Shown here piece after piece: positions 1 to 64,000 of a stretch of 64,000 nt of DNA. This DNA is from Mucilaginibacter rubeus (GTDB lineage Bacteria; Bacteroidota; Bacteroidia; Sphingobacteriales; Sphingobacteriaceae). The stretch is taken from NCBI RefSeq assembly GCF_014643835.1, contig NZ_BMKD01000002.1:868001-932000 (forward strand), in the 5' to 3' direction. The translations under genes and the position numbers were made by a program. The notes beneath the pieces are model-generated. The model was not told the origin of the DNA, did no database searches, and saw only the letters and a program-made list of their open reading frames with translations. Each line of letters starts with the position of its first letter. Position 1 is the first letter of the stretch.

Positions 1-158
1 AAATAAACTTTGGATGCTTCCAGGATCTGGATGGTTTCACTGAACTGGGCAAGGTTTTCAGGGTTCTCCTCAATCCACTCCTGTAACTGTGTTAAGCCAT
101 CATCACTGATGGTTTTTTCAAAATATTCAACTATTAAGCGGTAACTGTTATCTTCCAT
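1..158 (-). CDS. FecR-family anti-sigma factor, N-terminal fragment (runs off left edge)
   Basis: An ATG at 158 on the minus strand opens a frame that stays open to the window edge (52 codons). The product begins MEDNSYRLIVEYFEKTISDD and continues with an acidic helical stretch containing LTQLQEWIEENPEN. This matches the N-terminal cytoplasmic helical domain (DUF4880 type) of Bacteroidota FecR proteins, which binds the cognate sigma factor. It sits 79 bases downstream of an ECF sigma gene on the same strand, the usual sigma-FecR order, so it is probably that sigma factor's membrane anti-sigma/transducer. The membrane segment and FecR domain lie outside the window, so the family call rests on the N-terminus and on context. 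Confidence 0.7.
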   Translation of the reverse strand, partial: MEDNSYRLIVEYFEKTISDDGLTQLQEWIEENPENLAQFSETIQILEASKVY

Positions 159-237
159 TAAATCTGTCTCTGCAATAAAGACTGATTTTACGTACCCGAT
201 ACGTAGCGAAATGAGTTAAGTTTATATTAAGAAATCA

Positions 238-804
238 TTAACCCTCGGAAGTGAAATTATGCTGCCCTTTTAACAGCTGGCGAAGTTTTTTGATAGATTG
301 ATAAAGTGTAGTTTCAACCGTACGAACAGAAATACCCAACACTTTGGCTATCTCATTTTTATCAAGGTTATCAATACGGCTCATGAGCAATATCTGCCTT
401 TGGCTGACAGGCAAGGTATCAATAAGGTTTAGTATTTTATTGTACGATTCGCGGCCAGAAAGAATTTTAAATGGATTATCCCTATCTTTTAACATGTGGC
501 CCTGAAGGTCGATATCTTCGATAGAATATACCGGATCTTTCTTTTTTTGGATATGATTTAAAGAGAGATTTTTGGCAGCAACAAACAGGTAACTTTTTAC
601 ATTAAGGATGGCCGTATCGCGGTTGTCCCAGAGTTTAATGAAAAGATTGGCGGTGATCTCTTCGGCAACGGTATAATCTTTAGTGTACACCGTGCACAGC
701 TGACATAAGGTTTTGTAGTAACGATTAAAAAGAGTTTCAAGGGCAACGGGGTTGCTTTGCTGGATAAGCCCCATCAACGCTTCATCAGTAAGTGCAGGAT
801 ACAT
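238..804 (-). CDS. RNA polymerase ECF sigma-70 factor
   Basis: This 188-residue protein has the two-domain ECF sigma layout. Region 2 lies at about residues 20-85 and includes YTVAEEITANLFIKLWDNRD and the conserved YLFVAAKNLSLNHI helix. Region 4 lies at about residues 125-180, with LPVSQRQILLMSRIDNLDKN followed by the helix-turn-helix EIAKVLGISVRTVETTL. It would direct RNA polymerase to promoters of an outer-membrane uptake locus and be held in check by the FecR protein encoded just downstream. The controlled SusC/SusD genes probably lie to the left of the window. It resembles the second sigma factor at 61629-62216 but is not a close copy. Confidence 0.93.
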   Translation of the reverse strand: MYPALTDEALMGLIQQSNPVALETLFNRYYKTLCQLCTVYTKDYTVAEEITANLFIKLWDNRDTAILNVKSYLFVAAKNLSLNHIQKKKDPVYSIEDIDLQGHMLKDRDNPFKILSGRESYNKILNLIDTLPVSQRQILLMSRIDNLDKNEIAKVLGISVRTVETTLYQSIKKLRQLLKGQHNFTSEG

Positions 805-906
805 GCTAAAGAGTTGTTTTGGCTCAAATGTAAGGCTGCTATGTTAGCATAATGTTAACAGACGACAAAACCTTTATTACCGAAAAATCTGACAATGGCT
901 ATTAAG

Positions 907-2346
907 CTATTCAATGATCAGGTTTTTTGATTGAGATGTAAGTTTCTGATGTGGGTTATCTAAAAATAGCTTCACATAATCAGTTCCATCTACACTAAAA
1001 CCCGGAGCATGCCCCCTGTTATGGATGATCAATAATTGGCTATTAGGCATATACCGTTTTATCAACCTGTTATAAAACGGCCTGCAATCGGGGTCGACGT
1101 CACCTGCCGAAATTAATGCCGGTACTGTAGAATAAACAGGCTGCTTTGCTACAGCAGGTTCAGCCTTCACCTTCCAACAATTGCATATGACATGATTTAC
1201 ATCATTAAACGGATACCCGGCCAACCACGGTAGTACCAAGTGTTGTTGTGCTTCCAACGCAGGGTCATCGTACGAAATTTGTTCTGAGCAATAAACAGAA
1301 TACCGCATACCCAGTGATACGCTTGAATTACCCGCGAAATAGCCATCAAACACCTCCCGTACATATTTATCATGACGGCCTTCAATTAAATCAATCATTA
1401 CCGCAGGCACCGTGCTAACCTGCCGGGAGTTCATCCGGCCTATTATTGCATCGAGTAATTCGTTTTTTGTATAAGTGAGACTATTAGCTTGATTGCTTCC
1501 TTTTTCCTGATAAGATATGGTATACTTCTTCCCGGTGATAGTGCTGAAGTATTGATGGAATTTCATTCTTAAATCTTTATATTTTGTGTCAGAAGAATCC
1601 GTTTCGCAATTATGAAATACCTGCTCAAGCGCTTCATTGATATTAAACAAAGCGTGTTCCTCAAAATTAACATAACCCGGCAGTGGTGAATTTAAAAGCA
1701 GCGCACGAACGCCTTCAGGGTGATTTCGTACCATGGTAAGCATAAGACCGCCGCTATAGGATATGCCAACCAGGTTAAGCGAATCAACATTTAAGGCTAA
1801 TCTTAAATCATTTATATCTTCAGCACTTTCAATGGTGTTAAAGGCCGATAAATCGACGCCTTGTTTTGTAAACCGGTTCCGGCATTCAGTAACGGCTTGT
1901 GATACGAGGCTATCCTTATTTTTGCCTTCTCTGTAACTGCGTTTAATGGCCGCTGCCACTTCCATGCAATCCAGGCATGGTTGTGCCCTCTTTGTTCCCC
2001 GTTGATCAAACGCAATAAAACCGCCATAGGCTAACCAACCGGAGTTATAGCTTATGCTATCAATATTTAGTGTAGTGCTGTAGCCTGGGCCACCTGTAGT
2101 GTAAAGCGTGATGTTTTTGCGTGGGTCCTGATCTGGCCGGCGTACAAATAAAAACGGGATCTTCACTTTGCAACCTTCGGGCTTGCTTCTATTTTCCGGT
2201 ACAACGAGGTAACCTGTTTTTAAAACAAGCCTGGGGTCTGCCTTAACCAGCCCGGGGTAAGGTTCTAATACCGGCTTATATTTCTGGCTGTAAGCTTTTT
2301 GAATAAGAAAAGTAGCGCCAAATAATATGATAAGGAATGTTTTCAT
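907..2346 (-). CDS. secreted alpha/beta hydrolase, TAP-like peptidase family
   Basis: The 479-residue protein starts with a signal peptide (MKTFLIILFGATFLIQKAYS). The alpha/beta-hydrolase core shows the oxyanion-side motif TTGGPGYS (about 83-90), FDQRGT (113-118), a nucleophile elbow GISYSGG with Ser196, an acid in SAGDVDPDCRP and a catalytic histidine in NRGHAPG near the C-terminus. This arrangement fits the proline iminopeptidase / tripeptidyl aminopeptidase (TAP) group, which cleaves N-terminal residues or small peptides. The elbow has serine where most relatives have glycine (G-x-S-x-S). A periplasmic or secreted peptidase is the best guess; an esterase cannot be excluded. It stands alone between the sigma and AraC genes, with no visible operon partner. 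Confidence 0.85.
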   Translation of the reverse strand: MKTFLIILFGATFLIQKAYSQKYKPVLEPYPGLVKADPRLVLKTGYLVVPENRSKPEGCKVKIPFLFVRRPDQDPRKNITLYTTGGPGYSTTLNIDSISYNSGWLAYGGFIAFDQRGTKRAQPCLDCMEVAAAIKRSYREGKNKDSLVSQAVTECRNRFTKQGVDLSAFNTIESAEDINDLRLALNVDSLNLVGISYSGGLMLTMVRNHPEGVRALLLNSPLPGYVNFEEHALFNINEALEQVFHNCETDSSDTKYKDLRMKFHQYFSTITGKKYTISYQEKGSNQANSLTYTKNELLDAIIGRMNSRQVSTVPAVMIDLIEGRHDKYVREVFDGYFAGNSSVSLGMRYSVYCSEQISYDDPALEAQQHLVLPWLAGYPFNDVNHVICNCWKVKAEPAVAKQPVYSTVPALISAGDVDPDCRPFYNRLIKRYMPNSQLLIIHNRGHAPGFSVDGTDYVKLFLDNPHQKLTSQSKNLIIE

Positions 2347-2410
2347 GACCGTTGTTTAGCTTACAAAGAAAGCGATCTGCCTTACCCACAAAAAGTAAAA
2401 AACGGACAAA

Positions 2411-3220
2411 TTAAAATTGATGCTTGGTTATCCTTTGACCGGTAAGGTTCATAACGTCCTTATGAAAATGGCTCAAATCATAATATCCATAATCTATCGG
2501 AACAAAGTTTTCTCTGTCATTTACAAATGCTGTTAATGCATTTCTGCCCCGCACAATTGAAAAATAATTTTTAGGCGGAGTGCCAATCACCCTGTTGAAA
2601 TACCGATTGATAGTTTTAGAAGTAATGAACAGTCTCTCTGCAACTTTTGACGTATTCAACTTCATACCGGTAGCCTGATATTCGCCAATGCTGTCGTTAA
2701 CAATTTTAACATAATGATCCTGGCTTGCCTGTTTAATGAGCTTTTCTAACAAATATGATTCAACAATGATCACACGCTCTTCAAAGCTTATTGGCTGTTT
2801 TACTTTTTGAAGCAATTCCCAGGGCAAAATTTGATTAAGGTTAATGAGCTTATCAATAACCGGAACTTGATTTAAACCTAAAACGGCTTCTAAACCGCCC
2901 GGATTAAATTTAACCGTGAATATATTATCGGCAGATAGTTTATGCCTGGTAACATCCTCATTTCTCAATATTAAAACATCCTGCTGCTTCCCTACATAAT
3001 ACCTCGTATTCTTCAAATCAATATAATAAGGCGAACCAAGGTTGATATAAAAAGTAGGTGTCCAACTGGGGAACATTTTCACCGTTGAAAACTCAGCTTT
3101 CACCTGCTGTGCAGATAAATCTAAAACTGATTGCGAATAAAATTCTATATAGTTAGCCAACTCTTCGCAAGGTGCGCTGAACCTGTATATTTTACGGATA
3201 TTCTGAAATATCTCAACCAT
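2411..3220 (-). CDS. AraC-family transcriptional regulator
   Basis: This 269-residue cytoplasmic protein has a variable N-terminal half of the type often found in Bacteroidota AraC proteins (DUF6597-like: the PSWTPTFYINLGSPYYI stretch and FTVKFNPGGLEAVLG). The C-terminal half carries the double helix-turn-helix. The first HTH is at about 190-215 (KVAERLFITSKTINRYFNRV), followed by GTPPKNYFSIVRGRNALTAF and the terminal DYGYYDLSHFHKDVMNLTG. It probably senses a small ligand and acts on a nearby promoter. The closest candidates are the hydrolase gene downstream or the PUL upstream, but no operator could be identified. The gene ends 64 bases from the hydrolase start, so co-transcription is possible. 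Confidence 0.9.
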   Translation of the reverse strand: MVEIFQNIRKIYRFSAPCEELANYIEFYSQSVLDLSAQQVKAEFSTVKMFPSWTPTFYINLGSPYYIDLKNTRYYVGKQQDVLILRNEDVTRHKLSADNIFTVKFNPGGLEAVLGLNQVPVIDKLINLNQILPWELLQKVKQPISFEERVIIVESYLLEKLIKQASQDHYVKIVNDSIGEYQATGMKLNTSKVAERLFITSKTINRYFNRVIGTPPKNYFSIVRGRNALTAFVNDRENFVPIDYGYYDLSHFHKDVMNLTGQRITKHQF

Positions 3221-3395
3221 ACCTATTGAGGTTAACTATATCTGTAAAAATAATTTTTTTAATTAAGATACAACGTATACAGCAAGGTGAAAGCCAGGCA
3301 TATGCTATCCATAAAAAACAAAAATGGCCGTCACAAAGGCGCCTGCCGCAGCACGCTCTTTATGACAACCAGTTTAATAATAGCAATATTCGTAT

Positions 3396-3710
3396 CTATG
3401 GCAAAAAGAACACCTCTTTCAAAGGCACACTCACTGGCGAATGATCGGCATTAGTATCCATGATATCGGCCATGTATAACCACCATTTTTTCATAATAGG
3501 GCTATCAGGCAAATGATCAAGGGCTTCCTGATCTTCAACATCCATTACGCCAAAAAGCCAATGCGTGTCTTCATCTAAAAAAATAGAATAATTACTGATC
3601 CCCACATCTTTAAGCAAACTGCTCAATTCGGGCCAAATGGCATCATGCCGCGCCTTGTATTCGGCGGTTTGCCCTTCATGAAGCTTCATTTTAAACGCTA
3701 CCCTTGCCAT
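3396..3710 (-). CDS. rhaM: L-rhamnose mutarotase
   Basis: The 104-residue protein has the normal length and signatures of the RhaM/YiiL dimeric ferredoxin-like fold: MKLHEGQTAEYKARHDAIWPEL (a 22-residue stretch whose key residues are Tyr, His and the IWPEL run), then NYSIFLDEDTHWLFG and MKKWWLYMADIM. Family members interconvert alpha- and beta-L-rhamnose before isomerisation. There is no signal peptide, so it acts in the cytoplasm. As the last gene of the PUL 1 gene string, it indicates that L-rhamnose is among the sugars released by the upstream enzymes. No rhamnose isomerase or kinase is in the window. Confidence 0.95.
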   Translation of the reverse strand: MARVAFKMKLHEGQTAEYKARHDAIWPELSSLLKDVGISNYSIFLDEDTHWLFGVMDVEDQEALDHLPDSPIMKKWWLYMADIMDTNADHSPVSVPLKEVFFLP

Positions 3711-3744
3711 TGTAAATAGTATTTATATATGTCTGTTATCAAAA

Positions 3745-3836
3745 GAGCCTCAAGGCTTAAAGCAAAAAGCTCAAAGCTTTTAATAGTTTATTTGCAAAAT
3801 AGGCTTTGAGCCTTTAGCTTTCGGCTTTAAGCTTAT
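3745..3836. repeat. inverted tract of degenerate seven-base repeats
   Basis: Five consecutive seven-base units of the form AAAGCNN run in phase from 3745 to 3779 (GAGCCTC, AAGGCTT, AAAGCAA, AAAGCTC, AAAGCTT). After an AT-rich spacer, the same type of unit runs in the opposite direction from about 3801 to 3836 (read on the minus strand: AAGCTTA, AAGCCGA, AAGCTAA, AGGCTCA, AAGCC). The two arms can pair into an imperfect hairpin. It lies across the stop codon of the GH35 gene and before the mutarotase start, where it could act in mRNA 3'-end formation or stabilisation. A similar structure is at 9931-10016. Confidence 0.7.
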
Positions 3837-5663
3837 TTGAGGTTTTACCACATCCAATATCGGTTTATCGACGCCAGCTAACTGGTCTCGCTCAGGCTTT
3901 AACAGTTCCAAAACCTCAACATCATTATATCCCTTCTTTAACCATTCAACCGGCAGGTATAAAGTTTGCTGTGGACCGATGCCCCAGTACCGGCCAAGGT
4001 TATGCCCGTTTACCCATACCACACCCTTGCCCCAGTTACTCATGTCAAGGTAGGTATCCCCTAATTGATCCAATTTAAAGCCACCTTTCCTGATTACCGG
4101 CGATTGAGCATTTTGCCTTGCGGCAGAGAATTTCACAGTGCTTAGATCATGAAACGGCAGCGAATACATTTTCCAATGCTGCAATTCTGTTCCGTTTAAA
4201 AGCACCTGCTGAGTGATCCCTTTTTTATTTTGCAAAAGATACTTACCAAAGTTGATGCGGCCAAGGTTTTCTATCAAAATATCAAGCGTTACTTTACCTG
4301 CAGGCAACTTTAAGTAAAGGCTGTCCTGGTTAAGCCTGCGGTCGAGCGTGCCTACCTTTTTACCGTTAATCATGATCACTGCGTAATCCCTAAGCTCTTT
4401 TAGCTTGAGTTGCCCGCTTTGGCTTCCATTTAAAACCGTGCGGTACAACACAAAGCCATAGTCCTGGTGTAAGTCTTCAAACGTAAGCGGACTTATATTT
4501 TCTTTAGCAGCCGGCAGAGTATTTAATAAACTTACCGATTGTGTTAGTTTAACAGCCGGTATTGTTATTACTGGTTTGGCTGCCGGTACATCGGGCAATT
4601 GCACACCGGCAGGCAAATGCTTTTGGATCACCTGCCTGAATTGCATAAATTTCGGCGTGGCATTACCTGCCTCATCTAAGGGAGCATCATAATCATAGCT
4701 ACTCGTTTGCGGTTCATAAGGCGAGGTATCTTTAAAATTTGCGCCATTCATAAACGCACGGGTGGTGCCACCATGAAACATGTACATGTTGATAGAAATC
4801 CCTGCTGCCAGTACGGAATCAAGCCTACCGGCATAACGTTCGGCAGGGATAGTGTGATGGGCAGTTCCCCACCAATCAAACCAGGCCGGATACCACTCGG
4901 CAATATAATACGGGCCCTTACCATCGTGATTTTCATTAATGATCTTTTTAACCTTTGCAGGATTATCAAGACCGTTAACAGCAGGAAGTAATCCCGGCAA
5001 ATGACCAGCTACCAAATCGGGGGCAGGGTCGCAGGTGTACAGCAATCCATCAAAACCGGCTTCTTTAAATAGTTTTTGATTAATCCCCAGATACTCTTTA
5101 TCGCTGCCATATGAGCCGTATTCATTTTCAATTTGTACCATCAGGATATTACCGCCATGATTTATCTGCAGCGGAGCTAATTGCCTGCCCACCTCTTTGA
5201 TGTAGCTCTCATACTCCTTAAGATATTGAGCCTCTTTACTGCGTACTTCAAGACCTTTTTCATTCTGTAGCCAGTAAGGATATCCTCCAAACTCCCACTC
5301 GGCACATACATACGGGCTTGGGCGAAGGATCACCCACAGGCCTTCCTGCTGGGCAATGCGAACAAACTCGGCCACATCGTTATTACCGGTAAAATCAAAC
5401 TTGCCTTTTTGGGGCTCGTGCAGGTTCCAGAAAACGTAGGTGCCAATGGTATTTAATCCCATAGCCTTCGCCATTTTCATACGGGCACGCCAGGCTTCGC
5501 GCGGTACGCGGGGATAATGCATTTCACCCGAGATCATCTGGAAAGGTTTCCCGTCAAGCAGGAAGGCTTCATCGCCTAACGCAAATGTATGTTTGGGTGC
5601 CTGGCAGAAGCCGGTTATACCCAGGGTTAAAAATGTTAAAAAGAATATAATAGTTTTTTTCAT
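3780..5663 (-). CDS. secreted beta-galactosidase, GH35
   Basis: This 627-residue protein has a signal peptide (about 1-20) and a GH35 TIM barrel. Signatures are GEMHYPRVPREAWRARM (46-62), GTYVFWNLHEP (74-84), the acid/base motif QIENEYGSYG with Glu181, and the nucleophile motif YYIAEWYPAWFDWWG with Glu256. The C-terminal jelly-roll domains include a VWVNGHNLGRYWGIGPQQTL stretch that is typical of the family. GH35 enzymes remove terminal beta-galactose from polysaccharide side chains; here the substrate is inferred to be galactan. The gene lies 8 bases below the GH2 gene in the same strand-wise string. The last about 20 residues (KPQISLKPKAKGSKPIL...) are encoded inside the seven-base repeat tract and look like a non-family extension. 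Confidence 0.93.
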   Translation of the reverse strand: MKKTIIFFLTFLTLGITGFCQAPKHTFALGDEAFLLDGKPFQMISGEMHYPRVPREAWRARMKMAKAMGLNTIGTYVFWNLHEPQKGKFDFTGNNDVAEFVRIAQQEGLWVILRPSPYVCAEWEFGGYPYWLQNEKGLEVRSKEAQYLKEYESYIKEVGRQLAPLQINHGGNILMVQIENEYGSYGSDKEYLGINQKLFKEAGFDGLLYTCDPAPDLVAGHLPGLLPAVNGLDNPAKVKKIINENHDGKGPYYIAEWYPAWFDWWGTAHHTIPAERYAGRLDSVLAAGISINMYMFHGGTTRAFMNGANFKDTSPYEPQTSSYDYDAPLDEAGNATPKFMQFRQVIQKHLPAGVQLPDVPAAKPVITIPAVKLTQSVSLLNTLPAAKENISPLTFEDLHQDYGFVLYRTVLNGSQSGQLKLKELRDYAVIMINGKKVGTLDRRLNQDSLYLKLPAGKVTLDILIENLGRINFGKYLLQNKKGITQQVLLNGTELQHWKMYSLPFHDLSTVKFSAARQNAQSPVIRKGGFKLDQLGDTYLDMSNWGKGVVWVNGHNLGRYWGIGPQQTLYLPVEWLKKGYNDVEVLELLKPERDQLAGVDKPILDVVKPQISLKPKAKGSKPILQINY

Positions 5664-5671
5664 TGTGGTGG

Positions 5672-7525
5672 CTATCGGTTCAGCGCTTCCGCTTTTTTTT
5701 GTTTGTAATAGTTTTGAAGAATATAAAATGCTTTCTTTTTGTTGCCTTTATCATCATAAAGGCCCTTGCGGTTCCAGCCTTCCTGGTACACCGGGTTATT
5801 CCGTTTGGGCGACCGGAAATCGGCCATTACCCATGGTGACAAGCCCACGAAATTTGCAGGCATCCGTTTAAACATGGCCACCTGCTCTTTAAAATACCAT
5901 TCCTGGTATTCTTCGCCGAAGCGGGTCAATGAATCGGCATGAAAACCGGTTTTAGCTTCGGCCCCGGTTTCGCTGATAAATAAAGGTTTATTGTATGGCG
6001 TGCTCCAGTTTGTAGTGCGGCATTTATCAGGCAGGCCGCCATACCAGCCAAGGTATTCGTTAAAAGCAACGAGGTCAACAAACTCACCCAGCGGATCATC
6101 CACCACATTCAAATCTTTACCCGAACCATAATTTACCTCAAGCGCCGCCGAAACCAGGCGCGTATCATCCAGTTGTTTGGCCCTGATAATCAGATCGTGC
6201 ATAAAATTCGTACGTGTTGGGCTCACCGGTGTTTCGTTCCCAACCGACCAGATAATGATACTGGCACGGTTATGATCGCGTGTAATCATTTCATTAAGCT
6301 GCACTTTTGCCTTTTCAAGTACTGCTGCGTTGCCAAAGTCAATCGTCCAGTAAACCGGGATCTCCGACCAAACCATAATACCCAGCGAATCGGCCAGTCG
6401 GGTTATTTTTTCATCGTGGGGATAATGTGCCAGCCTTGCCATATTGCAGCCAAGCTCACGCGCCTGATTTAACAATTGTTCCGCATCCTGCTGGCTGTAA
6501 GCCCTCCGTACATCCTGCGGTATTTCGCCATGGATACAGATCCCCCGTAAAAATACGGGCTTACCGTTTAACAATAGCTTCGGGCCATACGCCTCGATGG
6601 TGCGGAACCCTATCTTATCTTCAGTTTTATCGGCACCAGTACTTACGATAACCTTATACAGCTTAGGGGTTTCGGGCGACCAAAGCTGCACTTTTGGTAA
6701 TTTAAAGCTAACCTGTATAAGCGCACCTGTGGCAGCAAACTGCTTACTAAACTTAAGCTCGGGTATTTGTACGGTGATATTTTGACCAGTTGGCGGAGTA
6801 TTGCTCAGTTTAACCCATCCGCTTACCTCCGGTTGTTTAGCGGGAACTGCACCGTTAACAGACTTTTTAAGCTGGATCACAAAATCGCGGATATAGGTAG
6901 ACGGTACTTCCACCAGTTTTACATCGCGGGTTATACCACCGTAGTTCCACCAGTCGGTATTGAGGGTAGGTACCTCATCGGCGTAGCGTTTATTATCAAC
7001 CTTAACCACCAACAGGTTATCCTTTTCTTTAAGCAGCCCGGCAGGTACTTCAAAATTAAAAGGCGTAAAACCACCTTTGTGCATCCCCAATTTTTTTCCA
7101 TTCAGGTATACATCGGCCCTATAATTTACCGCGCCAAAATAAAGGTACTGCCTGCCGCCATTGGCCGGTTTAACGTAGTCGAACGATTTTTTATACCAGA
7201 TAGTTCCTTCGTAATAAGTAAACTCCGGCTTTTGATGGTTCCAGTCGCCGGGTACATCAATGCTATATTTATCGATGTAGCCGTGCTCCTTTTTCTCAGT
7301 TTTATTAGCCGGGATGCCGCTGTTCCAATAGGCATCCCCATTTTTTTCGTTGAGCTCCTTATAGCGATAATCATAAAACCCGGTTTCGTACGGATCAACA
7401 ATGTATTGCCATTTGCCGTTCAGATCAAGTGCTTTACGGCTTTGAATATTGGTAATGAGACTGTCCTGAGCAGTCGCCGTAACGGCAATGAACAGCAGAC
7501 AGCACAAGCTTATAAAATTTCGCAT
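5672..7525 (-). CDS. GH2 enzyme, probable beta-glucuronidase
   Basis: The start is placed at MRNFISLCCLLFIAVTATAQ, a good signal peptide, whose ATG follows the GH43 stop by one base; an ATG 21 bases upstream is less likely. The 617-residue protein has the GH2 sugar-binding (about 30-205), immunoglobulin-like (about 210-310) and TIM-barrel domains. The acid/base is Glu431 in IIWSVGNE and the nucleophile is Glu519 in LFISETG. Near the end, DFRSPKRNN is followed by GWNRKGLYD. The N-R-K here (585-587) matches the NxK motif that binds the uronate carboxylate in beta-glucuronidases, which argues against a plain beta-galactosidase. It probably releases glucuronic acid from oligosaccharides in the periplasm. 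Confidence 0.88.
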   Translation of the reverse strand: MRNFISLCCLLFIAVTATAQDSLITNIQSRKALDLNGKWQYIVDPYETGFYDYRYKELNEKNGDAYWNSGIPANKTEKKEHGYIDKYSIDVPGDWNHQKPEFTYYEGTIWYKKSFDYVKPANGGRQYLYFGAVNYRADVYLNGKKLGMHKGGFTPFNFEVPAGLLKEKDNLLVVKVDNKRYADEVPTLNTDWWNYGGITRDVKLVEVPSTYIRDFVIQLKKSVNGAVPAKQPEVSGWVKLSNTPPTGQNITVQIPELKFSKQFAATGALIQVSFKLPKVQLWSPETPKLYKVIVSTGADKTEDKIGFRTIEAYGPKLLLNGKPVFLRGICIHGEIPQDVRRAYSQQDAEQLLNQARELGCNMARLAHYPHDEKITRLADSLGIMVWSEIPVYWTIDFGNAAVLEKAKVQLNEMITRDHNRASIIIWSVGNETPVSPTRTNFMHDLIIRAKQLDDTRLVSAALEVNYGSGKDLNVVDDPLGEFVDLVAFNEYLGWYGGLPDKCRTTNWSTPYNKPLFISETGAEAKTGFHADSLTRFGEEYQEWYFKEQVAMFKRMPANFVGLSPWVMADFRSPKRNNPVYQEGWNRKGLYDDKGNKKKAFYILQNYYKQKKAEALNR

Positions 7526-7526
7526 A

Positions 7527-8633
7527 TTATTTCTTAAATACGTCAAGGTTCCAGTTATCTACCCAGTTTATTTCGATGTCATCACCTTTAAAGCTGATGG
7601 GCAGCCAGAGGTAACGGCCGTCAATGGCGTCTTTTGGAGCCCATTTATCGGCTATAAATATGAAGGCATCTTTTTTACCGGCAACAGGCAATACATGCGT
7701 GCTTTGACCGCCGTAAGTTATTTTGCTATCCTGTCCCTGGCAGGGGTTGCCGTGGTAGGTCCATGGCCCCCAGATTGATTTTGCACTGAACCAACGGGCG
7801 GCGTTGGGTGCCCAACCTGTACAGCCCGAGCCTATCATGTAATAAATTCCGTTACGTTTAAATAATGCAGGAGCTTCAGTTTGGTGGCCTATATAGATAC
7901 GGATAAACTTACCTGTATGCCCTGTATAATCGGGAGTTAGTTCGGCCAGGTCAAGGGTGTAGTTTTCTTCGGATGAAAAAACGTGGTAAGCCTTGCCGTC
8001 GTCATCAACAAAAACGGTCATGTCGCGGGCCATCTGGCCACCGGGCAAATCGCGGCAAAAAAACTTATCGGTTTCGTGAGCCGGATTAATACAGTTTATT
8101 TTATCACCTTCGGGTGTAAGTGCCGGATAAAACGGCATCTGCCCCGGGTTGGGGCGATAGCTTTTAATAAACTTGTACGGGCCGATCACCTTATCGCTTA
8201 AAGCAACCCCGGCGCGGGCAGCGCTGTAGCCTTTGCCTAATAGTTCCAGGTGAAACCACATTACATATTTCTTTGTCTTTTTGTTATAAACAACTTTGGG
8301 CCTTTCCAGGATGCAGCCTTTTGCTATATCATTTGTGGTATCGGGCGAAACACTCAGCGAGATCCCCTCATCCTTCCAGTTGTATAAATCTTTTGACGAA
8401 TAGCAATGAACCCCAACCATTGCCCGGTTGCCTGCATCGCCGGCAATTTTGTGTTCGCCAAACCAATAATAAACCCCATTATTATACAGAATGCCTCCCC
8501 CGTGGGCATTAATGTGCACCCCTTTATCATCTGGCCAGATTGCGCCCGGACTAAAACTGGTTAATTTGGTTTGCGCACGACCGAGGATACTTAGCAGCAA
8601 AAAGGCCGGCAATAAAAAACGATAGTATTTCAT
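7527..8633 (-). CDS. GH43 enzyme, exo-beta-1,3-galactanase-like (subfamily 24/34 type)
   Basis: The 368-residue secreted protein (signal peptide 1-21) is a five-bladed propeller of family GH43. The segment INAHGGGILYNNGVYYWFGE (41-60) is characteristic of the GH43_24/34 branch. Glu110 in LERPKVVYN, Glu253 in QTEAPALF and Gln310 in GGQSTHV match the acid, modulating glutamate and unusual catalytic glutamine reported for exo-beta-1,3-galactanases of subfamily 24. Such enzymes strip galactose units from the beta-1,3-galactan backbone of arabinogalactans, bypassing side chains. No extra carbohydrate-binding module is present. The subfamily placement is from memory of motifs; subfamily 34 is the main alternative. 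Confidence 0.88.
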   Translation of the reverse strand: MKYYRFLLPAFLLLSILGRAQTKLTSFSPGAIWPDDKGVHINAHGGGILYNNGVYYWFGEHKIAGDAGNRAMVGVHCYSSKDLYNWKDEGISLSVSPDTTNDIAKGCILERPKVVYNKKTKKYVMWFHLELLGKGYSAARAGVALSDKVIGPYKFIKSYRPNPGQMPFYPALTPEGDKINCINPAHETDKFFCRDLPGGQMARDMTVFVDDDGKAYHVFSSEENYTLDLAELTPDYTGHTGKFIRIYIGHQTEAPALFKRNGIYYMIGSGCTGWAPNAARWFSAKSIWGPWTYHGNPCQGQDSKITYGGQSTHVLPVAGKKDAFIFIADKWAPKDAIDGRYLWLPISFKGDDIEINWVDNWNLDVFKK

Positions 8634-8647
8634 ATAAAGATGTTGTA

Positions 8648-9883
8648 TTATTTTCTAATATCAAGTGCATGATCGGCAGGTGCATCCTGGCCGCTCCAGA
8701 TTTTAACTGCGGTCCAGGGTTCGTCCGCATCAGTCCAAAACGGATCGGTTTCGGGCAAGCCTAATGGTACAAAAACAGTAGCGCAGAAATAAAGGCTGCC
8801 GGTTGTAATATAAAAATCGGCCAGGCCGGGCTGCTTGCCATATAAACCCATATTAAGCCAGCCATCGGCAGTAAAAGTTTGCGGTGCGCCAAGCGTTTTT
8901 TTGATCATAGCTGTTAGCGCGCATCTTACCTGTGCCGGTTTCAGGTTTGCAGGCAGTTGTTTTTTGTAGGCGATATTTGCTAAATGATGAAATGCGCCGC
9001 CGCGATAAACTATCGACCGTCCGATAGCCGGGAAGCTTCCATCAGCATTAATAAGGCGCTCAAGCACTTCGGCATAACGTTGGCCAACAGCCAACTCACG
9101 TTGTTCCTCACGCACATAAGTTTTCTTTTTAGCATCTACCTCTTCCAATATGGTACTCAGGTTTGGATGGATCACGATGCTATTATAATAATCGAGATGA
9201 AAGCTCATCCCGTCCGAATACATACCGTCGCCAACATACCAATGTTCTGTAAATTCGCGGATACCAAATTCAACCCTTACCGGATCGTAGCCAAGGTCAT
9301 ATTTGCAAAAGAATGCCTCTATCATCCCCGAAAACAAAATCCAGTTGGAATAAACCGGAACAGTTGCCCGGGTAGTTTTCATTACTTCAACCACTTGTTT
9401 TTTGGTAGCATCATCAAGATGCTCCCATAACCATGGACTCCGCACCAAGGCAAAAGCAACAAACGAGGCATCAACCAATGGCTGGCCACCGCTCCATTGC
9501 ATATAGTCTTTAGCCTGCGGATTAACCGCGTTTGCAATAGCCTTTAAAGACCAGGCCCTGTATTGTTCGCGAAGTTTTACCTCGGCTGGATCACCACCTT
9601 CTAATTGTAACCACGGTGCTATACCACACAATGTACGACCAAAAGCTTCCAGGTATCCCACCTTAGCACGACTTTCCTTATTATCAACCCTATCAGACAA
9701 TTCCATGGGCATTTTCTCTTTAAGCTGATCGGCAGCAAGGTTGCTAATCACCGGCCGGGCTACCTTATCCATGTAGCTTAACCACAATTTCCTGTCGGAC
9801 ACCTGGGCGATATTCTTTTTGCTTTGGGCGGATGCACAAAACGGAGCGCTTATCAATAGAAAGTAAAATATGAGTTTCTTCAT
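8648..9883 (-). CDS. DUF2264-domain protein, probable periplasmic glycoside hydrolase
   Basis: The 411-residue protein has a signal peptide (MKKLIFYFLLISAPFCASA) and covers the full length of DUF2264. Recognisable pieces are ESRAKVGYLEAFGRTLCGIA (72-91), WLQLEGGDP, NWILFSGMIEAFF, YVGDGMYSDGMSFHLDYYNS and IGRSIVYRGGAFHHLA. The family has an (alpha/alpha)6-barrel look. From memory it overlaps the GH154 beta-glucuronidase family described in gut Bacteroides arabinogalactan loci, but that link was not checked. It sits 14 bases upstream of the GH43 start in the same string, which supports a role in uronic-acid side-chain removal. The catalytic residues cannot be named from sequence alone. Confidence 0.85.
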   Translation of the reverse strand: MKKLIFYFLLISAPFCASAQSKKNIAQVSDRKLWLSYMDKVARPVISNLAADQLKEKMPMELSDRVDNKESRAKVGYLEAFGRTLCGIAPWLQLEGGDPAEVKLREQYRAWSLKAIANAVNPQAKDYMQWSGGQPLVDASFVAFALVRSPWLWEHLDDATKKQVVEVMKTTRATVPVYSNWILFSGMIEAFFCKYDLGYDPVRVEFGIREFTEHWYVGDGMYSDGMSFHLDYYNSIVIHPNLSTILEEVDAKKKTYVREEQRELAVGQRYAEVLERLINADGSFPAIGRSIVYRGGAFHHLANIAYKKQLPANLKPAQVRCALTAMIKKTLGAPQTFTADGWLNMGLYGKQPGLADFYITTGSLYFCATVFVPLGLPETDPFWTDADEPWTAVKIWSGQDAPADHALDIRK

Positions 9884-9930
9884 CCGGGATGTTTATTTGT
9901 TTATTATACTTTGATTCAAGTTCCATGTTG

Positions 9931-10016
9931 TAAGTCTCAAGTCGAAAGCTCTAAGTCTTAAGTCGTTTTTTCTTAAAATATGTCTAAAGACTTTCGACAG
10001 ACTTTCAACTTTAAAG
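9931..10016. repeat. second inverted tract of seven-base repeats
   Basis: Five units in exact seven-base phase run from 9931 to 9965 (TAAGTCT, CAAGTCG, AAAGCTC, TAAGTCT, TAAGTCG). After a T/A-rich spacer, an opposing arm runs from about 9981 to 10016 (minus-strand units AAAGTTG, AAAGTCT, AAAGTCT). It occupies the gap after the BNR_4 gene and touches its stop codon, as the tract at 3745-3836 does for GH35. The unit sequence differs (AAGTC against AAAGC), but the architecture is the same. Confidence 0.7.
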
Positions 10017-11330
10017 CGTCCATTCCAATACCTGTATGTTAGTGGGCGGTATACTGGCTTTCCCTTCACCATCAACCTGGGCTACCTGTTGTACAAACAG
10101 GTTAAGAATCTTTTTATCTTTCCATAGCTCGGTATCATAAGTCGGTTCCCATTCCTCTACAGGCGTGGTAGTTAAATCACTAACCTGCCAGTTTGAAGTT
10201 TTCAGGTCGGCATTCATCGCCACCGAAACTTTATTACCGCGTTCAGCGTCCCTGAAAATTAGTGCTGCTGATTGCATCCCGCCATTGTTCCAGGTAATGA
10301 TCTGCGGGCGAGATATCGGGATCCGTTTGGTACCTGTGCCTCCAAGGCTGAATGCCGTTTTCCTAAAACCAAGATTGGCCGAGTGCCAACCACTGCTGGT
10401 TTTAAAAACAATATGATACTGCGGTGCAGTTGAACTGCTATCGCGCCAATAGGTTGCGATAAAAGGGTTGCCCCCGTCATCGGCAAACATGGATGTTTGA
10501 TTGATGAGCTCGCTGTGCTGCGGAATCCGGCATGCGTACTCAGCATTAGCAGCATTAATCGGGAGCATATATTTTTCGCCAGTCGATTTTTCCCAGGTTA
10601 AACCTGCGTCGTTTGATCGGGCGTAGCACATGTCATGATTACTTGCTACGTCTGGCGTTTCGCGCCATACCCATGAAATATGGATTGTCCCTTTTTTATC
10701 GATGCACATTTGCCAGTAGGCATTGCGTTTACCCTCACCGTCAATAAGATTTTGCTGTATGTTAACCCATTTTTGAGTAGTTATATTATACCTGTTCATG
10801 ACCAGGTTTCCGTTACCCGAACCTCCGTCGCGGTAAACAAATAACAGATCGCCATCTTGTAAACGATAAAATTCGGGATAGCTGACCTTGTTTTCGCCAC
10901 CCCCTGTCATGCTTTGTTGGGCCGACAAAGTTAGGCTTCCGGGCTTAATGCTTTTAGCATAGTTTAAAGTCTGATTATGGTGCCCCCAGGCAACATGCAA
11001 ATAACCGGCACCATCAACCATGATACTGATATCCTTATGGGCATCAGCAGCATCGGCTTTATATTGCGTTGCAGCAACCTGCCAGTTACCAGATCCGCTT
11101 TTTCTCTTAGCCAACACTAAAGCCTGGTCGTTGTTATAATAAGCGGCGTATTGTTCACCCTTAAAAGTAACTAATGAGTTTTTGCGAAAAACAACTGTAT
11201 TGACAGAGTTATTAGCCCAGCCCAAACCAATAGTGGTAGTAGTTACTTTGCCGGTTTGAGCAGATACAACAATAGTGCTCCCAAACAGGACACATGTAAA
11301 AAAAAGTGATCTTAAATGGTATAGCTTCAT
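10011..11330 (-). CDS. BNR_4 beta-propeller enzyme (PL24/PL25/GH145-like)
   Basis: The start is taken at MKLYHLRSLFFTCVLFGSTI, which opens a signal peptide ending near VVSAQ; a further ATG 21 bases upstream gives a poorer leader. The roughly 439-residue mature-length propeller contains AHKDISIMVDGAGYLHVAWG followed by HHNQTLNYAKS, then VSYPEFYRLQDGDLLFVYRD and HISWVWRETPD. The histidine-rich blade and length fit the BNR_4 group, which holds ulvan lyases (PL24, PL25) and the GH145 rhamnosidase that removes L-rhamnose from Rha-GlcA. With a rhamnose mutarotase and a probable glucuronidase in the same string, the rhamnosidase reading is favoured. A lyase remains possible. Confidence 0.85.
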   Translation of the reverse strand: MKLYHLRSLFFTCVLFGSTIVVSAQTGKVTTTTIGLGWANNSVNTVVFRKNSLVTFKGEQYAAYYNNDQALVLAKRKSGSGNWQVAATQYKADAADAHKDISIMVDGAGYLHVAWGHHNQTLNYAKSIKPGSLTLSAQQSMTGGGENKVSYPEFYRLQDGDLLFVYRDGGSGNGNLVMNRYNITTQKWVNIQQNLIDGEGKRNAYWQMCIDKKGTIHISWVWRETPDVASNHDMCYARSNDAGLTWEKSTGEKYMLPINAANAEYACRIPQHSELINQTSMFADDGGNPFIATYWRDSSSTAPQYHIVFKTSSGWHSANLGFRKTAFSLGGTGTKRIPISRPQIITWNNGGMQSAALIFRDAERGNKVSVAMNADLKTSNWQVSDLTTTPVEEWEPTYDTELWKDKKILNLFVQQVAQVDGEGKASIPPTNIQVLEWTL

Positions 11331-11367
11331 AAAAAGTAAAAGTAAGGGCAATGGATATTGCCCTTAC
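11331..11367 (-). terminator. terminator-like hairpin between susD and the BNR_4 gene
   Basis: A perfect 11-base-pair stem (arms 11342-11352 and 11357-11367, GTAAGGGCAAT with its complement, four-base loop) is followed, in minus-strand sense, by TTTTACTTTTT ending at the ATG of the BNR_4 gene. This is a canonical Rho-independent terminator shape. Inside the PUL it would let SusC/SusD be made in excess over the enzymes, or act as an attenuator. The opposite strand also has a short T run. Confidence 0.75.
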
Positions 11368-11386
11368 TTTTTATTTGTGTTTTAAT

Positions 11387-13009
11387 TTAATAACCCGGAT
11401 TTTGCTCCAGCACCGCATCTTTATTCAATTGAATTTCAGACAGAGGGATAGGTAGCAGCAGATTCTTAGCTGCGAGCCCGGTTGTTGGGTGAACGGCATC
11501 GTTACTATTAAGCCGCGTGGCACGGTCAACCAGTGTACCTGTACGCATCAAGGTTTGGCGGCGGTTTTCCTCGCCGATCAATTCCCTGGCACGTTCATCA
11601 AGTATAAAATCAAGTGTCATTTGCGCGGCCGTTACCTGTGGTGCATTAGCCCGCGTCCTTAACACGTTAATAGAAGTGGCCGCATCGGCAGTTTTGCCTT
11701 GTTTAAACTGTGCTTCGGCGAGTAGCAGGTAAGTTTCACCTAAACGCATCATGATAAAATCCTTGATCATGGCGTAGCCAAAAGTATCGTTAGGATCAAA
11801 CGCGCCCCATTTAGTTGTACTCGGGCAAATCCTGAATAAGGTATCCGCGCCAGCAAATGGTACAGGTTTTCCTAATAACGCAGGGTACTTAGGATCATTG
11901 TAATAGTATTGTCTTTTAATACTATATTGTGAATTACGAATGTCCCCTTGTGGATACAGCCCATAAAGCACCCAGTTACTTAATCTTAATCTCCCGATAC
12001 TACGACCACCTAAGGAATCGCAAGGCAACATTCCCGGAATCTGATAGTATGCCGCGCCCCACACCCTGCGTTGCTGAGCATTATCCACATTTCCACCTAC
12101 AACAACTGATGAATTTTCCTGTTCAAGCACCCAGATAGCTTCGGCGTTGCCTTGTGCACGGCGTTGATTGCCATATACAAACATATCTGAATAGTAATCG
12201 CCGGCGCCACCTGCCCTTACGCCATAACGGGCTTTGATCAGGCTAAATTTGCCACTATTGATAATGGCCTGAGCTTGCTGCTCAGCAAGGTCGTTTTTAC
12301 CCATACGCAGATAAGCTTCGGCTAACAACTGCATTGCCATGTATTTGTTAGCCCTGCCAACCGGCTTACCCTGAGCGTTTGTTTTCGCGGTACCGGCATT
12401 AAGGTCGGCCAGGTTAGTAACTGCATAGTTAAGGTCACTGGTAATAAGCGCGTTTAAATCATCAAGAGACGCACGGGTAAAGTTTATCTTCGGAACAGTT
12501 AAAGCGTGATCAGTAAGCGGCACTTTACCAAATAAGGTAACCAGGTTATTGTAGGCATAGGCTCTGAAAAACTTGGCCTCTGCTTCCACTTGTTTTTTTC
12601 CTATAGATCCTAATTTTGTATTTGATGGATTTTCAGCATTGTCAATTATAATATTAGCGTTATTGATCATCGCATAATATTTGCCCCAGATATATTTGGC
12701 GGCGTCATCCTGTGGTGCCAGCGCACTATAATTATAATAAGGCACCTCTATCCCCTGCTGCTGGGCTGTAGCGTTCGCCACATCTGTACCTACCTGCCAA
12801 ACACTTGGCCAGCCCTGCGCACCTGAATAGGTTAGGATACCGGTTTCAAGGTTGTATAAACCTATTGCCGATGCCTCCATACCCAATGAATCGGTAACAG
12901 TAAGGGGAGTATATGACGAGTATGGTTTTTCGTCGAGATATGATTTTTTGCAAGATGCGAATGCTGTTAACACACCTGCAAAGAGTAATATTGCTGAATA
13001 GTTTTTCAT
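11387..13009 (-). CDS. SusD/RagB-family starch-binding-like lipoprotein
   Basis: The 540-residue protein begins with a lipoprotein signal ending AFASC (Cys19). It has the helical TPR-rich SusD fold: KKQVEAEAKFFRAYAYNNLV (about 138-157) is the conserved helix that contacts the polysaccharide-capturing face. The C-terminal RagB segment shows MMRLGETYLLLAEAQFKQG, INVLRTRANAP, FILDERARELIGEENRR and the closing LNKDAVLEQNPGY. It is anchored in the outer membrane and forms the lid of the SusC transporter encoded 17 bases upstream. The glycan is not readable from the protein; from neighbours, an arabinogalactan-type polymer is inferred. Confidence 0.96.
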   Translation of the reverse strand: MKNYSAILLFAGVLTAFASCKKSYLDEKPYSSYTPLTVTDSLGMEASAIGLYNLETGILTYSGAQGWPSVWQVGTDVANATAQQQGIEVPYYNYSALAPQDDAAKYIWGKYYAMINNANIIIDNAENPSNTKLGSIGKKQVEAEAKFFRAYAYNNLVTLFGKVPLTDHALTVPKINFTRASLDDLNALITSDLNYAVTNLADLNAGTAKTNAQGKPVGRANKYMAMQLLAEAYLRMGKNDLAEQQAQAIINSGKFSLIKARYGVRAGGAGDYYSDMFVYGNQRRAQGNAEAIWVLEQENSSVVVGGNVDNAQQRRVWGAAYYQIPGMLPCDSLGGRSIGRLRLSNWVLYGLYPQGDIRNSQYSIKRQYYYNDPKYPALLGKPVPFAGADTLFRICPSTTKWGAFDPNDTFGYAMIKDFIMMRLGETYLLLAEAQFKQGKTADAATSINVLRTRANAPQVTAAQMTLDFILDERARELIGEENRRQTLMRTGTLVDRATRLNSNDAVHPTTGLAAKNLLLPIPLSEIQLNKDAVLEQNPGY

Positions 13010-13026
13010 GTCTTTTTACGGGTTAG

Positions 13027-16000
13027 TTATTTTAAAGAAATATTAGCACCTAAAATGATTGTACGGGTTTGTGGATAATTATTTACCCAATCGCCCGATC
13101 CGCGGGTTGAGTAATTGGCCTCAGGGTCCCATCCTATCCAGTTTGTAAACGTTTTCAGGTTTCTACCGCTTAAATAAAAGGTTAAACCGCTTATGCCTGC
13201 TTTATCAAGCAACCTTTGAGGAACTACGTAACTAAAAGTCACATCTTTAATACGTGTATAGCTGGCATTACGCGGATAACCATAACCACGCGTGTTGGTA
13301 TAAGTTAATGACTGAAACTCGTTACTGTTATTGGTTGGTGTCCAGTAACCAACCGCGGCAGGCGTATTTCTTCTGCCCGATTCATCGGCGTAATTTAAAT
13401 CGGCGTTATTTTTTAACATACCCTGTGCCGTTTGTACAAAGATGCTCAGGTTAAAATTCTTATAATGAAATGTGTTGGTTAAACCGCCGGTCCATTTAGG
13501 GTCCTGCTGTCCTAATATTACCCTGTCCCCATCGGCAGTAATTTTACCATCACCGTTAATATCGGCAAATTTCAAATCCCCCGGCTTAGCAACGGGATCC
13601 TGCTTGGAAGGATCTTCGCCTGTTTGCCAAACACCCGTCATTTTGTAATCATATATCACATTGATAGGCTTGCCTATAAACCATTTGTTACCTATGTCAT
13701 CTTTCCCATCGCCATAAAGGGCAACAATTTTATTTTTATTTGCTGCAAACACAATAGTACTTTCCCATCTAAAATCTTTGCCATCAATATTGCGGGTATT
13801 TAATGTTACCTCAATACCTTTATTTGCTACCTTACCTATGTTATCAACAACCTGGTTGTAACCGGTAATGGTTGGTAGGGCGCGGTTTAACAATAGTCCG
13901 GTTGTTCTTGAATCATAATATTCCACGGTACCACTGATTCTGCTATTCAACACAGAAAAGTCGGCCGCGATATTAGCCTGGTTAGTGCTTTCCCAGTGCA
14001 GGTTTCCGTTACCAAGATTGTTTGCCTGTATACCTACGGTACTTACCCCATTAAAAGGAAACCTTACCGTACCATCCGATGTAATGGTTCTGTAAACACT
14101 TACCGCCTCGTTACCGGTTTTACCGTATGATGCCCTAAGTTTTAAGTTATTGATCAGTTTGGAGTTTTTGAGAAAATCTTCGTTACTTACATTCCAACCA
14201 AGAGCTGCAACCGGGAACCAGCCATATTTGGAAGTATTGGCACCAAATACTGATGAACCGTCACGCCTTACGGTCAGGGTTACCAGGTACCTGCTGTCAT
14301 ATGAATAATTCAACCTGGCCATTTGCGAATTAAGCGCATACCTATCTGAATAACTCCCTGAAAAGCCATTTACACTTGCGCCTGATACTGTTGCGCCAAT
14401 ACCAATCTGGTTAAATGACAGTTCGTCGTTTATATAACCAGTGCCGGCTATTCCCGAAATGAAATATTTACGCTGCTGCGCGCTGTATAAGCCTGTAAAA
14501 TCGATCCGGTGCTTACCAAAATCGCGGGTATAAAGCAACAGGTTATCAAGTGTGTAGCTATTTGTTTCGGAACTTACCGCGGTTGCCGAACCTAAAGGTG
14601 TATTAGCCAAACGGCCGCTATAGCCGTCTACACGGGTAGGCAGGTAAGTATACCCGGCATTTAAGCGGTATTTTAAGCCTTTGAGCACACCTCCAAATTT
14701 CACTTCAGCATAGCCATTACCGCTAATGTTTACACTGCGGTTTATCTGATTTGTAGTTAAGCCAAGCAATGGATTAACATATAATTGCTCAGGCGCCATC
14801 GGGTAAATAGTATAAGTGCCATCGGCGTTATATACGTTGCCATAGGGACTCATGGCTGTAGCGTTCAGTAAGTTTGCCCTGCCGCCATCATAGTTATTAT
14901 TAGCGAAATACAAATTTGCGCCCACGCTCAGGTAGCTGGTTACGTTTACATCCAAGTTTGAACGTACGCTTGCACGGTTATACTGATAGCCTTTTATCAC
15001 ACCTTTTTGTTTCAGATAATCGCCTGATAAAAAGTATTTAACATCGGGGGTACCGCCTGTTACACTCAGGTTATGATCTTGCATAAAGCCTTGCTGGGTA
15101 GTTTCTTTTACCCAATCAATAGTACGGCCCGCTGCATAGTTAGCCCTTTCTGAGTTATTATACACCGGCTCCGGGAATTGTTGAGTTAAGTGGTTTTGAG
15201 ATTCATAATCAAGGAACTTCTGGGTAAATGAGGCCGGATCGCGTGGTTCAAGGATATGCCCAAGATTTTCATAACCGGCATATCCGTTGTAACGAATTAC
15301 AGGTTTACCAGTAGTACCACGTTTTGTAGTGATCAGGATAACGCCTTGCGAGCCGTTAGCACCATAAATAGCAACTGCGGAAGCATCTTTAAGGATTTCC
15401 ATTGACGCAATATCGTTGGGGTTAATATCATTAAGTGATCCCCCACTTTTTGTAAGCGGGATACCATCAACTACCACAAAAGGCCCCGAAGCTGCCGATA
15501 TGGAATTTTGACCCCTCACTGTAACTGAAGGCTGGCGACCAGGAATTGATGATGTGGTGGTTACAGTTACCCCGGCAACGGCACCTTCTACGGCCTGCAA
15601 TACGTTAGTTACCGGCAATTGTGATAAGCGGGACTTGGGTACCGTTGTAACCGAACCGGTAACGTCCGATCGTTTTTGCGTACCGTAACCAACCACTACA
15701 ACCTCATTAAGCTGCTTGTTACTATCTTCAAGTACGATATTTAATGTGGTGGTATTTTTTGTAACCGCAATGAATTTGGCTACCATGCTCACAAAAGAGA
15801 TCTTTAACGTTGAGCCTTCCGCAACTTCTATTTTAAAAGTGCCATTAACATCGGTTGTGGTTGATTGGGTTGTGCCCTGGATGTTTACAGTTGCACCGGG
15901 CAACACATTGCCGGTAGCATCTTTTACAACACCTTTTACATTAATTTTTGTTTGCGCGCTTGCCAGTTGAGCAATGCCTGTGAGCATCATTATTAAAAGC

Positions 16001-16041
16001 AATACGGAAAAACTTTTTAAGAGAGTAAATCTATATTTCAT
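13027..16041 (-). CDS. SusC/RagA-family TonB-linked outer-membrane transporter
   Basis: The 1004-residue protein has a signal peptide (1-29), a carboxypeptidase-regulatory-like domain (about 32-110, VKGVVKDATGNVLPGATVNI), a TonB-box-like stretch EVVVVGYGTQKRSDVTGSV (114-132), a plug (about 135-240, with VVDGIPL and ITTKRG) and a 22-strand barrel to the C-terminus. There is no STN domain, which fits control by the neighbouring hybrid two-component system rather than by sigma/FecR. It imports oligosaccharides across the outer membrane together with the adjacent SusD. Its start lies about 376 bases from the HTCS stop, leaving room for a dedicated promoter. Confidence 0.96.
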   Translation of the reverse strand: MKYRFTLLKSFSVLLLIMMLTGIAQLASAQTKINVKGVVKDATGNVLPGATVNIQGTTQSTTTDVNGTFKIEVAEGSTLKISFVSMVAKFIAVTKNTTTLNIVLEDSNKQLNEVVVVGYGTQKRSDVTGSVTTVPKSRLSQLPVTNVLQAVEGAVAGVTVTTTSSIPGRQPSVTVRGQNSISAASGPFVVVDGIPLTKSGGSLNDINPNDIASMEILKDASAVAIYGANGSQGVILITTKRGTTGKPVIRYNGYAGYENLGHILEPRDPASFTQKFLDYESQNHLTQQFPEPVYNNSERANYAAGRTIDWVKETTQQGFMQDHNLSVTGGTPDVKYFLSGDYLKQKGVIKGYQYNRASVRSNLDVNVTSYLSVGANLYFANNNYDGGRANLLNATAMSPYGNVYNADGTYTIYPMAPEQLYVNPLLGLTTNQINRSVNISGNGYAEVKFGGVLKGLKYRLNAGYTYLPTRVDGYSGRLANTPLGSATAVSSETNSYTLDNLLLYTRDFGKHRIDFTGLYSAQQRKYFISGIAGTGYINDELSFNQIGIGATVSGASVNGFSGSYSDRYALNSQMARLNYSYDSRYLVTLTVRRDGSSVFGANTSKYGWFPVAALGWNVSNEDFLKNSKLINNLKLRASYGKTGNEAVSVYRTITSDGTVRFPFNGVSTVGIQANNLGNGNLHWESTNQANIAADFSVLNSRISGTVEYYDSRTTGLLLNRALPTITGYNQVVDNIGKVANKGIEVTLNTRNIDGKDFRWESTIVFAANKNKIVALYGDGKDDIGNKWFIGKPINVIYDYKMTGVWQTGEDPSKQDPVAKPGDLKFADINGDGKITADGDRVILGQQDPKWTGGLTNTFHYKNFNLSIFVQTAQGMLKNNADLNYADESGRRNTPAAVGYWTPTNNSNEFQSLTYTNTRGYGYPRNASYTRIKDVTFSYVVPQRLLDKAGISGLTFYLSGRNLKTFTNWIGWDPEANYSTRGSGDWVNNYPQTRTIILGANISLK

Positions 16042-16417
16042 AATTTAATTTGGTTTATAAGGGTTCATTTAATTTGGAATTTTGTGTGGTAACTGAGCCT
16101 ATCCGGGCCGATTTAACACCACTGCATTAGCTGCCCGGTTGCGCATTTTTGAAATTTTCATTGCATTAATTTTTAGTTTATGAATTGCCGGCAATAAAAT
16201 ATTGGTACTGATTATTGCCTGTCGGTTAAAACGAAATAAGCGGAATTTGGCTTTGCGAGAGAGGGGTAAAACTATAAATTACCGGGGTCAAAATATATAA
16301 AAAACCCTCTTTTTGATAGTTTTTTGTAGAATAAGCAATAAAATAAGTGTCAAATTCACTTTTATTTTTCCGGAAAGCTTTTCCGGCGACAACGTACTAT
16401 CCCGGTAAGGCAGGGTC
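16042..16417. other. intergenic region upstream of susC (PUL 1)
   Basis: No gene is seen. The region is AT-rich and should hold the susC promoter and the HTCS target site, but no clear TAnnTTTG element in minus-strand sense and no obvious direct repeat was found. One tight hairpin at 16370-16386 (CCGGAAA, loop GCT, TTTCCGG) lies just downstream of the HTCS stop. It lacks a T run in the HTCS direction, so it is not called a terminator. Confidence 0.5.
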
Positions 16418-19400
16418 TTATTTGGAAGAGTTTTTTTCAAACTCGTTCATACGATACGAAATTTGAAAATTTGCGCGGTGTTTTTTGATAAAATCAGACG
16501 GATTGATCCCGTATTGTTTGAAGAATTGTTCGCGAAAGTATTTCACATCGCTAAAGCCAACCTGGAATGCAGCTTCATTAACATTACAATTGGTTTGAAT
16601 GAGTAATTCGGCAGCTTTGCGCAGGCGCACAAACCGGATAAAGTTATTGACCGATTGCCCCGTGATGTTTTTAAGACGTTTAAATAAGGTTGCATAGCTG
16701 ATACCAATCTCTTTGGCCAACACATATACATCAAACTTATCGTCGGTAAAATAATGCTCAATTACCGAAATACAATTATTCAGAAAGTCCTTATTTTCCT
16801 GTGAGATACTGCGACCGGTGCTTTTCTTGGTAACCTCCTTATAAAAGTAATTCTGAAGCTCGGTTTTATTGCGTAGCACACTTTTTACGCGCGCTATGAG
16901 TAATTCTTTATCAAAAGGCTTGCGCAAAAAATCAATGGCCCCTTCCTCTATACTCTTAAGCATTATATCCGGCGTTGTATCGCCGGTTAAAAGGATAACA
17001 GGGATATGGCTTATGGCCTGGTCTTCTTTAACAATCCGGCACAGTTCAAGCCCGCTGATACCATCCATCACGATATCGCTTATAATTACATCGGGGATAT
17101 GCTTCTTGATAAGTTCAAGGCCTGTGGTACCGTCCTGCGCCTCGATTACGTTATAGCCCGGCGTAAAAATCTTTTTGATGTATGAACGGATCTGGTCGTT
17201 ATCATCAATCACCGTAAGCGTATGCCTGGCCGAACTGAAGAGCTCCAATCTCGCCAAATCCTCGTCTTCCGGCACAATATCTTTGTTATCTTCGCTAATA
17301 AGCTCATTTACATACGTGTAATCCGGCACAACATCATCGACAATAACCTCTCCCGAAAAATGAGCTTTACCCTTTGGCAACGCAAGCACAAATGTAGTGC
17401 CCCCCTCGGGGTTGTTTGAGTAGCTAATATTACCTTTATGACTTTCTATAAAAACCTTAACCAGGTATAAACCTATGCCAAAACCTTTGCGGAAGTAGTT
17501 TTTATCCTTTGCCTGGTAAAATTTATCAAACAGCCTATCGCCGGCCTCGGTATTTATGCCTATGCCATTATCGATTACTTTAAAATATACATAAGTATCG
17601 TCCTGTTCAATTACAACATGGATAGTACCACGGTCGGGAGTAAATTTTATAGCGTTTGAGATGAGGTTAAACAAAGCTATTTCTATCTTTTCCAGGTCGC
17701 AGTACACCTCAATGGCATCTGAGCCGCCCTCGAGGGTATAACGAAGATGTTTAATTTTGGCTTGCTGAATAAAGCACGAATAAACCTCGTTACATAAAGT
17801 CACAAAATTTAACCTGCTTACTTTCAGCGAAGCATTTTCGCTTTCGGTTTTCCTGAAAAGCAGTAAATGATCAACCAAACCAAGCAGTCGGCGCGCATTG
17901 CGGTAAATTGTGCTCAGCTCTTCTGCATTTCCTTTACTTTGATTAAGAAGGTCCTTTATAGGGTTAATAATAAGCGTTAACGGCGTTCTGAACTCATGCG
18001 ATACATTGGTAAAGAAAGTCAGTTTCTTTTCGTTGAGCTCCTTTTCTTTCTCCACCTGCAGGTTGGCCAGCTTTACCTTAAACCTGAGCCTGGCCTGGTT
18101 TAATCTGTACCTGTAAAACGCGTAGCCTATAGCAACTATTAATGACAGGTAAACTATATAGGCCCACCAGGTACGATACCAAGGTGGCAAAACAATAATT
18201 TTAATGGTAATGGGTGGCGCTGTCCACTGTCCTTCCGTATTGGTAGCCCTGATTTTCAGTGTATAGGAGCCTTCATTGAGACGCGAAAAGTAGGCCGACT
18301 TTAGCTTGCCTACATAGTTCCAGCCATGGTCCCAGCCTTCAAGGTAATATGCATAGGATATCTTTTCGGGAAATGAATATTCAAGCGCTGTATAACTGAT
18401 GTTCAGCGTTGCCTGGCTAAACGGGATGGTTATATTTTTTAATTCATTTAACGGCAGTTTTGGGCCATATACACTATCGAGCTCAATTGAAACGTTGTTT
18501 ATTTTAAAATCAGAAAGCATGAGCTGGGGCTGGTGTGCATAAGGAGCGATACTATCGGGCGAAAACAAATTAAACCCTTTGATGCCGCCGAACAACATTT
18601 TGCCCGATGCCAGCTTTAAGGCCGCGTTGTAATTAAACTGGTTGCTTTGCAAACCATCAGATGCATTGTAATTGGTGATCTTTTTTGTGATTACATTAAA
18701 ACAGGAAAGGCCATTATAAGTACTGCACCATAAATTGCCGCTGTTATCAACCAATATATTCAGTACAGTATTGCTCGGTAACCCTGCCGATTCGGTGTAT
18801 CTTTTATACTGATGGGTGTTGGTATTATATTGAAGCAGCCCTCCGCCTTCGGTACCAATCCATAAATTGCGTTTATTATCTTCGGTAATAGCCCTGATGG
18901 CCTGGCCGATAAAATAAACCTGGTGTTTTTTATGCTGAACATCAATTTTGATGAGGCGACTATAATTTCCCGCCCACAAATTACCTCTATGATCTTCAAA
19001 AAGCGCGTGGAGGTTTACCAGGCTGTTATCAAAAAGTTCAAACTGATCTTTGGCCCGGTTGTACAAAAACAATGCCCCTCCCCAGGTACTGCCTGCCCAC
19101 AAACGGTGCTGCGAATCTTCATAAAGCTTCCAAAAATTCCGTTCTTCTTTTTTATCCACCGGGTTATAACAGCTATAATGTTTAAACCGGCCGGTTGCAT
19201 TATCAAACGCATCAATGCCACCATTAAAGGTTGCCACCCAAATCTTATTGGTATAGTCGTTTAAAATACTTACAACAAAATTACTGCTGATAGATCCCGG
19301 AATATTTTGGTGTACATAGGCAGTAAACGTATTTGTTTTAGTGTTCCAGTAATTTAACCCGCCGCCGTCAGTGCCAATCCATACATTATGCTGCTTATCT

Positions 19401-20488
19401 TCGCAAAACGACAGGATAAAATTATTGATAACACTATTTTTATTAAAAGCATCATGCGCGAACACATGAAAAGAGGCCGGTTTGCGGTCAATAATGTTCA
19501 CGCCACCCCGTAAGGTTGCTATCCAGATCCGGGATTCATCATCCTCATAAACAGCATCAACAGCATCGCTCCGTAAGCTATTAGGTGTTTCGCCTGCATT
19601 GATATAGATGAGCGTATTGGTCTCCGGGTTCCAAACTTTAATCCCTCCCCCATTGGTTGCAATCCAGATATCGCCGTTTCTTGTTGTGGTGAGGCTAAAA
19701 ATATTGTTGTTGGTCACTTTGTTAAGCCCGTTCTCCAGCCTCGTAGTTTTCAAGGTGACAGGATCATACATCCATAATTCATTACCTGCGCCTGCAATAA
19801 TTTTACCTTTTCCATCAATGGTCATACAACCTGCATATGCCAGTTCTGGTGATACAATTTTTATCTTTTCAGCCGGTGCATCGTATCTGCCAAGCCCAAC
19901 CCCGTTTACCAGAATCCAGATAGTGCCCTGCGTATCCATCTGGGCAGCAATGGTATTAAACTGTTGTTTTTTGACATCATACAGGATCTCTTTGCCAATG
20001 GTATCTGTTTTCCCAAATTTTAGGAAGCCGTATGTACCATTGGTAGCGAAAATATTACCCGACCGATCGGAGACTATCTCATTGATATTAAACCCAATTT
20101 TAATTGGCTCATGCTTTTCATTATAACAATAAAGCGCATGAAAGCGCGAGTCGGCATAATCAAAATACATGAGTCCTTTTTCGGTTCCTACATATATTCG
20201 TCCGCCGCTGGCGTTAATGGATTTAATGTGATTATTGACGAGCGAGTTTTTATCTCCCCAGATGTTCCGGAAGACTTTAAATGTGTAACCGTCATACCTG
20301 TTGAGCCCGTCATAAGTTCCCATCCACATAAAGCCATATTTATCCTGTGTAATACAGGTTACCGCATTGTTTGAAAGACCATCTTCAATACCTAAATACC
20401 TAACTGGGAAACCAGGGCCTTTTGCTATGGCTGCTAAAGAATAGCATATAAAAAAAATGAGCAAAAAGGCCTTTAATCGCTGAAACAT
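16418..20488 (-). CDS. hybrid two-component system sensor/regulator (HTCS)
   Basis: The start is placed at MFQRLKAFLLIFFICYSLAA, a signal peptide; an ATG 90 bases upstream gives a non-secretory extension. The roughly 1356-residue protein has a periplasmic two-propeller sensor of Reg_prop repeats (about 25-700, e.g. TGLSNN-like GIEDGLSNNAVTCITQD, MWMGTYDGLNRYDG), a Y_Y_Y domain and a membrane helix (WWAYIVYLSLIVAIGYAFY). These are followed by a HisKA domain with NVSHEFRTPL (His about 831), an HATPase domain (LISNAIKFTPDRG, DNGIGI, GFGIGLYLVK), a receiver domain (Asp about 1138 in ISDIVMDG) and an AraC HTH. It binds an oligosaccharide in the periplasm and activates the adjacent SusC/SusD genes. 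Confidence 0.95.
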   Translation of the reverse strand: MFQRLKAFLLIFFICYSLAAIAKGPGFPVRYLGIEDGLSNNAVTCITQDKYGFMWMGTYDGLNRYDGYTFKVFRNIWGDKNSLVNNHIKSINASGGRIYVGTEKGLMYFDYADSRFHALYCYNEKHEPIKIGFNINEIVSDRSGNIFATNGTYGFLKFGKTDTIGKEILYDVKKQQFNTIAAQMDTQGTIWILVNGVGLGRYDAPAEKIKIVSPELAYAGCMTIDGKGKIIAGAGNELWMYDPVTLKTTRLENGLNKVTNNNIFSLTTTRNGDIWIATNGGGIKVWNPETNTLIYINAGETPNSLRSDAVDAVYEDDESRIWIATLRGGVNIIDRKPASFHVFAHDAFNKNSVINNFILSFCEDKQHNVWIGTDGGGLNYWNTKTNTFTAYVHQNIPGSISSNFVVSILNDYTNKIWVATFNGGIDAFDNATGRFKHYSCYNPVDKKEERNFWKLYEDSQHRLWAGSTWGGALFLYNRAKDQFELFDNSLVNLHALFEDHRGNLWAGNYSRLIKIDVQHKKHQVYFIGQAIRAITEDNKRNLWIGTEGGGLLQYNTNTHQYKRYTESAGLPSNTVLNILVDNSGNLWCSTYNGLSCFNVITKKITNYNASDGLQSNQFNYNAALKLASGKMLFGGIKGFNLFSPDSIAPYAHQPQLMLSDFKINNVSIELDSVYGPKLPLNELKNITIPFSQATLNISYTALEYSFPEKISYAYYLEGWDHGWNYVGKLKSAYFSRLNEGSYTLKIRATNTEGQWTAPPITIKIIVLPPWYRTWWAYIVYLSLIVAIGYAFYRYRLNQARLRFKVKLANLQVEKEKELNEKKLTFFTNVSHEFRTPLTLIINPIKDLLNQSKGNAEELSTIYRNARRLLGLVDHLLLFRKTESENASLKVSRLNFVTLCNEVYSCFIQQAKIKHLRYTLEGGSDAIEVYCDLEKIEIALFNLISNAIKFTPDRGTIHVVIEQDDTYVYFKVIDNGIGINTEAGDRLFDKFYQAKDKNYFRKGFGIGLYLVKVFIESHKGNISYSNNPEGGTTFVLALPKGKAHFSGEVIVDDVVPDYTYVNELISEDNKDIVPEDEDLARLELFSSARHTLTVIDDNDQIRSYIKKIFTPGYNVIEAQDGTTGLELIKKHIPDVIISDIVMDGISGLELCRIVKEDQAISHIPVILLTGDTTPDIMLKSIEEGAIDFLRKPFDKELLIARVKSVLRNKTELQNYFYKEVTKKSTGRSISQENKDFLNNCISVIEHYFTDDKFDVYVLAKEIGISYATLFKRLKNITGQSVNNFIRFVRLRKAAELLIQTNCNVNEAAFQVGFSDVKYFREQFFKQYGINPSDFIKKHRANFQISYRMNEFEKNSSK

Positions 20489-20786
20489 TCGCCGTATAAT
20501 CAATAACTGGTTGTTTTCAAAGGTATCAAAATGTAGCAGGCTTTCATTCGCAAATTTTATCCTGTTTTGGTACATCATGAATTACAATACATCAAAAGTG
20601 TATCAGAAAATATAAAGAAAATAGAGCAACCAGCAACGACAAATAATTAACAATTAATTATATTTGGGAGATTGTAAACCTGTTCTTAATAAACATTATT
20701 GTGTATGACCGTCATCCCAAAAAATGGGAGAATGCAGTAATTATGCATTTTAAATTATTGCAGGCAACACTACTTATTGAAAACAT
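20489..20786. promoter_or_regulatory. divergent intergenic region with short leader ORF (20743-20790)
   Basis: The region separates the HTCS and the 7TM receptor. A TATATTTG at 20659-20666 fits the Bacteroidota -7 element in plus sense, but no TTG is placed correctly upstream, so it is only a weak promoter candidate. CCCA-AAAAA-TGGG near 20714-20726 is a small inverted repeat. An ATG at 20743 opens a 15-codon frame (MHFKLLQATLLIENI) whose TGA stop overlaps the TTG start of the receptor (TTGA), a geometry suited to translational coupling. Confidence 0.35.
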
Positions 20787-22700
20787 TTGATTAAACATTT
20801 ACCTGCATTGACTAAGTACTTATTTATTTTTTATGTATGCCTGTGGGCACTTACTTCCCGTGCTCAAAATATACTCCGGGTTGATAAAGGTATTCAGCAA
20901 CATAAGTTTACCCTTAACGAGGTAAAATACCTACAGGATAGCACCGGGAAACTAACTTTCCGGGATATACAGGAAATGAGCTCCTCTTTTACCGAAAACA
21001 GCTCATACTACCCCAGCAATCACCATAAAAACTCTGCTTACTGGTTTCGCGTGCGGATGTACTTTAGCGAACCGGTAAACAACAACAGCATTATTGAGTT
21101 GTTTGATCAAACAACCGATGAGGTAACGGCTTATATGCCTGATGCGGCGGGTAACTATATCAAAAGTGAATCGGGCGCTAACCTTAATTTCAATAGCAGG
21201 CTTTTCCATCATAAAAACTTTGAGTTTCTGATCGGGGATACCAACCCTGGTTATCATACCTATTATTTCAGGATCAAATCGCACAATGCGGTGAACGTTA
21301 TCATAGTTTATCGTACTATTAATTACTTTATTCATTATGCGCTTAATGAATACTTAACCTATGGCTTGTTTTATGGCATGATCCTTATTTTTTGTTTCCA
21401 TAACCTGCTTATGTTCCTTGCGGTTAAAAAGAAACAATACCTGTACTACGTATTTTACATTTTAAGCGTAGGCCTTTACGAAATGAGTGCCGATGGCATC
21501 GCGTTCCAATATTTATGGCCGGGAGCGCCAGCTTTAAATAATTACGGGAACGGCACTGCCCTATATTTTACCAGTATTTGCGCCCTGATATTCAGCAAGG
21601 AGCTATTGCAGGTTAAAATAAAAGCTCCGCAGTTTAACAGGCTAATCAATTGTGTGATATTGCTGCGCACCACCTATTTTCTGTATTGCCTTATCTTCAA
21701 CAATTCGCTGTTTGTATATAAGTTTGTTGAAGTAATCCCGCTATCGCTGGCTTTTGCTACCGGTGTTTATATCTATAAAAACGGCTACAAGCCGGCCCGC
21801 TTTTTTGTGCTGGCCTACTCAATTTTGTTTGTGGGCTTTATAGTTAAAGCGTTTACCGCCCTTGGTTACGCTTACTTTTTACCTGCACCTATAAGTTACT
21901 ATAGCCTTAGTTTTTGTTTTATTATTGAGATGATACTGTTATCATTTGCCATTGGCGACCAGGTAAGGATCCTGCGGAAAGAGAAGGATGCAGCCCATGA
22001 AGAAACCATACGGCAAATGCAATTGAACAGCCAGTTGAAGGATTCAATAAATGAGGAATTGGAGCGCCAGGTTGAAATCCGCACACACGAACTGGTTGAA
22101 AAATCAAACGAGGTGAGGCAACAAAGTCAGATCATCGAAAACCAAAACAAAGAATTGTTACGGGCCAACGAGCAGCTGGAAAAGCAGGCCGGTGAAATAT
22201 TAAGAATGAATATTTTACTTGAAAAAGATAATGTCCAGCTCAAAACAAACATTGAAAAGGTTACCGAATCACGAGCGTTATCCACAGAGTTGGGCTATGA
22301 AGAATTCAGCGCAAAGTATCCCGACCAGGAAACCTGTTTTAAATTCCTGTCGGCTTTAAAATGGAAAGATGGCTTTATCTGTACCCGCTGCTCAAATACA
22401 ACATATTGTGCAGGAAGGTTGCCGCACAGCCGCCGGTGTACTAAATGCAGTTATGAAGAATCGGCATTGCATAATACCATATTTCAAAACAGCCGCATTC
22501 CTATCAATAAGGCTTTTTATCTAACCTATCTTATTTACAGTACTAACGGCACGATATCATCGCACCAGCTTTCCGAAAAGCTCGATATCCGCCAAAGCAC
22601 CTGCTGGACTTACGCCATCCGTATAAAGAAAGTATTGCAGGAAAAGAAAAAATCAAGGAAAAAGAATGATCAGCAGGGATGGACGGTGCTGGTGATGTGA
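20787..22700 (+). CDS. 7TM-DISM membrane receptor fused to an IS1595-type transposase zinc-ribbon/HTH region
   Basis: The start is a TTG; an in-frame TGA lies three codons upstream, so no earlier start exists. The 637-residue protein has a signal peptide (to about 27), a periplasmic 7TMR-DISMED2 jelly-roll domain (about 30-170), a seven-helix 7TMR-DISM membrane domain (about 190-395) and a long coiled coil (about 400-495). The C-terminal module starts near Tyr504 and has paired cysteines C532/C535 and C551/C554, then HNTIFQNSRIPINKAFYLTY and a helical KLDIRQSTCWTYAIRIKKVL stretch. This module matches the zinc-ribbon N-terminus of IS1595 transposases, and no DDE nuclease follows. A membrane-bound DNA-binding regulator is inferred; targets are unknown, the downstream SusC/SusD being the obvious candidate. 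Confidence 0.85.
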   Translation: MIKHLPALTKYLFIFYVCLWALTSRAQNILRVDKGIQQHKFTLNEVKYLQDSTGKLTFRDIQEMSSSFTENSSYYPSNHHKNSAYWFRVRMYFSEPVNNNSIIELFDQTTDEVTAYMPDAAGNYIKSESGANLNFNSRLFHHKNFEFLIGDTNPGYHTYYFRIKSHNAVNVIIVYRTINYFIHYALNEYLTYGLFYGMILIFCFHNLLMFLAVKKKQYLYYVFYILSVGLYEMSADGIAFQYLWPGAPALNNYGNGTALYFTSICALIFSKELLQVKIKAPQFNRLINCVILLRTTYFLYCLIFNNSLFVYKFVEVIPLSLAFATGVYIYKNGYKPARFFVLAYSILFVGFIVKAFTALGYAYFLPAPISYYSLSFCFIIEMILLSFAIGDQVRILRKEKDAAHEETIRQMQLNSQLKDSINEELERQVEIRTHELVEKSNEVRQQSQIIENQNKELLRANEQLEKQAGEILRMNILLEKDNVQLKTNIEKVTESRALSTELGYEEFSAKYPDQETCFKFLSALKWKDGFICTRCSNTTYCAGRLPHSRRCTKCSYEESALHNTIFQNSRIPINKAFYLTYLIYSTNGTISSHQLSEKLDIRQSTCWTYAIRIKKVLQEKKKSRKKNDQQGWTVLVM

Positions 22701-23651
22701 GAAGTAGCATTTCTTCTTTGTAGGATTTGGGGAGTGTTATTCGTTGACATTTTTCGCTGTTTGTATATAGTCTAAGTAAGTCGATGCCTCCGAAACCCTC
22801 GCGGATCCAAGCTATTCCATAAAATTGATTTGTCGTTTAATCAGCAAGGTGTATTGTTTTGCCCCTCTGGGGCAAGGGGTATTTCAATAATCTCACTTGC
22901 TACAAACCTTTTGCACCTCTGGTGCACTTGTCCTTGGCAATTAATACCTGTTTGTTAAATTATAAAAGTCCCCCAGAGGGGGAAAAGGTTTGTAGAAAAA
23001 AACGTCCTATCCCCTACCCCCAGAGGGGCTCAACTCACGCACTTTACCCAATTTGACTATTGATTTTGTGGGTTAACTTAAATCTGCGAGAGCCCCTGAG
23101 GGAACAGCCCCTTTGTATTATCAATAATTCCTTTGATTAATTCATTGGTAAGGAACGTATTGGCTTTTCAATAGCGATTTTCTCCTCTAACAGGACGCGC
23201 CCCTCCTGTTTCCATCCCCCAAACCTTATTTCTGTTGCAATAGGGCAGGTTTTAACCACTCTCCAATCCCCTCAATTGTCATTTTTTTAAATATTTTCAC
23301 TTTTTTTTCTTGTTCACCAAGCGTATCACCCGAAAAAAACAACGAGGTGTAACCTGCTGTAAATACGCAACTTCAACGTTTGAGTTTTTCGTTATCAAAA
23401 CGTATCAAAATATATTTAAACATCTTAAAATCAATAACTTACACACAATAAACCTATTGCATTATTGGTTTATTCCACGTTAAATTTACCCCCACCAATA
23501 CCAATTAGTAATACGCTTAACCAACAAATCGCTTATATGAAGTAAAGATTGCACAGCAGTTATTACCTGCATCGCTATGGTGTAAACCAGGTTTGCCTAT
23601 AGCCCATTCCGGCAGCCACGGGCTGCTTAACCAATTAAACAGCAATTAATT
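22701..23651. other. 951-base gene-free region upstream of susC (PUL 2)
   Basis: No convincing gene is present; the only ORF here (65 codons) runs through palindromic repeat sequence. The first half holds a cluster of GC-rich palindromes (22861-23028, listed separately). The second half (23280-23651) is AT-rich and is presumably the susC leader. A CGTTTTGATACGTTTT-like stretch near 23390-23410 (plus strand TCAAAACGTATCAAAA) was noticed, but no operator or -7 element could be assigned. Confidence 0.5.
22861..23028. repeat. cluster of C4-5/G4-5 palindromes inside a larger inverted repeat
   Basis: Four short palindromes with a three-base centre occur in about 170 bases: GCCCCTCTGGGGC (22861-22873), GCACCTCTGGTGC (22913-22925), CCCCCAGAGGGGG (22970-22982) and CCCCAGAGGGG (23018-23028). 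The second and third lie inside a perfect 13-base inverted repeat, CTACAAACCTTTT at 22900-22912 against AAAAGGTTTGTAG at 22983-22995. No transposase is nearby apart from the zinc-ribbon of the receptor. It resembles a REP-like or small non-autonomous element. Confidence 0.6.
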
Positions 23652-26600
23652 ATGAAGAAAAAAATTACGCTAATTTTTGTTTTACTTATTACAATACTAA
23701 CACGCACGTTCGCACAGGACATTACCGTGAAAGGTATTGTTAAAGACAACCAGGGTCTGCCAATACCTGGCGCCACTGTAAAAAACAAGTCAACAGGTGC
23801 GGTAACCGTTACGGATTTAAAAGGCAGCTATTCTATCACAGCCAACGGCAACGCTACACTTGTTTTCAGCTTTGTGAGTTCGGCCACACAAGAGCAGCCG
23901 GTTAATGGACGCACAACAATTGATGTAACACTGGCCGATGCCAACAAACAGCTGGAAGAAGTTGTAGTAATAGGTTACGGCACACGTGCCGTTAAAGATG
24001 TTACCGGTGCCATCAGCAGTGTTAAGGCCGAGAAATTAGAAAATGAACACCCGGCCAGTGCTACGGATATTATCAGGGGCAATATCCCGGGTATATCGGT
24101 TGCCTTGAATACCTCGGCCAAAGGCGGCGGTACCGGCGATTTGCAGATCAGGGGTAAAGCCTCCCTTTCGGGCAACGTACAACCTGTTATCGTATTGGAT
24201 GGGGTTATTTATCCGGGTCAGCTGGCTGATATCAACCCTAACGATATCGACCGTGTCGATGTGTTACGAGATCCAAGCGCACTTGCCGTATATGGTGCAC
24301 AATCTGCCGGTGGTGTTGTAGCCATTACTACCAAAAAAGGTAAAAAGGGTGGTACTCAAATCACTCTGAATGCCAATTTCGGTATTGCTCAACTATTGCA
24401 AAATCAAAAATACTATACAGGCGATGGCTTCCTTAACTGGCGTGCCGACGGAGCCCGTAGTTCTAATACTTCAAATCCTTATTATTATTACAGCAACCCC
24501 AACAAACTGCCTGAGGGTGTAACGCTTGACCAGTTCCTAAACGGTGCTACAGGCGATCCTACCACCATCTGGCTGCAGCGTTTGGGCTTATTCCCTAACG
24601 AGATTGCCAACTACCAGGCTGGTAAAATGACCGACTGGTCAAAACTGATTTTCCGCAATGGCTTCCGTCAGGATTATACAGGCAGCTTTTCGGGAAGTTC
24701 AGAAACCGTTAAATATTATGTATCGGGCAACTACACTAAAAACCAGAACCTGATCCAGGGCGGACAGTATACCGACGGCCGTTTCCGCGTAAACCTGGAA
24801 GGTAAGGCAGCTAAGTTTTTAACCCTGGGCGTAAATGCACAGTTTGCAAGCCGTGATGAAGGCGCTGCCAGTACCTCGCTAAGCGGTCAGGGCATTGATG
24901 GTACCGAAGTCGACTGGACGCAGATCATTAACTCATCTCCTTATGGAGATGTGTACAATGCCGATGGCTCATTACGCCGTATCGATACCGATGACAGCGG
25001 TTTAAATCAGCGTAACCCATTTCTCGGGAACCGCTATAATCAAAACGTAGCGGTTCAAAACACGCTGTTCTCGGTACTTTTTGCCCGTTTGGATCTTCCT
25101 TTCGGTATTAAGTATACGGTGAATTATGCACCAACCATCGAATCGTACCGAAACTTCTTTTTCCGCCCGGTAGCTAACCCTAATGAACTTTCGGGTGGTA
25201 CTGCCATCCGTACACAGGAAAACCGCTACAGGTACAACCTCGATAATATTTTAAGCTGGAACAAAACATTTGGCATACATAGCTTTGATGCAACCTTCCT
25301 GCTTAACAAAGAAAAATACCAAACCTGGTATACCAATGCTTCAAACACACAGTTAACCCCAACCGATATTTTGGGTTACCACAACATAGGCGCCGGTAAT
25401 TTACCTGTTGAAAGCAGCGATGACCGAATTTATAATGCCGATGCCATCATGGGCAGGATCAACTACACCTTGTTGGGCAGGTACATTGTTACCGCCACTG
25501 TACGCCGCGACGGTTTCTCTGCATTTGGCTTGCAGCATCCACGCGAGGTATACCCTTCTGGAGCAATTGCCTGGGTATTCAGTGATGAAAGCTTCATGAA
25601 AGGTGACGCTTTTAAATGGCTTGACTATGGTAAATTACGTTTCAGCTACGGTGCAAATGGTAACCGTACCTCTACAACCACTGCCGATCCATCTATCTCA
25701 TTAGCTGTATTGGGTGGTATCAAATATCCAACAGCAAACAATTCAGGTACTGTAACCAACAACAGCGGCATTTATGTAAGCACGCTACAAAATGCCCAGT
25801 TAAAATGGGAACGTACTGTAGGTCCTAACATCGGTTTGGATTTCACCATATTACACAACAGGCTTAGCGGTTCGATAGATGTTTATGACCGTAAAACTAC
25901 CGACCTTCTGGTTAAACGAAGTATTCTTGATGTTCAGGGCTACAACTCATCGGGCGATTTAGTTGGTGGGGCTAACAACTCCAACCCATACACCAACATC
26001 GGCCAGGTTAACAACAAGGGGTTTGAAATTTCATTGGATGGCAAGATCATTAAAAGCGAAAACTTTAACTGGAATGCCAGTGGAACGTTTTTCTTAAACC
26101 GCAACAAAATTGTTCACCTGTACGGTGCATTCCCGGTTACTGATGCCAACGGCGTTACCACCAATGTTGAAAAAGATGATATCGGCAACGGCTGGTTCAT
26201 TGGTCACGATATCAACGCTGTTTGGGATTACAGGATCCTGGGTGTTTGGAAAACCGCAGATGCTACTGAAGCAGCTAAATACGGCGCTAAACCCGGTGAT
26301 TTTAAACTGCAGGATGTAAACGGCGATTTTAAATTCACCAATGATGATAAGCAATTTCTGGGTTCAACCAATCCACGCTTTAGCTGGTCTTTACGCAATG
26401 ATTTCAATTTCCTTAAACATTTCGATGTATCGTTCCTGCTGGTATCAAGCATTGGTCAGTTAAGGCAATACAACCAGGCTTTAAACAACCCGGGCAGCGT
26501 AGGCTTTGCGCGTATGAACTCATACGTATTGCCTTACTGGACACCTGATAACGAGATTGACGATTACGCCCGCTTAAACTCAGGTTCATCAGGCACAACC

Positions 26601-26819
26601 ATTAATGTTTGGCGTAAAGCTTCGTTTGTAAGGCTGCAAACCGCTTCTATCGGCTACACTTTCAGTCCGCAGCTCATCAAACGCCTGGGCATATCAAGCG
26701 CCAAATTATTTGTGAATGCAAGCAATGCAGCTGTGTTTTCAAGCTGGCCGCTTTGGGATCCGCAAAACGGCGGTCCTACTCCAAGATATTTATCAGCCGG
26801 GTTTAACGTAGTTTTTTAA
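23652..26819 (+). CDS. SusC/RagA-family TonB-linked outer-membrane transporter
   Basis: The 1055-residue protein has a signal peptide (1-21), a carboxypeptidase-regulatory-like domain (VKGIVKDNQGLPIPGATVKN, about 25-44), the EEVVVIGYGTRAVKDVTGAI stretch (about 102-121), a plug with VIVLDGVIYPG and VVAITTKKGKKGG, and a long barrel ending SAGFNVVF. It lacks an STN domain. It is followed 16 bases later by a SusD gene, so the two form a transporter pair. No glycoside hydrolase accompanies it. Its regulator is not obvious; the 7TM receptor 951 bases upstream on the same strand is the nearest candidate. Confidence 0.96.
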   Translation: MKKKITLIFVLLITILTRTFAQDITVKGIVKDNQGLPIPGATVKNKSTGAVTVTDLKGSYSITANGNATLVFSFVSSATQEQPVNGRTTIDVTLADANKQLEEVVVIGYGTRAVKDVTGAISSVKAEKLENEHPASATDIIRGNIPGISVALNTSAKGGGTGDLQIRGKASLSGNVQPVIVLDGVIYPGQLADINPNDIDRVDVLRDPSALAVYGAQSAGGVVAITTKKGKKGGTQITLNANFGIAQLLQNQKYYTGDGFLNWRADGARSSNTSNPYYYYSNPNKLPEGVTLDQFLNGATGDPTTIWLQRLGLFPNEIANYQAGKMTDWSKLIFRNGFRQDYTGSFSGSSETVKYYVSGNYTKNQNLIQGGQYTDGRFRVNLEGKAAKFLTLGVNAQFASRDEGAASTSLSGQGIDGTEVDWTQIINSSPYGDVYNADGSLRRIDTDDSGLNQRNPFLGNRYNQNVAVQNTLFSVLFARLDLPFGIKYTVNYAPTIESYRNFFFRPVANPNELSGGTAIRTQENRYRYNLDNILSWNKTFGIHSFDATFLLNKEKYQTWYTNASNTQLTPTDILGYHNIGAGNLPVESSDDRIYNADAIMGRINYTLLGRYIVTATVRRDGFSAFGLQHPREVYPSGAIAWVFSDESFMKGDAFKWLDYGKLRFSYGANGNRTSTTTADPSISLAVLGGIKYPTANNSGTVTNNSGIYVSTLQNAQLKWERTVGPNIGLDFTILHNRLSGSIDVYDRKTTDLLVKRSILDVQGYNSSGDLVGGANNSNPYTNIGQVNNKGFEISLDGKIIKSENFNWNASGTFFLNRNKIVHLYGAFPVTDANGVTTNVEKDDIGNGWFIGHDINAVWDYRILGVWKTADATEAAKYGAKPGDFKLQDVNGDFKFTNDDKQFLGSTNPRFSWSLRNDFNFLKHFDVSFLLVSSIGQLRQYNQALNNPGSVGFARMNSYVLPYWTPDNEIDDYARLNSGSSGTTINVWRKASFVRLQTASIGYTFSPQLIKRLGISSAKLFVNASNAAVFSSWPLWDPQNGGPTPRYLSAGFNVVF

Positions 26820-26835
26820 AGGAGGGATTTAATAC

Positions 26836-28710
26836 ATGAACAAGATAAACAAAAACATCATGGCTGCGGCTTTAGCAGCGGCAACCATATTTATAACCGG
26901 GGGTTGTACCAAGCGGGCCGATCTGTATCCGCAGGCACCTTCAAAATTTACACCCGACGTAACTTATACCTCACCTGCTGCATTTAAAGCAGCTTTGGCT
27001 ACATTAAATGTAAGCGTCAGATTTGAATACTTTGGCGACTCGGCCCCGTTGCTTACCGAATCGATATTTACCGATGCCGCGGTTGAGGGTACTACCGATA
27101 AAACCACACCTGCACAGGATCTGAACGCGCGTATCACCCCTACCGCCAACCTAAACAGTGACGACTATAACAAGATAGGTCGCTACTGGAGCGCATGGTA
27201 CCAGGGCATCCATGACTGTAACGTTATTTTATCGAGGCTGGATAACATTAAATGGCCTTCAGACGCCGATAAAAACCTGGTAAAAGCGACAGCTTTATTT
27301 CATCGTGCTTACCGCTACTATCGTTTAGTGCATGAGTTTGGCGATGTGCCATTGCTGCTAAAAGAAGAAACTGCGGTAAACACCGGCTACTTCAGTACGC
27401 AGCGTATCGTTATCCTGAAGCAAATGAAAACAGACCTGGAGTTCGCCGTAGCTAACCTTACCGATGCGAACGCTAAAGGCGATATCTCCAAAGGCGGTGC
27501 TGCTCACCTTTTAGCTAAAGTTGATTTGGCACTTGGTTTATTTGATGATGCCATTGCGGCCGCCAACGTTGCCATCAACGGCCCGTATCACCTCATGACC
27601 AATCGTTTTGGTATAGTTGCGGGCGATGCTTCAAAAAACATCATCTGGGACCTTCACCGACCCGAAAACAAGGCTTTAGGAACAAATGCCGAGGCTTTAT
27701 ATGTAGTACTTGACCGCGAAACACTTGACGGCGCTACGCCAAACGGATCACAGGTGATGAGGAACTGTGTGCCGATGTGGCATAACGGTACTATACTTAC
27801 CCCCGGAGCGCTGAAACCGGGCATTTCAGATAAAGTAACCGAAGAATTCCCGCTTACTTTATGGTATGGCCGTGGTATTGGTCGTTTACGCGGTACGCCT
27901 TATGCTACCAAATACATCTGGACAGATAATACCGACTTAAGGCACGCTCCCGGAAACTGGATGAACATGACTGATCTGGTTTACAATAGCCCGGCCATTA
28001 AAACCTCCGATCCGGCATGGTATGGCAAGCATCTTGAGCAATATACCGATGCTAACGTTAAGCAACGCTTCCTGAATGGTGCAAAAGATACCATCCGTGC
28101 CTGGTTTGGCTGGCCGCATTACAAAGTGTTTATTGGCTCGGGCCCTATCGCGCTTGATAAATGGTGGAGCCCGCCGCGTGGTACCAACACCGACTGGTAT
28201 GTTTTCCGCTTAGCCGAAACCTATCTGTTACGTGCCGAAGCCTACGTATGGAAAGGCCAAACCGCACTTGCTATGGATGATATCAACAAAGTAAGGGCAC
28301 GTGCAAATGCACAGTTGTTAACAGATCCGGGCAAAGTTAATATCGGCACTATACTTGACGAACGCCAGAGAGAACTGTATTGGGAGGAGCCACGTAAAAC
28401 TGAGCTTACCCGTATCGCTTTCATCTTTGCGCAAACAGGAATTGCCGCTTATAATGGAAAAAGCTACAACGTAGCTAATTTTTCAACAAGCAACTTCTTT
28501 TACGACAGGATCATGGAGAAGAACGACTTCTATAAAAACCCTAATGTTGTAACCAATTCGGGTAATCACTATACTATTTCGCCATACCATGTTTTATGGC
28601 CTGTCCCGCAAAGCGAGATCGACCTGAATGTAAATGGTCATATTAACCAGAGCAAAGGATACGCAGGTTCAGAAACCAATATCCCGCCTCTTGATAAAGT
28701 AGTACCATAA
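26836..28710 (+). CDS. SusD/RagB-family outer-membrane lipoprotein
   Basis: The 624-residue lipoprotein has a signal with lipobox TGGC (Cys24). Typical SusD features are WSAWYQGIHDCNVILSRLDN (about 117-136), KNLVKATALFHRAYRYYRLV (about 149-168) and the C-terminal RLAETYLLRAEAYVWKGQ, INKVRARANAQ, ILDERQRELYWEEPRK. The end is atypical in length, with a tail after QSEIDLNVNGHINQSKGYAG. It is longer than the PUL 1 SusD (540), as is common where extra surface loops bind ligand. It partners the SusC 16 bases upstream. A terminator-like hairpin at 28735-28770 closes the transcript. Confidence 0.95.
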   Translation: MNKINKNIMAAALAAATIFITGGCTKRADLYPQAPSKFTPDVTYTSPAAFKAALATLNVSVRFEYFGDSAPLLTESIFTDAAVEGTTDKTTPAQDLNARITPTANLNSDDYNKIGRYWSAWYQGIHDCNVILSRLDNIKWPSDADKNLVKATALFHRAYRYYRLVHEFGDVPLLLKEETAVNTGYFSTQRIVILKQMKTDLEFAVANLTDANAKGDISKGGAAHLLAKVDLALGLFDDAIAAANVAINGPYHLMTNRFGIVAGDASKNIIWDLHRPENKALGTNAEALYVVLDRETLDGATPNGSQVMRNCVPMWHNGTILTPGALKPGISDKVTEEFPLTLWYGRGIGRLRGTPYATKYIWTDNTDLRHAPGNWMNMTDLVYNSPAIKTSDPAWYGKHLEQYTDANVKQRFLNGAKDTIRAWFGWPHYKVFIGSGPIALDKWWSPPRGTNTDWYVFRLAETYLLRAEAYVWKGQTALAMDDINKVRARANAQLLTDPGKVNIGTILDERQRELYWEEPRKTELTRIAFIFAQTGIAAYNGKSYNVANFSTSNFFYDRIMEKNDFYKNPNVVTNSGNHYTISPYHVLWPVPQSEIDLNVNGHINQSKGYAGSETNIPPLDKVVP

Positions 28711-28734
28711 TTTAGTTGATTTGTAACATTTGAG

Positions 28735-28770
28735 CCGGGCATTAGTCAATTGATTAGTGTCCGGTTTTTT
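28735..28770 (+). terminator. Rho-independent terminator after susD (PUL 2)
   Basis: An inverted repeat beginning CCGGGCATTAG (28735) and closing TAGTGTCCGG (ends 28764), with one G-T wobble near the base, is followed by six Ts (28765-28770). It is 25 bases after the susD stop and separates this pair from the SPFH gene. Confidence 0.8.
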
Positions 28771-28869
28771 GTTTATATAGATTTAAAAGCATAAATAATT
28801 AGCCGGGAGCACATTCATTTATTTGTTTTTTTACATATTTAATCATTATTTAAACCTGACATCGAAAAT

Positions 28870-29985
28870 ATGGGCCTGTTCAATATCCTTCGTAACGAAT
28901 TTATAGATGTAATAGAGTGGGTTGATACCACCCAGAATACGCTTGTATGGAAATTTCCGCGCCATGATAATGCCATAAAGATGGGTGCAAAACTCATTGT
29001 TCGCGAATCGCAGGCCGCTGTTTTCATGAACGAGGGACGCATCGCCGATGTATTTACTCCCGGTACTTATGAGCTTCAAACGCAGAACATGCCTTTGTTA
29101 ACCACCCTAATGAGCTGGAAATATGGCTTTGAAAGCCCGTTTAAAGTTGATATATTCTTCGTAGGCCTGCGTCAGTTCACCAACCAAAAATGGGGTACCA
29201 AAAACCCGGTAATGATCCGCGATGCTGAATTTGGGCCGGTACGGCTGAGGGCATTTGGTTCGTTTAACTTTAAGGTTCAGGATCCTAAAGTATTTATTAA
29301 GGAAATCGCCGCCACTAATCCCGATTTTATCATTGAAGATATCAATGAGCAGTTGCGGAACACCGTTGTTTCGCGGGGGATGGATGCCGTAGCCGAATCA
29401 AAGATAAACGTGCTTGATCTGGCAGCCAACTACAACGAAATGGGCAAATTCATAACAGAATCTATCCAGCCCGATTTCGCTGAGCTTGGTTTAAACCTAA
29501 CCAAACTATTAGTCGAAAATATCTCCCTGCCGCCCGAAGTTGAGCAGGTGCTTGATAAACGCAGCGAAATGGGCATATTGGGTAATCTCGGCGCTTATGC
29601 GCAGTTTCAGGCTGCCAATGCTATTGAAAAATCTGCCGAAAATACCATTGGTGGTAACTTAGGAGCTGCCGGTATGGGTTTGGGTGTTGGCGCTGCGATG
29701 ATGGGCCAGGTTGGCAATATCTTTCAGCAAAATCAGGTTAGTCCTAATAATACCGGTAGTGATATACCACCTCCTCCACCCCTGCCGGGCATCCAATATC
29801 ATATTGTAAAGGATGGAAAATCAGACGGGCCGCACTCTATAGATAGCATTAATACTATGATCGCCAGCGGAACCTTAAGCAGGGAAAGCATGATTTGGAA
29901 AAAAGGAATGGCTGCATGGGCGGTTGCATCATCTGTTGAAGAGATTGCAGATTTGTTTAATAATGTACCTCCACCGATAGCCTGA
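28870..29985 (+). CDS. SPFH-domain protein with C-terminal GYF_2 domain (YdjI-like)
   Basis: The 371-residue protein has no signal peptide. Residues 1-280 form the SPFH/virion-core-like domain seen in B. subtilis YdjI: FIDVIEWVDTTQNTLVWKFP, VRESQAAVFMNEGRIADVFT, FGSFNFKVQDPKVFIKEIAA and LLVENISLPPEVEQVLDKRS. A glycine/alanine-rich segment (GGNLGAAGMGLGVGAAMMGQ, about 262-281) is followed by PPPPPLPG and a GYF_2/DUF4339 domain (about 313-368, WKKGMAAWAVASSVEEIADL). YdjI helps recruit PspA-type proteins to membranes in Bacillus, but no PspA gene is near. With the following zinc-ribbon gene (32 bases later) it is probably a two-gene membrane-stress module. Confidence 0.88.
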   Translation: MGLFNILRNEFIDVIEWVDTTQNTLVWKFPRHDNAIKMGAKLIVRESQAAVFMNEGRIADVFTPGTYELQTQNMPLLTTLMSWKYGFESPFKVDIFFVGLRQFTNQKWGTKNPVMIRDAEFGPVRLRAFGSFNFKVQDPKVFIKEIAATNPDFIIEDINEQLRNTVVSRGMDAVAESKINVLDLAANYNEMGKFITESIQPDFAELGLNLTKLLVENISLPPEVEQVLDKRSEMGILGNLGAYAQFQAANAIEKSAENTIGGNLGAAGMGLGVGAAMMGQVGNIFQQNQVSPNNTGSDIPPPPPLPGIQYHIVKDGKSDGPHSIDSINTMIASGTLSRESMIWKKGMAAWAVASSVEEIADLFNNVPPPIA

Positions 29986-30017
29986 TCTGCAACTATTCCT
30001 AAATCTATATTTTCGAG

Positions 30018-31145
30018 ATGAACAACCAGGTTAATCCGTCAGCAATAAACAATTCTTTAAATTGTTCGGGCTGCGGAGCATTACTGCACTTTAATCCCGG
30101 CACTCATAATTTGCTGTGTGATTACTGTGGCGTGAGCAACGCCATTGAAAGTGCCCCCGACAGCCGCGATATTCTATCTTATGATTATGAGGAATTTGTC
30201 GCCGGTATTGACAACAATAAACAAAGTGCCGATCTTAAGGTAGTGAATTGTAAAAACTGCGGCTCACAAACCATCCTCGATCAGTTTGTAACCTCGGATA
30301 AATGTCCGTTTTGTACAGCTCCCCTGGTATTGGACCTTGAAAGCGGACAGCAATATGTGCCGCCTCATTATATTTTGCCATTTGCCGTTACCCAACAACA
30401 GGGTGTTGATTTTTTCAAAAAATGGCTTAAAAGTCTTTGGTGGGCGCCAAATGACCTGGCTAAAAAGGTAAGCGATGCATCATCAGCACTAAAAGGTGTT
30501 TACCTGCCACACTGGACATACGACACCTATACCATAACCGATTATAGCGGTGAGCGCGGCGATTATTACTATACCACCGAAACTTATACCGAAACCGTCG
30601 ACGGAAAAACGCAAACCAAAACAAGGCAGGTACGCCATACTGACTGGTCGTACGCTTCGGGAAGAGTAGAGTGCGATTTTGGTGACTTGTTGGTACCCGC
30701 CAGCAACTCACTGCCTGAAAAAACGCTTACCAAACTCGGGCCCTGGAATTTTAATATGCTGGTTAAGTTTGATGAACGTTATATGAGCGGCTTCCGTTCC
30801 GAAACTTACCAGTTAGGCCCGGAACAAGGTTTTACTAAAGCGGCCGAACAAACTGCTGGAGCGATAAATTCGGCCATACGAGACGACATAGGCGGAGACG
30901 AGCAAAGAATCGACAGCACCGATACCCAATATCTTGATAAAGCTATAAAATACCTGATGTTACCGGTTTGGGTAAGCGCCTATAACTACAATAACAAGAT
31001 TTATCAATTTACAGTTAATGCCAGCACAGGCGAGGTTATCGGCCAGCGCCCTGTGAGTGCAATGAAGATAATACTTGCTGTGTTGTTTGTAATAGCCTTG
31101 ATAATAATTGGAGTGATCCTATACCAAAATGCTCATCCTGCATAG
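30018..31145 (+). CDS. membrane protein with two TFIIB-like zinc ribbons (YdjG-like)
   Basis: The 375-residue protein has two four-cysteine zinc ribbons: C16/C19/C34/C37 and C78/C81/C96/C99. A long middle region follows, of the type annotated in databases as a primosomal-N'-like or YdjG zinc-ribbon protein (LPFAVTQQQGVDFFKKWLKS, GVYLPHWTYDTYT, DFGDLLVPASNSLPEKTL, LMLPVWVSAYNYNNKIYQFT). One C-terminal transmembrane helix (about 346-366, IILAVLFVIALIIIGVILYQ) leaves the ribbons in the cytoplasm. B. subtilis YdjG likewise pairs with the SPFH protein YdjI. The name DNA-helicase-like, sometimes transferred to such proteins, is not supported here. Function is inferred from the pair only. Confidence 0.8.
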   Translation: MNNQVNPSAINNSLNCSGCGALLHFNPGTHNLLCDYCGVSNAIESAPDSRDILSYDYEEFVAGIDNNKQSADLKVVNCKNCGSQTILDQFVTSDKCPFCTAPLVLDLESGQQYVPPHYILPFAVTQQQGVDFFKKWLKSLWWAPNDLAKKVSDASSALKGVYLPHWTYDTYTITDYSGERGDYYYTTETYTETVDGKTQTKTRQVRHTDWSYASGRVECDFGDLLVPASNSLPEKTLTKLGPWNFNMLVKFDERYMSGFRSETYQLGPEQGFTKAAEQTAGAINSAIRDDIGGDEQRIDSTDTQYLDKAIKYLMLPVWVSAYNYNNKIYQFTVNASTGEVIGQRPVSAMKIILAVLFVIALIIIGVILYQNAHPA

Positions 31146-31193
31146 AGAAGCTGCCCTAAGACACAAAGGCCCCAATATCTTTACGTAAAGCGC

Positions 31194-31280
31194 GTAATTA
31201 CGTCTCCCATAGGATAAACTTCCTTTACACAGCGCTTGCCTATCGTAATCTGCATGCGGGAGACGCATGTGATGCGTCTC
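31194..31280. repeat. REP-like palindromic element
   Basis: GAGACGCAT-GTG-ATGCGTCTC (31260-31280) is a perfect nine-base palindrome. It is nested in a wider inverted repeat formed by CGTCTCCC (31201-31208) and GGGAGACG (31258-31265). GTAATTAC at 31194-31201 is a further palindrome. Elements with a GTAGAGACGC-like core recur in many Bacteroidota intergenic regions (from memory). It follows the zinc-ribbon gene and could also act as an mRNA 3' end, though it has no T run. Confidence 0.55.
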
Positions 31281-31337
31281 TACATTTAAAAAACCAATCT
31301 TAACAAGCTTCTTAGCCATCCCAGATAAAAATAAAAA

Positions 31338-31390
31338 TAAATTTGCGTAACTCACAAGTTACATATACATTTGAGTAACTTAAAAGTTAC
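31338..31390 (+). promoter_or_regulatory. promoter with two identical palindromic operators (ArsR-type)
   Basis: A unit of about 28 bases is present twice. Each copy has a TAnnTTTG element (TAAATTTG at 31338-31345, TACATTTG at 31366-31373) followed at once by GTAACT-N4-AGTTAC (31347-31362 and 31375-31390). The TTTG inside the first copy (31342-31345) lies 20 bases before the second TAnnTTTG, a good -33/-7 pair, so one operator falls between the promoter elements and the other at the start of transcription. The ATG of the first operon gene follows at 31396. The ArsR protein of the operon is the likely ligand-responsive repressor. Confidence 0.75.
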
Positions 31391-31395
31391 CTATC

Positions 31396-31845
31396 ATGGC
31401 AAAAATCATTCAGCACCAATTATTTTACCCGCACCCACCCACAGTGGTTTGGGAATTTTTAACCGATCAGGAACTGATATCGCAATGGCTCATGCCCGGC
31501 AATCTGAAACCTGTACTGGGTCACGAATTTCAGCTTAAGGCCAAACCTATGCCCGAGATGGATTTCGACGGGATTTTTTATTGCAAGATCCTGGAGGTTA
31601 TCCCCTTCAAAAAACTCTCTTATTCATGGAAATTCGGCTCAGGCAATGGTGAACTAAGCAATTCGACAGTGAACTGGATGCTAACAGAAAAAGATAACGG
31701 CACCGAACTTTTGCTGGTACACCGTGATTTTGCAGACTCTGTAAACCCGTTGATGTTTAGCTCGATGGAAAAAGGCTGGTTGGTGCTTATCAACAAAATG
31801 CTGCAGATCATAAACGCAGAAAAAGATGGAACAGCACAGGCTTGA
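31396..31845 (+). CDS. SRPBCC/AHSA1-family protein
   Basis: The 149-residue protein has the START-like helix-grip fold of the AHSA1 group. Signatures are HPPTVVWEFLTDQELISQWL (about 13-32), a beta-rich centre (DGIFYCKILEVIPFKKLSYSWK written in part: FKKLSYSW), the TELLLVHRDF strand and a C-terminal helix SSMEKGWLVLINKMLQII. Such proteins bind hydrophobic ligands or regulate partners; no enzyme activity can be assigned. It is the first gene of a three-gene operon and overlaps the ArsR gene by 20 bases, so the two are surely co-translated. Expression is expected to follow the tandem operator directly upstream. Confidence 0.9.
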   Translation: MAKIIQHQLFYPHPPTVVWEFLTDQELISQWLMPGNLKPVLGHEFQLKAKPMPEMDFDGIFYCKILEVIPFKKLSYSWKFGSGNGELSNSTVNWMLTEKDNGTELLLVHRDFADSVNPLMFSSMEKGWLVLINKMLQIINAEKDGTAQA

Positions 31846-32152
31846 TGTATTCCAGGTAATTGCCGACCCAAGCAGGAGGCAGATCCTGCACCTGCTTTCA
31901 AAAGATAGCCGTACAATCAACTCATTGGCTGAGAACTTTGATATGAGTCGACCGGCCGTTTCAAAGCATATCAAAGTGCTTTACAACGCCGGGTTTATCT
32001 CTATACAAGACATCGGCAGGGAAAGGCATTGTGTGTTGAAACAAGACGGCTTTAAAGAGCTACAGGCCTGGTTAGCTTACTATGATAAATTCTGGGGCGA
32101 TAAACTGGACAAACTGGGAGCTTTAATGAACGATAAAATGAACAAAAAATGA
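31826..32152 (+). CDS. ArsR-family winged-helix transcriptional regulator
   Basis: The 108-residue protein is a typical short ArsR repressor: DVFQVIADPSRRQILHLLSK (about 7-26), the recognition region INSLAENFDMSRPAVSKHIK (about 31-50) and the wing GFISIQDIGRERHCVLK. No cysteine pair of the metal-binding kind is visible in the recognition helix, so it belongs to the non-metal subgroup usually found with SRPBCC genes. It overlaps the upstream gene by 20 bases and the downstream one by four (ATGA). It probably binds the two GTAACT-N4-AGTTAC sites in front of the operon and represses its own synthesis. Confidence 0.93.
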   Translation: MEQHRLDVFQVIADPSRRQILHLLSKDSRTINSLAENFDMSRPAVSKHIKVLYNAGFISIQDIGRERHCVLKQDGFKELQAWLAYYDKFWGDKLDKLGALMNDKMNKK

Positions 32153-32598
32153 AAGATCAGGATTTAACTATAACCATTTCGGTAGATAAAACCTCTAAAG
32201 AGGCTTATGATGCCATCAATAATGTTCGCGGATGGTGGTCGGAAGAAGTTAAAGGCGGCACAGAAAAACTCAATGACGAGTTTACCTACAAAGCCAGGGA
32301 CCTTCACCGCTGTACCTTGAAATTAACAGAAGTTGTTCCCAACCAAAAAGTGGTTTGGCTTGTACTGGACAACTATTTTAGTTTCACCAAAGATCAAACC
32401 GAATGGAAAGGCACCAAAGTGATTTTTGAAATTTCCGAACAGGACGACAAAACACAAATCCGCTTCACCCACCAGGGCCTGGTTCCACAGCATGAGTGTT
32501 ATGAGGTTTGCTCAAACGCCTGGGCCGGTTATATTACGGGAAGTTTGTACAACCTCATTACTACAGGTAAAGGGGAACCTAACCCTAAAGAAAGTTAG
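32149..32598 (+). CDS. SRPBCC-domain protein (activator of Hsp90 ATPase-like)
   Basis: The 149-residue protein belongs to the same broad fold as the first operon gene but is a different subfamily: TISVDKTSKEAYDAINNVRG (about 6-25), WWSEEVKGGTEKLNDEFTYK, LTEVVPNQKVVWLVLDNYFS, KGTKVIFEISEQDDKTQIRF and the motif HQGLVPQHECYEVCSNAW, typical of the AHSA1-like group with W-H-E-C residues. Its start overlaps the ArsR stop (ATGA). Function is unknown; ligand binding is inferred from the fold. The operon probably ends at the hairpin near 32695. Confidence 0.9.
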   Translation: MKDQDLTITISVDKTSKEAYDAINNVRGWWSEEVKGGTEKLNDEFTYKARDLHRCTLKLTEVVPNQKVVWLVLDNYFSFTKDQTEWKGTKVIFEISEQDDKTQIRFTHQGLVPQHECYEVCSNAWAGYITGSLYNLITTGKGEPNPKES

Positions 32599-33061
32599 TT
32601 AACGAAATTAAAGCTAACCAAATAAAACATCATATTCTATTAGTCAATATATTGAAACTAAAACCTGAAAGTTTCGAACAACTTTTAGGCAAGAAAGCGC
32701 CTTTCATTTTTCATGAAAGGCGCTTGAGGGTTTAATCAATTATCAATTAGGGTTTTATCTCAAACTTTATACTGCTAAAAATCAGGGTTGCTTAACCAAT
32801 TAGCTTAATTAAATATTAACCTGTTACATTTCAAACCAGGACATTAAAGGAAATCTGATTTACAAAAAACAGTATTATTGTTACATTAACAGTTAAAAAC
32901 GCTATTGCTTTTCAATTCTATTCTTCGATATTTGATTTAGTCGCGCATAAGCACCGGCTTTAACCAGTTTACCTTTTAATCAGCAAAAAATGAAGGTGTC
33001 CGCCCCCTGACGGCACCCGTATTTTGAAGAAAAACAACCTGCAAATAAAACTATTTACTAC
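32599..33061. other. intergenic region with strong hairpin at 32695-32725
   Basis: No gene is present. A perfect 13-base-pair stem (AAGCGCCTTTCAT at 32695-32707 and its complement at 32713-32725, five-base loop) follows the SRPBCC operon. Only GAGGGTTTAAT comes after it, so it is a weak terminator or an RNA-stabilising stem. The remaining about 330 bases are AT-rich and should hold the promoter of the oxidoreductase gene; no clear -33/-7 pair was found. Confidence 0.55.
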
Positions 33062-34417
33062 ATGGAAAAATCACGCCGTACCTTTATCAGGCAGGCCTCG
33101 TTAGCCGGGGCCGGAATTATGCTTGCCCCCAAAAGTTGGAGCGCACAAAGTTATAAACGTATCATTGGCGCCAATGACCGGGTCAGGATTGGGGTGGTAG
33201 GCTTTTCAGACAGGCACAAAAGTTCGCACGTGCCCAGTTTCATGAACCATTATAAAGAACTCAACTTTGATGTGGTAGCCGTATCCGATATCTGGAACAA
33301 ACGGCGCGAGGAAGGCTCTGCCCTCTGGAAAGAAAAAATGCAGCATGACGTAAAAGCTTACCGCAATAATGAAGAATTATATGATAGTAAAAGTGTGGAC
33401 GCCGTATTCATCAGCACTGCCGATTTTCAGCATGCACGCCATGCTATTGAAGCTGTGAAGGCCGGCTGCGATGCTTATGTAGAAAAACCATTTGCCGAAA
33501 CCATGGAAGATAACCGGGCTGCCTTAAAGGCAGTAAAGGAATCGGGCAAAATTGTGCAAATTGGATCGCAGCGCAGAAGCGGCGCTAATTATCATGCAGC
33601 CAATGAATTTATCAGTTCGGGCAAGTTTGGTCCTATCACCATGGTTGAGCTCACCTGGAATGTGAATCAACCAGGCCGCTGGCGCCGGCCGGAGTTATTA
33701 GGACAGCTGAAGGAACAGGATACCGACTGGAAACGTTTTATAATGAACCGGCCTTATGAAGATTTCGACCCGCGTAAATACTTGGAGTACCGCCTGTTCT
33801 GGCCATATTCGTCAGGACTGCCGGGGCAGTGGATGAGCCATCAGATTGATACGGTACACTGGTTTACGGGCTTAAAACACCCGCGTAGTGTAGTTGCCAA
33901 CGGCGGCATCTATATGTGGAAAGATGGGCGCCGCAACTGGGATACCATACTGGCCGCTTTTGATTATGGCCCGCTTAATGATCCTTCAACCGGCTTCCAG
34001 GTTACTTTTGGCTCACGCATGCACAATGGCGATGAGCACCCAGCCGAAATTTACTATTCAAACGGCGGCGAGCTTAACCTCATCACCAATACAGTATCGC
34101 CAAAAGGAGGTCTTACTCAAAAAATGGCCGATGCCATGCATATGAAGGCAAACCTGCTGCCTGAGATTAGCCTGGCTAATACCGAAAAGGTGGTAGCATC
34201 AGCCAATACCGGAGGTGATATACTTACTTCAAACCACGTACGCAACTGGATGGAATGCGTGCGCAGCCGTAAGCAGCCAAACGCCCCGGTTGAAGCCGGT
34301 TACAGCCATTCGATAGCCAATATCATGACCAATGCAGCTGTTCATACCGGCTACAAGGCTACTTTTGATGAAGCTACCCAGGAGGTAATGGCTAATGGAA
34401 AAGTTTTTAAATATTAA
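33062..34417 (+). CDS. Gfo/Idh/MocA-family oxidoreductase with Tat signal
   Basis: The 451-residue protein begins MEKSRRTFIRQASLAGAGIM, a twin-arginine signal (RRTFIRQ), so it is folded in the cytoplasm with its cofactor and exported. The Rossmann domain starts at VRIGVVGFSDRH (41-52), and the family marker EKP is at 141-143 in AYVEKPFAETMEDN. The C-terminal half is the substrate-binding alpha/beta domain (GPITMVELTWNVNQPGRWRR; YSSGLPGQWMSHQIDTVHWF with the conserved histidines). Exported members act on sugars or sugar-derived ligands using NAD(P). It precedes the DUF6807 gene, separated from it by a terminator-like hairpin. Confidence 0.92.
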   Translation: MEKSRRTFIRQASLAGAGIMLAPKSWSAQSYKRIIGANDRVRIGVVGFSDRHKSSHVPSFMNHYKELNFDVVAVSDIWNKRREEGSALWKEKMQHDVKAYRNNEELYDSKSVDAVFISTADFQHARHAIEAVKAGCDAYVEKPFAETMEDNRAALKAVKESGKIVQIGSQRRSGANYHAANEFISSGKFGPITMVELTWNVNQPGRWRRPELLGQLKEQDTDWKRFIMNRPYEDFDPRKYLEYRLFWPYSSGLPGQWMSHQIDTVHWFTGLKHPRSVVANGGIYMWKDGRRNWDTILAAFDYGPLNDPSTGFQVTFGSRMHNGDEHPAEIYYSNGGELNLITNTVSPKGGLTQKMADAMHMKANLLPEISLANTEKVVASANTGGDILTSNHVRNWMECVRSRKQPNAPVEAGYSHSIANIMTNAAVHTGYKATFDEATQEVMANGKVFKY

Positions 34418-34449
34418 TAGCTGGATAGGTCACAAACATTATTGACATC

Positions 34450-34482
34450 GGCTGTGCCTTGCCATTAGCGCACAGCCTTTTT
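34450..34482 (+). terminator. Rho-independent terminator between oxidoreductase and DUF6807 genes
   Basis: GGCTGTGC (34450-34457) pairs perfectly with GCACAGCC (34470-34477) across a 12-base loop, followed by five Ts (34478-34482). It ends 16 bases before the next ATG, so it either splits the two genes into separate units or gives partial read-through. Confidence 0.8.
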
Positions 34483-34498
34483 AACCTTACATCAAGCA

Positions 34499-35545
34499 AT
34501 GAAGATCATAAAAAAACTGGGACTTGCCGTTGCCGCAAATATGCTATTGTTTCCTGTAGTACACGCTCAAAAAGCCGAACCGGTAAGGCTGGTAAAAGCA
34601 ACAAATAATAAAATAGATATCCTGATAGGTGGAAAACCCTTTACCAGTTTCCTGTATCCGGATACTTTAGAAAAACCCGTTCTTTACCCTTTGCGGTCGG
34701 CAAACGGCACATTGGTAACCCGCGGCTTTCCGTTGGCCCCACGGCCCGGCGATCCTACAGATCATCCGCATCACATAGGATTATGGTTTAACTTTGAAAA
34801 CCTGAACGGTCTGGATTTCTGGAATAACTCCTATGCCATACCTGCGGCTAAAAAGAGTGGTTATGGCTGGATCCGCACCGACAAAATTTTGGAAACAAAA
34901 GATGGGACAAAAGGCATATTAGCCTATCATGCAAACTGGACAGATCAGCAAAAACAAGTAATACTGGAAGAGCAAACCCGCTTTGAATTTAGCGGAAATG
35001 CCCGGGAACGGATCATTGACCGTGTAACTACGCTTACTGCGGATAAGGACGCTCTTTTTAAAGATGCCAAAGATGGCATGCTTGGCCTGCGTCTGGCCCA
35101 TGAGCTGCAAATCCCTGACCCTGCCGACCAGAAATTTACTGACGATAAGGGTAATGTTACCATAGTAAAAGGTGGTACCGATAAAGTTGCCAACGGTACT
35201 TACCTCACCAGCGAAGGCAAAACAGGTAACGACGCATGGAGCACCCGCGGCGTATGGTGCAAGGTATATGGTAAAATTGGAACCGATTCGGTAAGCGTTA
35301 CCATTATCGATCATCCTCAAAACCCTAATTATCCTACTTTTTGGCATGCCCGTGGCTACGGTCTGTTTGCAGCCAATCCGCTGGGCGAAAAGGTGTTTAC
35401 CAACGGCAAATCTGAAAAGAACCTGACTTTAAAGAAAGGCGAATCGGTAACATTCAGGTATCGGATTATCATACACAATGGGCCGCAAACTAACAGCGCA
35501 GCGCAATTAAACCAGGCTGCGGAGGCTTTTAAGTCATTTAAATAG
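34499..35545 (+). CDS. secreted DUF6807 (PmoA-like) protein
   Basis: The 348-residue protein has a signal peptide ending near VVHAQ. The family marker is PTDHPHHIGLWFNFENLNGL (about 82-101), a His-rich motif found in proteins annotated PmoA-like; further conserved pieces are YGWIRTDKILETKDG, ERIIDRVTTL, TRGVWCKVYGKIG and TIIDHPQNPNYPTFWHARGY with FAANPLG. These proteins are common next to exported Gfo/Idh/MocA oxidoreductases in Bacteroidota and Planctomycetota, which is the arrangement here. The name PmoA is historical and implies no methane mono-oxygenase. The actual reaction is unknown; a sugar- or uronate-modifying role is a guess from context. Confidence 0.85.
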   Translation: MKIIKKLGLAVAANMLLFPVVHAQKAEPVRLVKATNNKIDILIGGKPFTSFLYPDTLEKPVLYPLRSANGTLVTRGFPLAPRPGDPTDHPHHIGLWFNFENLNGLDFWNNSYAIPAAKKSGYGWIRTDKILETKDGTKGILAYHANWTDQQKQVILEEQTRFEFSGNARERIIDRVTTLTADKDALFKDAKDGMLGLRLAHELQIPDPADQKFTDDKGNVTIVKGGTDKVANGTYLTSEGKTGNDAWSTRGVWCKVYGKIGTDSVSVTIIDHPQNPNYPTFWHARGYGLFAANPLGEKVFTNGKSEKNLTLKKGESVTFRYRIIIHNGPQTNSAAQLNQAAEAFKSFK

Positions 35546-35569
35546 CATCACCATATCAAACAAACCGGT

Positions 35570-35616
35570 CCGGGATATTTATCAGAATTACTTTTTATCA
35601 TTTTTAAATATCCCGG
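35570..35616. terminator. inverted repeat between convergent genes
   Basis: CCGGGATATTT (35570-35580) is perfectly complementary to AAATATCCCGG (35606-35616) across a 25-base loop rich in T. It lies 24 bases after the DUF6807 stop, between convergent genes, and may serve as a terminator. The long loop lowers confidence. Confidence 0.5.
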
Positions 35617-35795
35617 CAGGTATGTCACGGCCCGCTGATCCCGGCGCAAGGTTCAGGTAATTACGGGGTTGTTACTTTTCGTTTCAGTCGGGCTGTGTGT
35701 CGTTACCGGCATCAGTTCGTTGGATATAGCCCATATAGCCATCATTTTACCGTGATAAGGGTATTACTCAAAAAACTCTCCCTCAATATTGTCTA

Positions 35796-38351
35796 TCAAT
35801 TTTGCGCCCCTTGCCCATTGCTGTCACCCTGTTTTAAATCATCATTGTTAACGCCGCGTTTCTTCTTAGGCATCTGCGGACCAAAATTCATTTTACCGAA
35901 ATTGTAGGCAAAGCTAACGCCAAAAGATCTGAACGGCACTGAGAACCTGCTGCTTTGACTAAGCGGGCCGCTATTGATATTGGAAGTAAAGTCTTTATAA
36001 TCCTTAAATGGCTGGGTAATGTTCAAACCAATAGTTCCGCGTTTTTTCCAAACATCCTGCTTCAAACCTATCACCCATAAATTGAAAGAGGGGTTTGTTC
36101 CCTGGAAAGTTCTCCTTGCCGAGTTCTGGATCAAAAAAGTTTCGGCAGACAAAGCCTTGTTTATTTTTACTGTTCCGCTAATGAAGGCATTGTACTGAAC
36201 ATAGGTAGACTGGCTTGCTTGCTGTAGGCTACTGATCACCTGCGGTTTATAGGTAAATGCATTAACGTTGCCCCGTATGGTTAGGACCTTGAACAATTCT
36301 GTTGAGCCAAAGAAGGTTACACCAACGGAATTATTGTTACCCACGTTAAGGTAATTGGTGAGGGAAACATCCCTGGTAACCGGGTTCCCGTTATTATCCA
36401 CCGTGGTGTAAGGCACTGTACGCACGTAGCTTTCAATAATATCATCGGTCTTCCTATAATAGACGGAGGCATTGATCACACTGCTTTTGATGAAGGTAGA
36501 ATAAGTCATTTCCACGGTCTGCGTAATTTCTGGCGACAATTCCGGGTTACCCTGCGTTTGGTTGAGAGGGTTGCTGGTATTCAGAAACGGGTTTAAATAT
36601 TGCAGACTCGGCCGCTGGATACGCTTACTATAGCTTAGTTTCAGCGTTTGGGTAGGCGTTAAAGCCTTTGAAATCACAAAGCTTGGAATAAAATTGGTAT
36701 AGGTATTATCAAAAGGTGCCAGGCCCGCACTGACATTACCCGAATTTCCATTAATTTTTGTATTCTCTAACCGGGCACCTGCCTGTACAGTAAAACCATC
36801 TTTCAAATTTGCAGTAAGCAAGCCGTAGCCCGAGTACACGTCCTGGTCGTAACTATAGGTGTTGGATGTGGCCGTATTAAATACGTACGCGCCTGAAGCA
36901 TCTGGATTGAAAAAATCGTATTCGCTGGATATCCTCCTTAAAATACTTTTCGCACCTGTTTCCAGCTTAAATACCCTGCTGATTGGTAGTACGTAATCCA
37001 GCTGGTAAGTATACTCGTTATTGGTACCGTTATTAACCGCACGCTGGTTTTGGGTAAAAGCAGAATATTCTGACAGATAGTTTACATCTGATGTGCCATG
37101 TGTCCATTGAAAAGCAAAGCTTAATTCTTCACCTTCCTTTTTAAACTTATGGGTAAAATCGTTATTCCAGTCAAAGTTGGAGACTTTGAATTCGTTGCTT
37201 GTTAAGGCTGTATAATCGATATTTCCCTCTGATGCAGAATTATTGCTATTGACCGAGTTACCTTTATTTTTAAATGCCCCTCCCCTTAGGCTAAAAGTAG
37301 AGTTAAACGTGTTTTGATCATTAAAATCATATCCCAAAGATGCCGAGCCATTGGTAAAATGACGATTTGATGTACTTTGCCCGTTTGACGAGGATGATGT
37401 ACCCAGTTCGGTATTTTGACTGTTAAAGGATTGATAGGTGGTTTGCGGCCATCCAACGTTATAACCAAGGTTAGCTGTAATGCTTAATTTATTTTTGTTA
37501 AAATTGATATTTCCGCTCTCATTGTTTTGACGGGTACCTATACCCATATTGATAGAGCCGCTTACACCGGCAACCTCCTTCTTCTTGGTAATAATATTGA
37601 TAATGCCGGCCGAACCTTCCGCATCGTATTTAGCCGAGGGCGCCGTTATCACTTCAATATTCTTGATCTGATCGGAAGGCATGGATTTCAAAACGTCGCC
37701 CGCGTTGGTTACCAACGCTCCTGAAGGCTTGCCATTGATCAGTATCCGTACGTTCTGATTTCCGCGGAGGGAAACATTCCCGTCCATGTCAACCGAAACC
37801 ATGGGCACTTTGCGCAGGATATCAGAAGCATTGCCGCCGGCACTGGTTACATCTTTTTCTGCATTAAAAACTAATTTGTCAATGTGGTTTTCCACCAGGG
37901 CTCTTTGCCCGGTAACCTGAACATCAGCCAGCATCTTAGCGCTTGGCGAAACGATGACCTGCCCAAGGTTTCTGTCGGTTTTGGCTCCCGTTAAAACAAC
38001 GCCGTCAATTGTTTTGGTGGAGTAACCTATAAAAGCGATTTGGACGCGATAAGTTCCCGGCGCCACACCAGTGATTTTGAAACTCCCTTTCTGATCTGCC
38101 AGGCTACCGTTCACTGGAGCAGTTGTACCTGCTTTAAATAAGCTTACTGTCGAATAGTCCAGTGGCTTTTTAGTCAGGGAGTCTATTACGGTTCCGAAGA
38201 TAGTTCCATTACCCAAAGAGGCACCTGATGGCGGGCCTGCGGGCTGTTGGGCTCGCACGGTCCCTGCTGCCAATAAAAACCAGGTTATCAGTTTCAATGC
38301 CCGCAGGCTCGTTGTATTTTTTAAGTTGAACTTGTAATTTTCAGTTCCCAT
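35796..38351 (-). CDS. TonB-dependent receptor, OMP_b-brl_3 type
   Basis: The start is taken at MGTENYKFNLKNTTSLRALK, since the preceding 14 codons (MINVFTLFCFKISN) are not needed for the leader LITWFLLAAGTVRAQ. The roughly 851-residue protein has a carboxypeptidase-regulatory-like domain (GTVIDSLTKKPLDYSTVSLF), a plug (NASDILRKVPMVSVDMDGNV, IKNIEVITAPSAKYDAEGSA, GIINIITKK) and a barrel ending in the FGVSFAYNFGKMN region. A low-complexity tail (MPKKKRGVNNDDLKQGDSNG) follows, possibly periplasmic. It is not SusC-like and has no SusD. Ligand unknown; a peptide, metal complex or oligosaccharide are all possible. It is divergent from the LytS-type kinase. Confidence 0.92.
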   Translation of the reverse strand: MGTENYKFNLKNTTSLRALKLITWFLLAAGTVRAQQPAGPPSGASLGNGTIFGTVIDSLTKKPLDYSTVSLFKAGTTAPVNGSLADQKGSFKITGVAPGTYRVQIAFIGYSTKTIDGVVLTGAKTDRNLGQVIVSPSAKMLADVQVTGQRALVENHIDKLVFNAEKDVTSAGGNASDILRKVPMVSVDMDGNVSLRGNQNVRILINGKPSGALVTNAGDVLKSMPSDQIKNIEVITAPSAKYDAEGSAGIINIITKKKEVAGVSGSINMGIGTRQNNESGNINFNKNKLSITANLGYNVGWPQTTYQSFNSQNTELGTSSSSNGQSTSNRHFTNGSASLGYDFNDQNTFNSTFSLRGGAFKNKGNSVNSNNSASEGNIDYTALTSNEFKVSNFDWNNDFTHKFKKEGEELSFAFQWTHGTSDVNYLSEYSAFTQNQRAVNNGTNNEYTYQLDYVLPISRVFKLETGAKSILRRISSEYDFFNPDASGAYVFNTATSNTYSYDQDVYSGYGLLTANLKDGFTVQAGARLENTKINGNSGNVSAGLAPFDNTYTNFIPSFVISKALTPTQTLKLSYSKRIQRPSLQYLNPFLNTSNPLNQTQGNPELSPEITQTVEMTYSTFIKSSVINASVYYRKTDDIIESYVRTVPYTTVDNNGNPVTRDVSLTNYLNVGNNNSVGVTFFGSTELFKVLTIRGNVNAFTYKPQVISSLQQASQSTYVQYNAFISGTVKINKALSAETFLIQNSARRTFQGTNPSFNLWVIGLKQDVWKKRGTIGLNITQPFKDYKDFTSNINSGPLSQSSRFSVPFRSFGVSFAYNFGKMNFGPQMPKKKRGVNNDDLKQGDSNGQGAQN

Positions 38352-38683
38352 ATTCGAGATTTTGAAACAAAACAAAGTAAATACATTGATCAAAATCTGC
38401 AGAATAGACGGATCGGCCTTAATAATAGACCAAACGAACGTTAGAGTCTATGGCTTTGTGATTGGAGGAATTTTCAATATAAGCTATAGATCAAAGTTGT
38501 CATTCTGTCTATTAATTCCTGTAAACCATCTATTCCTTAAAAAAAATAAAAAAACATTTTGTCATTTGCAGCATCCCGGTGAGATGGGATTTAGTTGATT
38601 ACTGTATTTGATACAGTATGGTGCGTTTTGCCTGAGAAACAAAACGCACTTTTTTCCGCTATTTTTATGGTAAAATTCGCGAT
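38352..38683. other. divergent intergenic region, TonB receptor / LytS kinase
   Basis: No gene is present. The half near the receptor is unremarkable. The half near the kinase holds TACTGTAT-TTG-ATACAGTA (38600-38618), a perfect palindrome suited to a dimeric regulator, immediately followed by the terminator at 38621-38655. Confidence 0.6.
38621..38655 (+). terminator. terminator in the leader of the LytS-type kinase gene
   Basis: GTGCGTTTTG (38621-38630) pairs perfectly with CAAAACGCAC (38640-38649) across a nine-base loop and is followed by six Ts. No plus-strand gene ends here; the kinase ATG is 28 bases further on. It is therefore a leader terminator (attenuator) or the end of a very short transcript beginning at the palindrome 38600-38618. 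Confidence 0.8.
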
Positions 38684-39742
38684 ATGGCTTTTTCAGGCTT
38701 AAAGAAGATCTTTTTCTCAGTTCACTTTTATATAGTGGCCTGTTTATTAGCGTTAATGTTATTCCCATTATCCTGGCCCTTAAAACTCCCCGGTGAATTT
38801 TGGATCAAACAGGTATTGATACATTTGGTATGGGCAACATTATTCTATGCCAACCTGTTTTATTTTACTCCCCAATTGATTTACAAAAACAAGGCTGTAT
38901 TATTTGTTCTTTTGATGATAGCTATTCTCGTCTCCGTTGTGTACTTAAACAATTGGTTAGATGAAATAACCGGTTGGAAGGCTGTATTTACCAAAGTTTA
39001 CAAAAACCCGGCTAAAAAATCATCTGACGATAACCATGTTTATAATTATTGGACTATCATAACTGCACTTGTTTTACTCGGAGTAAGCACAATCATCGCG
39101 GTCTCCCGGAAGATCAAGGCCGACCAGGAAGCCTTCCGTGCCACCGAACAGGAAAAAATCAGCTCAGAGCTTTCTTTTTTAAAAGCGCAGATCAATCCGC
39201 ACTTCTTTTTTAATATCCTGCATACCATTTATGCACTCGCCGATAGCAACCCTGTGGCGTCTAAAGATGCGGTTTACACGCTTTCGCATATGATGCGTTA
39301 TGTTATTTATGAAACCAAGAACGATCTGACCGACCTGGAAAAGGAGATCAAATTTATTGAGGACTATATCAAGCTGATGAAGCTGAGGCTGAGCGATGAT
39401 GTACAGATCATTTTTGAAAAACAGGTCAACCTAAAAAATCATGAAATAGCCCCCATGCTTTTCCTGCCATTTGTTGAAAATGCCTTTAAGCATGGCATCA
39501 GCGGTGTACACCCAAGTTACATTTATGTAGAGATCAGCCAATCTGCCGACGAGCTGAAGTTGGAGATCAGGAATTCCCTTTTTGAAGAACAAACGGCTCA
39601 GTTGGAAGATAGTAATGGCATCGGTATTGTCAATACGAAAAGAAGGCTCGACCTGCTATATCCCGGGCGCTACACATTATCGGTTGACCGCGACTCCAAT
39701 ATCAGGGAATTCATTGTAAATTTAACGTTCCGATTCAAATGA
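38684..39742 (+). CDS. LytS/YehU-type sensor histidine kinase
   Basis: The 352-residue protein has four predicted membrane helices (about 10-30, 42-62, 70-90 and 122-142), then a short coiled linker and the His_kinase domain (PF06580 type). The phosphoacceptor is His173 in FLKAQINPHFFFNILHTIYA. The ATP-binding half shows LPFVENAFKHGIS and DSNGIGIVNTKRRLDLLY. There is no extra sensory domain, so the signal is probably sensed within the membrane. It overlaps the response-regulator start by four bases (ATGA), which ensures balanced synthesis. Such LytS/LytTR pairs in Bacteroidota often control an adjacent transporter; the divergent TonB receptor is the nearest candidate. Confidence 0.94.
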   Translation: MAFSGLKKIFFSVHFYIVACLLALMLFPLSWPLKLPGEFWIKQVLIHLVWATLFYANLFYFTPQLIYKNKAVLFVLLMIAILVSVVYLNNWLDEITGWKAVFTKVYKNPAKKSSDDNHVYNYWTIITALVLLGVSTIIAVSRKIKADQEAFRATEQEKISSELSFLKAQINPHFFFNILHTIYALADSNPVASKDAVYTLSHMMRYVIYETKNDLTDLEKEIKFIEDYIKLMKLRLSDDVQIIFEKQVNLKNHEIAPMLFLPFVENAFKHGISGVHPSYIYVEISQSADELKLEIRNSLFEEQTAQLEDSNGIGIVNTKRRLDLLYPGRYTLSVDRDSNIREFIVNLTFRFK

Positions 39743-40482
39743 AAATTGACTGCATAGCTGTAGACGACGAACCGATAGCTTTAAAGCTAATTACTTCGTA
39801 CATTGAACAAACCCCGTTTTTAAATTTACAGGGTAGGTTCGGCAACGCTATCGAAGCGCTGAAAGCTATTCATCAACAACCCGGCCTTCAATTGATATTT
39901 TTAGACATTCGGATGGCCGACCTAAGCGGTGTTGAGCTGGCAAGGATCATAGAGCAAACCGGAAAGAAAAAAGGTCCGCGCGTTATATTTACAACGGCTT
40001 ATGATCAATATGCTTTAGAGGGCTTTAAGGTGAACGCGTTAGATTACTTATTGAAACCGTTTAGTTTTGTTGATTTTTCAAAGGCGGCTGCTAAAGCATA
40101 TGATTATTTTGAGATTTTGGAAAGCGCTCAAAATAATATAACTCCCGGAACGCCTGTTGAAAAGAACTATATTTATCTTAAGGTCGATTATCAGCTGGTA
40201 AAAGTTAACATAGCAGACATCCTTTATATCGAAGGACTTAAAGATTATGTAAAGATTTTCCTGGCGAACCAGGATAAACCCTTATTGACCCTCACAAGCC
40301 TGAAAAACCTTGAAGAGAAACTCCCGGCCAGTATTTTCCTGCGAATCCACCGCTCATTTATCGTATCCAAAGAAGCAGTCAAATCCGTTACCAAAAATTC
40401 TGTCCAGATTGAAAATACTACGATACCTGTAACCGAACAATATAAAGAAGTTTTTACCACATTCCTGAAAGATTGGTCTTGA
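39739..40482 (+). CDS. LytTR-family response regulator
   Basis: The 247-residue protein has a receiver domain (1-120) with acidic pocket residues in CIAVDDEP, the phosphorylation site Asp56 in LIFLDIRMADLSG, and the later FTTAYDQYALEGFKVNALDY segment with conserved Thr and Lys (LLKPFSF). The C-terminal LytTR DNA-binding domain (about 147-244) shows YIYLKVDYQLVKVNIADILY, IEGLKDYVKIFL, FLRIHRSFIVSKEAV and the closing strand. It is the partner of the upstream kinase. LytTR proteins bind direct repeats, which were not identified near either gene; the palindrome at 38600-38618 is not the usual LytTR site. Confidence 0.95.
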   Translation: MKIDCIAVDDEPIALKLITSYIEQTPFLNLQGRFGNAIEALKAIHQQPGLQLIFLDIRMADLSGVELARIIEQTGKKKGPRVIFTTAYDQYALEGFKVNALDYLLKPFSFVDFSKAAAKAYDYFEILESAQNNITPGTPVEKNYIYLKVDYQLVKVNIADILYIEGLKDYVKIFLANQDKPLLTLTSLKNLEEKLPASIFLRIHRSFIVSKEAVKSVTKNSVQIENTTIPVTEQYKEVFTTFLKDWS

Positions 40483-40575
40483 TCATCATTGGTTGTCTAT
40501 CAGGGGTTAAATATTTATGAGCCGGCATAACCCTCGTTTCTCCAAAATGGCTCTGCATGTTCCAATACAAACTTT

Positions 40576-40694
40576 ACAGATCCTGCCATAAAGGAATGGA
40601 GTTTTGCATGGGTCGTAGACGCCCATCCTACTTTGTGAAATACTTTAAGAAGCACACGCAGCAATCACCTGCTGATTTCCTCAGGAACGGTTTC
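40576..40694 (+). pseudogene. decayed AraC-family HTH remnant
   Basis: In the gap after the LytTR gene, codons from 40623 read PSYFVKYFKKHTQQSPADFL, a near-perfect match to the last recognition helix of AraC-family regulators. The preceding helix is only weakly visible in another frame (DPAIKEWSFA from about 40579), which implies a frameshift. No upstream AraC part is present, so this is a truncated, frame-disrupted remnant of a deleted regulator. It shows that the locus was once joined to, or interrupted by, another gene. Confidence 0.55.
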
Positions 40695-40755
40695 CCGAAT
40701 ATGTCTTTTCTTTTGGGACCGTCGGCTTTGGGAATAAATAAAAAAGTTAAGGACG

Positions 40756-43302
40756 CTAATTTTTATAAAATGAAATTTTATCAATTACTACGCCAGGGTC
40801 AATAGCCCTGATAGATAATTTATGTGTCCCGGTGGTTAATGCTGGTAAGTCTATTAATGCACTAACGTAATTATTTCTAATACCCTGGTTACGGTTGGGT
40901 CCATTCTCATCTTCCTTGCCATTTGACCCCGGCACTTCTGTTGTTGAAATAAATTTATTATCAACTAAAATGGCTACCCTTAATTGCATACCCGGATAAA
41001 TTCTAAAAGTTGGCATAAAATCAATCCTCACCTTTGCTGAATTACCATCAGTTTTAAAATTGTAATTCAATGTTGGAGCTTTTACATCACCAGGTTTCCA
41101 TAATAAATTAAGGTTAACCGGTGTCAATGCCATAGCCTGGCCGCTATTGCCCAATCCTGGTATAACCGACCATTTTGCGGTTCCAGCTGTGGTTTGTTCA
41201 TCGGCAGATGAAGCGTTTCTTGTTATATCCGCCTGAATTGCTTTTTTGGTGGTATCCGGTTTCCTGGTTTCAGCCCATGGCCATGCTACCTGGCTATTCC
41301 ATGATAGAAGATTTTGACCGGTTACTGTTCCCGGCATCATATATTGCCATTTCCCCCCTGCTATTTTATTGTTGTAATTATCAACTTCGGATTCCAAAGC
41401 TGCTTTAAGGCGATCTATCTCGACCTGATGGGCAGATTGATTTGCACCATAAACAATTGCCCTGTCATGCATAAATATAAGTCCGGTTTCTGCCATGATA
41501 CGGGCCGGAAAACCAATCATTTCTGTGTAAGAATCCTGCTTATTTAAAGGTACAGACTTTGCTACAGAAGTTTCAAGATTTAATAATCTCTGATAATCAG
41601 CTTGTAATTGCACAGCTTCGTTATCCGACAAAGAAATAGCCCAATCACGATTCATTAATTCAGGTTTTCGTACTGTGCCTAAACGATAAAATTCTGTAAG
41701 CAAATTGTTAAGCGTAGCTACATTTTCATTAAAATGTTCTGTAAGAAATGCTTTTAAAAATTGGGGTTGTGCATCCGTCTTTTGACTTTCCGGGTTCCAT
41801 GATAAGCGTGAAAAATAGTCGATCCCCAATTCCATCGGTTTAACATCACCTACGTTAATCACCCACATCGTCCGGGCCTGATTTTCCCAGGCCTTATGAA
41901 ACTCTTCCCACATCAATGCCGGGGCGGTAGAATTGATCCAGGTATACGAATGAGGACCACCGTAGTAAGATAAGTGCCAGTATAATCCGCTTCCGCCAGA
42001 CCGCTTCCTTTCGGTTGGATTCGATAAGCGGCGAATGTACCCAAAATTGTCATCTACCCAAATCAGAGTTACATCATCAGGTACCTTTAAGCCGGCATCA
42101 TACACAGGCAATACCTCTTTATAAGGAACAAAACATTGGGCAACAGGCCCCCATTGTTTATTGACGTATTGATTAATAAGATCTCGCTGGTCTTTAAATA
42201 CCTTTTCCAAAAGGGTTATCCTTTCAGGTATACCTGACGGTGGCGATTCCATACCACGATCATGTATACCGCGTATACCCATTGTCCAAACTGCTTCTTT
42301 GTCTTTTCTGTGCTTAGCAGTTTCTTTCCAGTATTTATAAATACTATCAGGATTAGTGCTATAATTCCATACACCTTTAAGTTTCTCGTTCCAATGCACG
42401 TTATTATACAGCATCGGTTCGCAATGTGATGAACCTGCAACAATACCATAATGATCGGCCAAAGCTACATTCTCGGGAGTGTCGCCAAATTCTTTAGACA
42501 CTTCATGCATAGCAGGCCAAATATAGTTAAGCCGCAAACGCAACATCAATTCAAATAATTTTTCATATATTTTGGGGCCAATGCCATGTGCAAAATCCTT
42601 TTCAAAGTTTTTCCTCGCCCATTGATTTATTCCCCAGTCTTCATCGTTAATAAAAATGCCGCGATATTTAACTGCCGGTTCATCCCAAGTTGGTTTAGGT
42701 ACGGAGATCGTAACTGTTTTTCTTTTAGCAGTAGGAACATCTGCCCACCAATGCCACGGCGATACACCTATTTTCCTTGAAATTTGTAAGAGTCCATAAA
42801 CTGTCCCTCGTCTATCGCTTCCAACTATAATGAGCGCTTTTTTTACACCAGGTGCGGGGTTGTTAACTATTTGCCATAATGAAGCCTCCCAACGGCCTTT
42901 AATTTTATTAATATCTTTGATCTTGTGTGCAGCTATCAACCTATCAATAGCTGGGCTTTTACCAATAGTGCCGGCAATAATCATTTCACCGGCGGGGTGT
43001 TGCAAAGTAGTAATAGCAGGCGAAGTTCCGGTAACCTGTTTTATATCGTCAGCAAAAAAGCCAGCCGCAAGTTTCACCGCCTGGTAATCAGAATTATCAA
43101 TAGCTAAACTTATACTTTTTTGAGCAGTGGCCACTGTAATATCTGTTGATTTTGAGGCTAAAGCAGTTTTTACAATCAAATTTTGAGCACTAACGCTTAT
43201 TGTTGTTAAGGTTACCAGTAACAGTAGCGGTGTTGCTTTTAATATACTGCGGTTATAATATCTATAATAACTTATGCGGGTATTCAAGAGTGATTTTAAC
43301 AT
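40756..43302 (-). CDS. GH115 alpha-glucuronidase family protein
   Basis: The 848-residue secreted protein (leader ending VSAQ near residue 40) has GH115 hallmarks: DRRGTVYGLLQISRKIGVSP (about 163-182), WADVP, KYRGIFINDEDWGINQWARK, RLRLNYIWPAMHEVSKEFGD, WTMGIRGIHDRGMESPPSGI, ILVWVDDNFGYIRRL-like LIWVDDNFGYIRRL and YYGGPHSYTWINSTAPALMW. A C-terminal beta-sandwich (about 700-848) ends in LSIRAIDPGVVIDKISFYKN. GH115 enzymes remove (4-O-methyl-)glucuronic acid from xylan side chains and related glycans. It is transcribed away from the GH89-GH29 operon across a region with a double LacI-type operator, so both are likely controlled by the same repressor. Confidence 0.93.
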   Translation of the reverse strand: MLKSLLNTRISYYRYYNRSILKATPLLLLVTLTTISVSAQNLIVKTALASKSTDITVATAQKSISLAIDNSDYQAVKLAAGFFADDIKQVTGTSPAITTLQHPAGEMIIAGTIGKSPAIDRLIAAHKIKDINKIKGRWEASLWQIVNNPAPGVKKALIIVGSDRRGTVYGLLQISRKIGVSPWHWWADVPTAKRKTVTISVPKPTWDEPAVKYRGIFINDEDWGINQWARKNFEKDFAHGIGPKIYEKLFELMLRLRLNYIWPAMHEVSKEFGDTPENVALADHYGIVAGSSHCEPMLYNNVHWNEKLKGVWNYSTNPDSIYKYWKETAKHRKDKEAVWTMGIRGIHDRGMESPPSGIPERITLLEKVFKDQRDLINQYVNKQWGPVAQCFVPYKEVLPVYDAGLKVPDDVTLIWVDDNFGYIRRLSNPTERKRSGGSGLYWHLSYYGGPHSYTWINSTAPALMWEEFHKAWENQARTMWVINVGDVKPMELGIDYFSRLSWNPESQKTDAQPQFLKAFLTEHFNENVATLNNLLTEFYRLGTVRKPELMNRDWAISLSDNEAVQLQADYQRLLNLETSVAKSVPLNKQDSYTEMIGFPARIMAETGLIFMHDRAIVYGANQSAHQVEIDRLKAALESEVDNYNNKIAGGKWQYMMPGTVTGQNLLSWNSQVAWPWAETRKPDTTKKAIQADITRNASSADEQTTAGTAKWSVIPGLGNSGQAMALTPVNLNLLWKPGDVKAPTLNYNFKTDGNSAKVRIDFMPTFRIYPGMQLRVAILVDNKFISTTEVPGSNGKEDENGPNRNQGIRNNYVSALIDLPALTTGTHKLSIRAIDPGVVIDKISFYKN

Positions 43303-43727
43303 TTATAATATTGTATCATGTGACCGTATTAAAAATCAACCGAACTCGTGAGTTAAACCACCAGTTTAGTTAGATTATTAATATCCGTAATTCTGCTCTA
43401 ATTTAGCGCCTTTATTCTATTTTTCAGCGGCCTTTATAGGCCGTAGTTATCGGCAGCCATAGGTAACCGTAATATCGGTTACATTTTTTCACCCTATCAT
43501 AAAATAGCCCAGGCTGTTAATGTCGATCGGGGTTGTCCAGGCAGGATTAGCATTTCGCCCGCTCTATATTTGATAAAAAACAGTGAAAATTTACGCAAAC
43601 GTTTGTCTTTGCAGTAACAAACGTTTGCGTAAGTTTCAAGGCTCCAGGGCATAGAATTATGCATAATCTTTCCATAAAATTTTAGTTAGTTTCGGACATA
43701 TTAACAGAAAAAAACCAACAAATTTTT
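43303..43727. other. divergent intergenic region, GH115 / GH89
   Basis: No gene is present. The region must hold promoters for both directions. TATATTTG at 43565-43572 fits a -7 element for the GH89 direction (no TTG at the expected distance; the nearest is 29 bases upstream), which would put the double operator at about +15 to +55. Nothing else notable was seen. Confidence 0.5.
43591..43632. promoter_or_regulatory. double LacI-type operator
   Basis: TTACGCAAACGTTTGT (43591-43606) is followed after 10 bases by its exact reverse complement (43617-43632). Each arm contains the palindrome CAAACGTTTG (43596-43605 and 43618-43627) with the central CG typical of LacI/GalR-family operators. The two centres are 22 bases apart, about two helical turns, so two dimers would bind on the same face. 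The LacI-family gene at 49056-50090 is the likely repressor. Confidence 0.8.
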
Positions 43728-45857
43728 ATGCGAAAACCAACCTGTCTGCTACTTTTATTATTGCCTATACAGCTTTTAGCGCAACAATTTGATCCTGTAA
43801 AAGCACTGGTTAAAAGGCGCGCGCCGTGGTTAAGCAACCATATCGTTTTTGAACCCTTAAAAAACACCAGTTCAGAAATAGTTGAACTGCAAACCATCAA
43901 GAATAAACTGGTTATCCATGCTTCAGGAGCCAATGCGGCGGCTGTTGGTGTAAACTGGTATTTAAAATATTATTGCCATCGTTCTATGTCGCACATGGGT
44001 GATAACATGTCGCCCGTGTTTCCTATTCCTAATGTTAACAAAAAAGTAACCGTACAAGCTGCGGCCAAGTATCGTTATGCGTTAAATTATTGCACCTATA
44101 ACTATACCATGAGCTTTTATAGTTGGCCCGACTGGGAACGGGAGCTTGACTGGATGGCGTTAAATGGTGTTAATACAATGCTTACTGTTGAAGGGATGGA
44201 AGCGGTATGGCAAAACACGCTGAGGAAAATAGGATACACTGAAAGTGAAATTAACAGTTTCATTGTTGGGCCTGCTTATACCGCATGGTGGCTGATGGGA
44301 AATATTGAAGGCTGGGGAGGTCCCATGCCGCAAAGCCAGATAGACAACAGGAAGCTGATTCAACAGAAAATGATGAAGCGGATGCAGGAGTTGGGTATAC
44401 AACCTGTGTTGCAAGGTTTTTATGGCATGGTGCCAAGCACATTAAAAAACAAAAAAGCACATATTATTGATCAGGGTACCTGGGGTGCTTTTAAAAGACC
44501 TGATATACTTGACCCCACTGATCCTGAGTTTAGCCGCATTGCCGGCATCTACTATAGCGAAATTCAAAAATTATACGGTAAGAACATCCATTTTTTTGCC
44601 GGCGACCCTTTTCATGAGGGTGGTAAAACGGAAGGTGTTGATTTGAAAAAAGCAGGCACTGCCATACAGGCATCGATGCAAAATTACTACCCCGGTTCAA
44701 CATGGGTATTGCAGGGCTGGCAGGATAATCCCAAGCAGGCCATGCTTGATGGCCTCGATAAATCAAAAGTATTGGTACAGGAGCTTTTTGGTGAATTTAC
44801 AAATAACTGGGAAAAGCGTAAGGCTTACGATAATACACCATTTATATGGTGCAGCGTTAATAATTTTGGCGAACGGCCTGGCGTATATGGAAAACTGCAG
44901 CGCTTTGCCGATGAGGTATACCGTGTCCGTAAAAGCACTTACAGCAATTATCTTAAAGGTGTGGGGATTATGCCTGAAGGCATCAATAACAACCCTCCTG
45001 ATTATGACCTGATGCTTGAACTGGGCTGGCGCCAGGAACATGTGGATATCCGGAACTGGATCGATAAATACGCCCAATATCGTTATGGTAAAAGCGATGG
45101 GCATGCAAGTAACGCCTGGCAAGGATTTTTACAAACCATTTATCAAAGCCTTCCCGGTTACCAGGAAGGGGCTGGCGAATCCATTTTTTGCGCAAGACCC
45201 GCACTTAAAGTTAAATCAATTTCCAGTTGGGGTACGCTCACTCGTAATTATGACACGGTTGCTTTTGCAAATGCGGTAAAAGAATTTGCAAAAGCAGCAC
45301 CAGATCTTAAAAATTCGGCCACTTATAAAATAGACCTCATCAATATGGTGCGGCAACTGCTGGCTAATAAAGGCACGCTCACATTTAATGAAATGGTAAC
45401 TGCTTATAACAGCAAGAATCTGCAAACATTTAACGCAGCCAGCGCAAAATTCCTGCATATGATAAGGCTGACAGATGACCTCTTAAATACCGATCAATAT
45501 TTCAGGCTCAACACCTATCTCAAACAAGCTATAGATAACGGCAATACCGCGGAAGAAAAAGCAAACAATTTAAAAAACGAATTAATGCAAATTACCTATT
45601 GGGGCGAAAATGTGCGTACCGAAGACAATCTGCATGAGTATGCTTATAAAGAGTGGGCCGGCCTGATGGATAGCTATTACTTGCTCCGCTGGGAGATTTA
45701 TTTTGATTATCTGCGCAGCAATTTGCAAGGTAAAAACGTTCAGGAACCTGATTACTTTTCCTGGGAACGAAAATGGGTGGACGACAACCAAAAGCTAAAC
45801 CCTGAAAAGCCTCAAAGGCCTTTACTGGAAGTGGTTGATGAAATTTTATCAATGTAA
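43728..45857 (+). CDS. GH89 alpha-N-acetylglucosaminidase (NAGLU-like)
   Basis: The 709-residue protein has a signal peptide (MRKPTCLLLLLLPIQLLAQ) and the three NAGLU domains. The N-terminal mixed domain contains VIHASGANAAAVGVNWYLKY. The TIM barrel has RYALNYCTYNYTMSFYSWPD, WERELDWMALNGVNTML, Glu297 in FAGDPFHEGG and Glu417 in GIMPEGINNNP, matching the acid/base and nucleophile positions of the family. The C-terminal helical domain starts after about 480. The enzyme releases terminal alpha-GlcNAc, as in GlcNAc-alpha-1,4-Gal caps or heparan-type chains. It leads a three-gene operon with two GH29 fucosidases (55 and 0 base gaps), under the double operator. Confidence 0.95.
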   Translation: MRKPTCLLLLLLPIQLLAQQFDPVKALVKRRAPWLSNHIVFEPLKNTSSEIVELQTIKNKLVIHASGANAAAVGVNWYLKYYCHRSMSHMGDNMSPVFPIPNVNKKVTVQAAAKYRYALNYCTYNYTMSFYSWPDWERELDWMALNGVNTMLTVEGMEAVWQNTLRKIGYTESEINSFIVGPAYTAWWLMGNIEGWGGPMPQSQIDNRKLIQQKMMKRMQELGIQPVLQGFYGMVPSTLKNKKAHIIDQGTWGAFKRPDILDPTDPEFSRIAGIYYSEIQKLYGKNIHFFAGDPFHEGGKTEGVDLKKAGTAIQASMQNYYPGSTWVLQGWQDNPKQAMLDGLDKSKVLVQELFGEFTNNWEKRKAYDNTPFIWCSVNNFGERPGVYGKLQRFADEVYRVRKSTYSNYLKGVGIMPEGINNNPPDYDLMLELGWRQEHVDIRNWIDKYAQYRYGKSDGHASNAWQGFLQTIYQSLPGYQEGAGESIFCARPALKVKSISSWGTLTRNYDTVAFANAVKEFAKAAPDLKNSATYKIDLINMVRQLLANKGTLTFNEMVTAYNSKNLQTFNAASAKFLHMIRLTDDLLNTDQYFRLNTYLKQAIDNGNTAEEKANNLKNELMQITYWGENVRTEDNLHEYAYKEWAGLMDSYYLLRWEIYFDYLRSNLQGKNVQEPDYFSWERKWVDDNQKLNPEKPQRPLLEVVDEILSM

Positions 45858-45912
45858 AAACATCGCCCTTTTTTAACACTCTTTCTTAAAACTGACGTCA
45901 GCTATCCTCCAA

Positions 45913-47274
45913 ATGAAAAAAACGTTAACAGGTATTTTATTGGTTTTTATTGCATTTTCCCCTTTATATGCCCAAAAGAAAATAGGAACAGAAACACCCG
46001 AACAAAAAGCCAAACGTATGTCCTGGTGGACTAATGACCGCTTTGGTATGTTTATCCATTGGGGGCTTTATTCGCAGGCAGCAAGGCATGAATGGGTAAA
46101 AAGATGGGAGCGCATGACGGATGCGCAATACCAGCCTTATTTTGATGAGTTTAATCCAGATTTGTTTAATCCCAAAGAGTGGGCAAAGAAAGCTAAGGCA
46201 GCCGGGATGAAATATGCTGTGCTTACTACTAAACATCATGAAGGGTTTTGCCTGTTTGATTCAAAATATACTGACTACAAGGCTACTAAAACCGCTGCTA
46301 AAAGAGACCTTGTAAAGGAGTTTGTTGATGCATTTAGAGCTGAGGGTATAAAAATAGGTTTTTATTATTCACTGTTGGATTGGCATCACCCAGACTTTAC
46401 CGTTGATGTTTTACACCCCCTGCAACCGGCAAGCGAAAAAGATGAGGATTATGATAAGCTGAACAAAGGCCGCGATGTGGCCAGGTACCGCACCTACATG
46501 CATAACCAAATTAAAGAACTGCTTACCAATTACGGCAAAATTGATATGCTATGGCTCGATTTTTCGTACCCTGATAATGGCAAACATGGGAAAGGGGCCA
46601 AAGACTGGGGATCTGTTGAACTCGTTAAAGAAATAAGAAAATTACAGCCCAATATTATAATTGATAACCGCCTCGATTTAAATGAATACCAGGATGGTTG
46701 GGATTACCTGACACCCGAACAGGTAAATTTATCGGAGTGGGTCAAAAAAAACGATTACAAAACTTATTGGGAAACCTGCCAAACGTTTTCTGGTTCCTGG
46801 GGTTATTTCCGCGACGAAAACAGCTGGAAAAGTACCACGCAATTAATTACCATGCTGATAGAGGCTGTAAGCAAAAGAGGTAACCTGTTGCTTAACGTGG
46901 GCCCTACTGCACGCGGTTTATTTGATAAACGTGCTAACGAAAGGCTGGACGGAATAGCAGCCTGGATGAAATATAACAGCCGCTCCATTTATGGATGTAC
47001 CGAAGCTCCGGAAACCTTTGTAGCCCCGGAGCACACCCTGCTTACCTATAATGCAAATACCCGGCGCTTATACGTGCATTTGTTAGCATATCCCGGCAAA
47101 ACACTTACTTTACCAGGCTACAAGGATAAAGTAAAATACGTTCAGTTTTTACATGACGCGTCGGAGATACAACAGGATAGCAAATCAAAAGGCACAGGTA
47201 ACGACCTGATATTAAATCTACCGGAAACCAAGCCCGATAGTGAGATACCGGTAATTGAATTGGTTTTAAATTAA
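45913..47274 (+). CDS. GH29 alpha-L-fucosidase
   Basis: The 453-residue protein has a signal peptide (to about YAQ, residue 20). The GH29 barrel shows RFGMFIHWGLYSQAARHEWV (45-64), AKAAGMKYAVLTTKHHEGFC (about 93-112) with the His-His pair, GIKIGFYYSLLDWHHPDF and the catalytic nucleophile Asp216 in IDMLWLDFSYPD. LNVGPTARGLFD and a C-terminal beta-sandwich follow. The acid/base is variable in GH29 and is not assigned. It hydrolyses terminal alpha-L-fucose, with the linkage unknown. Its stop codon overlaps the first possible ATG of the next GH29 gene (TAATG). Confidence 0.95.
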   Translation: MKKTLTGILLVFIAFSPLYAQKKIGTETPEQKAKRMSWWTNDRFGMFIHWGLYSQAARHEWVKRWERMTDAQYQPYFDEFNPDLFNPKEWAKKAKAAGMKYAVLTTKHHEGFCLFDSKYTDYKATKTAAKRDLVKEFVDAFRAEGIKIGFYYSLLDWHHPDFTVDVLHPLQPASEKDEDYDKLNKGRDVARYRTYMHNQIKELLTNYGKIDMLWLDFSYPDNGKHGKGAKDWGSVELVKEIRKLQPNIIIDNRLDLNEYQDGWDYLTPEQVNLSEWVKKNDYKTYWETCQTFSGSWGYFRDENSWKSTTQLITMLIEAVSKRGNLLLNVGPTARGLFDKRANERLDGIAAWMKYNSRSIYGCTEAPETFVAPEHTLLTYNANTRRLYVHLLAYPGKTLTLPGYKDKVKYVQFLHDASEIQQDSKSKGTGNDLILNLPETKPDSEIPVIELVLN

Positions 47275-48749
47275 TGTTTACTCATCTACCTATGAAAACA
47301 AAACTATCAATGTATTATATCATCATGATCCGAAAACTTTTACCCTGCCTGTTTATTTTAGGATGCAGCCAGGCGGTATTGGCACAAAACGAACATAAAA
47401 TGTCAGATACGTACCAGCTTCCTAAAGATTCGCTGGTACGGCAAAAACTTGCCCGCTGGCAAGACAAAAAGTTTGGTTTATTTATGCACTGGGGAACATA
47501 CAGCCAATGGGGTGTGGCCGAAAGCTGGACTATTTGCCCTGATGACTGGGTTACACGTACCGGCCCCTACAGCAATGATTATTTCGCCTATAAAAAAGCA
47601 TACGAAAACCTCCAAACCACCTTTAACCCTGCCAATTTTAACCCCGAAAAATGGGTTAAAGCGGCCAAGGCTGCGGGGATGAATTACGTGGTGTTTACCA
47701 CTAAACATCACGATGGTTTTAGCATGTTTGATACTAAACAAACAGATTATAAAATTACCGACCCTAAAACTCCGTTTTCGAAAAATCCGCGAAGCAATGT
47801 CACCAAAGAAATATTTAACGCCTTCCGTAACGACAATTTTATGATCGGGGCATATTTTTCCAAACCCGACTGGCATAATGAAAATTATTGGTGGCCTTAC
47901 TTTCCTCCTAAAGATCATAATGTAAATTACGATCCGCAACGATATCCTGAACGCTGGCAAAAATTTAAAGATTTTACTTACAACCAAATTGAAGAATTAA
48001 TGACCGGTTATGGTAAAATAGATATTTTATGGCTCGATGGCGGCTGGGTACGGCCATCAGTTACAAAGGATAACGACCCGCAACATTATAACCAGGACAT
48101 TGATATGGCCCGGATAGCAAAAATGAGCCGCAGCTATCAGCCGGGTTTGATTATGGTAGACAGGACAGTGACCGGCGAATTTGAAAACTATACCACGCCC
48201 GAACAGGAAGTACCGGACAAGCCCTTATCCTACCCATGGGAAACCTGTATGACCATTGGCAAATACTGGAGTTATGTTCCTGATGACGAATTTAAGCCCA
48301 GCCGCCTATTGGTGCAAACGCTGATAAAAATAGTTTCAAGAGGAGGTAACCTCTTGCTTAATATAGCCCCCGGACCGGATGGCGACTGGAATCCGACTGC
48401 CTATCAAAGGTTACAGGACATTGCGAATTGGATGAAGATTAACGAAAAAGGAATTTACGCTTCCGAACCTGTTATACCTTATTCTGTTGGGAACATATAT
48501 TTTACAAGGTCAAAAACAAAAAAAACATTATATGCCTTCTGGCTATCAGAAAAAGATAATGTAACCCTTCCGGCCGAGGTAAGTTTCCCTGTAAACAATA
48601 TTAAACGGATTAAAAAAGTAAGCCTGTTGGGCAACTCTGAAAAGTTAAAATGGGCCTATCAAAATGGGCAGTTGCGTATTCAAATTCCCAAATCTTTACA
48701 AAAGAGCAGCATATTAAAGTATAGTGACACTTTTGAATTGGAATATTAA
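47274..48749 (+). CDS. GH29 alpha-L-fucosidase (second, divergent copy)
   Basis: The start at 47274 overlaps the preceding stop (TAATG). In-frame ATGs at 47292 and 47325 give shorter leaders, and the signal peptide proper is MIRKLLPCLFILGCSQAVLA, so the true start may be one of these. The 491-residue frame has FGLFMHWGTYSQWGVAESWT, AAKAAGMNYVVFTTKHHDGF, Asp255 in IDILWLDGGWVRP as nucleophile, YPWETCMTIGKYWSYVPDDE and GGNLLLNIAPGPDGDWN. It is clearly GH29, but distant from its neighbour (different spacing and loops), so the pair is not a recent duplication. Two linkage specificities on the same glycan are inferred. A terminator follows at 48794-48830. Confidence 0.94.
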   Translation: MFTHLPMKTKLSMYYIIMIRKLLPCLFILGCSQAVLAQNEHKMSDTYQLPKDSLVRQKLARWQDKKFGLFMHWGTYSQWGVAESWTICPDDWVTRTGPYSNDYFAYKKAYENLQTTFNPANFNPEKWVKAAKAAGMNYVVFTTKHHDGFSMFDTKQTDYKITDPKTPFSKNPRSNVTKEIFNAFRNDNFMIGAYFSKPDWHNENYWWPYFPPKDHNVNYDPQRYPERWQKFKDFTYNQIEELMTGYGKIDILWLDGGWVRPSVTKDNDPQHYNQDIDMARIAKMSRSYQPGLIMVDRTVTGEFENYTTPEQEVPDKPLSYPWETCMTIGKYWSYVPDDEFKPSRLLVQTLIKIVSRGGNLLLNIAPGPDGDWNPTAYQRLQDIANWMKINEKGIYASEPVIPYSVGNIYFTRSKTKKTLYAFWLSEKDNVTLPAEVSFPVNNIKRIKKVSLLGNSEKLKWAYQNGQLRIQIPKSLQKSSILKYSDTFELEY

Positions 48750-48793
48750 AGAGTATACAAACAACAAGCCTATCAACTTCTACCTTATAATTC

Positions 48794-48830
48794 AAAAAAA
48801 ACGAGGCGGTATGATGAGCCTCGCTTTTTT
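48794..48830. terminator. bidirectional Rho-independent terminator
   Basis: CGAGGC (48802-48807) pairs with GCCTCG (48818-48823) across a 10-base loop. It is preceded by eight As (48794-48801) and followed by a T run (48825-48830), so it works in both directions. It lies between the GH29 operon and the convergent LacI gene. Confidence 0.85.
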
Positions 48831-48880
48831 GGGATTTTTCAGATACTAAGCGATATATAGTGTTGGGTTGGATTTACACT

Positions 48881-48925
48881 GTTAACAAAGAGAGGTTAAC
48901 AGGGTTAACACAATTCGGGGTTAAC
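48881..48925. repeat. four GTTAAC palindromes
   Basis: GTTAAC occurs at 48881, 48895, 48904 and 48920 within 45 bases, with spacings of 14, 9 and 16. It lies in the non-coding stretch between the convergent GH29 and LacI genes. The spacing is irregular and no protein-binding role is known to me. Confidence 0.4.
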
Positions 48926-49055
48926 ACCCATATATATATTTAATAATCAACTTATTAAGTGTAATTTCTAAAAAATATGTAAACCCCTTTTTGTATAAAT
49001 ATTACCCGCTAATGCTTTATGCAAATCAAAACCCGAACTTCTTTATAACCTTATC

Positions 49056-50090
49056 CTATACATTGGTACGCCCTCTGTGAGACACCATACTGGAATCAAA
49101 TACCGCATGATGGAAAACCGGGGTTAACGACGCTTCACTGATGCGATCATCAATTATTTTAAAAAGTATTTCGGCCGCTTTTATGCCCTGCTTTTGGGGA
49201 AATTGTTCAATGGACGCCATTGGGGCACTATCCATAAAACTCCAAATAGGAGAATTTGCAAAACTGACAAAGCTAATATCGTGATTGGGAGCCAGATTAT
49301 AGTTCTTCAACAACTTAATTGCATCGCGTGCCACATAATCGTTAAAAGTGATAATAGCTGTAGGTTTATCTGCTAAAGATAATAGCCGCCGCATAGCATA
49401 AGTATTTTGGGCAGACGACAGATCCGAAGAGACTATCAGGTCCGTATTTACTGCTATCTGATATTTATCAAGCCCCTGTTTGTAAGCATCCAGGCGCTCT
49501 TTACTTGCAGCCAGTTGCGATGGACCATTAATTAACCCAATACTACGATGCCCTTTTTCTATTAAGCAATCAATGGCTTGTAGCATTCCCGATTGGAGAT
49601 TACAAACCGAGTAATGAATATCTTCCATGCCAGGAATACGGTCAAAAAACACAACAGGAATGTTATATTTTTTCAATTGTTCAAACACTTCATAATTCGT
49701 GGTATTTTTGCTTATCGAAATGATAATACCGTCTAACCGATGGGTTTTCATTGTTTCCAGGATACGTTTTTCCTTATCAGGGTTTTCTAACGATTGCCCA
49801 ATAAAAACGTTATAATTCCTTTTGCTGGCGTAATCTTCTATCCCACTGAGGGCCGAAGAAAAAAACGCGTCAGAAAAATCCGGAACAATTACACCAATAG
49901 TTAATGTTTTTCGTTGTTTAAAAAATACAGCTGTTTGATTTCGCTCATAATTTAGTTCGCTTGCTACCTTATTAACCCGCATGGTAGTTACAAGGCCAAT
50001 GCTGGGATGACCATGAAGGGCACGCGACACTGTTGAAGGGCTTACTTTTAAGCGTTTAGCTATCTCTTTAATTGTGGGAATCTTTTCCAT
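49056..50090 (-). CDS. LacI/GalR-family transcriptional regulator
   Basis: The 344-residue protein starts with the LacI helix-turn-helix: PTIKEIAKRLKVSPSTVSRA (5-24) and the hinge region VASELNYERNQTAVFFKQR. The sugar-binding periplasmic-protein-like domain (about 60-340) has LTIGVIVPDFSDAFFSSALS, RLDGIIISISKNTTNYEVFE, IPVVFFDRIPGMEDIHYSVC, RSIGLINGPSQLAASKERLD and MASIEQFPQKQGIKAAEILF. Ligand unknown; a sugar or sugar-phosphate is expected. It is the last gene of the beta-helix string (33 bases after it). The only CG-centred palindromes of LacI type seen in the window are at 43591-43632, so the GH115/GH89 promoters are its probable targets. Confidence 0.95.
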   Translation of the reverse strand: MEKIPTIKEIAKRLKVSPSTVSRALHGHPSIGLVTTMRVNKVASELNYERNQTAVFFKQRKTLTIGVIVPDFSDAFFSSALSGIEDYASKRNYNVFIGQSLENPDKEKRILETMKTHRLDGIIISISKNTTNYEVFEQLKKYNIPVVFFDRIPGMEDIHYSVCNLQSGMLQAIDCLIEKGHRSIGLINGPSQLAASKERLDAYKQGLDKYQIAVNTDLIVSSDLSSAQNTYAMRRLLSLADKPTAIITFNDYVARDAIKLLKNYNLAPNHDISFVSFANSPIWSFMDSAPMASIEQFPQKQGIKAAEILFKIIDDRISEASLTPVFHHAVFDSSMVSHRGRTNV

Positions 50091-50123
50091 TTTGTAATAA
50101 AGATTAAAAACAATGGGTATTGA

Positions 50124-51641
50124 TTATTGATATGCCCCTTTACTTATCTGCTTATTTACGATACGCGTATTACCATCAAAATCAACCGTACCGTTAACGC
50201 CATCAGATATCACCTGCCCGCTATTTTTTGCTACTGACGATGATTGCAGGTGAAAATCAAGGCCGGATGTATTGACAAATAAAGGATCGGTGCCATATGT
50301 TGAACTGGCGTCTCCACCGCAGGCTGCATTCCATAAATTATAGTCGGTATAGGCCACGCCGTTCCAGGTCCACTGCGCGGGGCCTGTGGTGTAATACAGG
50401 TTATAATCTATGATATTACCCGATCCGCGGTTGGTATATTTATGAATAAACATATCTGATGCCCCGCCATAAATGATGTTATTTTTTATAACGTTATTGG
50501 TGCAATCTTCCCTAATACTTATCTCCCCTTCTATTTCGCCAAAGGCACCTAATGCCTGGTTGTTATTATACAAGGTATTGTTTACTATAGCCGAGTTGCT
50601 TGTACCACCGCCTGTGTAATTTAAATACCCACCCATATAGATCCCGGAGCACCAACAGTTAAATACCAGGTTATTCCTTATGGTAACATGATCGGTGGGG
50701 AAGCCATTGGTTTCGCTCACAACACCAATCCCCCTGTCTGTAACGGACACTTTGTTTTTTTCCACTACCACATTCCTGCCGCCGTCTACATAAATACCTA
50801 TGGCGCCATGTCCACCAAGCGGCCCTCTTTTGCTTTCAATGTTATAGAGGGTGTTGCCGCTGATAACACCATTACGGGCATAGTTAAGCGTTGGATCGCT
50901 ATTTGCTGCATAGCCTCCTGCTGCATCTATCCCAATATTTTGAGCATTATAAATGGTATTATTGGTGATGGTAAAACCGTCAACATAGCCATTGATGGTT
51001 AAATTTTCGCCGTACCCGGTTTTACAATCATGGATTGTGTTCCCGGTAACGGTAATATTAGTTACGGGATCGGCAGTATTCCCGATGATCAGTATAGCAT
51101 TTCCGCCTCCATTGAGCGGGAGCTGAGTATAATCAATACCGTATACCGTATTGTTTTTTATAATAACGTAGTCGGATCCACCTTCAACCATAATGGCTTT
51201 GGGATCGCCGGTTGCGGTTTTAAGATTGCGTATTTCAAAGCCATCTACAACTATATACTTTGCCTTATCAATAGTTACCAGGGCTTCCCTCCCGTTAACA
51301 CTAAAAGCACTACCGTCAATTATAGGTGTTTCCCCACGGTAAGCTTTCAACGTGATATACTTATCCATTACGCCAGATTTGGGAAATACAACCTTTTCGC
51401 TATATACTCCCCCCCTTACCATTACAGTATCGCCGGGAATGGTATGGGAAAGCGCGGTATTGATAGTTTGAAAAGGCGCGTCAATTGTTCCTTTATTTGA
51501 CTCTAACCCGTTGGCAGCTACATAATAAACATGAGTGCTCCCGGTAATTGTAACATTACCGCCGGAATCGTTCTTTTTACTACAACCAAATGCCTGTATA
51601 GCAAAACCAAGCATTAAAAAAACATAGACATTACATTTCAT
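50124..51641 (-). CDS. right-handed parallel beta-helix lipoprotein (copy 2)
   Basis: The start is set at MKCNVYVFLMLGFAIQAFGC by comparison with the paralogue; an ATG two codons earlier is possible. The lipobox AFGC is followed by SKKNDS. About 505 residues: an N-terminal DUF1565-like part (HVYYVAANGLESNKGTIDAP, IPGDTVMVRGGVYSEKVVFP) leads into about a dozen beta-helix coils (e.g. IIKNNTVYGIDY, ITVTGNTIHDCKTG, VVEKNKVSVTDRGIG). The C-terminal end DFDGNTRIVNKQISKGAY resembles the choice-of-anchor Q module. Parallel beta-helix proteins include polysaccharide lyases and hydrolases, but catalytic residues cannot be assigned. It lies 19-25 bases after its paralogue. Confidence 0.85.
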   Translation of the reverse strand: MKCNVYVFLMLGFAIQAFGCSKKNDSGGNVTITGSTHVYYVAANGLESNKGTIDAPFQTINTALSHTIPGDTVMVRGGVYSEKVVFPKSGVMDKYITLKAYRGETPIIDGSAFSVNGREALVTIDKAKYIVVDGFEIRNLKTATGDPKAIMVEGGSDYVIIKNNTVYGIDYTQLPLNGGGNAILIIGNTADPVTNITVTGNTIHDCKTGYGENLTINGYVDGFTITNNTIYNAQNIGIDAAGGYAANSDPTLNYARNGVISGNTLYNIESKRGPLGGHGAIGIYVDGGRNVVVEKNKVSVTDRGIGVVSETNGFPTDHVTIRNNLVFNCWCSGIYMGGYLNYTGGGTSNSAIVNNTLYNNNQALGAFGEIEGEISIREDCTNNVIKNNIIYGGASDMFIHKYTNRGSGNIIDYNLYYTTGPAQWTWNGVAYTDYNLWNAACGGDASSTYGTDPLFVNTSGLDFHLQSSSVAKNSGQVISDGVNGTVDFDGNTRIVNKQISKGAYQ

Positions 51642-51666
51642 AAGCATACTTTTTTAATTAAACATC

Positions 51667-53220
51667 TTACTGCTGTGCGCCTTTACTTATCTTATTATTT
51701 ACAATGCGGGTATTTCCGTCAATATCTGTGGCGCCATTTATATCGGCAGAAATTACATTTCCGGTATTTTTTGCAGGAGAGGCCGCTTGTATATGAAGAT
51801 CGGGCGACGAGGTGTTCAGCAAAAGAGGGTCTTGCCCATTTGTTGAATTGGCATCGTTACCGCTGGCTGCGCGCCAGGCATTTAAATCGGTATATGGTGC
51901 GCCGTTAGTGCTGTTCCAGATCCATTGGGAAGTGCCTGTGGTATAGTATAAATTATTGTCGATAATGTTATTGCTGCCTGTTGTGGTATACTTATGAATA
52001 AATACATCAACGGGCCTTGCATAAACTATGTTATTTTTAATCACGTTATTGTCGCAATGCTCCGTAAGCCTGATCTCTCCTTCAATTTCGCCAAAAGCGC
52101 CTGGCACACGGTTATTCTGATATAAGGTATTATTTACAACGTAACAGTTTTTAGTTCCGCCGGATGTGTAGTTCAGATAATCGCCCATGTATATACCTGT
52201 GCGATAGCAGTTATATACAAAATTATTTCGCACGATGGTGGTTTTGGTTGCATACACGTTGCTTTCACTTACCAGTCCTATCCCCCGGTCGCTGTTGTAT
52301 ACTGTGTTTCTTTCGATAATGGTATTAGCACCGCCGCAAACATAAATGGAGATAGCACCGTACCTGTCGGGGCCCCAGGTTTCCGGGGTCCTGGTCATGG
52401 TATTATCGTGAAAAATATTATCACTTATCACTCCATTGCGGGCATAGTTGGTAGATACATCTCCTTTAGGGTTTAAACCATCACCACCGGCAACAATTAT
52501 CCCGATGTTTTCCGTATCATATACTTTATTATGGCTAAAAACAAAGCCGTCAATATTACCGGCCAGCGTTACATTTTCACTTGTACCGGTCTGCGTGTCA
52601 TGTACAGTACAACGCGTAATAACTAGGTTAGTAATGGCAGTAGTTCCGTTACCAATTGCCAGTATAGCGTGTCCGCTTCGCCAGTCGTTCAGGGATGCGT
52701 TGTTCTTTATGTTATAAATGTTGCAGTTTTTGATAGTGATATCGTGCGAATTGCCATTGATGGCGATCCCTTCAGGATCGGTATTAAAAGTTGAGCTCGT
52801 GAGATTGCAGATATCAAAGCCATCCAATGTTATATATCTTACATTGCTCAGTGTAACCAGCGGCACCCAGCCCGAAACAATTATTTTACTACCGTCTATC
52901 ACCGGCCTTTCGCCGGGGTAAGCCTTCAATGTGATCAACTTATCCATTGCCCCCGATTTAGGAAACACCACCTTATCATAATAGCTGCCGCCTCTAACCA
53001 TAACGGTATCACCGGGCAAGGCATGATCTAAGGCGGCATTGATAGACTGGAAAGGGGCATTGATTTTGCCCGAATTTGCATCAGAGCCGTTAACTGATAC
53101 ATAGTAGATATGTGTATTACCGGTTGAGACTATTACGTCATTACCTACCGTTTTTTTGCTGCAAGCCATTGCCTGAATGGCAAAAACATGTATTAAAAAG
53201 ATATTTATATAATGTTTCAT
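51667..53220 (-). CDS. right-handed parallel beta-helix lipoprotein (copy 1)
   Basis: The 517-residue lipoprotein (MKHYINIFLIHVFAIQAMAC, lipobox AMAC) shares its full layout with the downstream gene: HIYYVSVNGSDANSGKINAP, LPGDTVMVRGGSYYDKVVFP, LITLKAYPGERPVIDGSKII, then coils such as ITIKNCNIYNIKNNA and NTIIERNTVYNSDRGIGLVS, and the end DIDGNTRIVNNKISKGAQQ. The two copies are clearly paralogous by tandem duplication but well diverged in the middle coils. Being surface or periplasmic lipoproteins encoded after SusC/SusD/IPT genes, they probably bind or depolymerise the PUL 3 glycan. A hairpin at 53304-53331 precedes the gene. Confidence 0.86.
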   Translation of the reverse strand: MKHYINIFLIHVFAIQAMACSKKTVGNDVIVSTGNTHIYYVSVNGSDANSGKINAPFQSINAALDHALPGDTVMVRGGSYYDKVVFPKSGAMDKLITLKAYPGERPVIDGSKIIVSGWVPLVTLSNVRYITLDGFDICNLTSSTFNTDPEGIAINGNSHDITIKNCNIYNIKNNASLNDWRSGHAILAIGNGTTAITNLVITRCTVHDTQTGTSENVTLAGNIDGFVFSHNKVYDTENIGIIVAGGDGLNPKGDVSTNYARNGVISDNIFHDNTMTRTPETWGPDRYGAISIYVCGGANTIIERNTVYNSDRGIGLVSESNVYATKTTIVRNNFVYNCYRTGIYMGDYLNYTSGGTKNCYVVNNTLYQNNRVPGAFGEIEGEIRLTEHCDNNVIKNNIVYARPVDVFIHKYTTTGSNNIIDNNLYYTTGTSQWIWNSTNGAPYTDLNAWRAASGNDANSTNGQDPLLLNTSSPDLHIQAASPAKNTGNVISADINGATDIDGNTRIVNNKISKGAQQ

Positions 53221-53303
53221 TAAATTTATTCTAAGAAAAATTGGCGTAGCAATTGTTTGACATGCATTAAGTTTATTCGCACTTAAAACCGCGCAGTACC
53301 TGC

Positions 53304-53331
53304 CCGTAGCAGAAACACGTTTCTGCTACGG
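53304..53331. repeat. 12-base-pair hairpin between IPT/NHL and beta-helix genes
   Basis: CCGTAGCAGAAA (53304-53315) pairs perfectly with TTTCTGCTACGG (53320-53331) across a CACG loop, and GTAC repeats flank the stem (53296-53299 and 53333-53336). No T run follows in minus sense. It may be a REP-like element or an mRNA-stabilising stem. Confidence 0.6.
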
Positions 53332-53447
53332 AGTACCCTTAAATAAACCCAAACAATTATTAACTACTACTCATATTTATCCCGGGCAACAAGGATATGC
53401 CTGGGTTGAAAAATAAACTGTGATAGTATTTTTAAAAAGGATCGTTA

Positions 53448-54782
53448 TTATTCCGAAACTATTTTTCTTATCCGATTGTTGTTTTTATCCAAAACATACA
53501 CGGTTCCATTCTTATCAACAGCAACACCGGTTGGCCCGCTGAAAAGCGCAGATCCTCCTATCGCGTCAGCATAACCTGCTGTACCGCTGCCGGCAAAGGT
53601 GCTTACATCAAAAGTATTGGCCTGTATAAAGCGGATACTTTGATCGGGGTTATAGCTTCCACCATCCCATGTTCCATTGCCTGCTACATAAATATTACTG
53701 CTGTTATCAACGGCAATGCCCCATGGATAAGCAAATTTTGCGGTTGTAGCGGTTCCGTTTAAATAACCCGAAACGCCAAGTTGCCCCGCCACTATGCTAC
53801 CATTCCAGTTGCCGGCGCTGAACTTCCTGATAACCTGGTCTCCGTTAACTGATACATATAAGTTACCGGCTTTGTCAAATTTGATTCCTGCAGGATAATT
53901 AAGGCCGGATATAACCTGTTTGGTAGTCCACTGAGCTGATACCTGGTAGATGTTTCCGGGGCTGGAGCAACTGGAGTAATAAACAAAACCCGTTGTTTTG
54001 TCGACAGCAACACTCCATGGCGATTGATTTCCCCAGGCCCAGGTGGTTGCAGTACCATCGGGGCTTATTTTACGGATGTCATAATTTCCCGGATCAACGG
54101 AATATACATTTCCCTGGGCATCAACGGCAACATCATAAGGTATGGAGAAATTTGCCGCGCTCCCCTTACCATCAGCATAGCCCGAAACCTGGGGATTACC
54201 GGCGAGTGTAGATACGTTGCCCGCGGTGTCAATTTTCCTGATGCAATGATTTCCGGGATCGGCAACATAAATATTCAGGTTATCATCAACGGTTACTCCG
54301 CAGCTTCGGTACCAGCTTTGCCCGCTAAAATCAAACATAGCATCTGTTCCTTTACCGTTTGCAAAGCCGGCTTTACCTGATCCTGCCAGCGTGGTGACAG
54401 TCCTGGTATATTGGTATGTAAAATTATCGGTGCTTGTTGCGGTTCCTTTTCCAATAGTTACAACAATAGGCCCGGAACCTGCTTTCTTAGGCACCACTAC
54501 CATCATTTGTTTGGTGTTGGCACCGATGACCTTCAGTTTAAACCCATTCAGGGTAACCGAAATTTGCGAGGTATCTGTTGAAAAGTTAGTACCGGAGATC
54601 AATACTTCGGTACCACCGCCACCCTGTGCCGGGATAAATGTACTGATACTGATAGGTGATGCAGGATCGTGTGCAGGCACTTTTTCTTTTTTACAGCTTA
54701 CAAAAGCTATCATTATAAAAAGCGCCCCGGCAAGCAGGTATTGATTGATGCCTTTTGCCAATATATTTATGAATGTTTTCAT
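53448..54782 (-). CDS. IPT/TIG domain and NHL-repeat lipoprotein (SusE/F position)
   Basis: The 444-residue protein has a lipoprotein signal with Cys30 in IAFVSCKKEK. An IPT/TIG immunoglobulin-like domain occupies about 42-125 (ISTFIPAQGGGGTEVLISGT, NFTYQYT). Five or more NHL propeller repeats follow (VTTLAGSGKAGFANGKGTDA; GVTVDDNLNIYVADPGNHCI; RKIDTAGNVSTLAGNPQVSG; GVAVDKNGTVYVLDKNNNRI, RKI). Proteins of this architecture follow SusD in Sphingobacteriaceae PULs, in the position of SusE/SusF glycan-binding lipoproteins. A surface glycan-binding role is inferred from that position; no catalytic site is seen. It starts 68 bases after the SusD stop. Confidence 0.9.
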   Translation of the reverse strand: MKTFINILAKGINQYLLAGALFIMIAFVSCKKEKVPAHDPASPISISTFIPAQGGGGTEVLISGTNFSTDTSQISVTLNGFKLKVIGANTKQMMVVVPKKAGSGPIVVTIGKGTATSTDNFTYQYTRTVTTLAGSGKAGFANGKGTDAMFDFSGQSWYRSCGVTVDDNLNIYVADPGNHCIRKIDTAGNVSTLAGNPQVSGYADGKGSAANFSIPYDVAVDAQGNVYSVDPGNYDIRKISPDGTATTWAWGNQSPWSVAVDKTTGFVYYSSCSSPGNIYQVSAQWTTKQVISGLNYPAGIKFDKAGNLYVSVNGDQVIRKFSAGNWNGSIVAGQLGVSGYLNGTATTAKFAYPWGIAVDNSSNIYVAGNGTWDGGSYNPDQSIRFIQANTFDVSTFAGSGTAGYADAIGGSALFSGPTGVAVDKNGTVYVLDKNNNRIRKIVSE

Positions 54783-54850
54783 TTGAATAATACGGTTTAA
54801 TTATTTATTTCCAGACCTTTTACACCCTGTTGGGTAAATAAGAGCCGGCA

Positions 54851-56686
54851 TTACCAACCCGGGTTTTGTACCAATGCCCTATCGCGGTCCAATTGGTACT
54901 GGGATATTGGGAACAGGTACATTTTATTGTTCCATACCCTTTTTTGAAAAAGCGTTTTGTTGTAAAGCTCGGTAAATGCAAATCCAAGGCCCTGATCGTC
55001 AGTATTGACATTAAGGCCATAGATAGTCTGATTTTCATCGGCACCCAACAACAGCCTTCTTACAAGGGTAAAGTATCTGTCGCTTTCAAAACAAAGCTCT
55101 ACCTGGCGTTCCCTTAAAATATATTTCCGCATTAAATCCTTGTTTCCAACAGCTCCCGGATAAACGGTCTCTATGCCAGGCAAGCCGGCCCTGGTCCTGA
55201 TCTGATCAAGATAAAGTACGATATTGGGGTTCGAAGGATCATATTCATTCAGGGCTTCTACATAATCCAATAATATCTCGGCATACCTGATCAATATAAA
55301 CGGCCTGTAGTTGGTGGCATCCATCCTTATATTATCGGCAGGGCTTACATTTTTTAATACATCATATCCGGTAATGTTATTACTTGCGCCGCTGGCTTTT
55401 GCACCGGCTTTACCGTTATAATAAAATTCAACCCGGCCAGTGCCGTCAACATTCGCTGCAGATGAATAATAGTTTTTATCATCAACAGTTGGCGCAGGCA
55501 GTACCGGCCGGCCATTATACTGGATATAGGCATAAAACCGCGGTTCGCGATTGGCATACATGTTCCATTGCCCTTTGCTGTGTTCCCAATATTTTGCGCC
55601 ATTACTTTGAGCAAAACTCGTGGCTGTATATCCCGAAAGCGGATCATCAATGGTACGGCCATTATTCATATAAAACGCGTCCACAACATTTTGGGTGGCA
55701 TTGTACATGCTATATCCTCCCGGCCCTGGCGACACACATTTGGTATATCCCCAATAATTCCAGGAGTTTCTTGAAAATATGATCTCACTGTTCCAGTTTG
55801 TTAAGAAAAGGTCCCTGACAGACAGATAAGGATCAAACTGGGTTCCGCCGTTATCCAGATTTGTAAATAACTTGTACGCACTCAGATCAATTACAGCCTT
55901 GGCTGCATCGGCAGCTATTTTCCATTTGCCGGCATCAAATACTGTGGGTGCCAGCGGGGTGCCATCCTGGTTTTTAAAAGAAGCAAACGATGGATTACCA
56001 TTCCATAATGGGCTTGCCGACAATAAGGCCAGCTGAGCTTTTACAGCAAGGCAGGCACCTTTTGTTGGCCGACCGTAATTGCTGGTTGAAGGCCATTGCG
56101 CCGGTAAACCCGAAGCGGCCTGATCCATCAGTTGGTTAACGTAATCCTTACATTCGTCAAAAGACGCTCTCGGGTACTTATTGAAGTCATCATTTAAGCT
56201 TAACGTTTCCGTTACTTTTACAACAGGGCCATATTGCTTCATTAACTGCCAGTAAAACCATCCGCGCAAAAACCTTGCTTCGGCTTTATATTGATTTTTT
56301 AAGCTGACACTTAGCTGGGTAGCAGGAACCTTATCAATATTGGCTTCAAAAATGAAGGACGACCGGATACCAGTGTAATACCTGTCCCAATAATCAAAAT
56401 AAGCATTTACAGGGCTCCAGTTGCCAACAACCATTTGCCTTACATTGGTGCCGGGAATGGATACCGACGACTCGTCACTAGCGCCCATCGCGCTGTAATC
56501 TCCCCCATCGGTTTGTACAATGTAGCCGTAAATGTTATACAGGTAAGATTCGGCATTAGCCCTTGTGCTCCAGATCAGATCTGATGTTAACAGGTTATCC
56601 GGTTTTTTATTAAGGTAATTACAGGACGATAAACAGGCACCCAGGAAGCAGATCCCAACTACCATTATTAGTATGTTTTTTTTCAT
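54851..56686 (-). CDS. SusD/RagB-family outer-membrane lipoprotein (PUL 3)
   Basis: The start is chosen at MKKNILIMVVGICFLGACLS; 14 upstream codons in frame precede it and are not leader-like. Two candidate lipid-acceptor cysteines occur (FLGAC and LSSC). The roughly 611-residue protein contains SVSLKNQYKAEARFLRGWFY-type helix (NQYKAEARFLRGWFYWQLMK), YTGIRSSFIFEANIDKVPAT, FILIRYAEILLDYVEALNEY, LDQIRTRAGLPGIE and YILRERQVELCFESDRYFTL. The end YQLDRDRALVQNPGW is typical. It forms the transporter pair with the SusC 47 bases upstream. Confidence 0.95.
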   Translation of the reverse strand: MKKNILIMVVGICFLGACLSSCNYLNKKPDNLLTSDLIWSTRANAESYLYNIYGYIVQTDGGDYSAMGASDESSVSIPGTNVRQMVVGNWSPVNAYFDYWDRYYTGIRSSFIFEANIDKVPATQLSVSLKNQYKAEARFLRGWFYWQLMKQYGPVVKVTETLSLNDDFNKYPRASFDECKDYVNQLMDQAASGLPAQWPSTSNYGRPTKGACLAVKAQLALLSASPLWNGNPSFASFKNQDGTPLAPTVFDAGKWKIAADAAKAVIDLSAYKLFTNLDNGGTQFDPYLSVRDLFLTNWNSEIIFSRNSWNYWGYTKCVSPGPGGYSMYNATQNVVDAFYMNNGRTIDDPLSGYTATSFAQSNGAKYWEHSKGQWNMYANREPRFYAYIQYNGRPVLPAPTVDDKNYYSSAANVDGTGRVEFYYNGKAGAKASGASNNITGYDVLKNVSPADNIRMDATNYRPFILIRYAEILLDYVEALNEYDPSNPNIVLYLDQIRTRAGLPGIETVYPGAVGNKDLMRKYILRERQVELCFESDRYFTLVRRLLLGADENQTIYGLNVNTDDQGLGFAFTELYNKTLFQKRVWNNKMYLFPISQYQLDRDRALVQNPGW

Positions 56687-56733
56687 TTGGCACACTTTAA
56701 ATTCTTTTGAAACTGATTTAAAATTCACGATCT

Positions 56734-59700
56734 CTATAACGCAACCCTTAATCCTAAGGCAAGTATTCGTACCGGTGGATAGCCTGCCCCGTTAGAGCCA
56801 AGTTCAGGGTCCCAAAGTTTGAATTTGGAGAATGTTAGCAGGTTTTGCCCCGTTAAATAAAGGTAGACTGAGTTAATACCCGCCTGGGTAAGAAAGGAGG
56901 GCTTATAAGTATAACCTAATGTGGCCTGTTTTAAACGGACAAAACTCGCATCTTTTGACCACCATGTACTCGGCTGATAATTATTGCTGTTTTGATTAGC
57001 AATGCCTAAACGCGGATAGTATACATTCTGACTTGGGTTATCAACTGTCCACCTGTCCTCAAGGCTTGCAAGCATACCCGATGGATAAGTGCCCATACCT
57101 GTAAACGGTACAATACCTGCCCCGCCTGCACCTGCACCGGTTATAGAAGAACCGTTTGCCATAATAATTACATTACCGGTTCCCTGGAAGAAAAGAGAAA
57201 GATCGAACTTTTTATAACCAACCGTAAACCCTGCGCCGTATAATATGGTAGGTATGTCGGATTTACCTGTATAAACCTTGTCATAGCTGTTGATCACGCC
57301 ATCGCCATTTACATCTTTATACTTGATATCGCCGGGCCTCAACACAGCGCCAAACTGGGTGGGGCTTTTATCAACATCTTCCTGCGAGGTAAATAACCCT
57401 TCGGCAACGTACATCAGGTTATCGCCATATTTGCGACCAGTAGCCTGCTGATAGGCGTATAATTGTTTAGGCTCATCTTTCTGTACAATTTTATTATTGT
57501 TATAAGTAAAATTGCCATAAAGGCGCAAGCCTACCTTACCTATATTATCATTATATTCAATGTTACCCTCAATACCATGGTTATTCATTTCACCTAAGTT
57601 GGCAAATACAGCCCCGCTTACACCCAGTATCCCTGATAAAGAACTGCGTTGAACTAAAATATTTGTCCGCCTCTCTTTATAGGCATCAATAGTGATATTC
57701 AGTTTATTGAACAACCCTATCTCCAGTCCAATATTATCTTTCCTGGCTTTTTCCCATGTCAGGTTCTCCACTCCTATAACAGTCTCGGTAGTACCACCAT
57801 ATATTGTTCCGTTAAGGCCTAAACCCACTGAGCCGCCACTGCCATATTGGTTAATATAAGGAAACCTGGTGATACGGTAATCAGATCCTATTTGATCGTT
57901 ACCTACGAGACCATGTGAACCCCTTATTTTAAGCAGGTTAAACGTTTTTGAAAAATCTTTGAAAAAAGGCTCCCTTGAAATTACCCAACCCGCAGAGACA
58001 GCCGGGAAAAAGCCAAACTTTTTGCCCGGTTCAAAGTTTTCCGAACCGGTATAGCCCGCATCAAACTCAAGCAGGTATTTATCGGCGTAAGTATATGTTG
58101 CCCTGCCGGCCAAACTCTGATTGTTATAAGGAATAGAGGTAATAACACTCCCCGCGGTGCTCTGGACTCTCGATCGCATATTGTATAGAAGCAATCCGCC
58201 CACATGGTGCTTGCCGAAGGACTGATCATAATTAATATTGGTTTCCAGGTACATGGTTTTTTCGGCAGATGAATACTGCGTATAACCCAAAAACTGGTTT
58301 CCGTACCTCGATTGACCTAATACCAGGTTACCCTGCGGATCTCTTGACGTAGCTAAGTAAAGATCATTGGTACCTGTTCTGCCATTGTCATTTTCGCTGT
58401 ACGAATCGAACGAGAACCTGGCCATGGCGCTCAAGCCGCTGGTAATTGCATCCAGTTTCTGGTTAATGGAAAAAACAGACTGGATGGTAGGGCGAAACTC
58501 GGTGTTATAACCTGAGTTTTGGATATCGTTTACCGGGTTAGACCCGCCATTGTTATACGGACCGGCCCATTTGCCATCGGGGTATCTTATCGGGAACGCG
58601 TTAGGTGGGGTTAAATATGATTCATACCAGATGTTTCCTGCCGAGATGCCGGGATAACGGCTGCTCACCAGCATCGCATCCAGGTTCATGGTCAATAAAG
58701 TGGTTTTGCTGATATCGATATCAAGGTTTGACCTGAAGTCATAACGCTTAAAGTTAAGGTTGGGATTATAGCCATTTTGTTTGGTTACTTTATAACTTCC
58801 ATCCTGGTCATAAAAAGAAGCGGAAACATAATACCTTACCGACGAAGCACCGCCGGTTACATTTAAGTTGGTATTATAGCCGGGGGCCCAATTCTTATAT
58901 ACAGACTTTATCCAATTTACATTGGGATAAAGGTATGGGTCTAACCCGCTTGCCGTTTTCTGGATAGTTTCTTCAGAATATGCAGGAGGGTTACCATCAT
59001 TTGTAGTTGCTTCGTTATGCAACCTCATCCATGAAACGGCATCCAGCATTTTTGGGGTCCTGGTAAGGCCCGACATGGATGTTTCTGTTTTAAATGAAAT
59101 TTTAGGTTTACCTGCAACACCTTTTTTAGTGGTAATGATCAAAACCCCGTTGGCGCCTTTGGCCCCATATACGGCGGTTGACGAAGCGTCTTTTAACAGG
59201 GAAATGCTTTGAATATCCTCCGGATCGATGTTGTTATAAGCTCCGCCATAAGTACTGTTCACGTCATCCCGCTGCACTCCATCTATAATAATAAGCGGGT
59301 TTGAGTTACCCGTAAAAGTGCCAATACCCCTGATGGTAAATGATGCGTTATCATAACCCGGCTCCCCGCTTCTTTGCATCGATATAACCCCGGCTACCTT
59401 ACCTGCCAGTGCATTAGATAGGGAGCGGTTTGGAGTTGTTATATCAGCAACATTCACCGTGGTAACGGCCCCGGTTATGGTCAGCTTCTTTTGTTTACCA
59501 TAGCCTACTACTACCACTTCATTTATACCCTTGGTATCGTCAAGTAACTGAACAGTTAGGAAAGATGTTGCTGCGGTAACCGTAATTTCTTTGGCAATGA
59601 AACCGGCAAATGAAATAACAAGGGTGCTGTTATCATTGGCTTCAATGGTAAACCGCCCCTCGCTATCAGTTATTACCCCCTTATCAGTCCCTTTGATACG

Positions 59701-60153
59701 TACACTCGCGCCGGGTAAAGTAACACCCTTTGAATCAGTAACAACACCTGACACTTTGATAGTAGGTACAGCCTGAACGGAGGGCTTAACAGGCGCAGGC
59801 TTAGGTTTTATAATTATTGTTTTCTCTTCTATGCTATAGATAAACGGCTGATCCGAAAGTGCCAGTTTCAATACTTCTTCCAATTCTGTATTCCGTACAT
59901 TGATACTAACCGGATTAGCGTCTTTAATCAGCTTTGAGTTATAAAAAAAATCGTACCCGCTTTGCTCTCTTATTTCTTTAAGCACTTTTTCTAACGGAGC
60001 ATTTTTCTCTGACAATGTAATTTTTTGTGCATAGCTTTTAGCACTTACCTGAAGTATTGTTGCCAGTAACAATATGATCGATAATTTCATGATCAACAGT
60101 GCTTTATTTTTTATACGGGGGATTGTGTATAAACTTATTTCATAACATTTCAT
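56734..60153 (-). CDS. SusC-family TonB-linked transporter with N-terminal STN domain
   Basis: The 1139-residue protein has a long N-terminus with a hydrophobic leader (LSIILLLATILQVSAKSYAQ; a later ATG at 60090 is an alternative start). Next come an STN/secretin-like domain (about 45-112, ITLSEKNAPLEKVLKEIREQ), a carboxypeptidase-regulatory-like domain (VSGVVTDSKGVTLPGASVRI), the NEVVVVGYGKQKKLTITGAV stretch, a plug (IIDGVQRDDVNS, VLIITTKKG) and a barrel. The STN domain is the part that signals to a FecR protein, so this transporter both imports glycan and triggers its own sigma factor; the matching FecR and ECF sigma genes lie directly upstream. Confidence 0.96.
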   Translation of the reverse strand: MKCYEISLYTIPRIKNKALLIMKLSIILLLATILQVSAKSYAQKITLSEKNAPLEKVLKEIREQSGYDFFYNSKLIKDANPVSINVRNTELEEVLKLALSDQPFIYSIEEKTIIIKPKPAPVKPSVQAVPTIKVSGVVTDSKGVTLPGASVRIKGTDKGVITDSEGRFTIEANDNSTLVISFAGFIAKEITVTAATSFLTVQLLDDTKGINEVVVVGYGKQKKLTITGAVTTVNVADITTPNRSLSNALAGKVAGVISMQRSGEPGYDNASFTIRGIGTFTGNSNPLIIIDGVQRDDVNSTYGGAYNNIDPEDIQSISLLKDASSTAVYGAKGANGVLIITTKKGVAGKPKISFKTETSMSGLTRTPKMLDAVSWMRLHNEATTNDGNPPAYSEETIQKTASGLDPYLYPNVNWIKSVYKNWAPGYNTNLNVTGGASSVRYYVSASFYDQDGSYKVTKQNGYNPNLNFKRYDFRSNLDIDISKTTLLTMNLDAMLVSSRYPGISAGNIWYESYLTPPNAFPIRYPDGKWAGPYNNGGSNPVNDIQNSGYNTEFRPTIQSVFSINQKLDAITSGLSAMARFSFDSYSENDNGRTGTNDLYLATSRDPQGNLVLGQSRYGNQFLGYTQYSSAEKTMYLETNINYDQSFGKHHVGGLLLYNMRSRVQSTAGSVITSIPYNNQSLAGRATYTYADKYLLEFDAGYTGSENFEPGKKFGFFPAVSAGWVISREPFFKDFSKTFNLLKIRGSHGLVGNDQIGSDYRITRFPYINQYGSGGSVGLGLNGTIYGGTTETVIGVENLTWEKARKDNIGLEIGLFNKLNITIDAYKERRTNILVQRSSLSGILGVSGAVFANLGEMNNHGIEGNIEYNDNIGKVGLRLYGNFTYNNNKIVQKDEPKQLYAYQQATGRKYGDNLMYVAEGLFTSQEDVDKSPTQFGAVLRPGDIKYKDVNGDGVINSYDKVYTGKSDIPTILYGAGFTVGYKKFDLSLFFQGTGNVIIMANGSSITGAGAGGAGIVPFTGMGTYPSGMLASLEDRWTVDNPSQNVYYPRLGIANQNSNNYQPSTWWSKDASFVRLKQATLGYTYKPSFLTQAGINSVYLYLTGQNLLTFSKFKLWDPELGSNGAGYPPVRILALGLRVAL

Positions 60154-60228
60154 ACATTTGAACTTGTTTTGGGTTTAATCTGTAATTGGACTACGAATTT
60201 AATTTCATGGCAAAGCCCTAACTTTCCG

Positions 60229-60254
60229 GCCGGAAGTGTTCCACCACTTCCGGC
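60229..60254. repeat. hairpin between fecR and susC
   Basis: GCCGGAAGTG (60229-60238) pairs perfectly with CACTTCCGGC (60245-60254) across a six-base loop. A T-rich run follows on the plus strand only, while the genes are on the minus strand, so it is not a normal terminator for them. It may tune susC expression relative to fecR. Confidence 0.5.
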
Positions 60255-60288
60255 TTTCCTTTTTAGGCTACCATATGCTGGGTAATGA

Positions 60289-61470
60289 TCACGGCATAAT
60301 GATAACCCTCCTTCCTTCGATCCTGGTTTTTACGTTCCCTGTCTGTTCAATTATCTTCAATGCCTGCGCAAGGTCTTTTGAACGCGACACCATCCCTCCA
60401 AATCTTAAATTATCCACATTTCCCTGGTATTCTACCTCAACATTATACCAGCGGGCAAACTTGCTCATAATGCTTTTCAAATCTTCGTCGGTAAAAAGGA
60501 AATAACCATTTTTCCAGGCCACAACCTCGTCGGTGTTAACCGGTTGTACCGAAATTGAATTATTTGCGTAATTGATATCAGATTGCTGACCAGGTTTCAG
60601 TAATCTGGATTGATTGGCTTTGATGGCTGATACCTTAACGGAGCCTTCTAATAAAGTAGTTTTAACCGAAGTTTCGTCCGTATAAGAGCTGATATTGAAG
60701 TGTGTACCCAAAACCTCCACCATCTGGTGGTTACTGATAACCTTAAATGGTTTATGTGCATTTTTAGCAACTTCGAAGTAAGCTTCTCCTGCTAATTCAA
60801 CCTTGCGTACTGCACCATCAAAATTTGTAGGATATTTGAGTGAAGATCCGGCATTTAACCAAACCTTAGTGCCATCGGCTAAATTAACCTGGTATTGCCC
60901 TCCCTTTGGGATTTCAATAACATTGTATTCAGGCAAACCCGGAGCAGTGGCATGAGATGCAGAGTTTTCAACTGTGTAAACCAACTGACCATTTGCCGCC
61001 TTAGATACTTTTGTACCCGATTGTTTGGCCAGTTCGCCGGATGCGGCATCATCCAGGGTAATTTTTGAACCATCGGCTAAAGTTAGCAATGCTTTATTTC
61101 CTCCCGGGGCAATACTGTGCTTGTTTACAGGATGTGTGCTATTTTTTACGATGAAATATGAGCTGTTATACTTCATATAAAAAACCAAAGAAGCCGACGC
61201 GATCAGCAATGTTGTGATAGAAGCCGCCACAAACCACCTCCTCAGAAAAATCATTTTTTTAGGTGCAGATTCACGTTTTTTTATCTCTGACAGTATCTTG
61301 CTGTACAACTCGCTCTTTGTTACATTTTCATTGCCCATTTCAAGCTCATCCCATTGCAGCTTGTTTTTTTGGAGTGTATCATAATAGCTTAGCAATCGGG
61401 CCTCTTCTTCGGGAGTAGCCTCGTTTGATAAGTATTTGTTTATTAAGGTTATTAGTGTTTCTTTTTCCAT
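60289..61470 (-). CDS. FecR-family anti-sigma/transducer protein
   Basis: The start is set at MEKETLITLINKYLSNEATP, which begins the N-terminal cytoplasmic helical domain (1-75); 16 upstream codons in frame are unlikely. A membrane helix (about 88-108, WFVAASITTLLIASASLVFY) is followed by the FecR domain (about 170-300: GGQYQVNLADGTKVWLNAGS, VELAGEAYFEVAKNAHKPFK, VEVLGTHFNISSY, TLLEGSVKV). A C-terminal DUF4974/STN-like part ends NVKTRIEGRRVIIM. It holds the sigma factor inactive until the STN domain of the downstream SusC touches it in the periplasm. Confidence 0.95.
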   Translation of the reverse strand: MEKETLITLINKYLSNEATPEEEARLLSYYDTLQKNKLQWDELEMGNENVTKSELYSKILSEIKKRESAPKKMIFLRRWFVAASITTLLIASASLVFYMKYNSSYFIVKNSTHPVNKHSIAPGGNKALLTLADGSKITLDDAASGELAKQSGTKVSKAANGQLVYTVENSASHATAPGLPEYNVIEIPKGGQYQVNLADGTKVWLNAGSSLKYPTNFDGAVRKVELAGEAYFEVAKNAHKPFKVISNHQMVEVLGTHFNISSYTDETSVKTTLLEGSVKVSAIKANQSRLLKPGQQSDINYANNSISVQPVNTDEVVAWKNGYFLFTDEDLKSIMSKFARWYNVEVEYQGNVDNLRFGGMVSRSKDLAQALKIIEQTGNVKTRIEGRRVIIMP

Positions 61471-61628
61471 TTGGGTAGTTATTGTATGTAAGTAACCCTG
61501 AACAGGCCATACCCCCAAAGAATAATAAAATATTTCTACAGCATTAAGGAATCATGAAATTTTTGAGAGTAAAACCTGTAATAATATCTAAGGAAGGGAT
61601 AAATGCAACCAGATACAGGTAAAAAAGC

Positions 61629-62216
61629 TTAAAACCAACGCCCGCATAACATAATGGCGGCTATGCAAACAAAATCGCCCAGCGTTTTACGTAAGCGGTT
61701 CAGGGCTACAGTCAGTTGGTTCTCGACTGTTTTTGGCGCGATACCCAGCCGTTCGGCAATTTCTTTGGTTGATAAGTGTTCTTTGCGGCTCATAATAAAA
61801 ATCTGGCGGCATTTTTCAGGTAACTCAGCAATACCTTGTTCCAGCAAACGGTTAATTTCTTTTTCAGACAGGAGCTCCTCGCCGCCGTTATTGCTAAAAA
61901 GCTCCTCCAGCCTGTTAAAAAGATCGGCTCTTATTTTACCCGAACGGATAACATTAAACACCTGGTAACGAACAGATGTATATAAATAGGCATTTAACGA
62001 AGTGAGTTTAAGATTGGCCCGTTTCATCCACAGGTTTACCAATACTTCCTGGGTTACATCTTCAGCTACCTGGCGATCTCTGATGATGTTATATGCTGAA
62101 AGATAAAGCTTTGACCAATATTTATTATAAATACGTTCAAACGCCCCAAGGTCATTTTCCCTGATCAATGCTATAAGATCCTCATCCGTCATCAGCTGAA
62201 TTTCCAGGCTATTCAT
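61629..62216 (-). CDS. RNA polymerase ECF sigma-70 factor (PUL 3)
   Basis: The 195-residue protein has region 2 (about 20-90: NDLGAFERIYNKYWSKLYLS, DVTQEVLVNLWMKRANLKLT, NAYLYTSVRYQVFNVIRSGK) and region 4 (about 125-180: LPEKCRQIFIMSRKEHLSTK, EIAERLGIAPKTVENQLTVA). A short hydrophobic tail (FVCIAAIMLCGRWF) is common in this Bacteroidota subgroup. It heads the sigma-FecR-SusC-SusD string and is expected to drive transcription from the SusC promoter once released by FecR. The 226 bases upstream are gene-free and AT-rich, with an AAAACGTTTT near 62424 but no recognised promoter. Confidence 0.95.
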   Translation of the reverse strand: MNSLEIQLMTDEDLIALIRENDLGAFERIYNKYWSKLYLSAYNIIRDRQVAEDVTQEVLVNLWMKRANLKLTSLNAYLYTSVRYQVFNVIRSGKIRADLFNRLEELFSNNGGEELLSEKEINRLLEQGIAELPEKCRQIFIMSRKEHLSTKEIAERLGIAPKTVENQLTVALNRLRKTLGDFVCIAAIMLCGRWF

Positions 62217-62442
62217 TCTGCATTATAAAATTTATAATTGGCATCGTCCAAAGAATGTACTTATTATCGATTATTGGTTTTAACTTTTTAAAATTAAAAA
62301 AGCTATTCCTCAGGGGCTTGGTGTAAGCCATTTATGTTAAGCTTTTCAAAATAATCAGAAGTTATAAATAAAGTCAAAAAAAAACTGAAAATGAAAGCGG
62401 GCAAACAATAAATATAAATAATTAAAACGTTTTTTTTGTGAT

Positions 62443-64000
62443 TTATAAGCTATTCAGTCGTTCCTGCGCGGCCTGAAGTGTTTCGGCGGCAGTCTTATTT
62501 TTCAACTCGCCTATGTCAAAACCTTCCAATATATTTTTTAGCTGAAGCAATTTATCCTGCTGTTTATTTTTTATAAACCCTTCCTTTAAAATATTAATTT
62601 TTTCAAAATCCTGGATGCCCTCGATCAATCGTTCCAGGCGAACAGAGGACCGTGGACCGGGATAAACGAGGTAAGCATCGCCCGATGACCATGCCCCAAA
62701 TCGTGTATCACGTAAAGGATCTTTGGTCCAGCAATTGTAAGCCCATCTCAAATACCCGTCATATCCTTTGTAAGCGGCATGCCATGCCAGCCAAACCGAC
62801 TCGGCCGGGGCCGAAAAACTGAATGTATTGGGATATCCTTCTGTGCAGCAGGTATAATAGGTGGTATTTAGACCCGATTCCCTGCGCAAACGAATTGTTG
62901 CCTCATCCATTAACTGATTTGACGCCACACTATAATCAAACAAATCTCTTTCAATTTCTGGATGATAATTGCCTGCTAACGAAATCTTAAAATTTTTATC
63001 AGCGCTTTTTATTAACGCAATAGCTTTTTGCATATCGGCCATGGATCTTTCGTCCATAGCTATAGTGGTTTTATTAAACCATCCTTTTTCTTTAAGATGG
63101 CGGGCAAAATCCATCAGCATTGGGCGCCAATGTGCCTCGTATTCTGCCGAGCCGGGTTTAGCCACGATCATCGTTTCTTTTCTCAGGGCTTCGTCATAGT
63201 AGTAAAACTTTAGATTCCAGGGAATCATACTATAGCAGTTGATTAACTTATTAATCCCCAATGACATCATAAAAGACACCCACTTATCAAATATTGAATA
63301 ATCATATCTCCATGAGCCATTCTTATTTTTTGTCCATTTTATCATCGATCCGTAAGTATCATAGGTTTGGCTATTCCACGGATCATGAATAAGTGTAGTT
63401 GTAATTACTTTCTGCCCGGTATTTGCCAGCATTTTCATGTAAGGGCGCATTACATAAAAATGTTGCTTTGACCATGGCTTTACACCATATACCCGGGCCA
63501 CCGAATAGGGATTTTGCCACAAGTCAAGGTGAAATTTCCAGTGCTCCGGTGCAGGCAAGGTATGATTAAGCACTTGTATAGCGTAATGTAAAATTAAAGG
63601 CGGTGCATTTTTCCCTTCAATTACCTTCACATTCCCTCTGTAAAGGCCTTCAACAGCAGTAGCCGGTACACTCACACTTAACCAAACCGGCCGGGTTGTA
63701 TTTTTACCCGCCGGAAGCATTTTTACAGGGTCAATAACATCCTCAACAAGGCTGGAATCATGGCCGGGCAATATACCACAGCCACCGCCTTCTTTGTTTA
63801 ACCCATCGGCCATCACATAACGTACAAAACTCACGTTTATATTTTTTTCGGGGATTTCATGCCCTTTACCATCTTTAAGTTTACTCCATATAAAGCTTAG
63901 TTGTTTCAGGTTCCGGGTTGTCCATATCAGGAATTGAGTATGCACTTTTTCTCCTTTCCACGCTTTGGTTTTCCATTGAGCCTGCAAAGGAGATATGGCA
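62443..64000 (-). CDS. GH123-type glycoside hydrolase (DUF4091), 5' end beyond the window
   Basis: The frame is open to the right edge, so the N-terminus, signal peptide and start are missing; about 519 codons are visible. The N-terminal part (VTVSVPATAVEGLYRG-type LSVSVPATAVEGLYRGNVKV, about codons 108-127 of the visible part) is a beta-sandwich. The catalytic barrel follows, with the Asp-Glu pair in TTIAMDERSMADM (codons at 63049-63054) expected for the substrate-assisted mechanism of GH123, and the DUF4091 end LRWAYNCWTKDPLRDTRFGA, SSGDAYLVYPGPRSSVRLER, LIEGIQDFEKI. Characterised GH123 enzymes are beta-N-acetylgalactosaminidases. A short C-terminal helix pair follows. It is probably a separate unit from the sigma gene. 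Confidence 0.88.
   Translation of the reverse strand, partial: AISPLQAQWKTKAWKGEKVHTQFLIWTTRNLKQLSFIWSKLKDGKGHEIPEKNINVSFVRYVMADGLNKEGGGCGILPGHDSSLVEDVIDPVKMLPAGKNTTRPVWLSVSVPATAVEGLYRGNVKVIEGKNAPPLILHYAIQVLNHTLPAPEHWKFHLDLWQNPYSVARVYGVKPWSKQHFYVMRPYMKMLANTGQKVITTTLIHDPWNSQTYDTYGSMIKWTKNKNGSWRYDYSIFDKWVSFMMSLGINKLINCYSMIPWNLKFYYYDEALRKETMIVAKPGSAEYEAHWRPMLMDFARHLKEKGWFNKTTIAMDERSMADMQKAIALIKSADKNFKISLAGNYHPEIERDLFDYSVASNQLMDEATIRLRRESGLNTTYYTCCTEGYPNTFSFSAPAESVWLAWHAAYKGYDGYLRWAYNCWTKDPLRDTRFGAWSSGDAYLVYPGPRSSVRLERLIEGIQDFEKINILKEGFIKNKQQDKLLQLKNILEGFDIGELKNKTAAETLQAAQERLNSL

Follow-up and report, generated by a model that had tools for sequence, protein, structure and literature searches.

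The window, a 64,000-nucleotide stretch of the Mucilaginibacter rubeus genome, contains a gene (20787–22700, + strand) that probably encodes a membrane-embedded one-component transcription activator of SusCD-type polysaccharide-utilization loci (PULs), built from a transposase. The protein joins a periplasmic sensor and seven membrane helices to an IS1595-type zinc ribbon and helix–turn–helix (HTH), it recurs in related bacteria, often in front of SusC genes, and a conserved candidate operator, AAGCGTATCA, lies upstream of these proposed targets.

A 7TMR-DISM receptor with an IS1595-type output domain

The reading frame, supported by ORF, Pfam and NCBIfam analyses and by its relatives, is intact, encodes 637 amino acids and opens with a TTG start, which is also found at the corresponding place in the relatives L031–L034. 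Pfam assigned residues 45–173 (20919–21305, + strand) to the periplasmic 7TMR-DISMED2 domain (E = 1.2 × 10−25; 90.5 bits against a cut-off of 22) and residues 188–392 (21348–21962, + strand) to 7TMR-DISM_7TM (E = 3.2 × 10−42; 145.2 bits against a curated cut-off of 29), matches that identify the window protein as a member of the 7TMR-DISM receptors with their typical extracellular domain. A full AlphaFold model of the monomer (mean pLDDT 80.3) places an N-terminal helix, a beta-rich domain and the membrane helices in that order, the last membrane helix continuing as one long predicted helix at residues 367–497 (21885–22277, + strand). This helix of about 130 residues, in which confidence is low from residue 463 and pLDDT is below 50 across most of 463–499, reads as a predicted coiled coil. 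In Foldseek searches, the best PDB matches of the model were to the RetS periplasmic domain (3jyb, E = 5.3 × 10−6; 2xbz, E = 1.1 × 10−5), followed by carbohydrate-binding modules at E near 0.01 amid unrelated matches; the presence of these modules hints at a sugar ligand.

The C-terminal piece comprises an IS1595-type zinc ribbon with two CxxC pairs (residues 512–556; 22320–22454, + strand), recognized by Pfam, alignment and profile–profile comparison, and an IS1595-type HTH region (residues 568–624; 22488–22658, + strand), recognized by the NCBIfam IS1595 transposase model NF033547 and by the helices of a C-terminal model. The Pfam profile Zn_ribbon_IS1595 scored 25.0 bits on the whole protein (E = 1.9 × 10−5), slightly below its cut-off of 25.4, and 28.0 bits on the C-terminal piece alone; residues 568–624 aligned with positions 1–58 of the 215 in the NCBIfam model at 23–26 bits against a cut-off of 75. 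Taken alone, these single zinc-ribbon and NCBIfam scores are weak. The model of the C-terminal piece had a mean pLDDT of 87.4, with helices at 75–87, 94–101 and 105–125 in the numbering of that piece, and sequence comparison found no solved structure resembling it (best E = 0.89). Neither DDE_Tnp_IS1595 nor a kinase or receiver domain was found in the window protein by Pfam at E values up to 10. By its architecture the protein is thus a one-component regulator, with a sensor and a putative DNA-binding output in one chain that lacks a phosphorelay domain. The first-pass annotation had described just such a frame at these coordinates, with DISMED2, seven helices, a long coiled coil and a nuclease-less C-terminal piece with two CxxC pairs, and the Pfam matches and the AlphaFold model bear this description out.

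Conservation and origin of the output domain

When 37 C-terminal domains were compared profile to profile (hhalign) against 12 IS1595 transposases, they matched with 100% probability (E = 7.9 × 10−41) over 122 columns. In L122, an intact 302-residue transposase that is 46% identical to the fusion C-terminal domain over query residues 8–124, the match stops at residue 135, nine residues short of the nearly invariant D144; the DDE domain of L122 occupies residues 140–273 (Pfam, E = 1.6 × 10−23). The zinc ribbon and HTH are thus common to IS1595-family transposases and the window protein, but the transposases carry the module at the N terminus of a DDE nuclease, whereas the fusion carries it at the C terminus of a receptor and has no nuclease. 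Because the nuclease is missing, the window protein, as read from its sequence, is not an IS1595 transposase. A maximum-likelihood tree placed all 52 fusion domains on one side of a branch (99/97) and 19 IS1595 transposases on the other, with L122 among the transposases nearest to the fusions; some transposase branches were long and their order is unsure. This topology fits one domestication of the IS1595 module and, with the profile comparison, confirms the homology to IS1595 transposases first proposed for the output domain.

Scanning contigs with the 139 C-terminal residues turned up 205 relatives, of which the best 80 were kept; the 7TM part lay in the same frame in 79 of these. The remaining one, L060, is truncated by the end of its contig, and the L044 frame terminates early within the C-terminal domain. 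Cysteines 532, 535, 551 and 554 were invariant in all 45 full-length proteins aligned (from the window and 79 available relatives), as were C517, C606 and W607. IS1595-like matches, transposases included, were present in 30 of 60 relative genomes, and the fusion, judged by frames of 630–688 residues, in 24. Across the class, 74 of 395 genomes had a match, fusions and transposases mixed, and 16 had the fusion (frames of 620–720 residues), distributed over families f1, f12, f15, f36 and f49; six fusion proteins from the last four of these families contained all three Pfam domains, with the zinc ribbon below cut-off in two. At the level of the order, 137 of 300 genomes had a match at E = 10−40 or better and are termed fusion genomes here, a definition by match level rather than by a frame check in each. 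The best E in every one of them was 10−57 or lower, compared with 5.6 × 10−42 for the best transposase in the class search, and among the matches listed their frames spanned 615–698 residues with one exception of 356 (G693). The survey of other genomes that the first-pass annotation had proposed therefore found the same fusion widely, and its concern that the 3′ part might be unique to this strain is dispelled by the relatives and by the class and order surveys.

Five genomes of the genus contained ten 7TMR-DISM_7TM proteins, six of which are fusions by position. Among the others, L141, L148 and L149 had kinase domains in Pfam scans, and L150 contained kinase and receiver-like sequence, recognized by eye only. 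Separately, one genome (G377; L166–L173) had ten IS1595-like matches, and the eight compared were about 66–83% identical over the parts that aligned, which sets them apart from recent copies of a single element.

Linkage to SusC and SusD genes

In the window, the fusion gene is followed on the + strand by its proposed targets, a SusC-like TonB-dependent transporter (23652–26819) and a SusD-like protein (26836–28710), with families assigned through their clusters, c1 and c2. A divergent hybrid two-component regulator (HTCS; 16418–20578, − strand), assigned through cluster c20, lies on the other side. Past SusD, two more co-directional frames of 371 and 375 residues occupy 28870–31145, the second with CxxC pairs in its translation.

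We examined the neighbourhoods of 81 loci (80 relatives and the window), counting the next frame if it was at least 130 residues long. The next gene was a co-directional SusC in 40 loci and a co-directional member of the GH30 cluster in 10, and SusC occurred anywhere in the stretch in 50, making it the commonest family after the fusion, equalled by no other. These locus counts show the linkage to a SusC/SusD pair expected of a PUL regulator. Other neighbour families, each named from one Pfam-scanned member, included GH16, GH5, GH3, GH2, alginate lyases and a PL6-type chondroitinase B. The background density of SusC was at least 34–44 matches per genome in five genomes of 5.0–7.6 Mb (scoring stopped at 44 of 79–175 first-look candidates per genome), and at such numbers a random gene would seldom stand in front of SusC. 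In loci from the other families, a SusC match lay downstream of the fusion in 9 of 12, the three f12 loci having a GH16 match and no SusC; in three further f1 loci SusC was found in two. In all three f12 loci (L151, L152 and L153), the fusion is also preceded by a frame of 1,499–1,776 residues that matches nothing in the set.

A candidate operator upstream of the proposed target genes

Counting k-mers without a preset pattern in the 450 nt immediately preceding the SusC, GH30 or GH2 gene (53 loci, or 35 after removal of near-duplicates) revealed an 8-mer core, AAGCGTAT, in 33 of the 35 non-redundant intergenic regions versus 0.43 expected from first-order shuffles. The core also occurred in 6 of 45 regions ahead of the fusion gene (0.47 expected) and is thus not strictly confined to the downstream region. 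Allowing one mismatch, the 10-mer AAGCGTATCA occurred in the 53 regions at 92 sites directed toward the target gene and 6 in the opposite direction; 42 regions had at least two sites, 8 had one and 3 had none. The sites were direct repeats, with a spacing of 79 in 15 of the 42 multi-site regions and 87–93 in 25 (L053 and L069 fit neither), and the second site extends rigidly into a 44-bp composite, AAGCGTATCA-N22-ATCAGTTATTTA (N22-ATCA).

In the window, the k-mer and site searches located candidate operator site 1, an exact AAGCGTATCA, at 23319–23328, and the composite pattern located candidate site 2, with a one-mismatch core, N22 and ATCA, at 23398–23441; both are on the + strand and are followed by TTG-N21-TAAATTT (23457–23487, + strand), which conforms to the Bacteroidota-like promoter pattern TTG-N18..23-TAnnTT. 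The site pair was present in 33 of the 35 non-redundant regions, and in 24 of these 33 the −7 element lay 80–83 bp from the start of site 2, compared with a mean of 0.20 and a maximum of 3 in 500 shuffle runs; a previous count, made on 28 selected rows, found 19. The −7 element was at 92 in three of the 33 and at 70 in one, about one helical turn off, and five lacked a match to the promoter pattern. As a target of the fusion, the SusC/SusD pair at 23652–28710 gains support because the conserved composite site stands upstream of it.

Further sequence elements were noted around these sites. A one-mismatch copy, AAGTGTATCA, lies at 20596–20605, in the gap that separates the fusion gene from the divergent HTCS, making autoregulation possible. 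In L069, the intergenic region ahead of SusC contains a perfect palindrome of two AAGCGTATCA half-sites head to head. The inverted-repeat search in the window, which covered 22700–23500, found a cluster of G+C-rich palindromes of the CCCCTCTGGGG type (arms of 16–33 nt) at 22856–23034, in the interval from the fusion gene to the operator; L031 and L032 contain comparable sequence, which is not evident in L033 and L034. An RNA element in 20500–24000 was rejected, as its two Rfam matches were far under gathering scores. We also considered whether the operator derives from the terminal repeats of the donor transposon, an idea that was not supported: the terminal repeats of the transposases examined were unlike AAGCGTATCA, and exact AAGCGTATCA was absent from 14 stretches around related IS1595 transposases, with six one-mismatch matches in five of the stretches, two of them in identical copies. 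Inverted repeats were sought in 6 of these 14 stretches; the single long one that flanks a gene (L176, 53 nt, 74%) differs from AAGCGTATCA.

The site co-occurs with the fusion

Twenty upstream regions of unlinked SusC genes (1.1 kb each, three genomes) contained the 8-mer on either strand in two cases, the 10-mer with up to one mismatch in four and the two-site pair in none. Within the 81 loci, strict sites (the 10-mer and three variants) numbered 129 in intergenic and 8 in coding sequence, and an intergenic strict site was present in the stretch examined in 66 loci and absent in 15. These controls and the shuffles led us to reject a chance k-mer. The loose pair AARCGTAT-N69..87-AARCGTAT was discarded as too loose alone: its reversed control matched many genomes of the same genus, and of its own 56 matches in genus genomes 16 lay within 2.5 kb downstream of a fusion and 40 elsewhere.

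The composite was more discriminating. It occurred at 17 sites in 13 of the 60 relative genomes, with none for the reversed control, and 12 of the 13 have the fusion; G010, without a match, is 58% complete. Across the order, 74 composite sites (reversed control, 0) were found in 65 of 300 genomes, all of which fall within the 137 fusion genomes; the composite was in none of the 163 genomes without a fusion-level match, and its strict form was absent from 72 of the 137. Fisher's test gave p = 1.4 × 10−27, ignoring kinship, a value that overstates independence because the genomes and loci are related. The co-occurrence counts are likewise not phylogeny-independent; the pattern was derived from loci overlapping the test set, and GH30 and SusC orthologues share promoter ancestry. 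Relative to the fusions listed, at least 55 of the 74 sites had a same-strand fusion no more than 3 kb upstream, and 19 did not. We examined the next frame for 39 sites (17 + 22, including 30 of the 74 order-level sites), and all preceded a SusC, GH30 or GH2 homologue. Included among the 39 are 10 of the 19 sites away from listed fusions, which suggests that the fusion may act in trans on unlinked targets.

Families outside the main group varied. The co-directional intergenic sequence retrieved for f12 and f15 contained no site, even with one mismatch allowed; f49 had one such site in one of three loci and f36 had an exact site, and k-mers made no alternative operator evident in f12, f15 or f49. 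The recognition-helix stretch reads RQSTCW in the main group, f36 and f12, RQGTCW or RQATSW in f49, and differs in f15. An initial idea that the site and the RQSTCW helix go together was withdrawn: because f12 keeps the motif and lacks the site, site presence does not simply follow RQSTCW.

Alternative explanations

Could the C-terminal domain bind DNA as a repressor or a membrane anchor? The sequence contains no direct sign of activation, and we regard this reading as unlikely, albeit the most credible of the alternatives. Activator sites usually lie upstream of a promoter without overlapping it, and site 2 precedes the promoter-like elements at a phased distance and does not cover them. Slightly less credible is that the fusion is a membrane receptor-regulator whose neighbouring AAGCGTATCA sites are read by another protein, either the divergent HTCS or an unlinked factor. 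The HTCS adjoins the fusion in the window, any co-inherited regulator would show equal co-occurrence with the site, and annotation of the loci covered gene families with more than one member; yet homologues of the window HTCS occur in only 5 of 81 loci, against 66 with a strict site, no family follows the fusion as often as SusC (50 loci), and genomes lacking a fusion-level match also lack the composite (0 of 163).

A third reading, in which the zinc ribbon and HTH have given up DNA binding and serve protein contacts or metal sensing, is improbable. The two extra invariant cysteines, C517 and C606, besides the four zinc ligands would suit such a role, but the domain is strongly conserved and a loss of DNA binding would leave the co-occurring site unexplained. 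A functionless chance read-through into a decayed insertion sequence might be entertained given how common IS1595-type transposases are in the class; the presence of the fusion in five families, with invariant zinc cysteines and a single clade, leaves this reading a negligible probability, and we consider it excluded by conservation. A transcription activator remains our preferred reading.

Discussion

These observations support the earlier reading, in which the protein is a one-component transcription factor tethered to the membrane and has an output derived from IS1595; DNA binding, dimerization and coiled-coil signalling are inferred. In the mechanism that we propose, the RetS-like periplasmic domain would sense a ligand, probably an oligosaccharide that the SusCD pair takes up, and the seven helices and long coiled coil would relay the dimer state to the cytoplasmic end. 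There, the nuclease-less zinc ribbon and HTH would bind the direct-repeat pair of AAGCGTATCA sites that precedes the susC promoter. The composite site, the nearer of the two to the promoter, keeps a fixed helical phase relative to the −33/−7 elements. Because of this fixed phase, we propose that the bound protein contacts RNA polymerase and would thereby switch on, rather than repress, SusCD and other glycan-degrading genes. Judged by its position and candidate operator, the fusion would work like a PUL regulator.

More broadly, we think it probable that a 7TMR-DISM receptor captured an IS1595 zinc ribbon and HTH once, long ago, and gave rise to a widespread Bacteroidia class of membrane-bound PUL activators, alongside SusR, HTCS and ECF/anti-sigma systems, and that the Sphingobacteriaceae–Chitinophaga part of this class reads paired AAGCGTATCA direct repeats, one of them promoter-phased, with the promoter held at the inner membrane through the long coiled coil, and also acts in trans on GH30 and SusC genes that are not linked to it. 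If true, this would show bacteria recruiting the DNA-binding half of a transposase as the output of a membrane receptor. The recurrence of the fusion and its matching site in related bacteria points to an unnoticed kind of membrane gene switch and provides a candidate regulator for numerous SusCD and glucanase loci in Sphingobacteriaceae and Chitinophaga; with receptor, candidate operator, promoter and targets named together, each step between the periplasmic signal and the gene can be tested in soil bacteria that grow in culture. No account of this fusion was found among the titles and abstract openings surveyed from the open PMC literature, which does not in itself prove novelty, and the terms 7TM and transposase are absent from PMC11216935.

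The fusion resembles several known systems and differs from each. Like RetS and other 7TMR-DISM receptors, it has DISMED2 and 7TM domains, and the RetS periplasmic domain is its best structural match. Outputs of such receptors include cyclase and LytTR domains, and those in the same genomes have histidine-kinase outputs, whereas the window protein ends in a transposase-derived DNA-binding domain. Proteins with a ChiS-family DNA-binding domain are likewise sensors that end in that domain, and a figure legend lists 7TMR-DISM among their architectures (PMC8092284); they belong to proteobacterial genomes, however, and have an unrelated cryptic HTH for which section 10 of that paper mentions no transposase origin. 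Among PUL regulators, SusR (which is inner membrane-spanning), hybrid two-component systems and ECF-sigma/anti-sigma pairs are encoded beside SusC/SusD, as the fusion is, but they have outputs other than that of the fusion (PMC11216935, PMC10449523).
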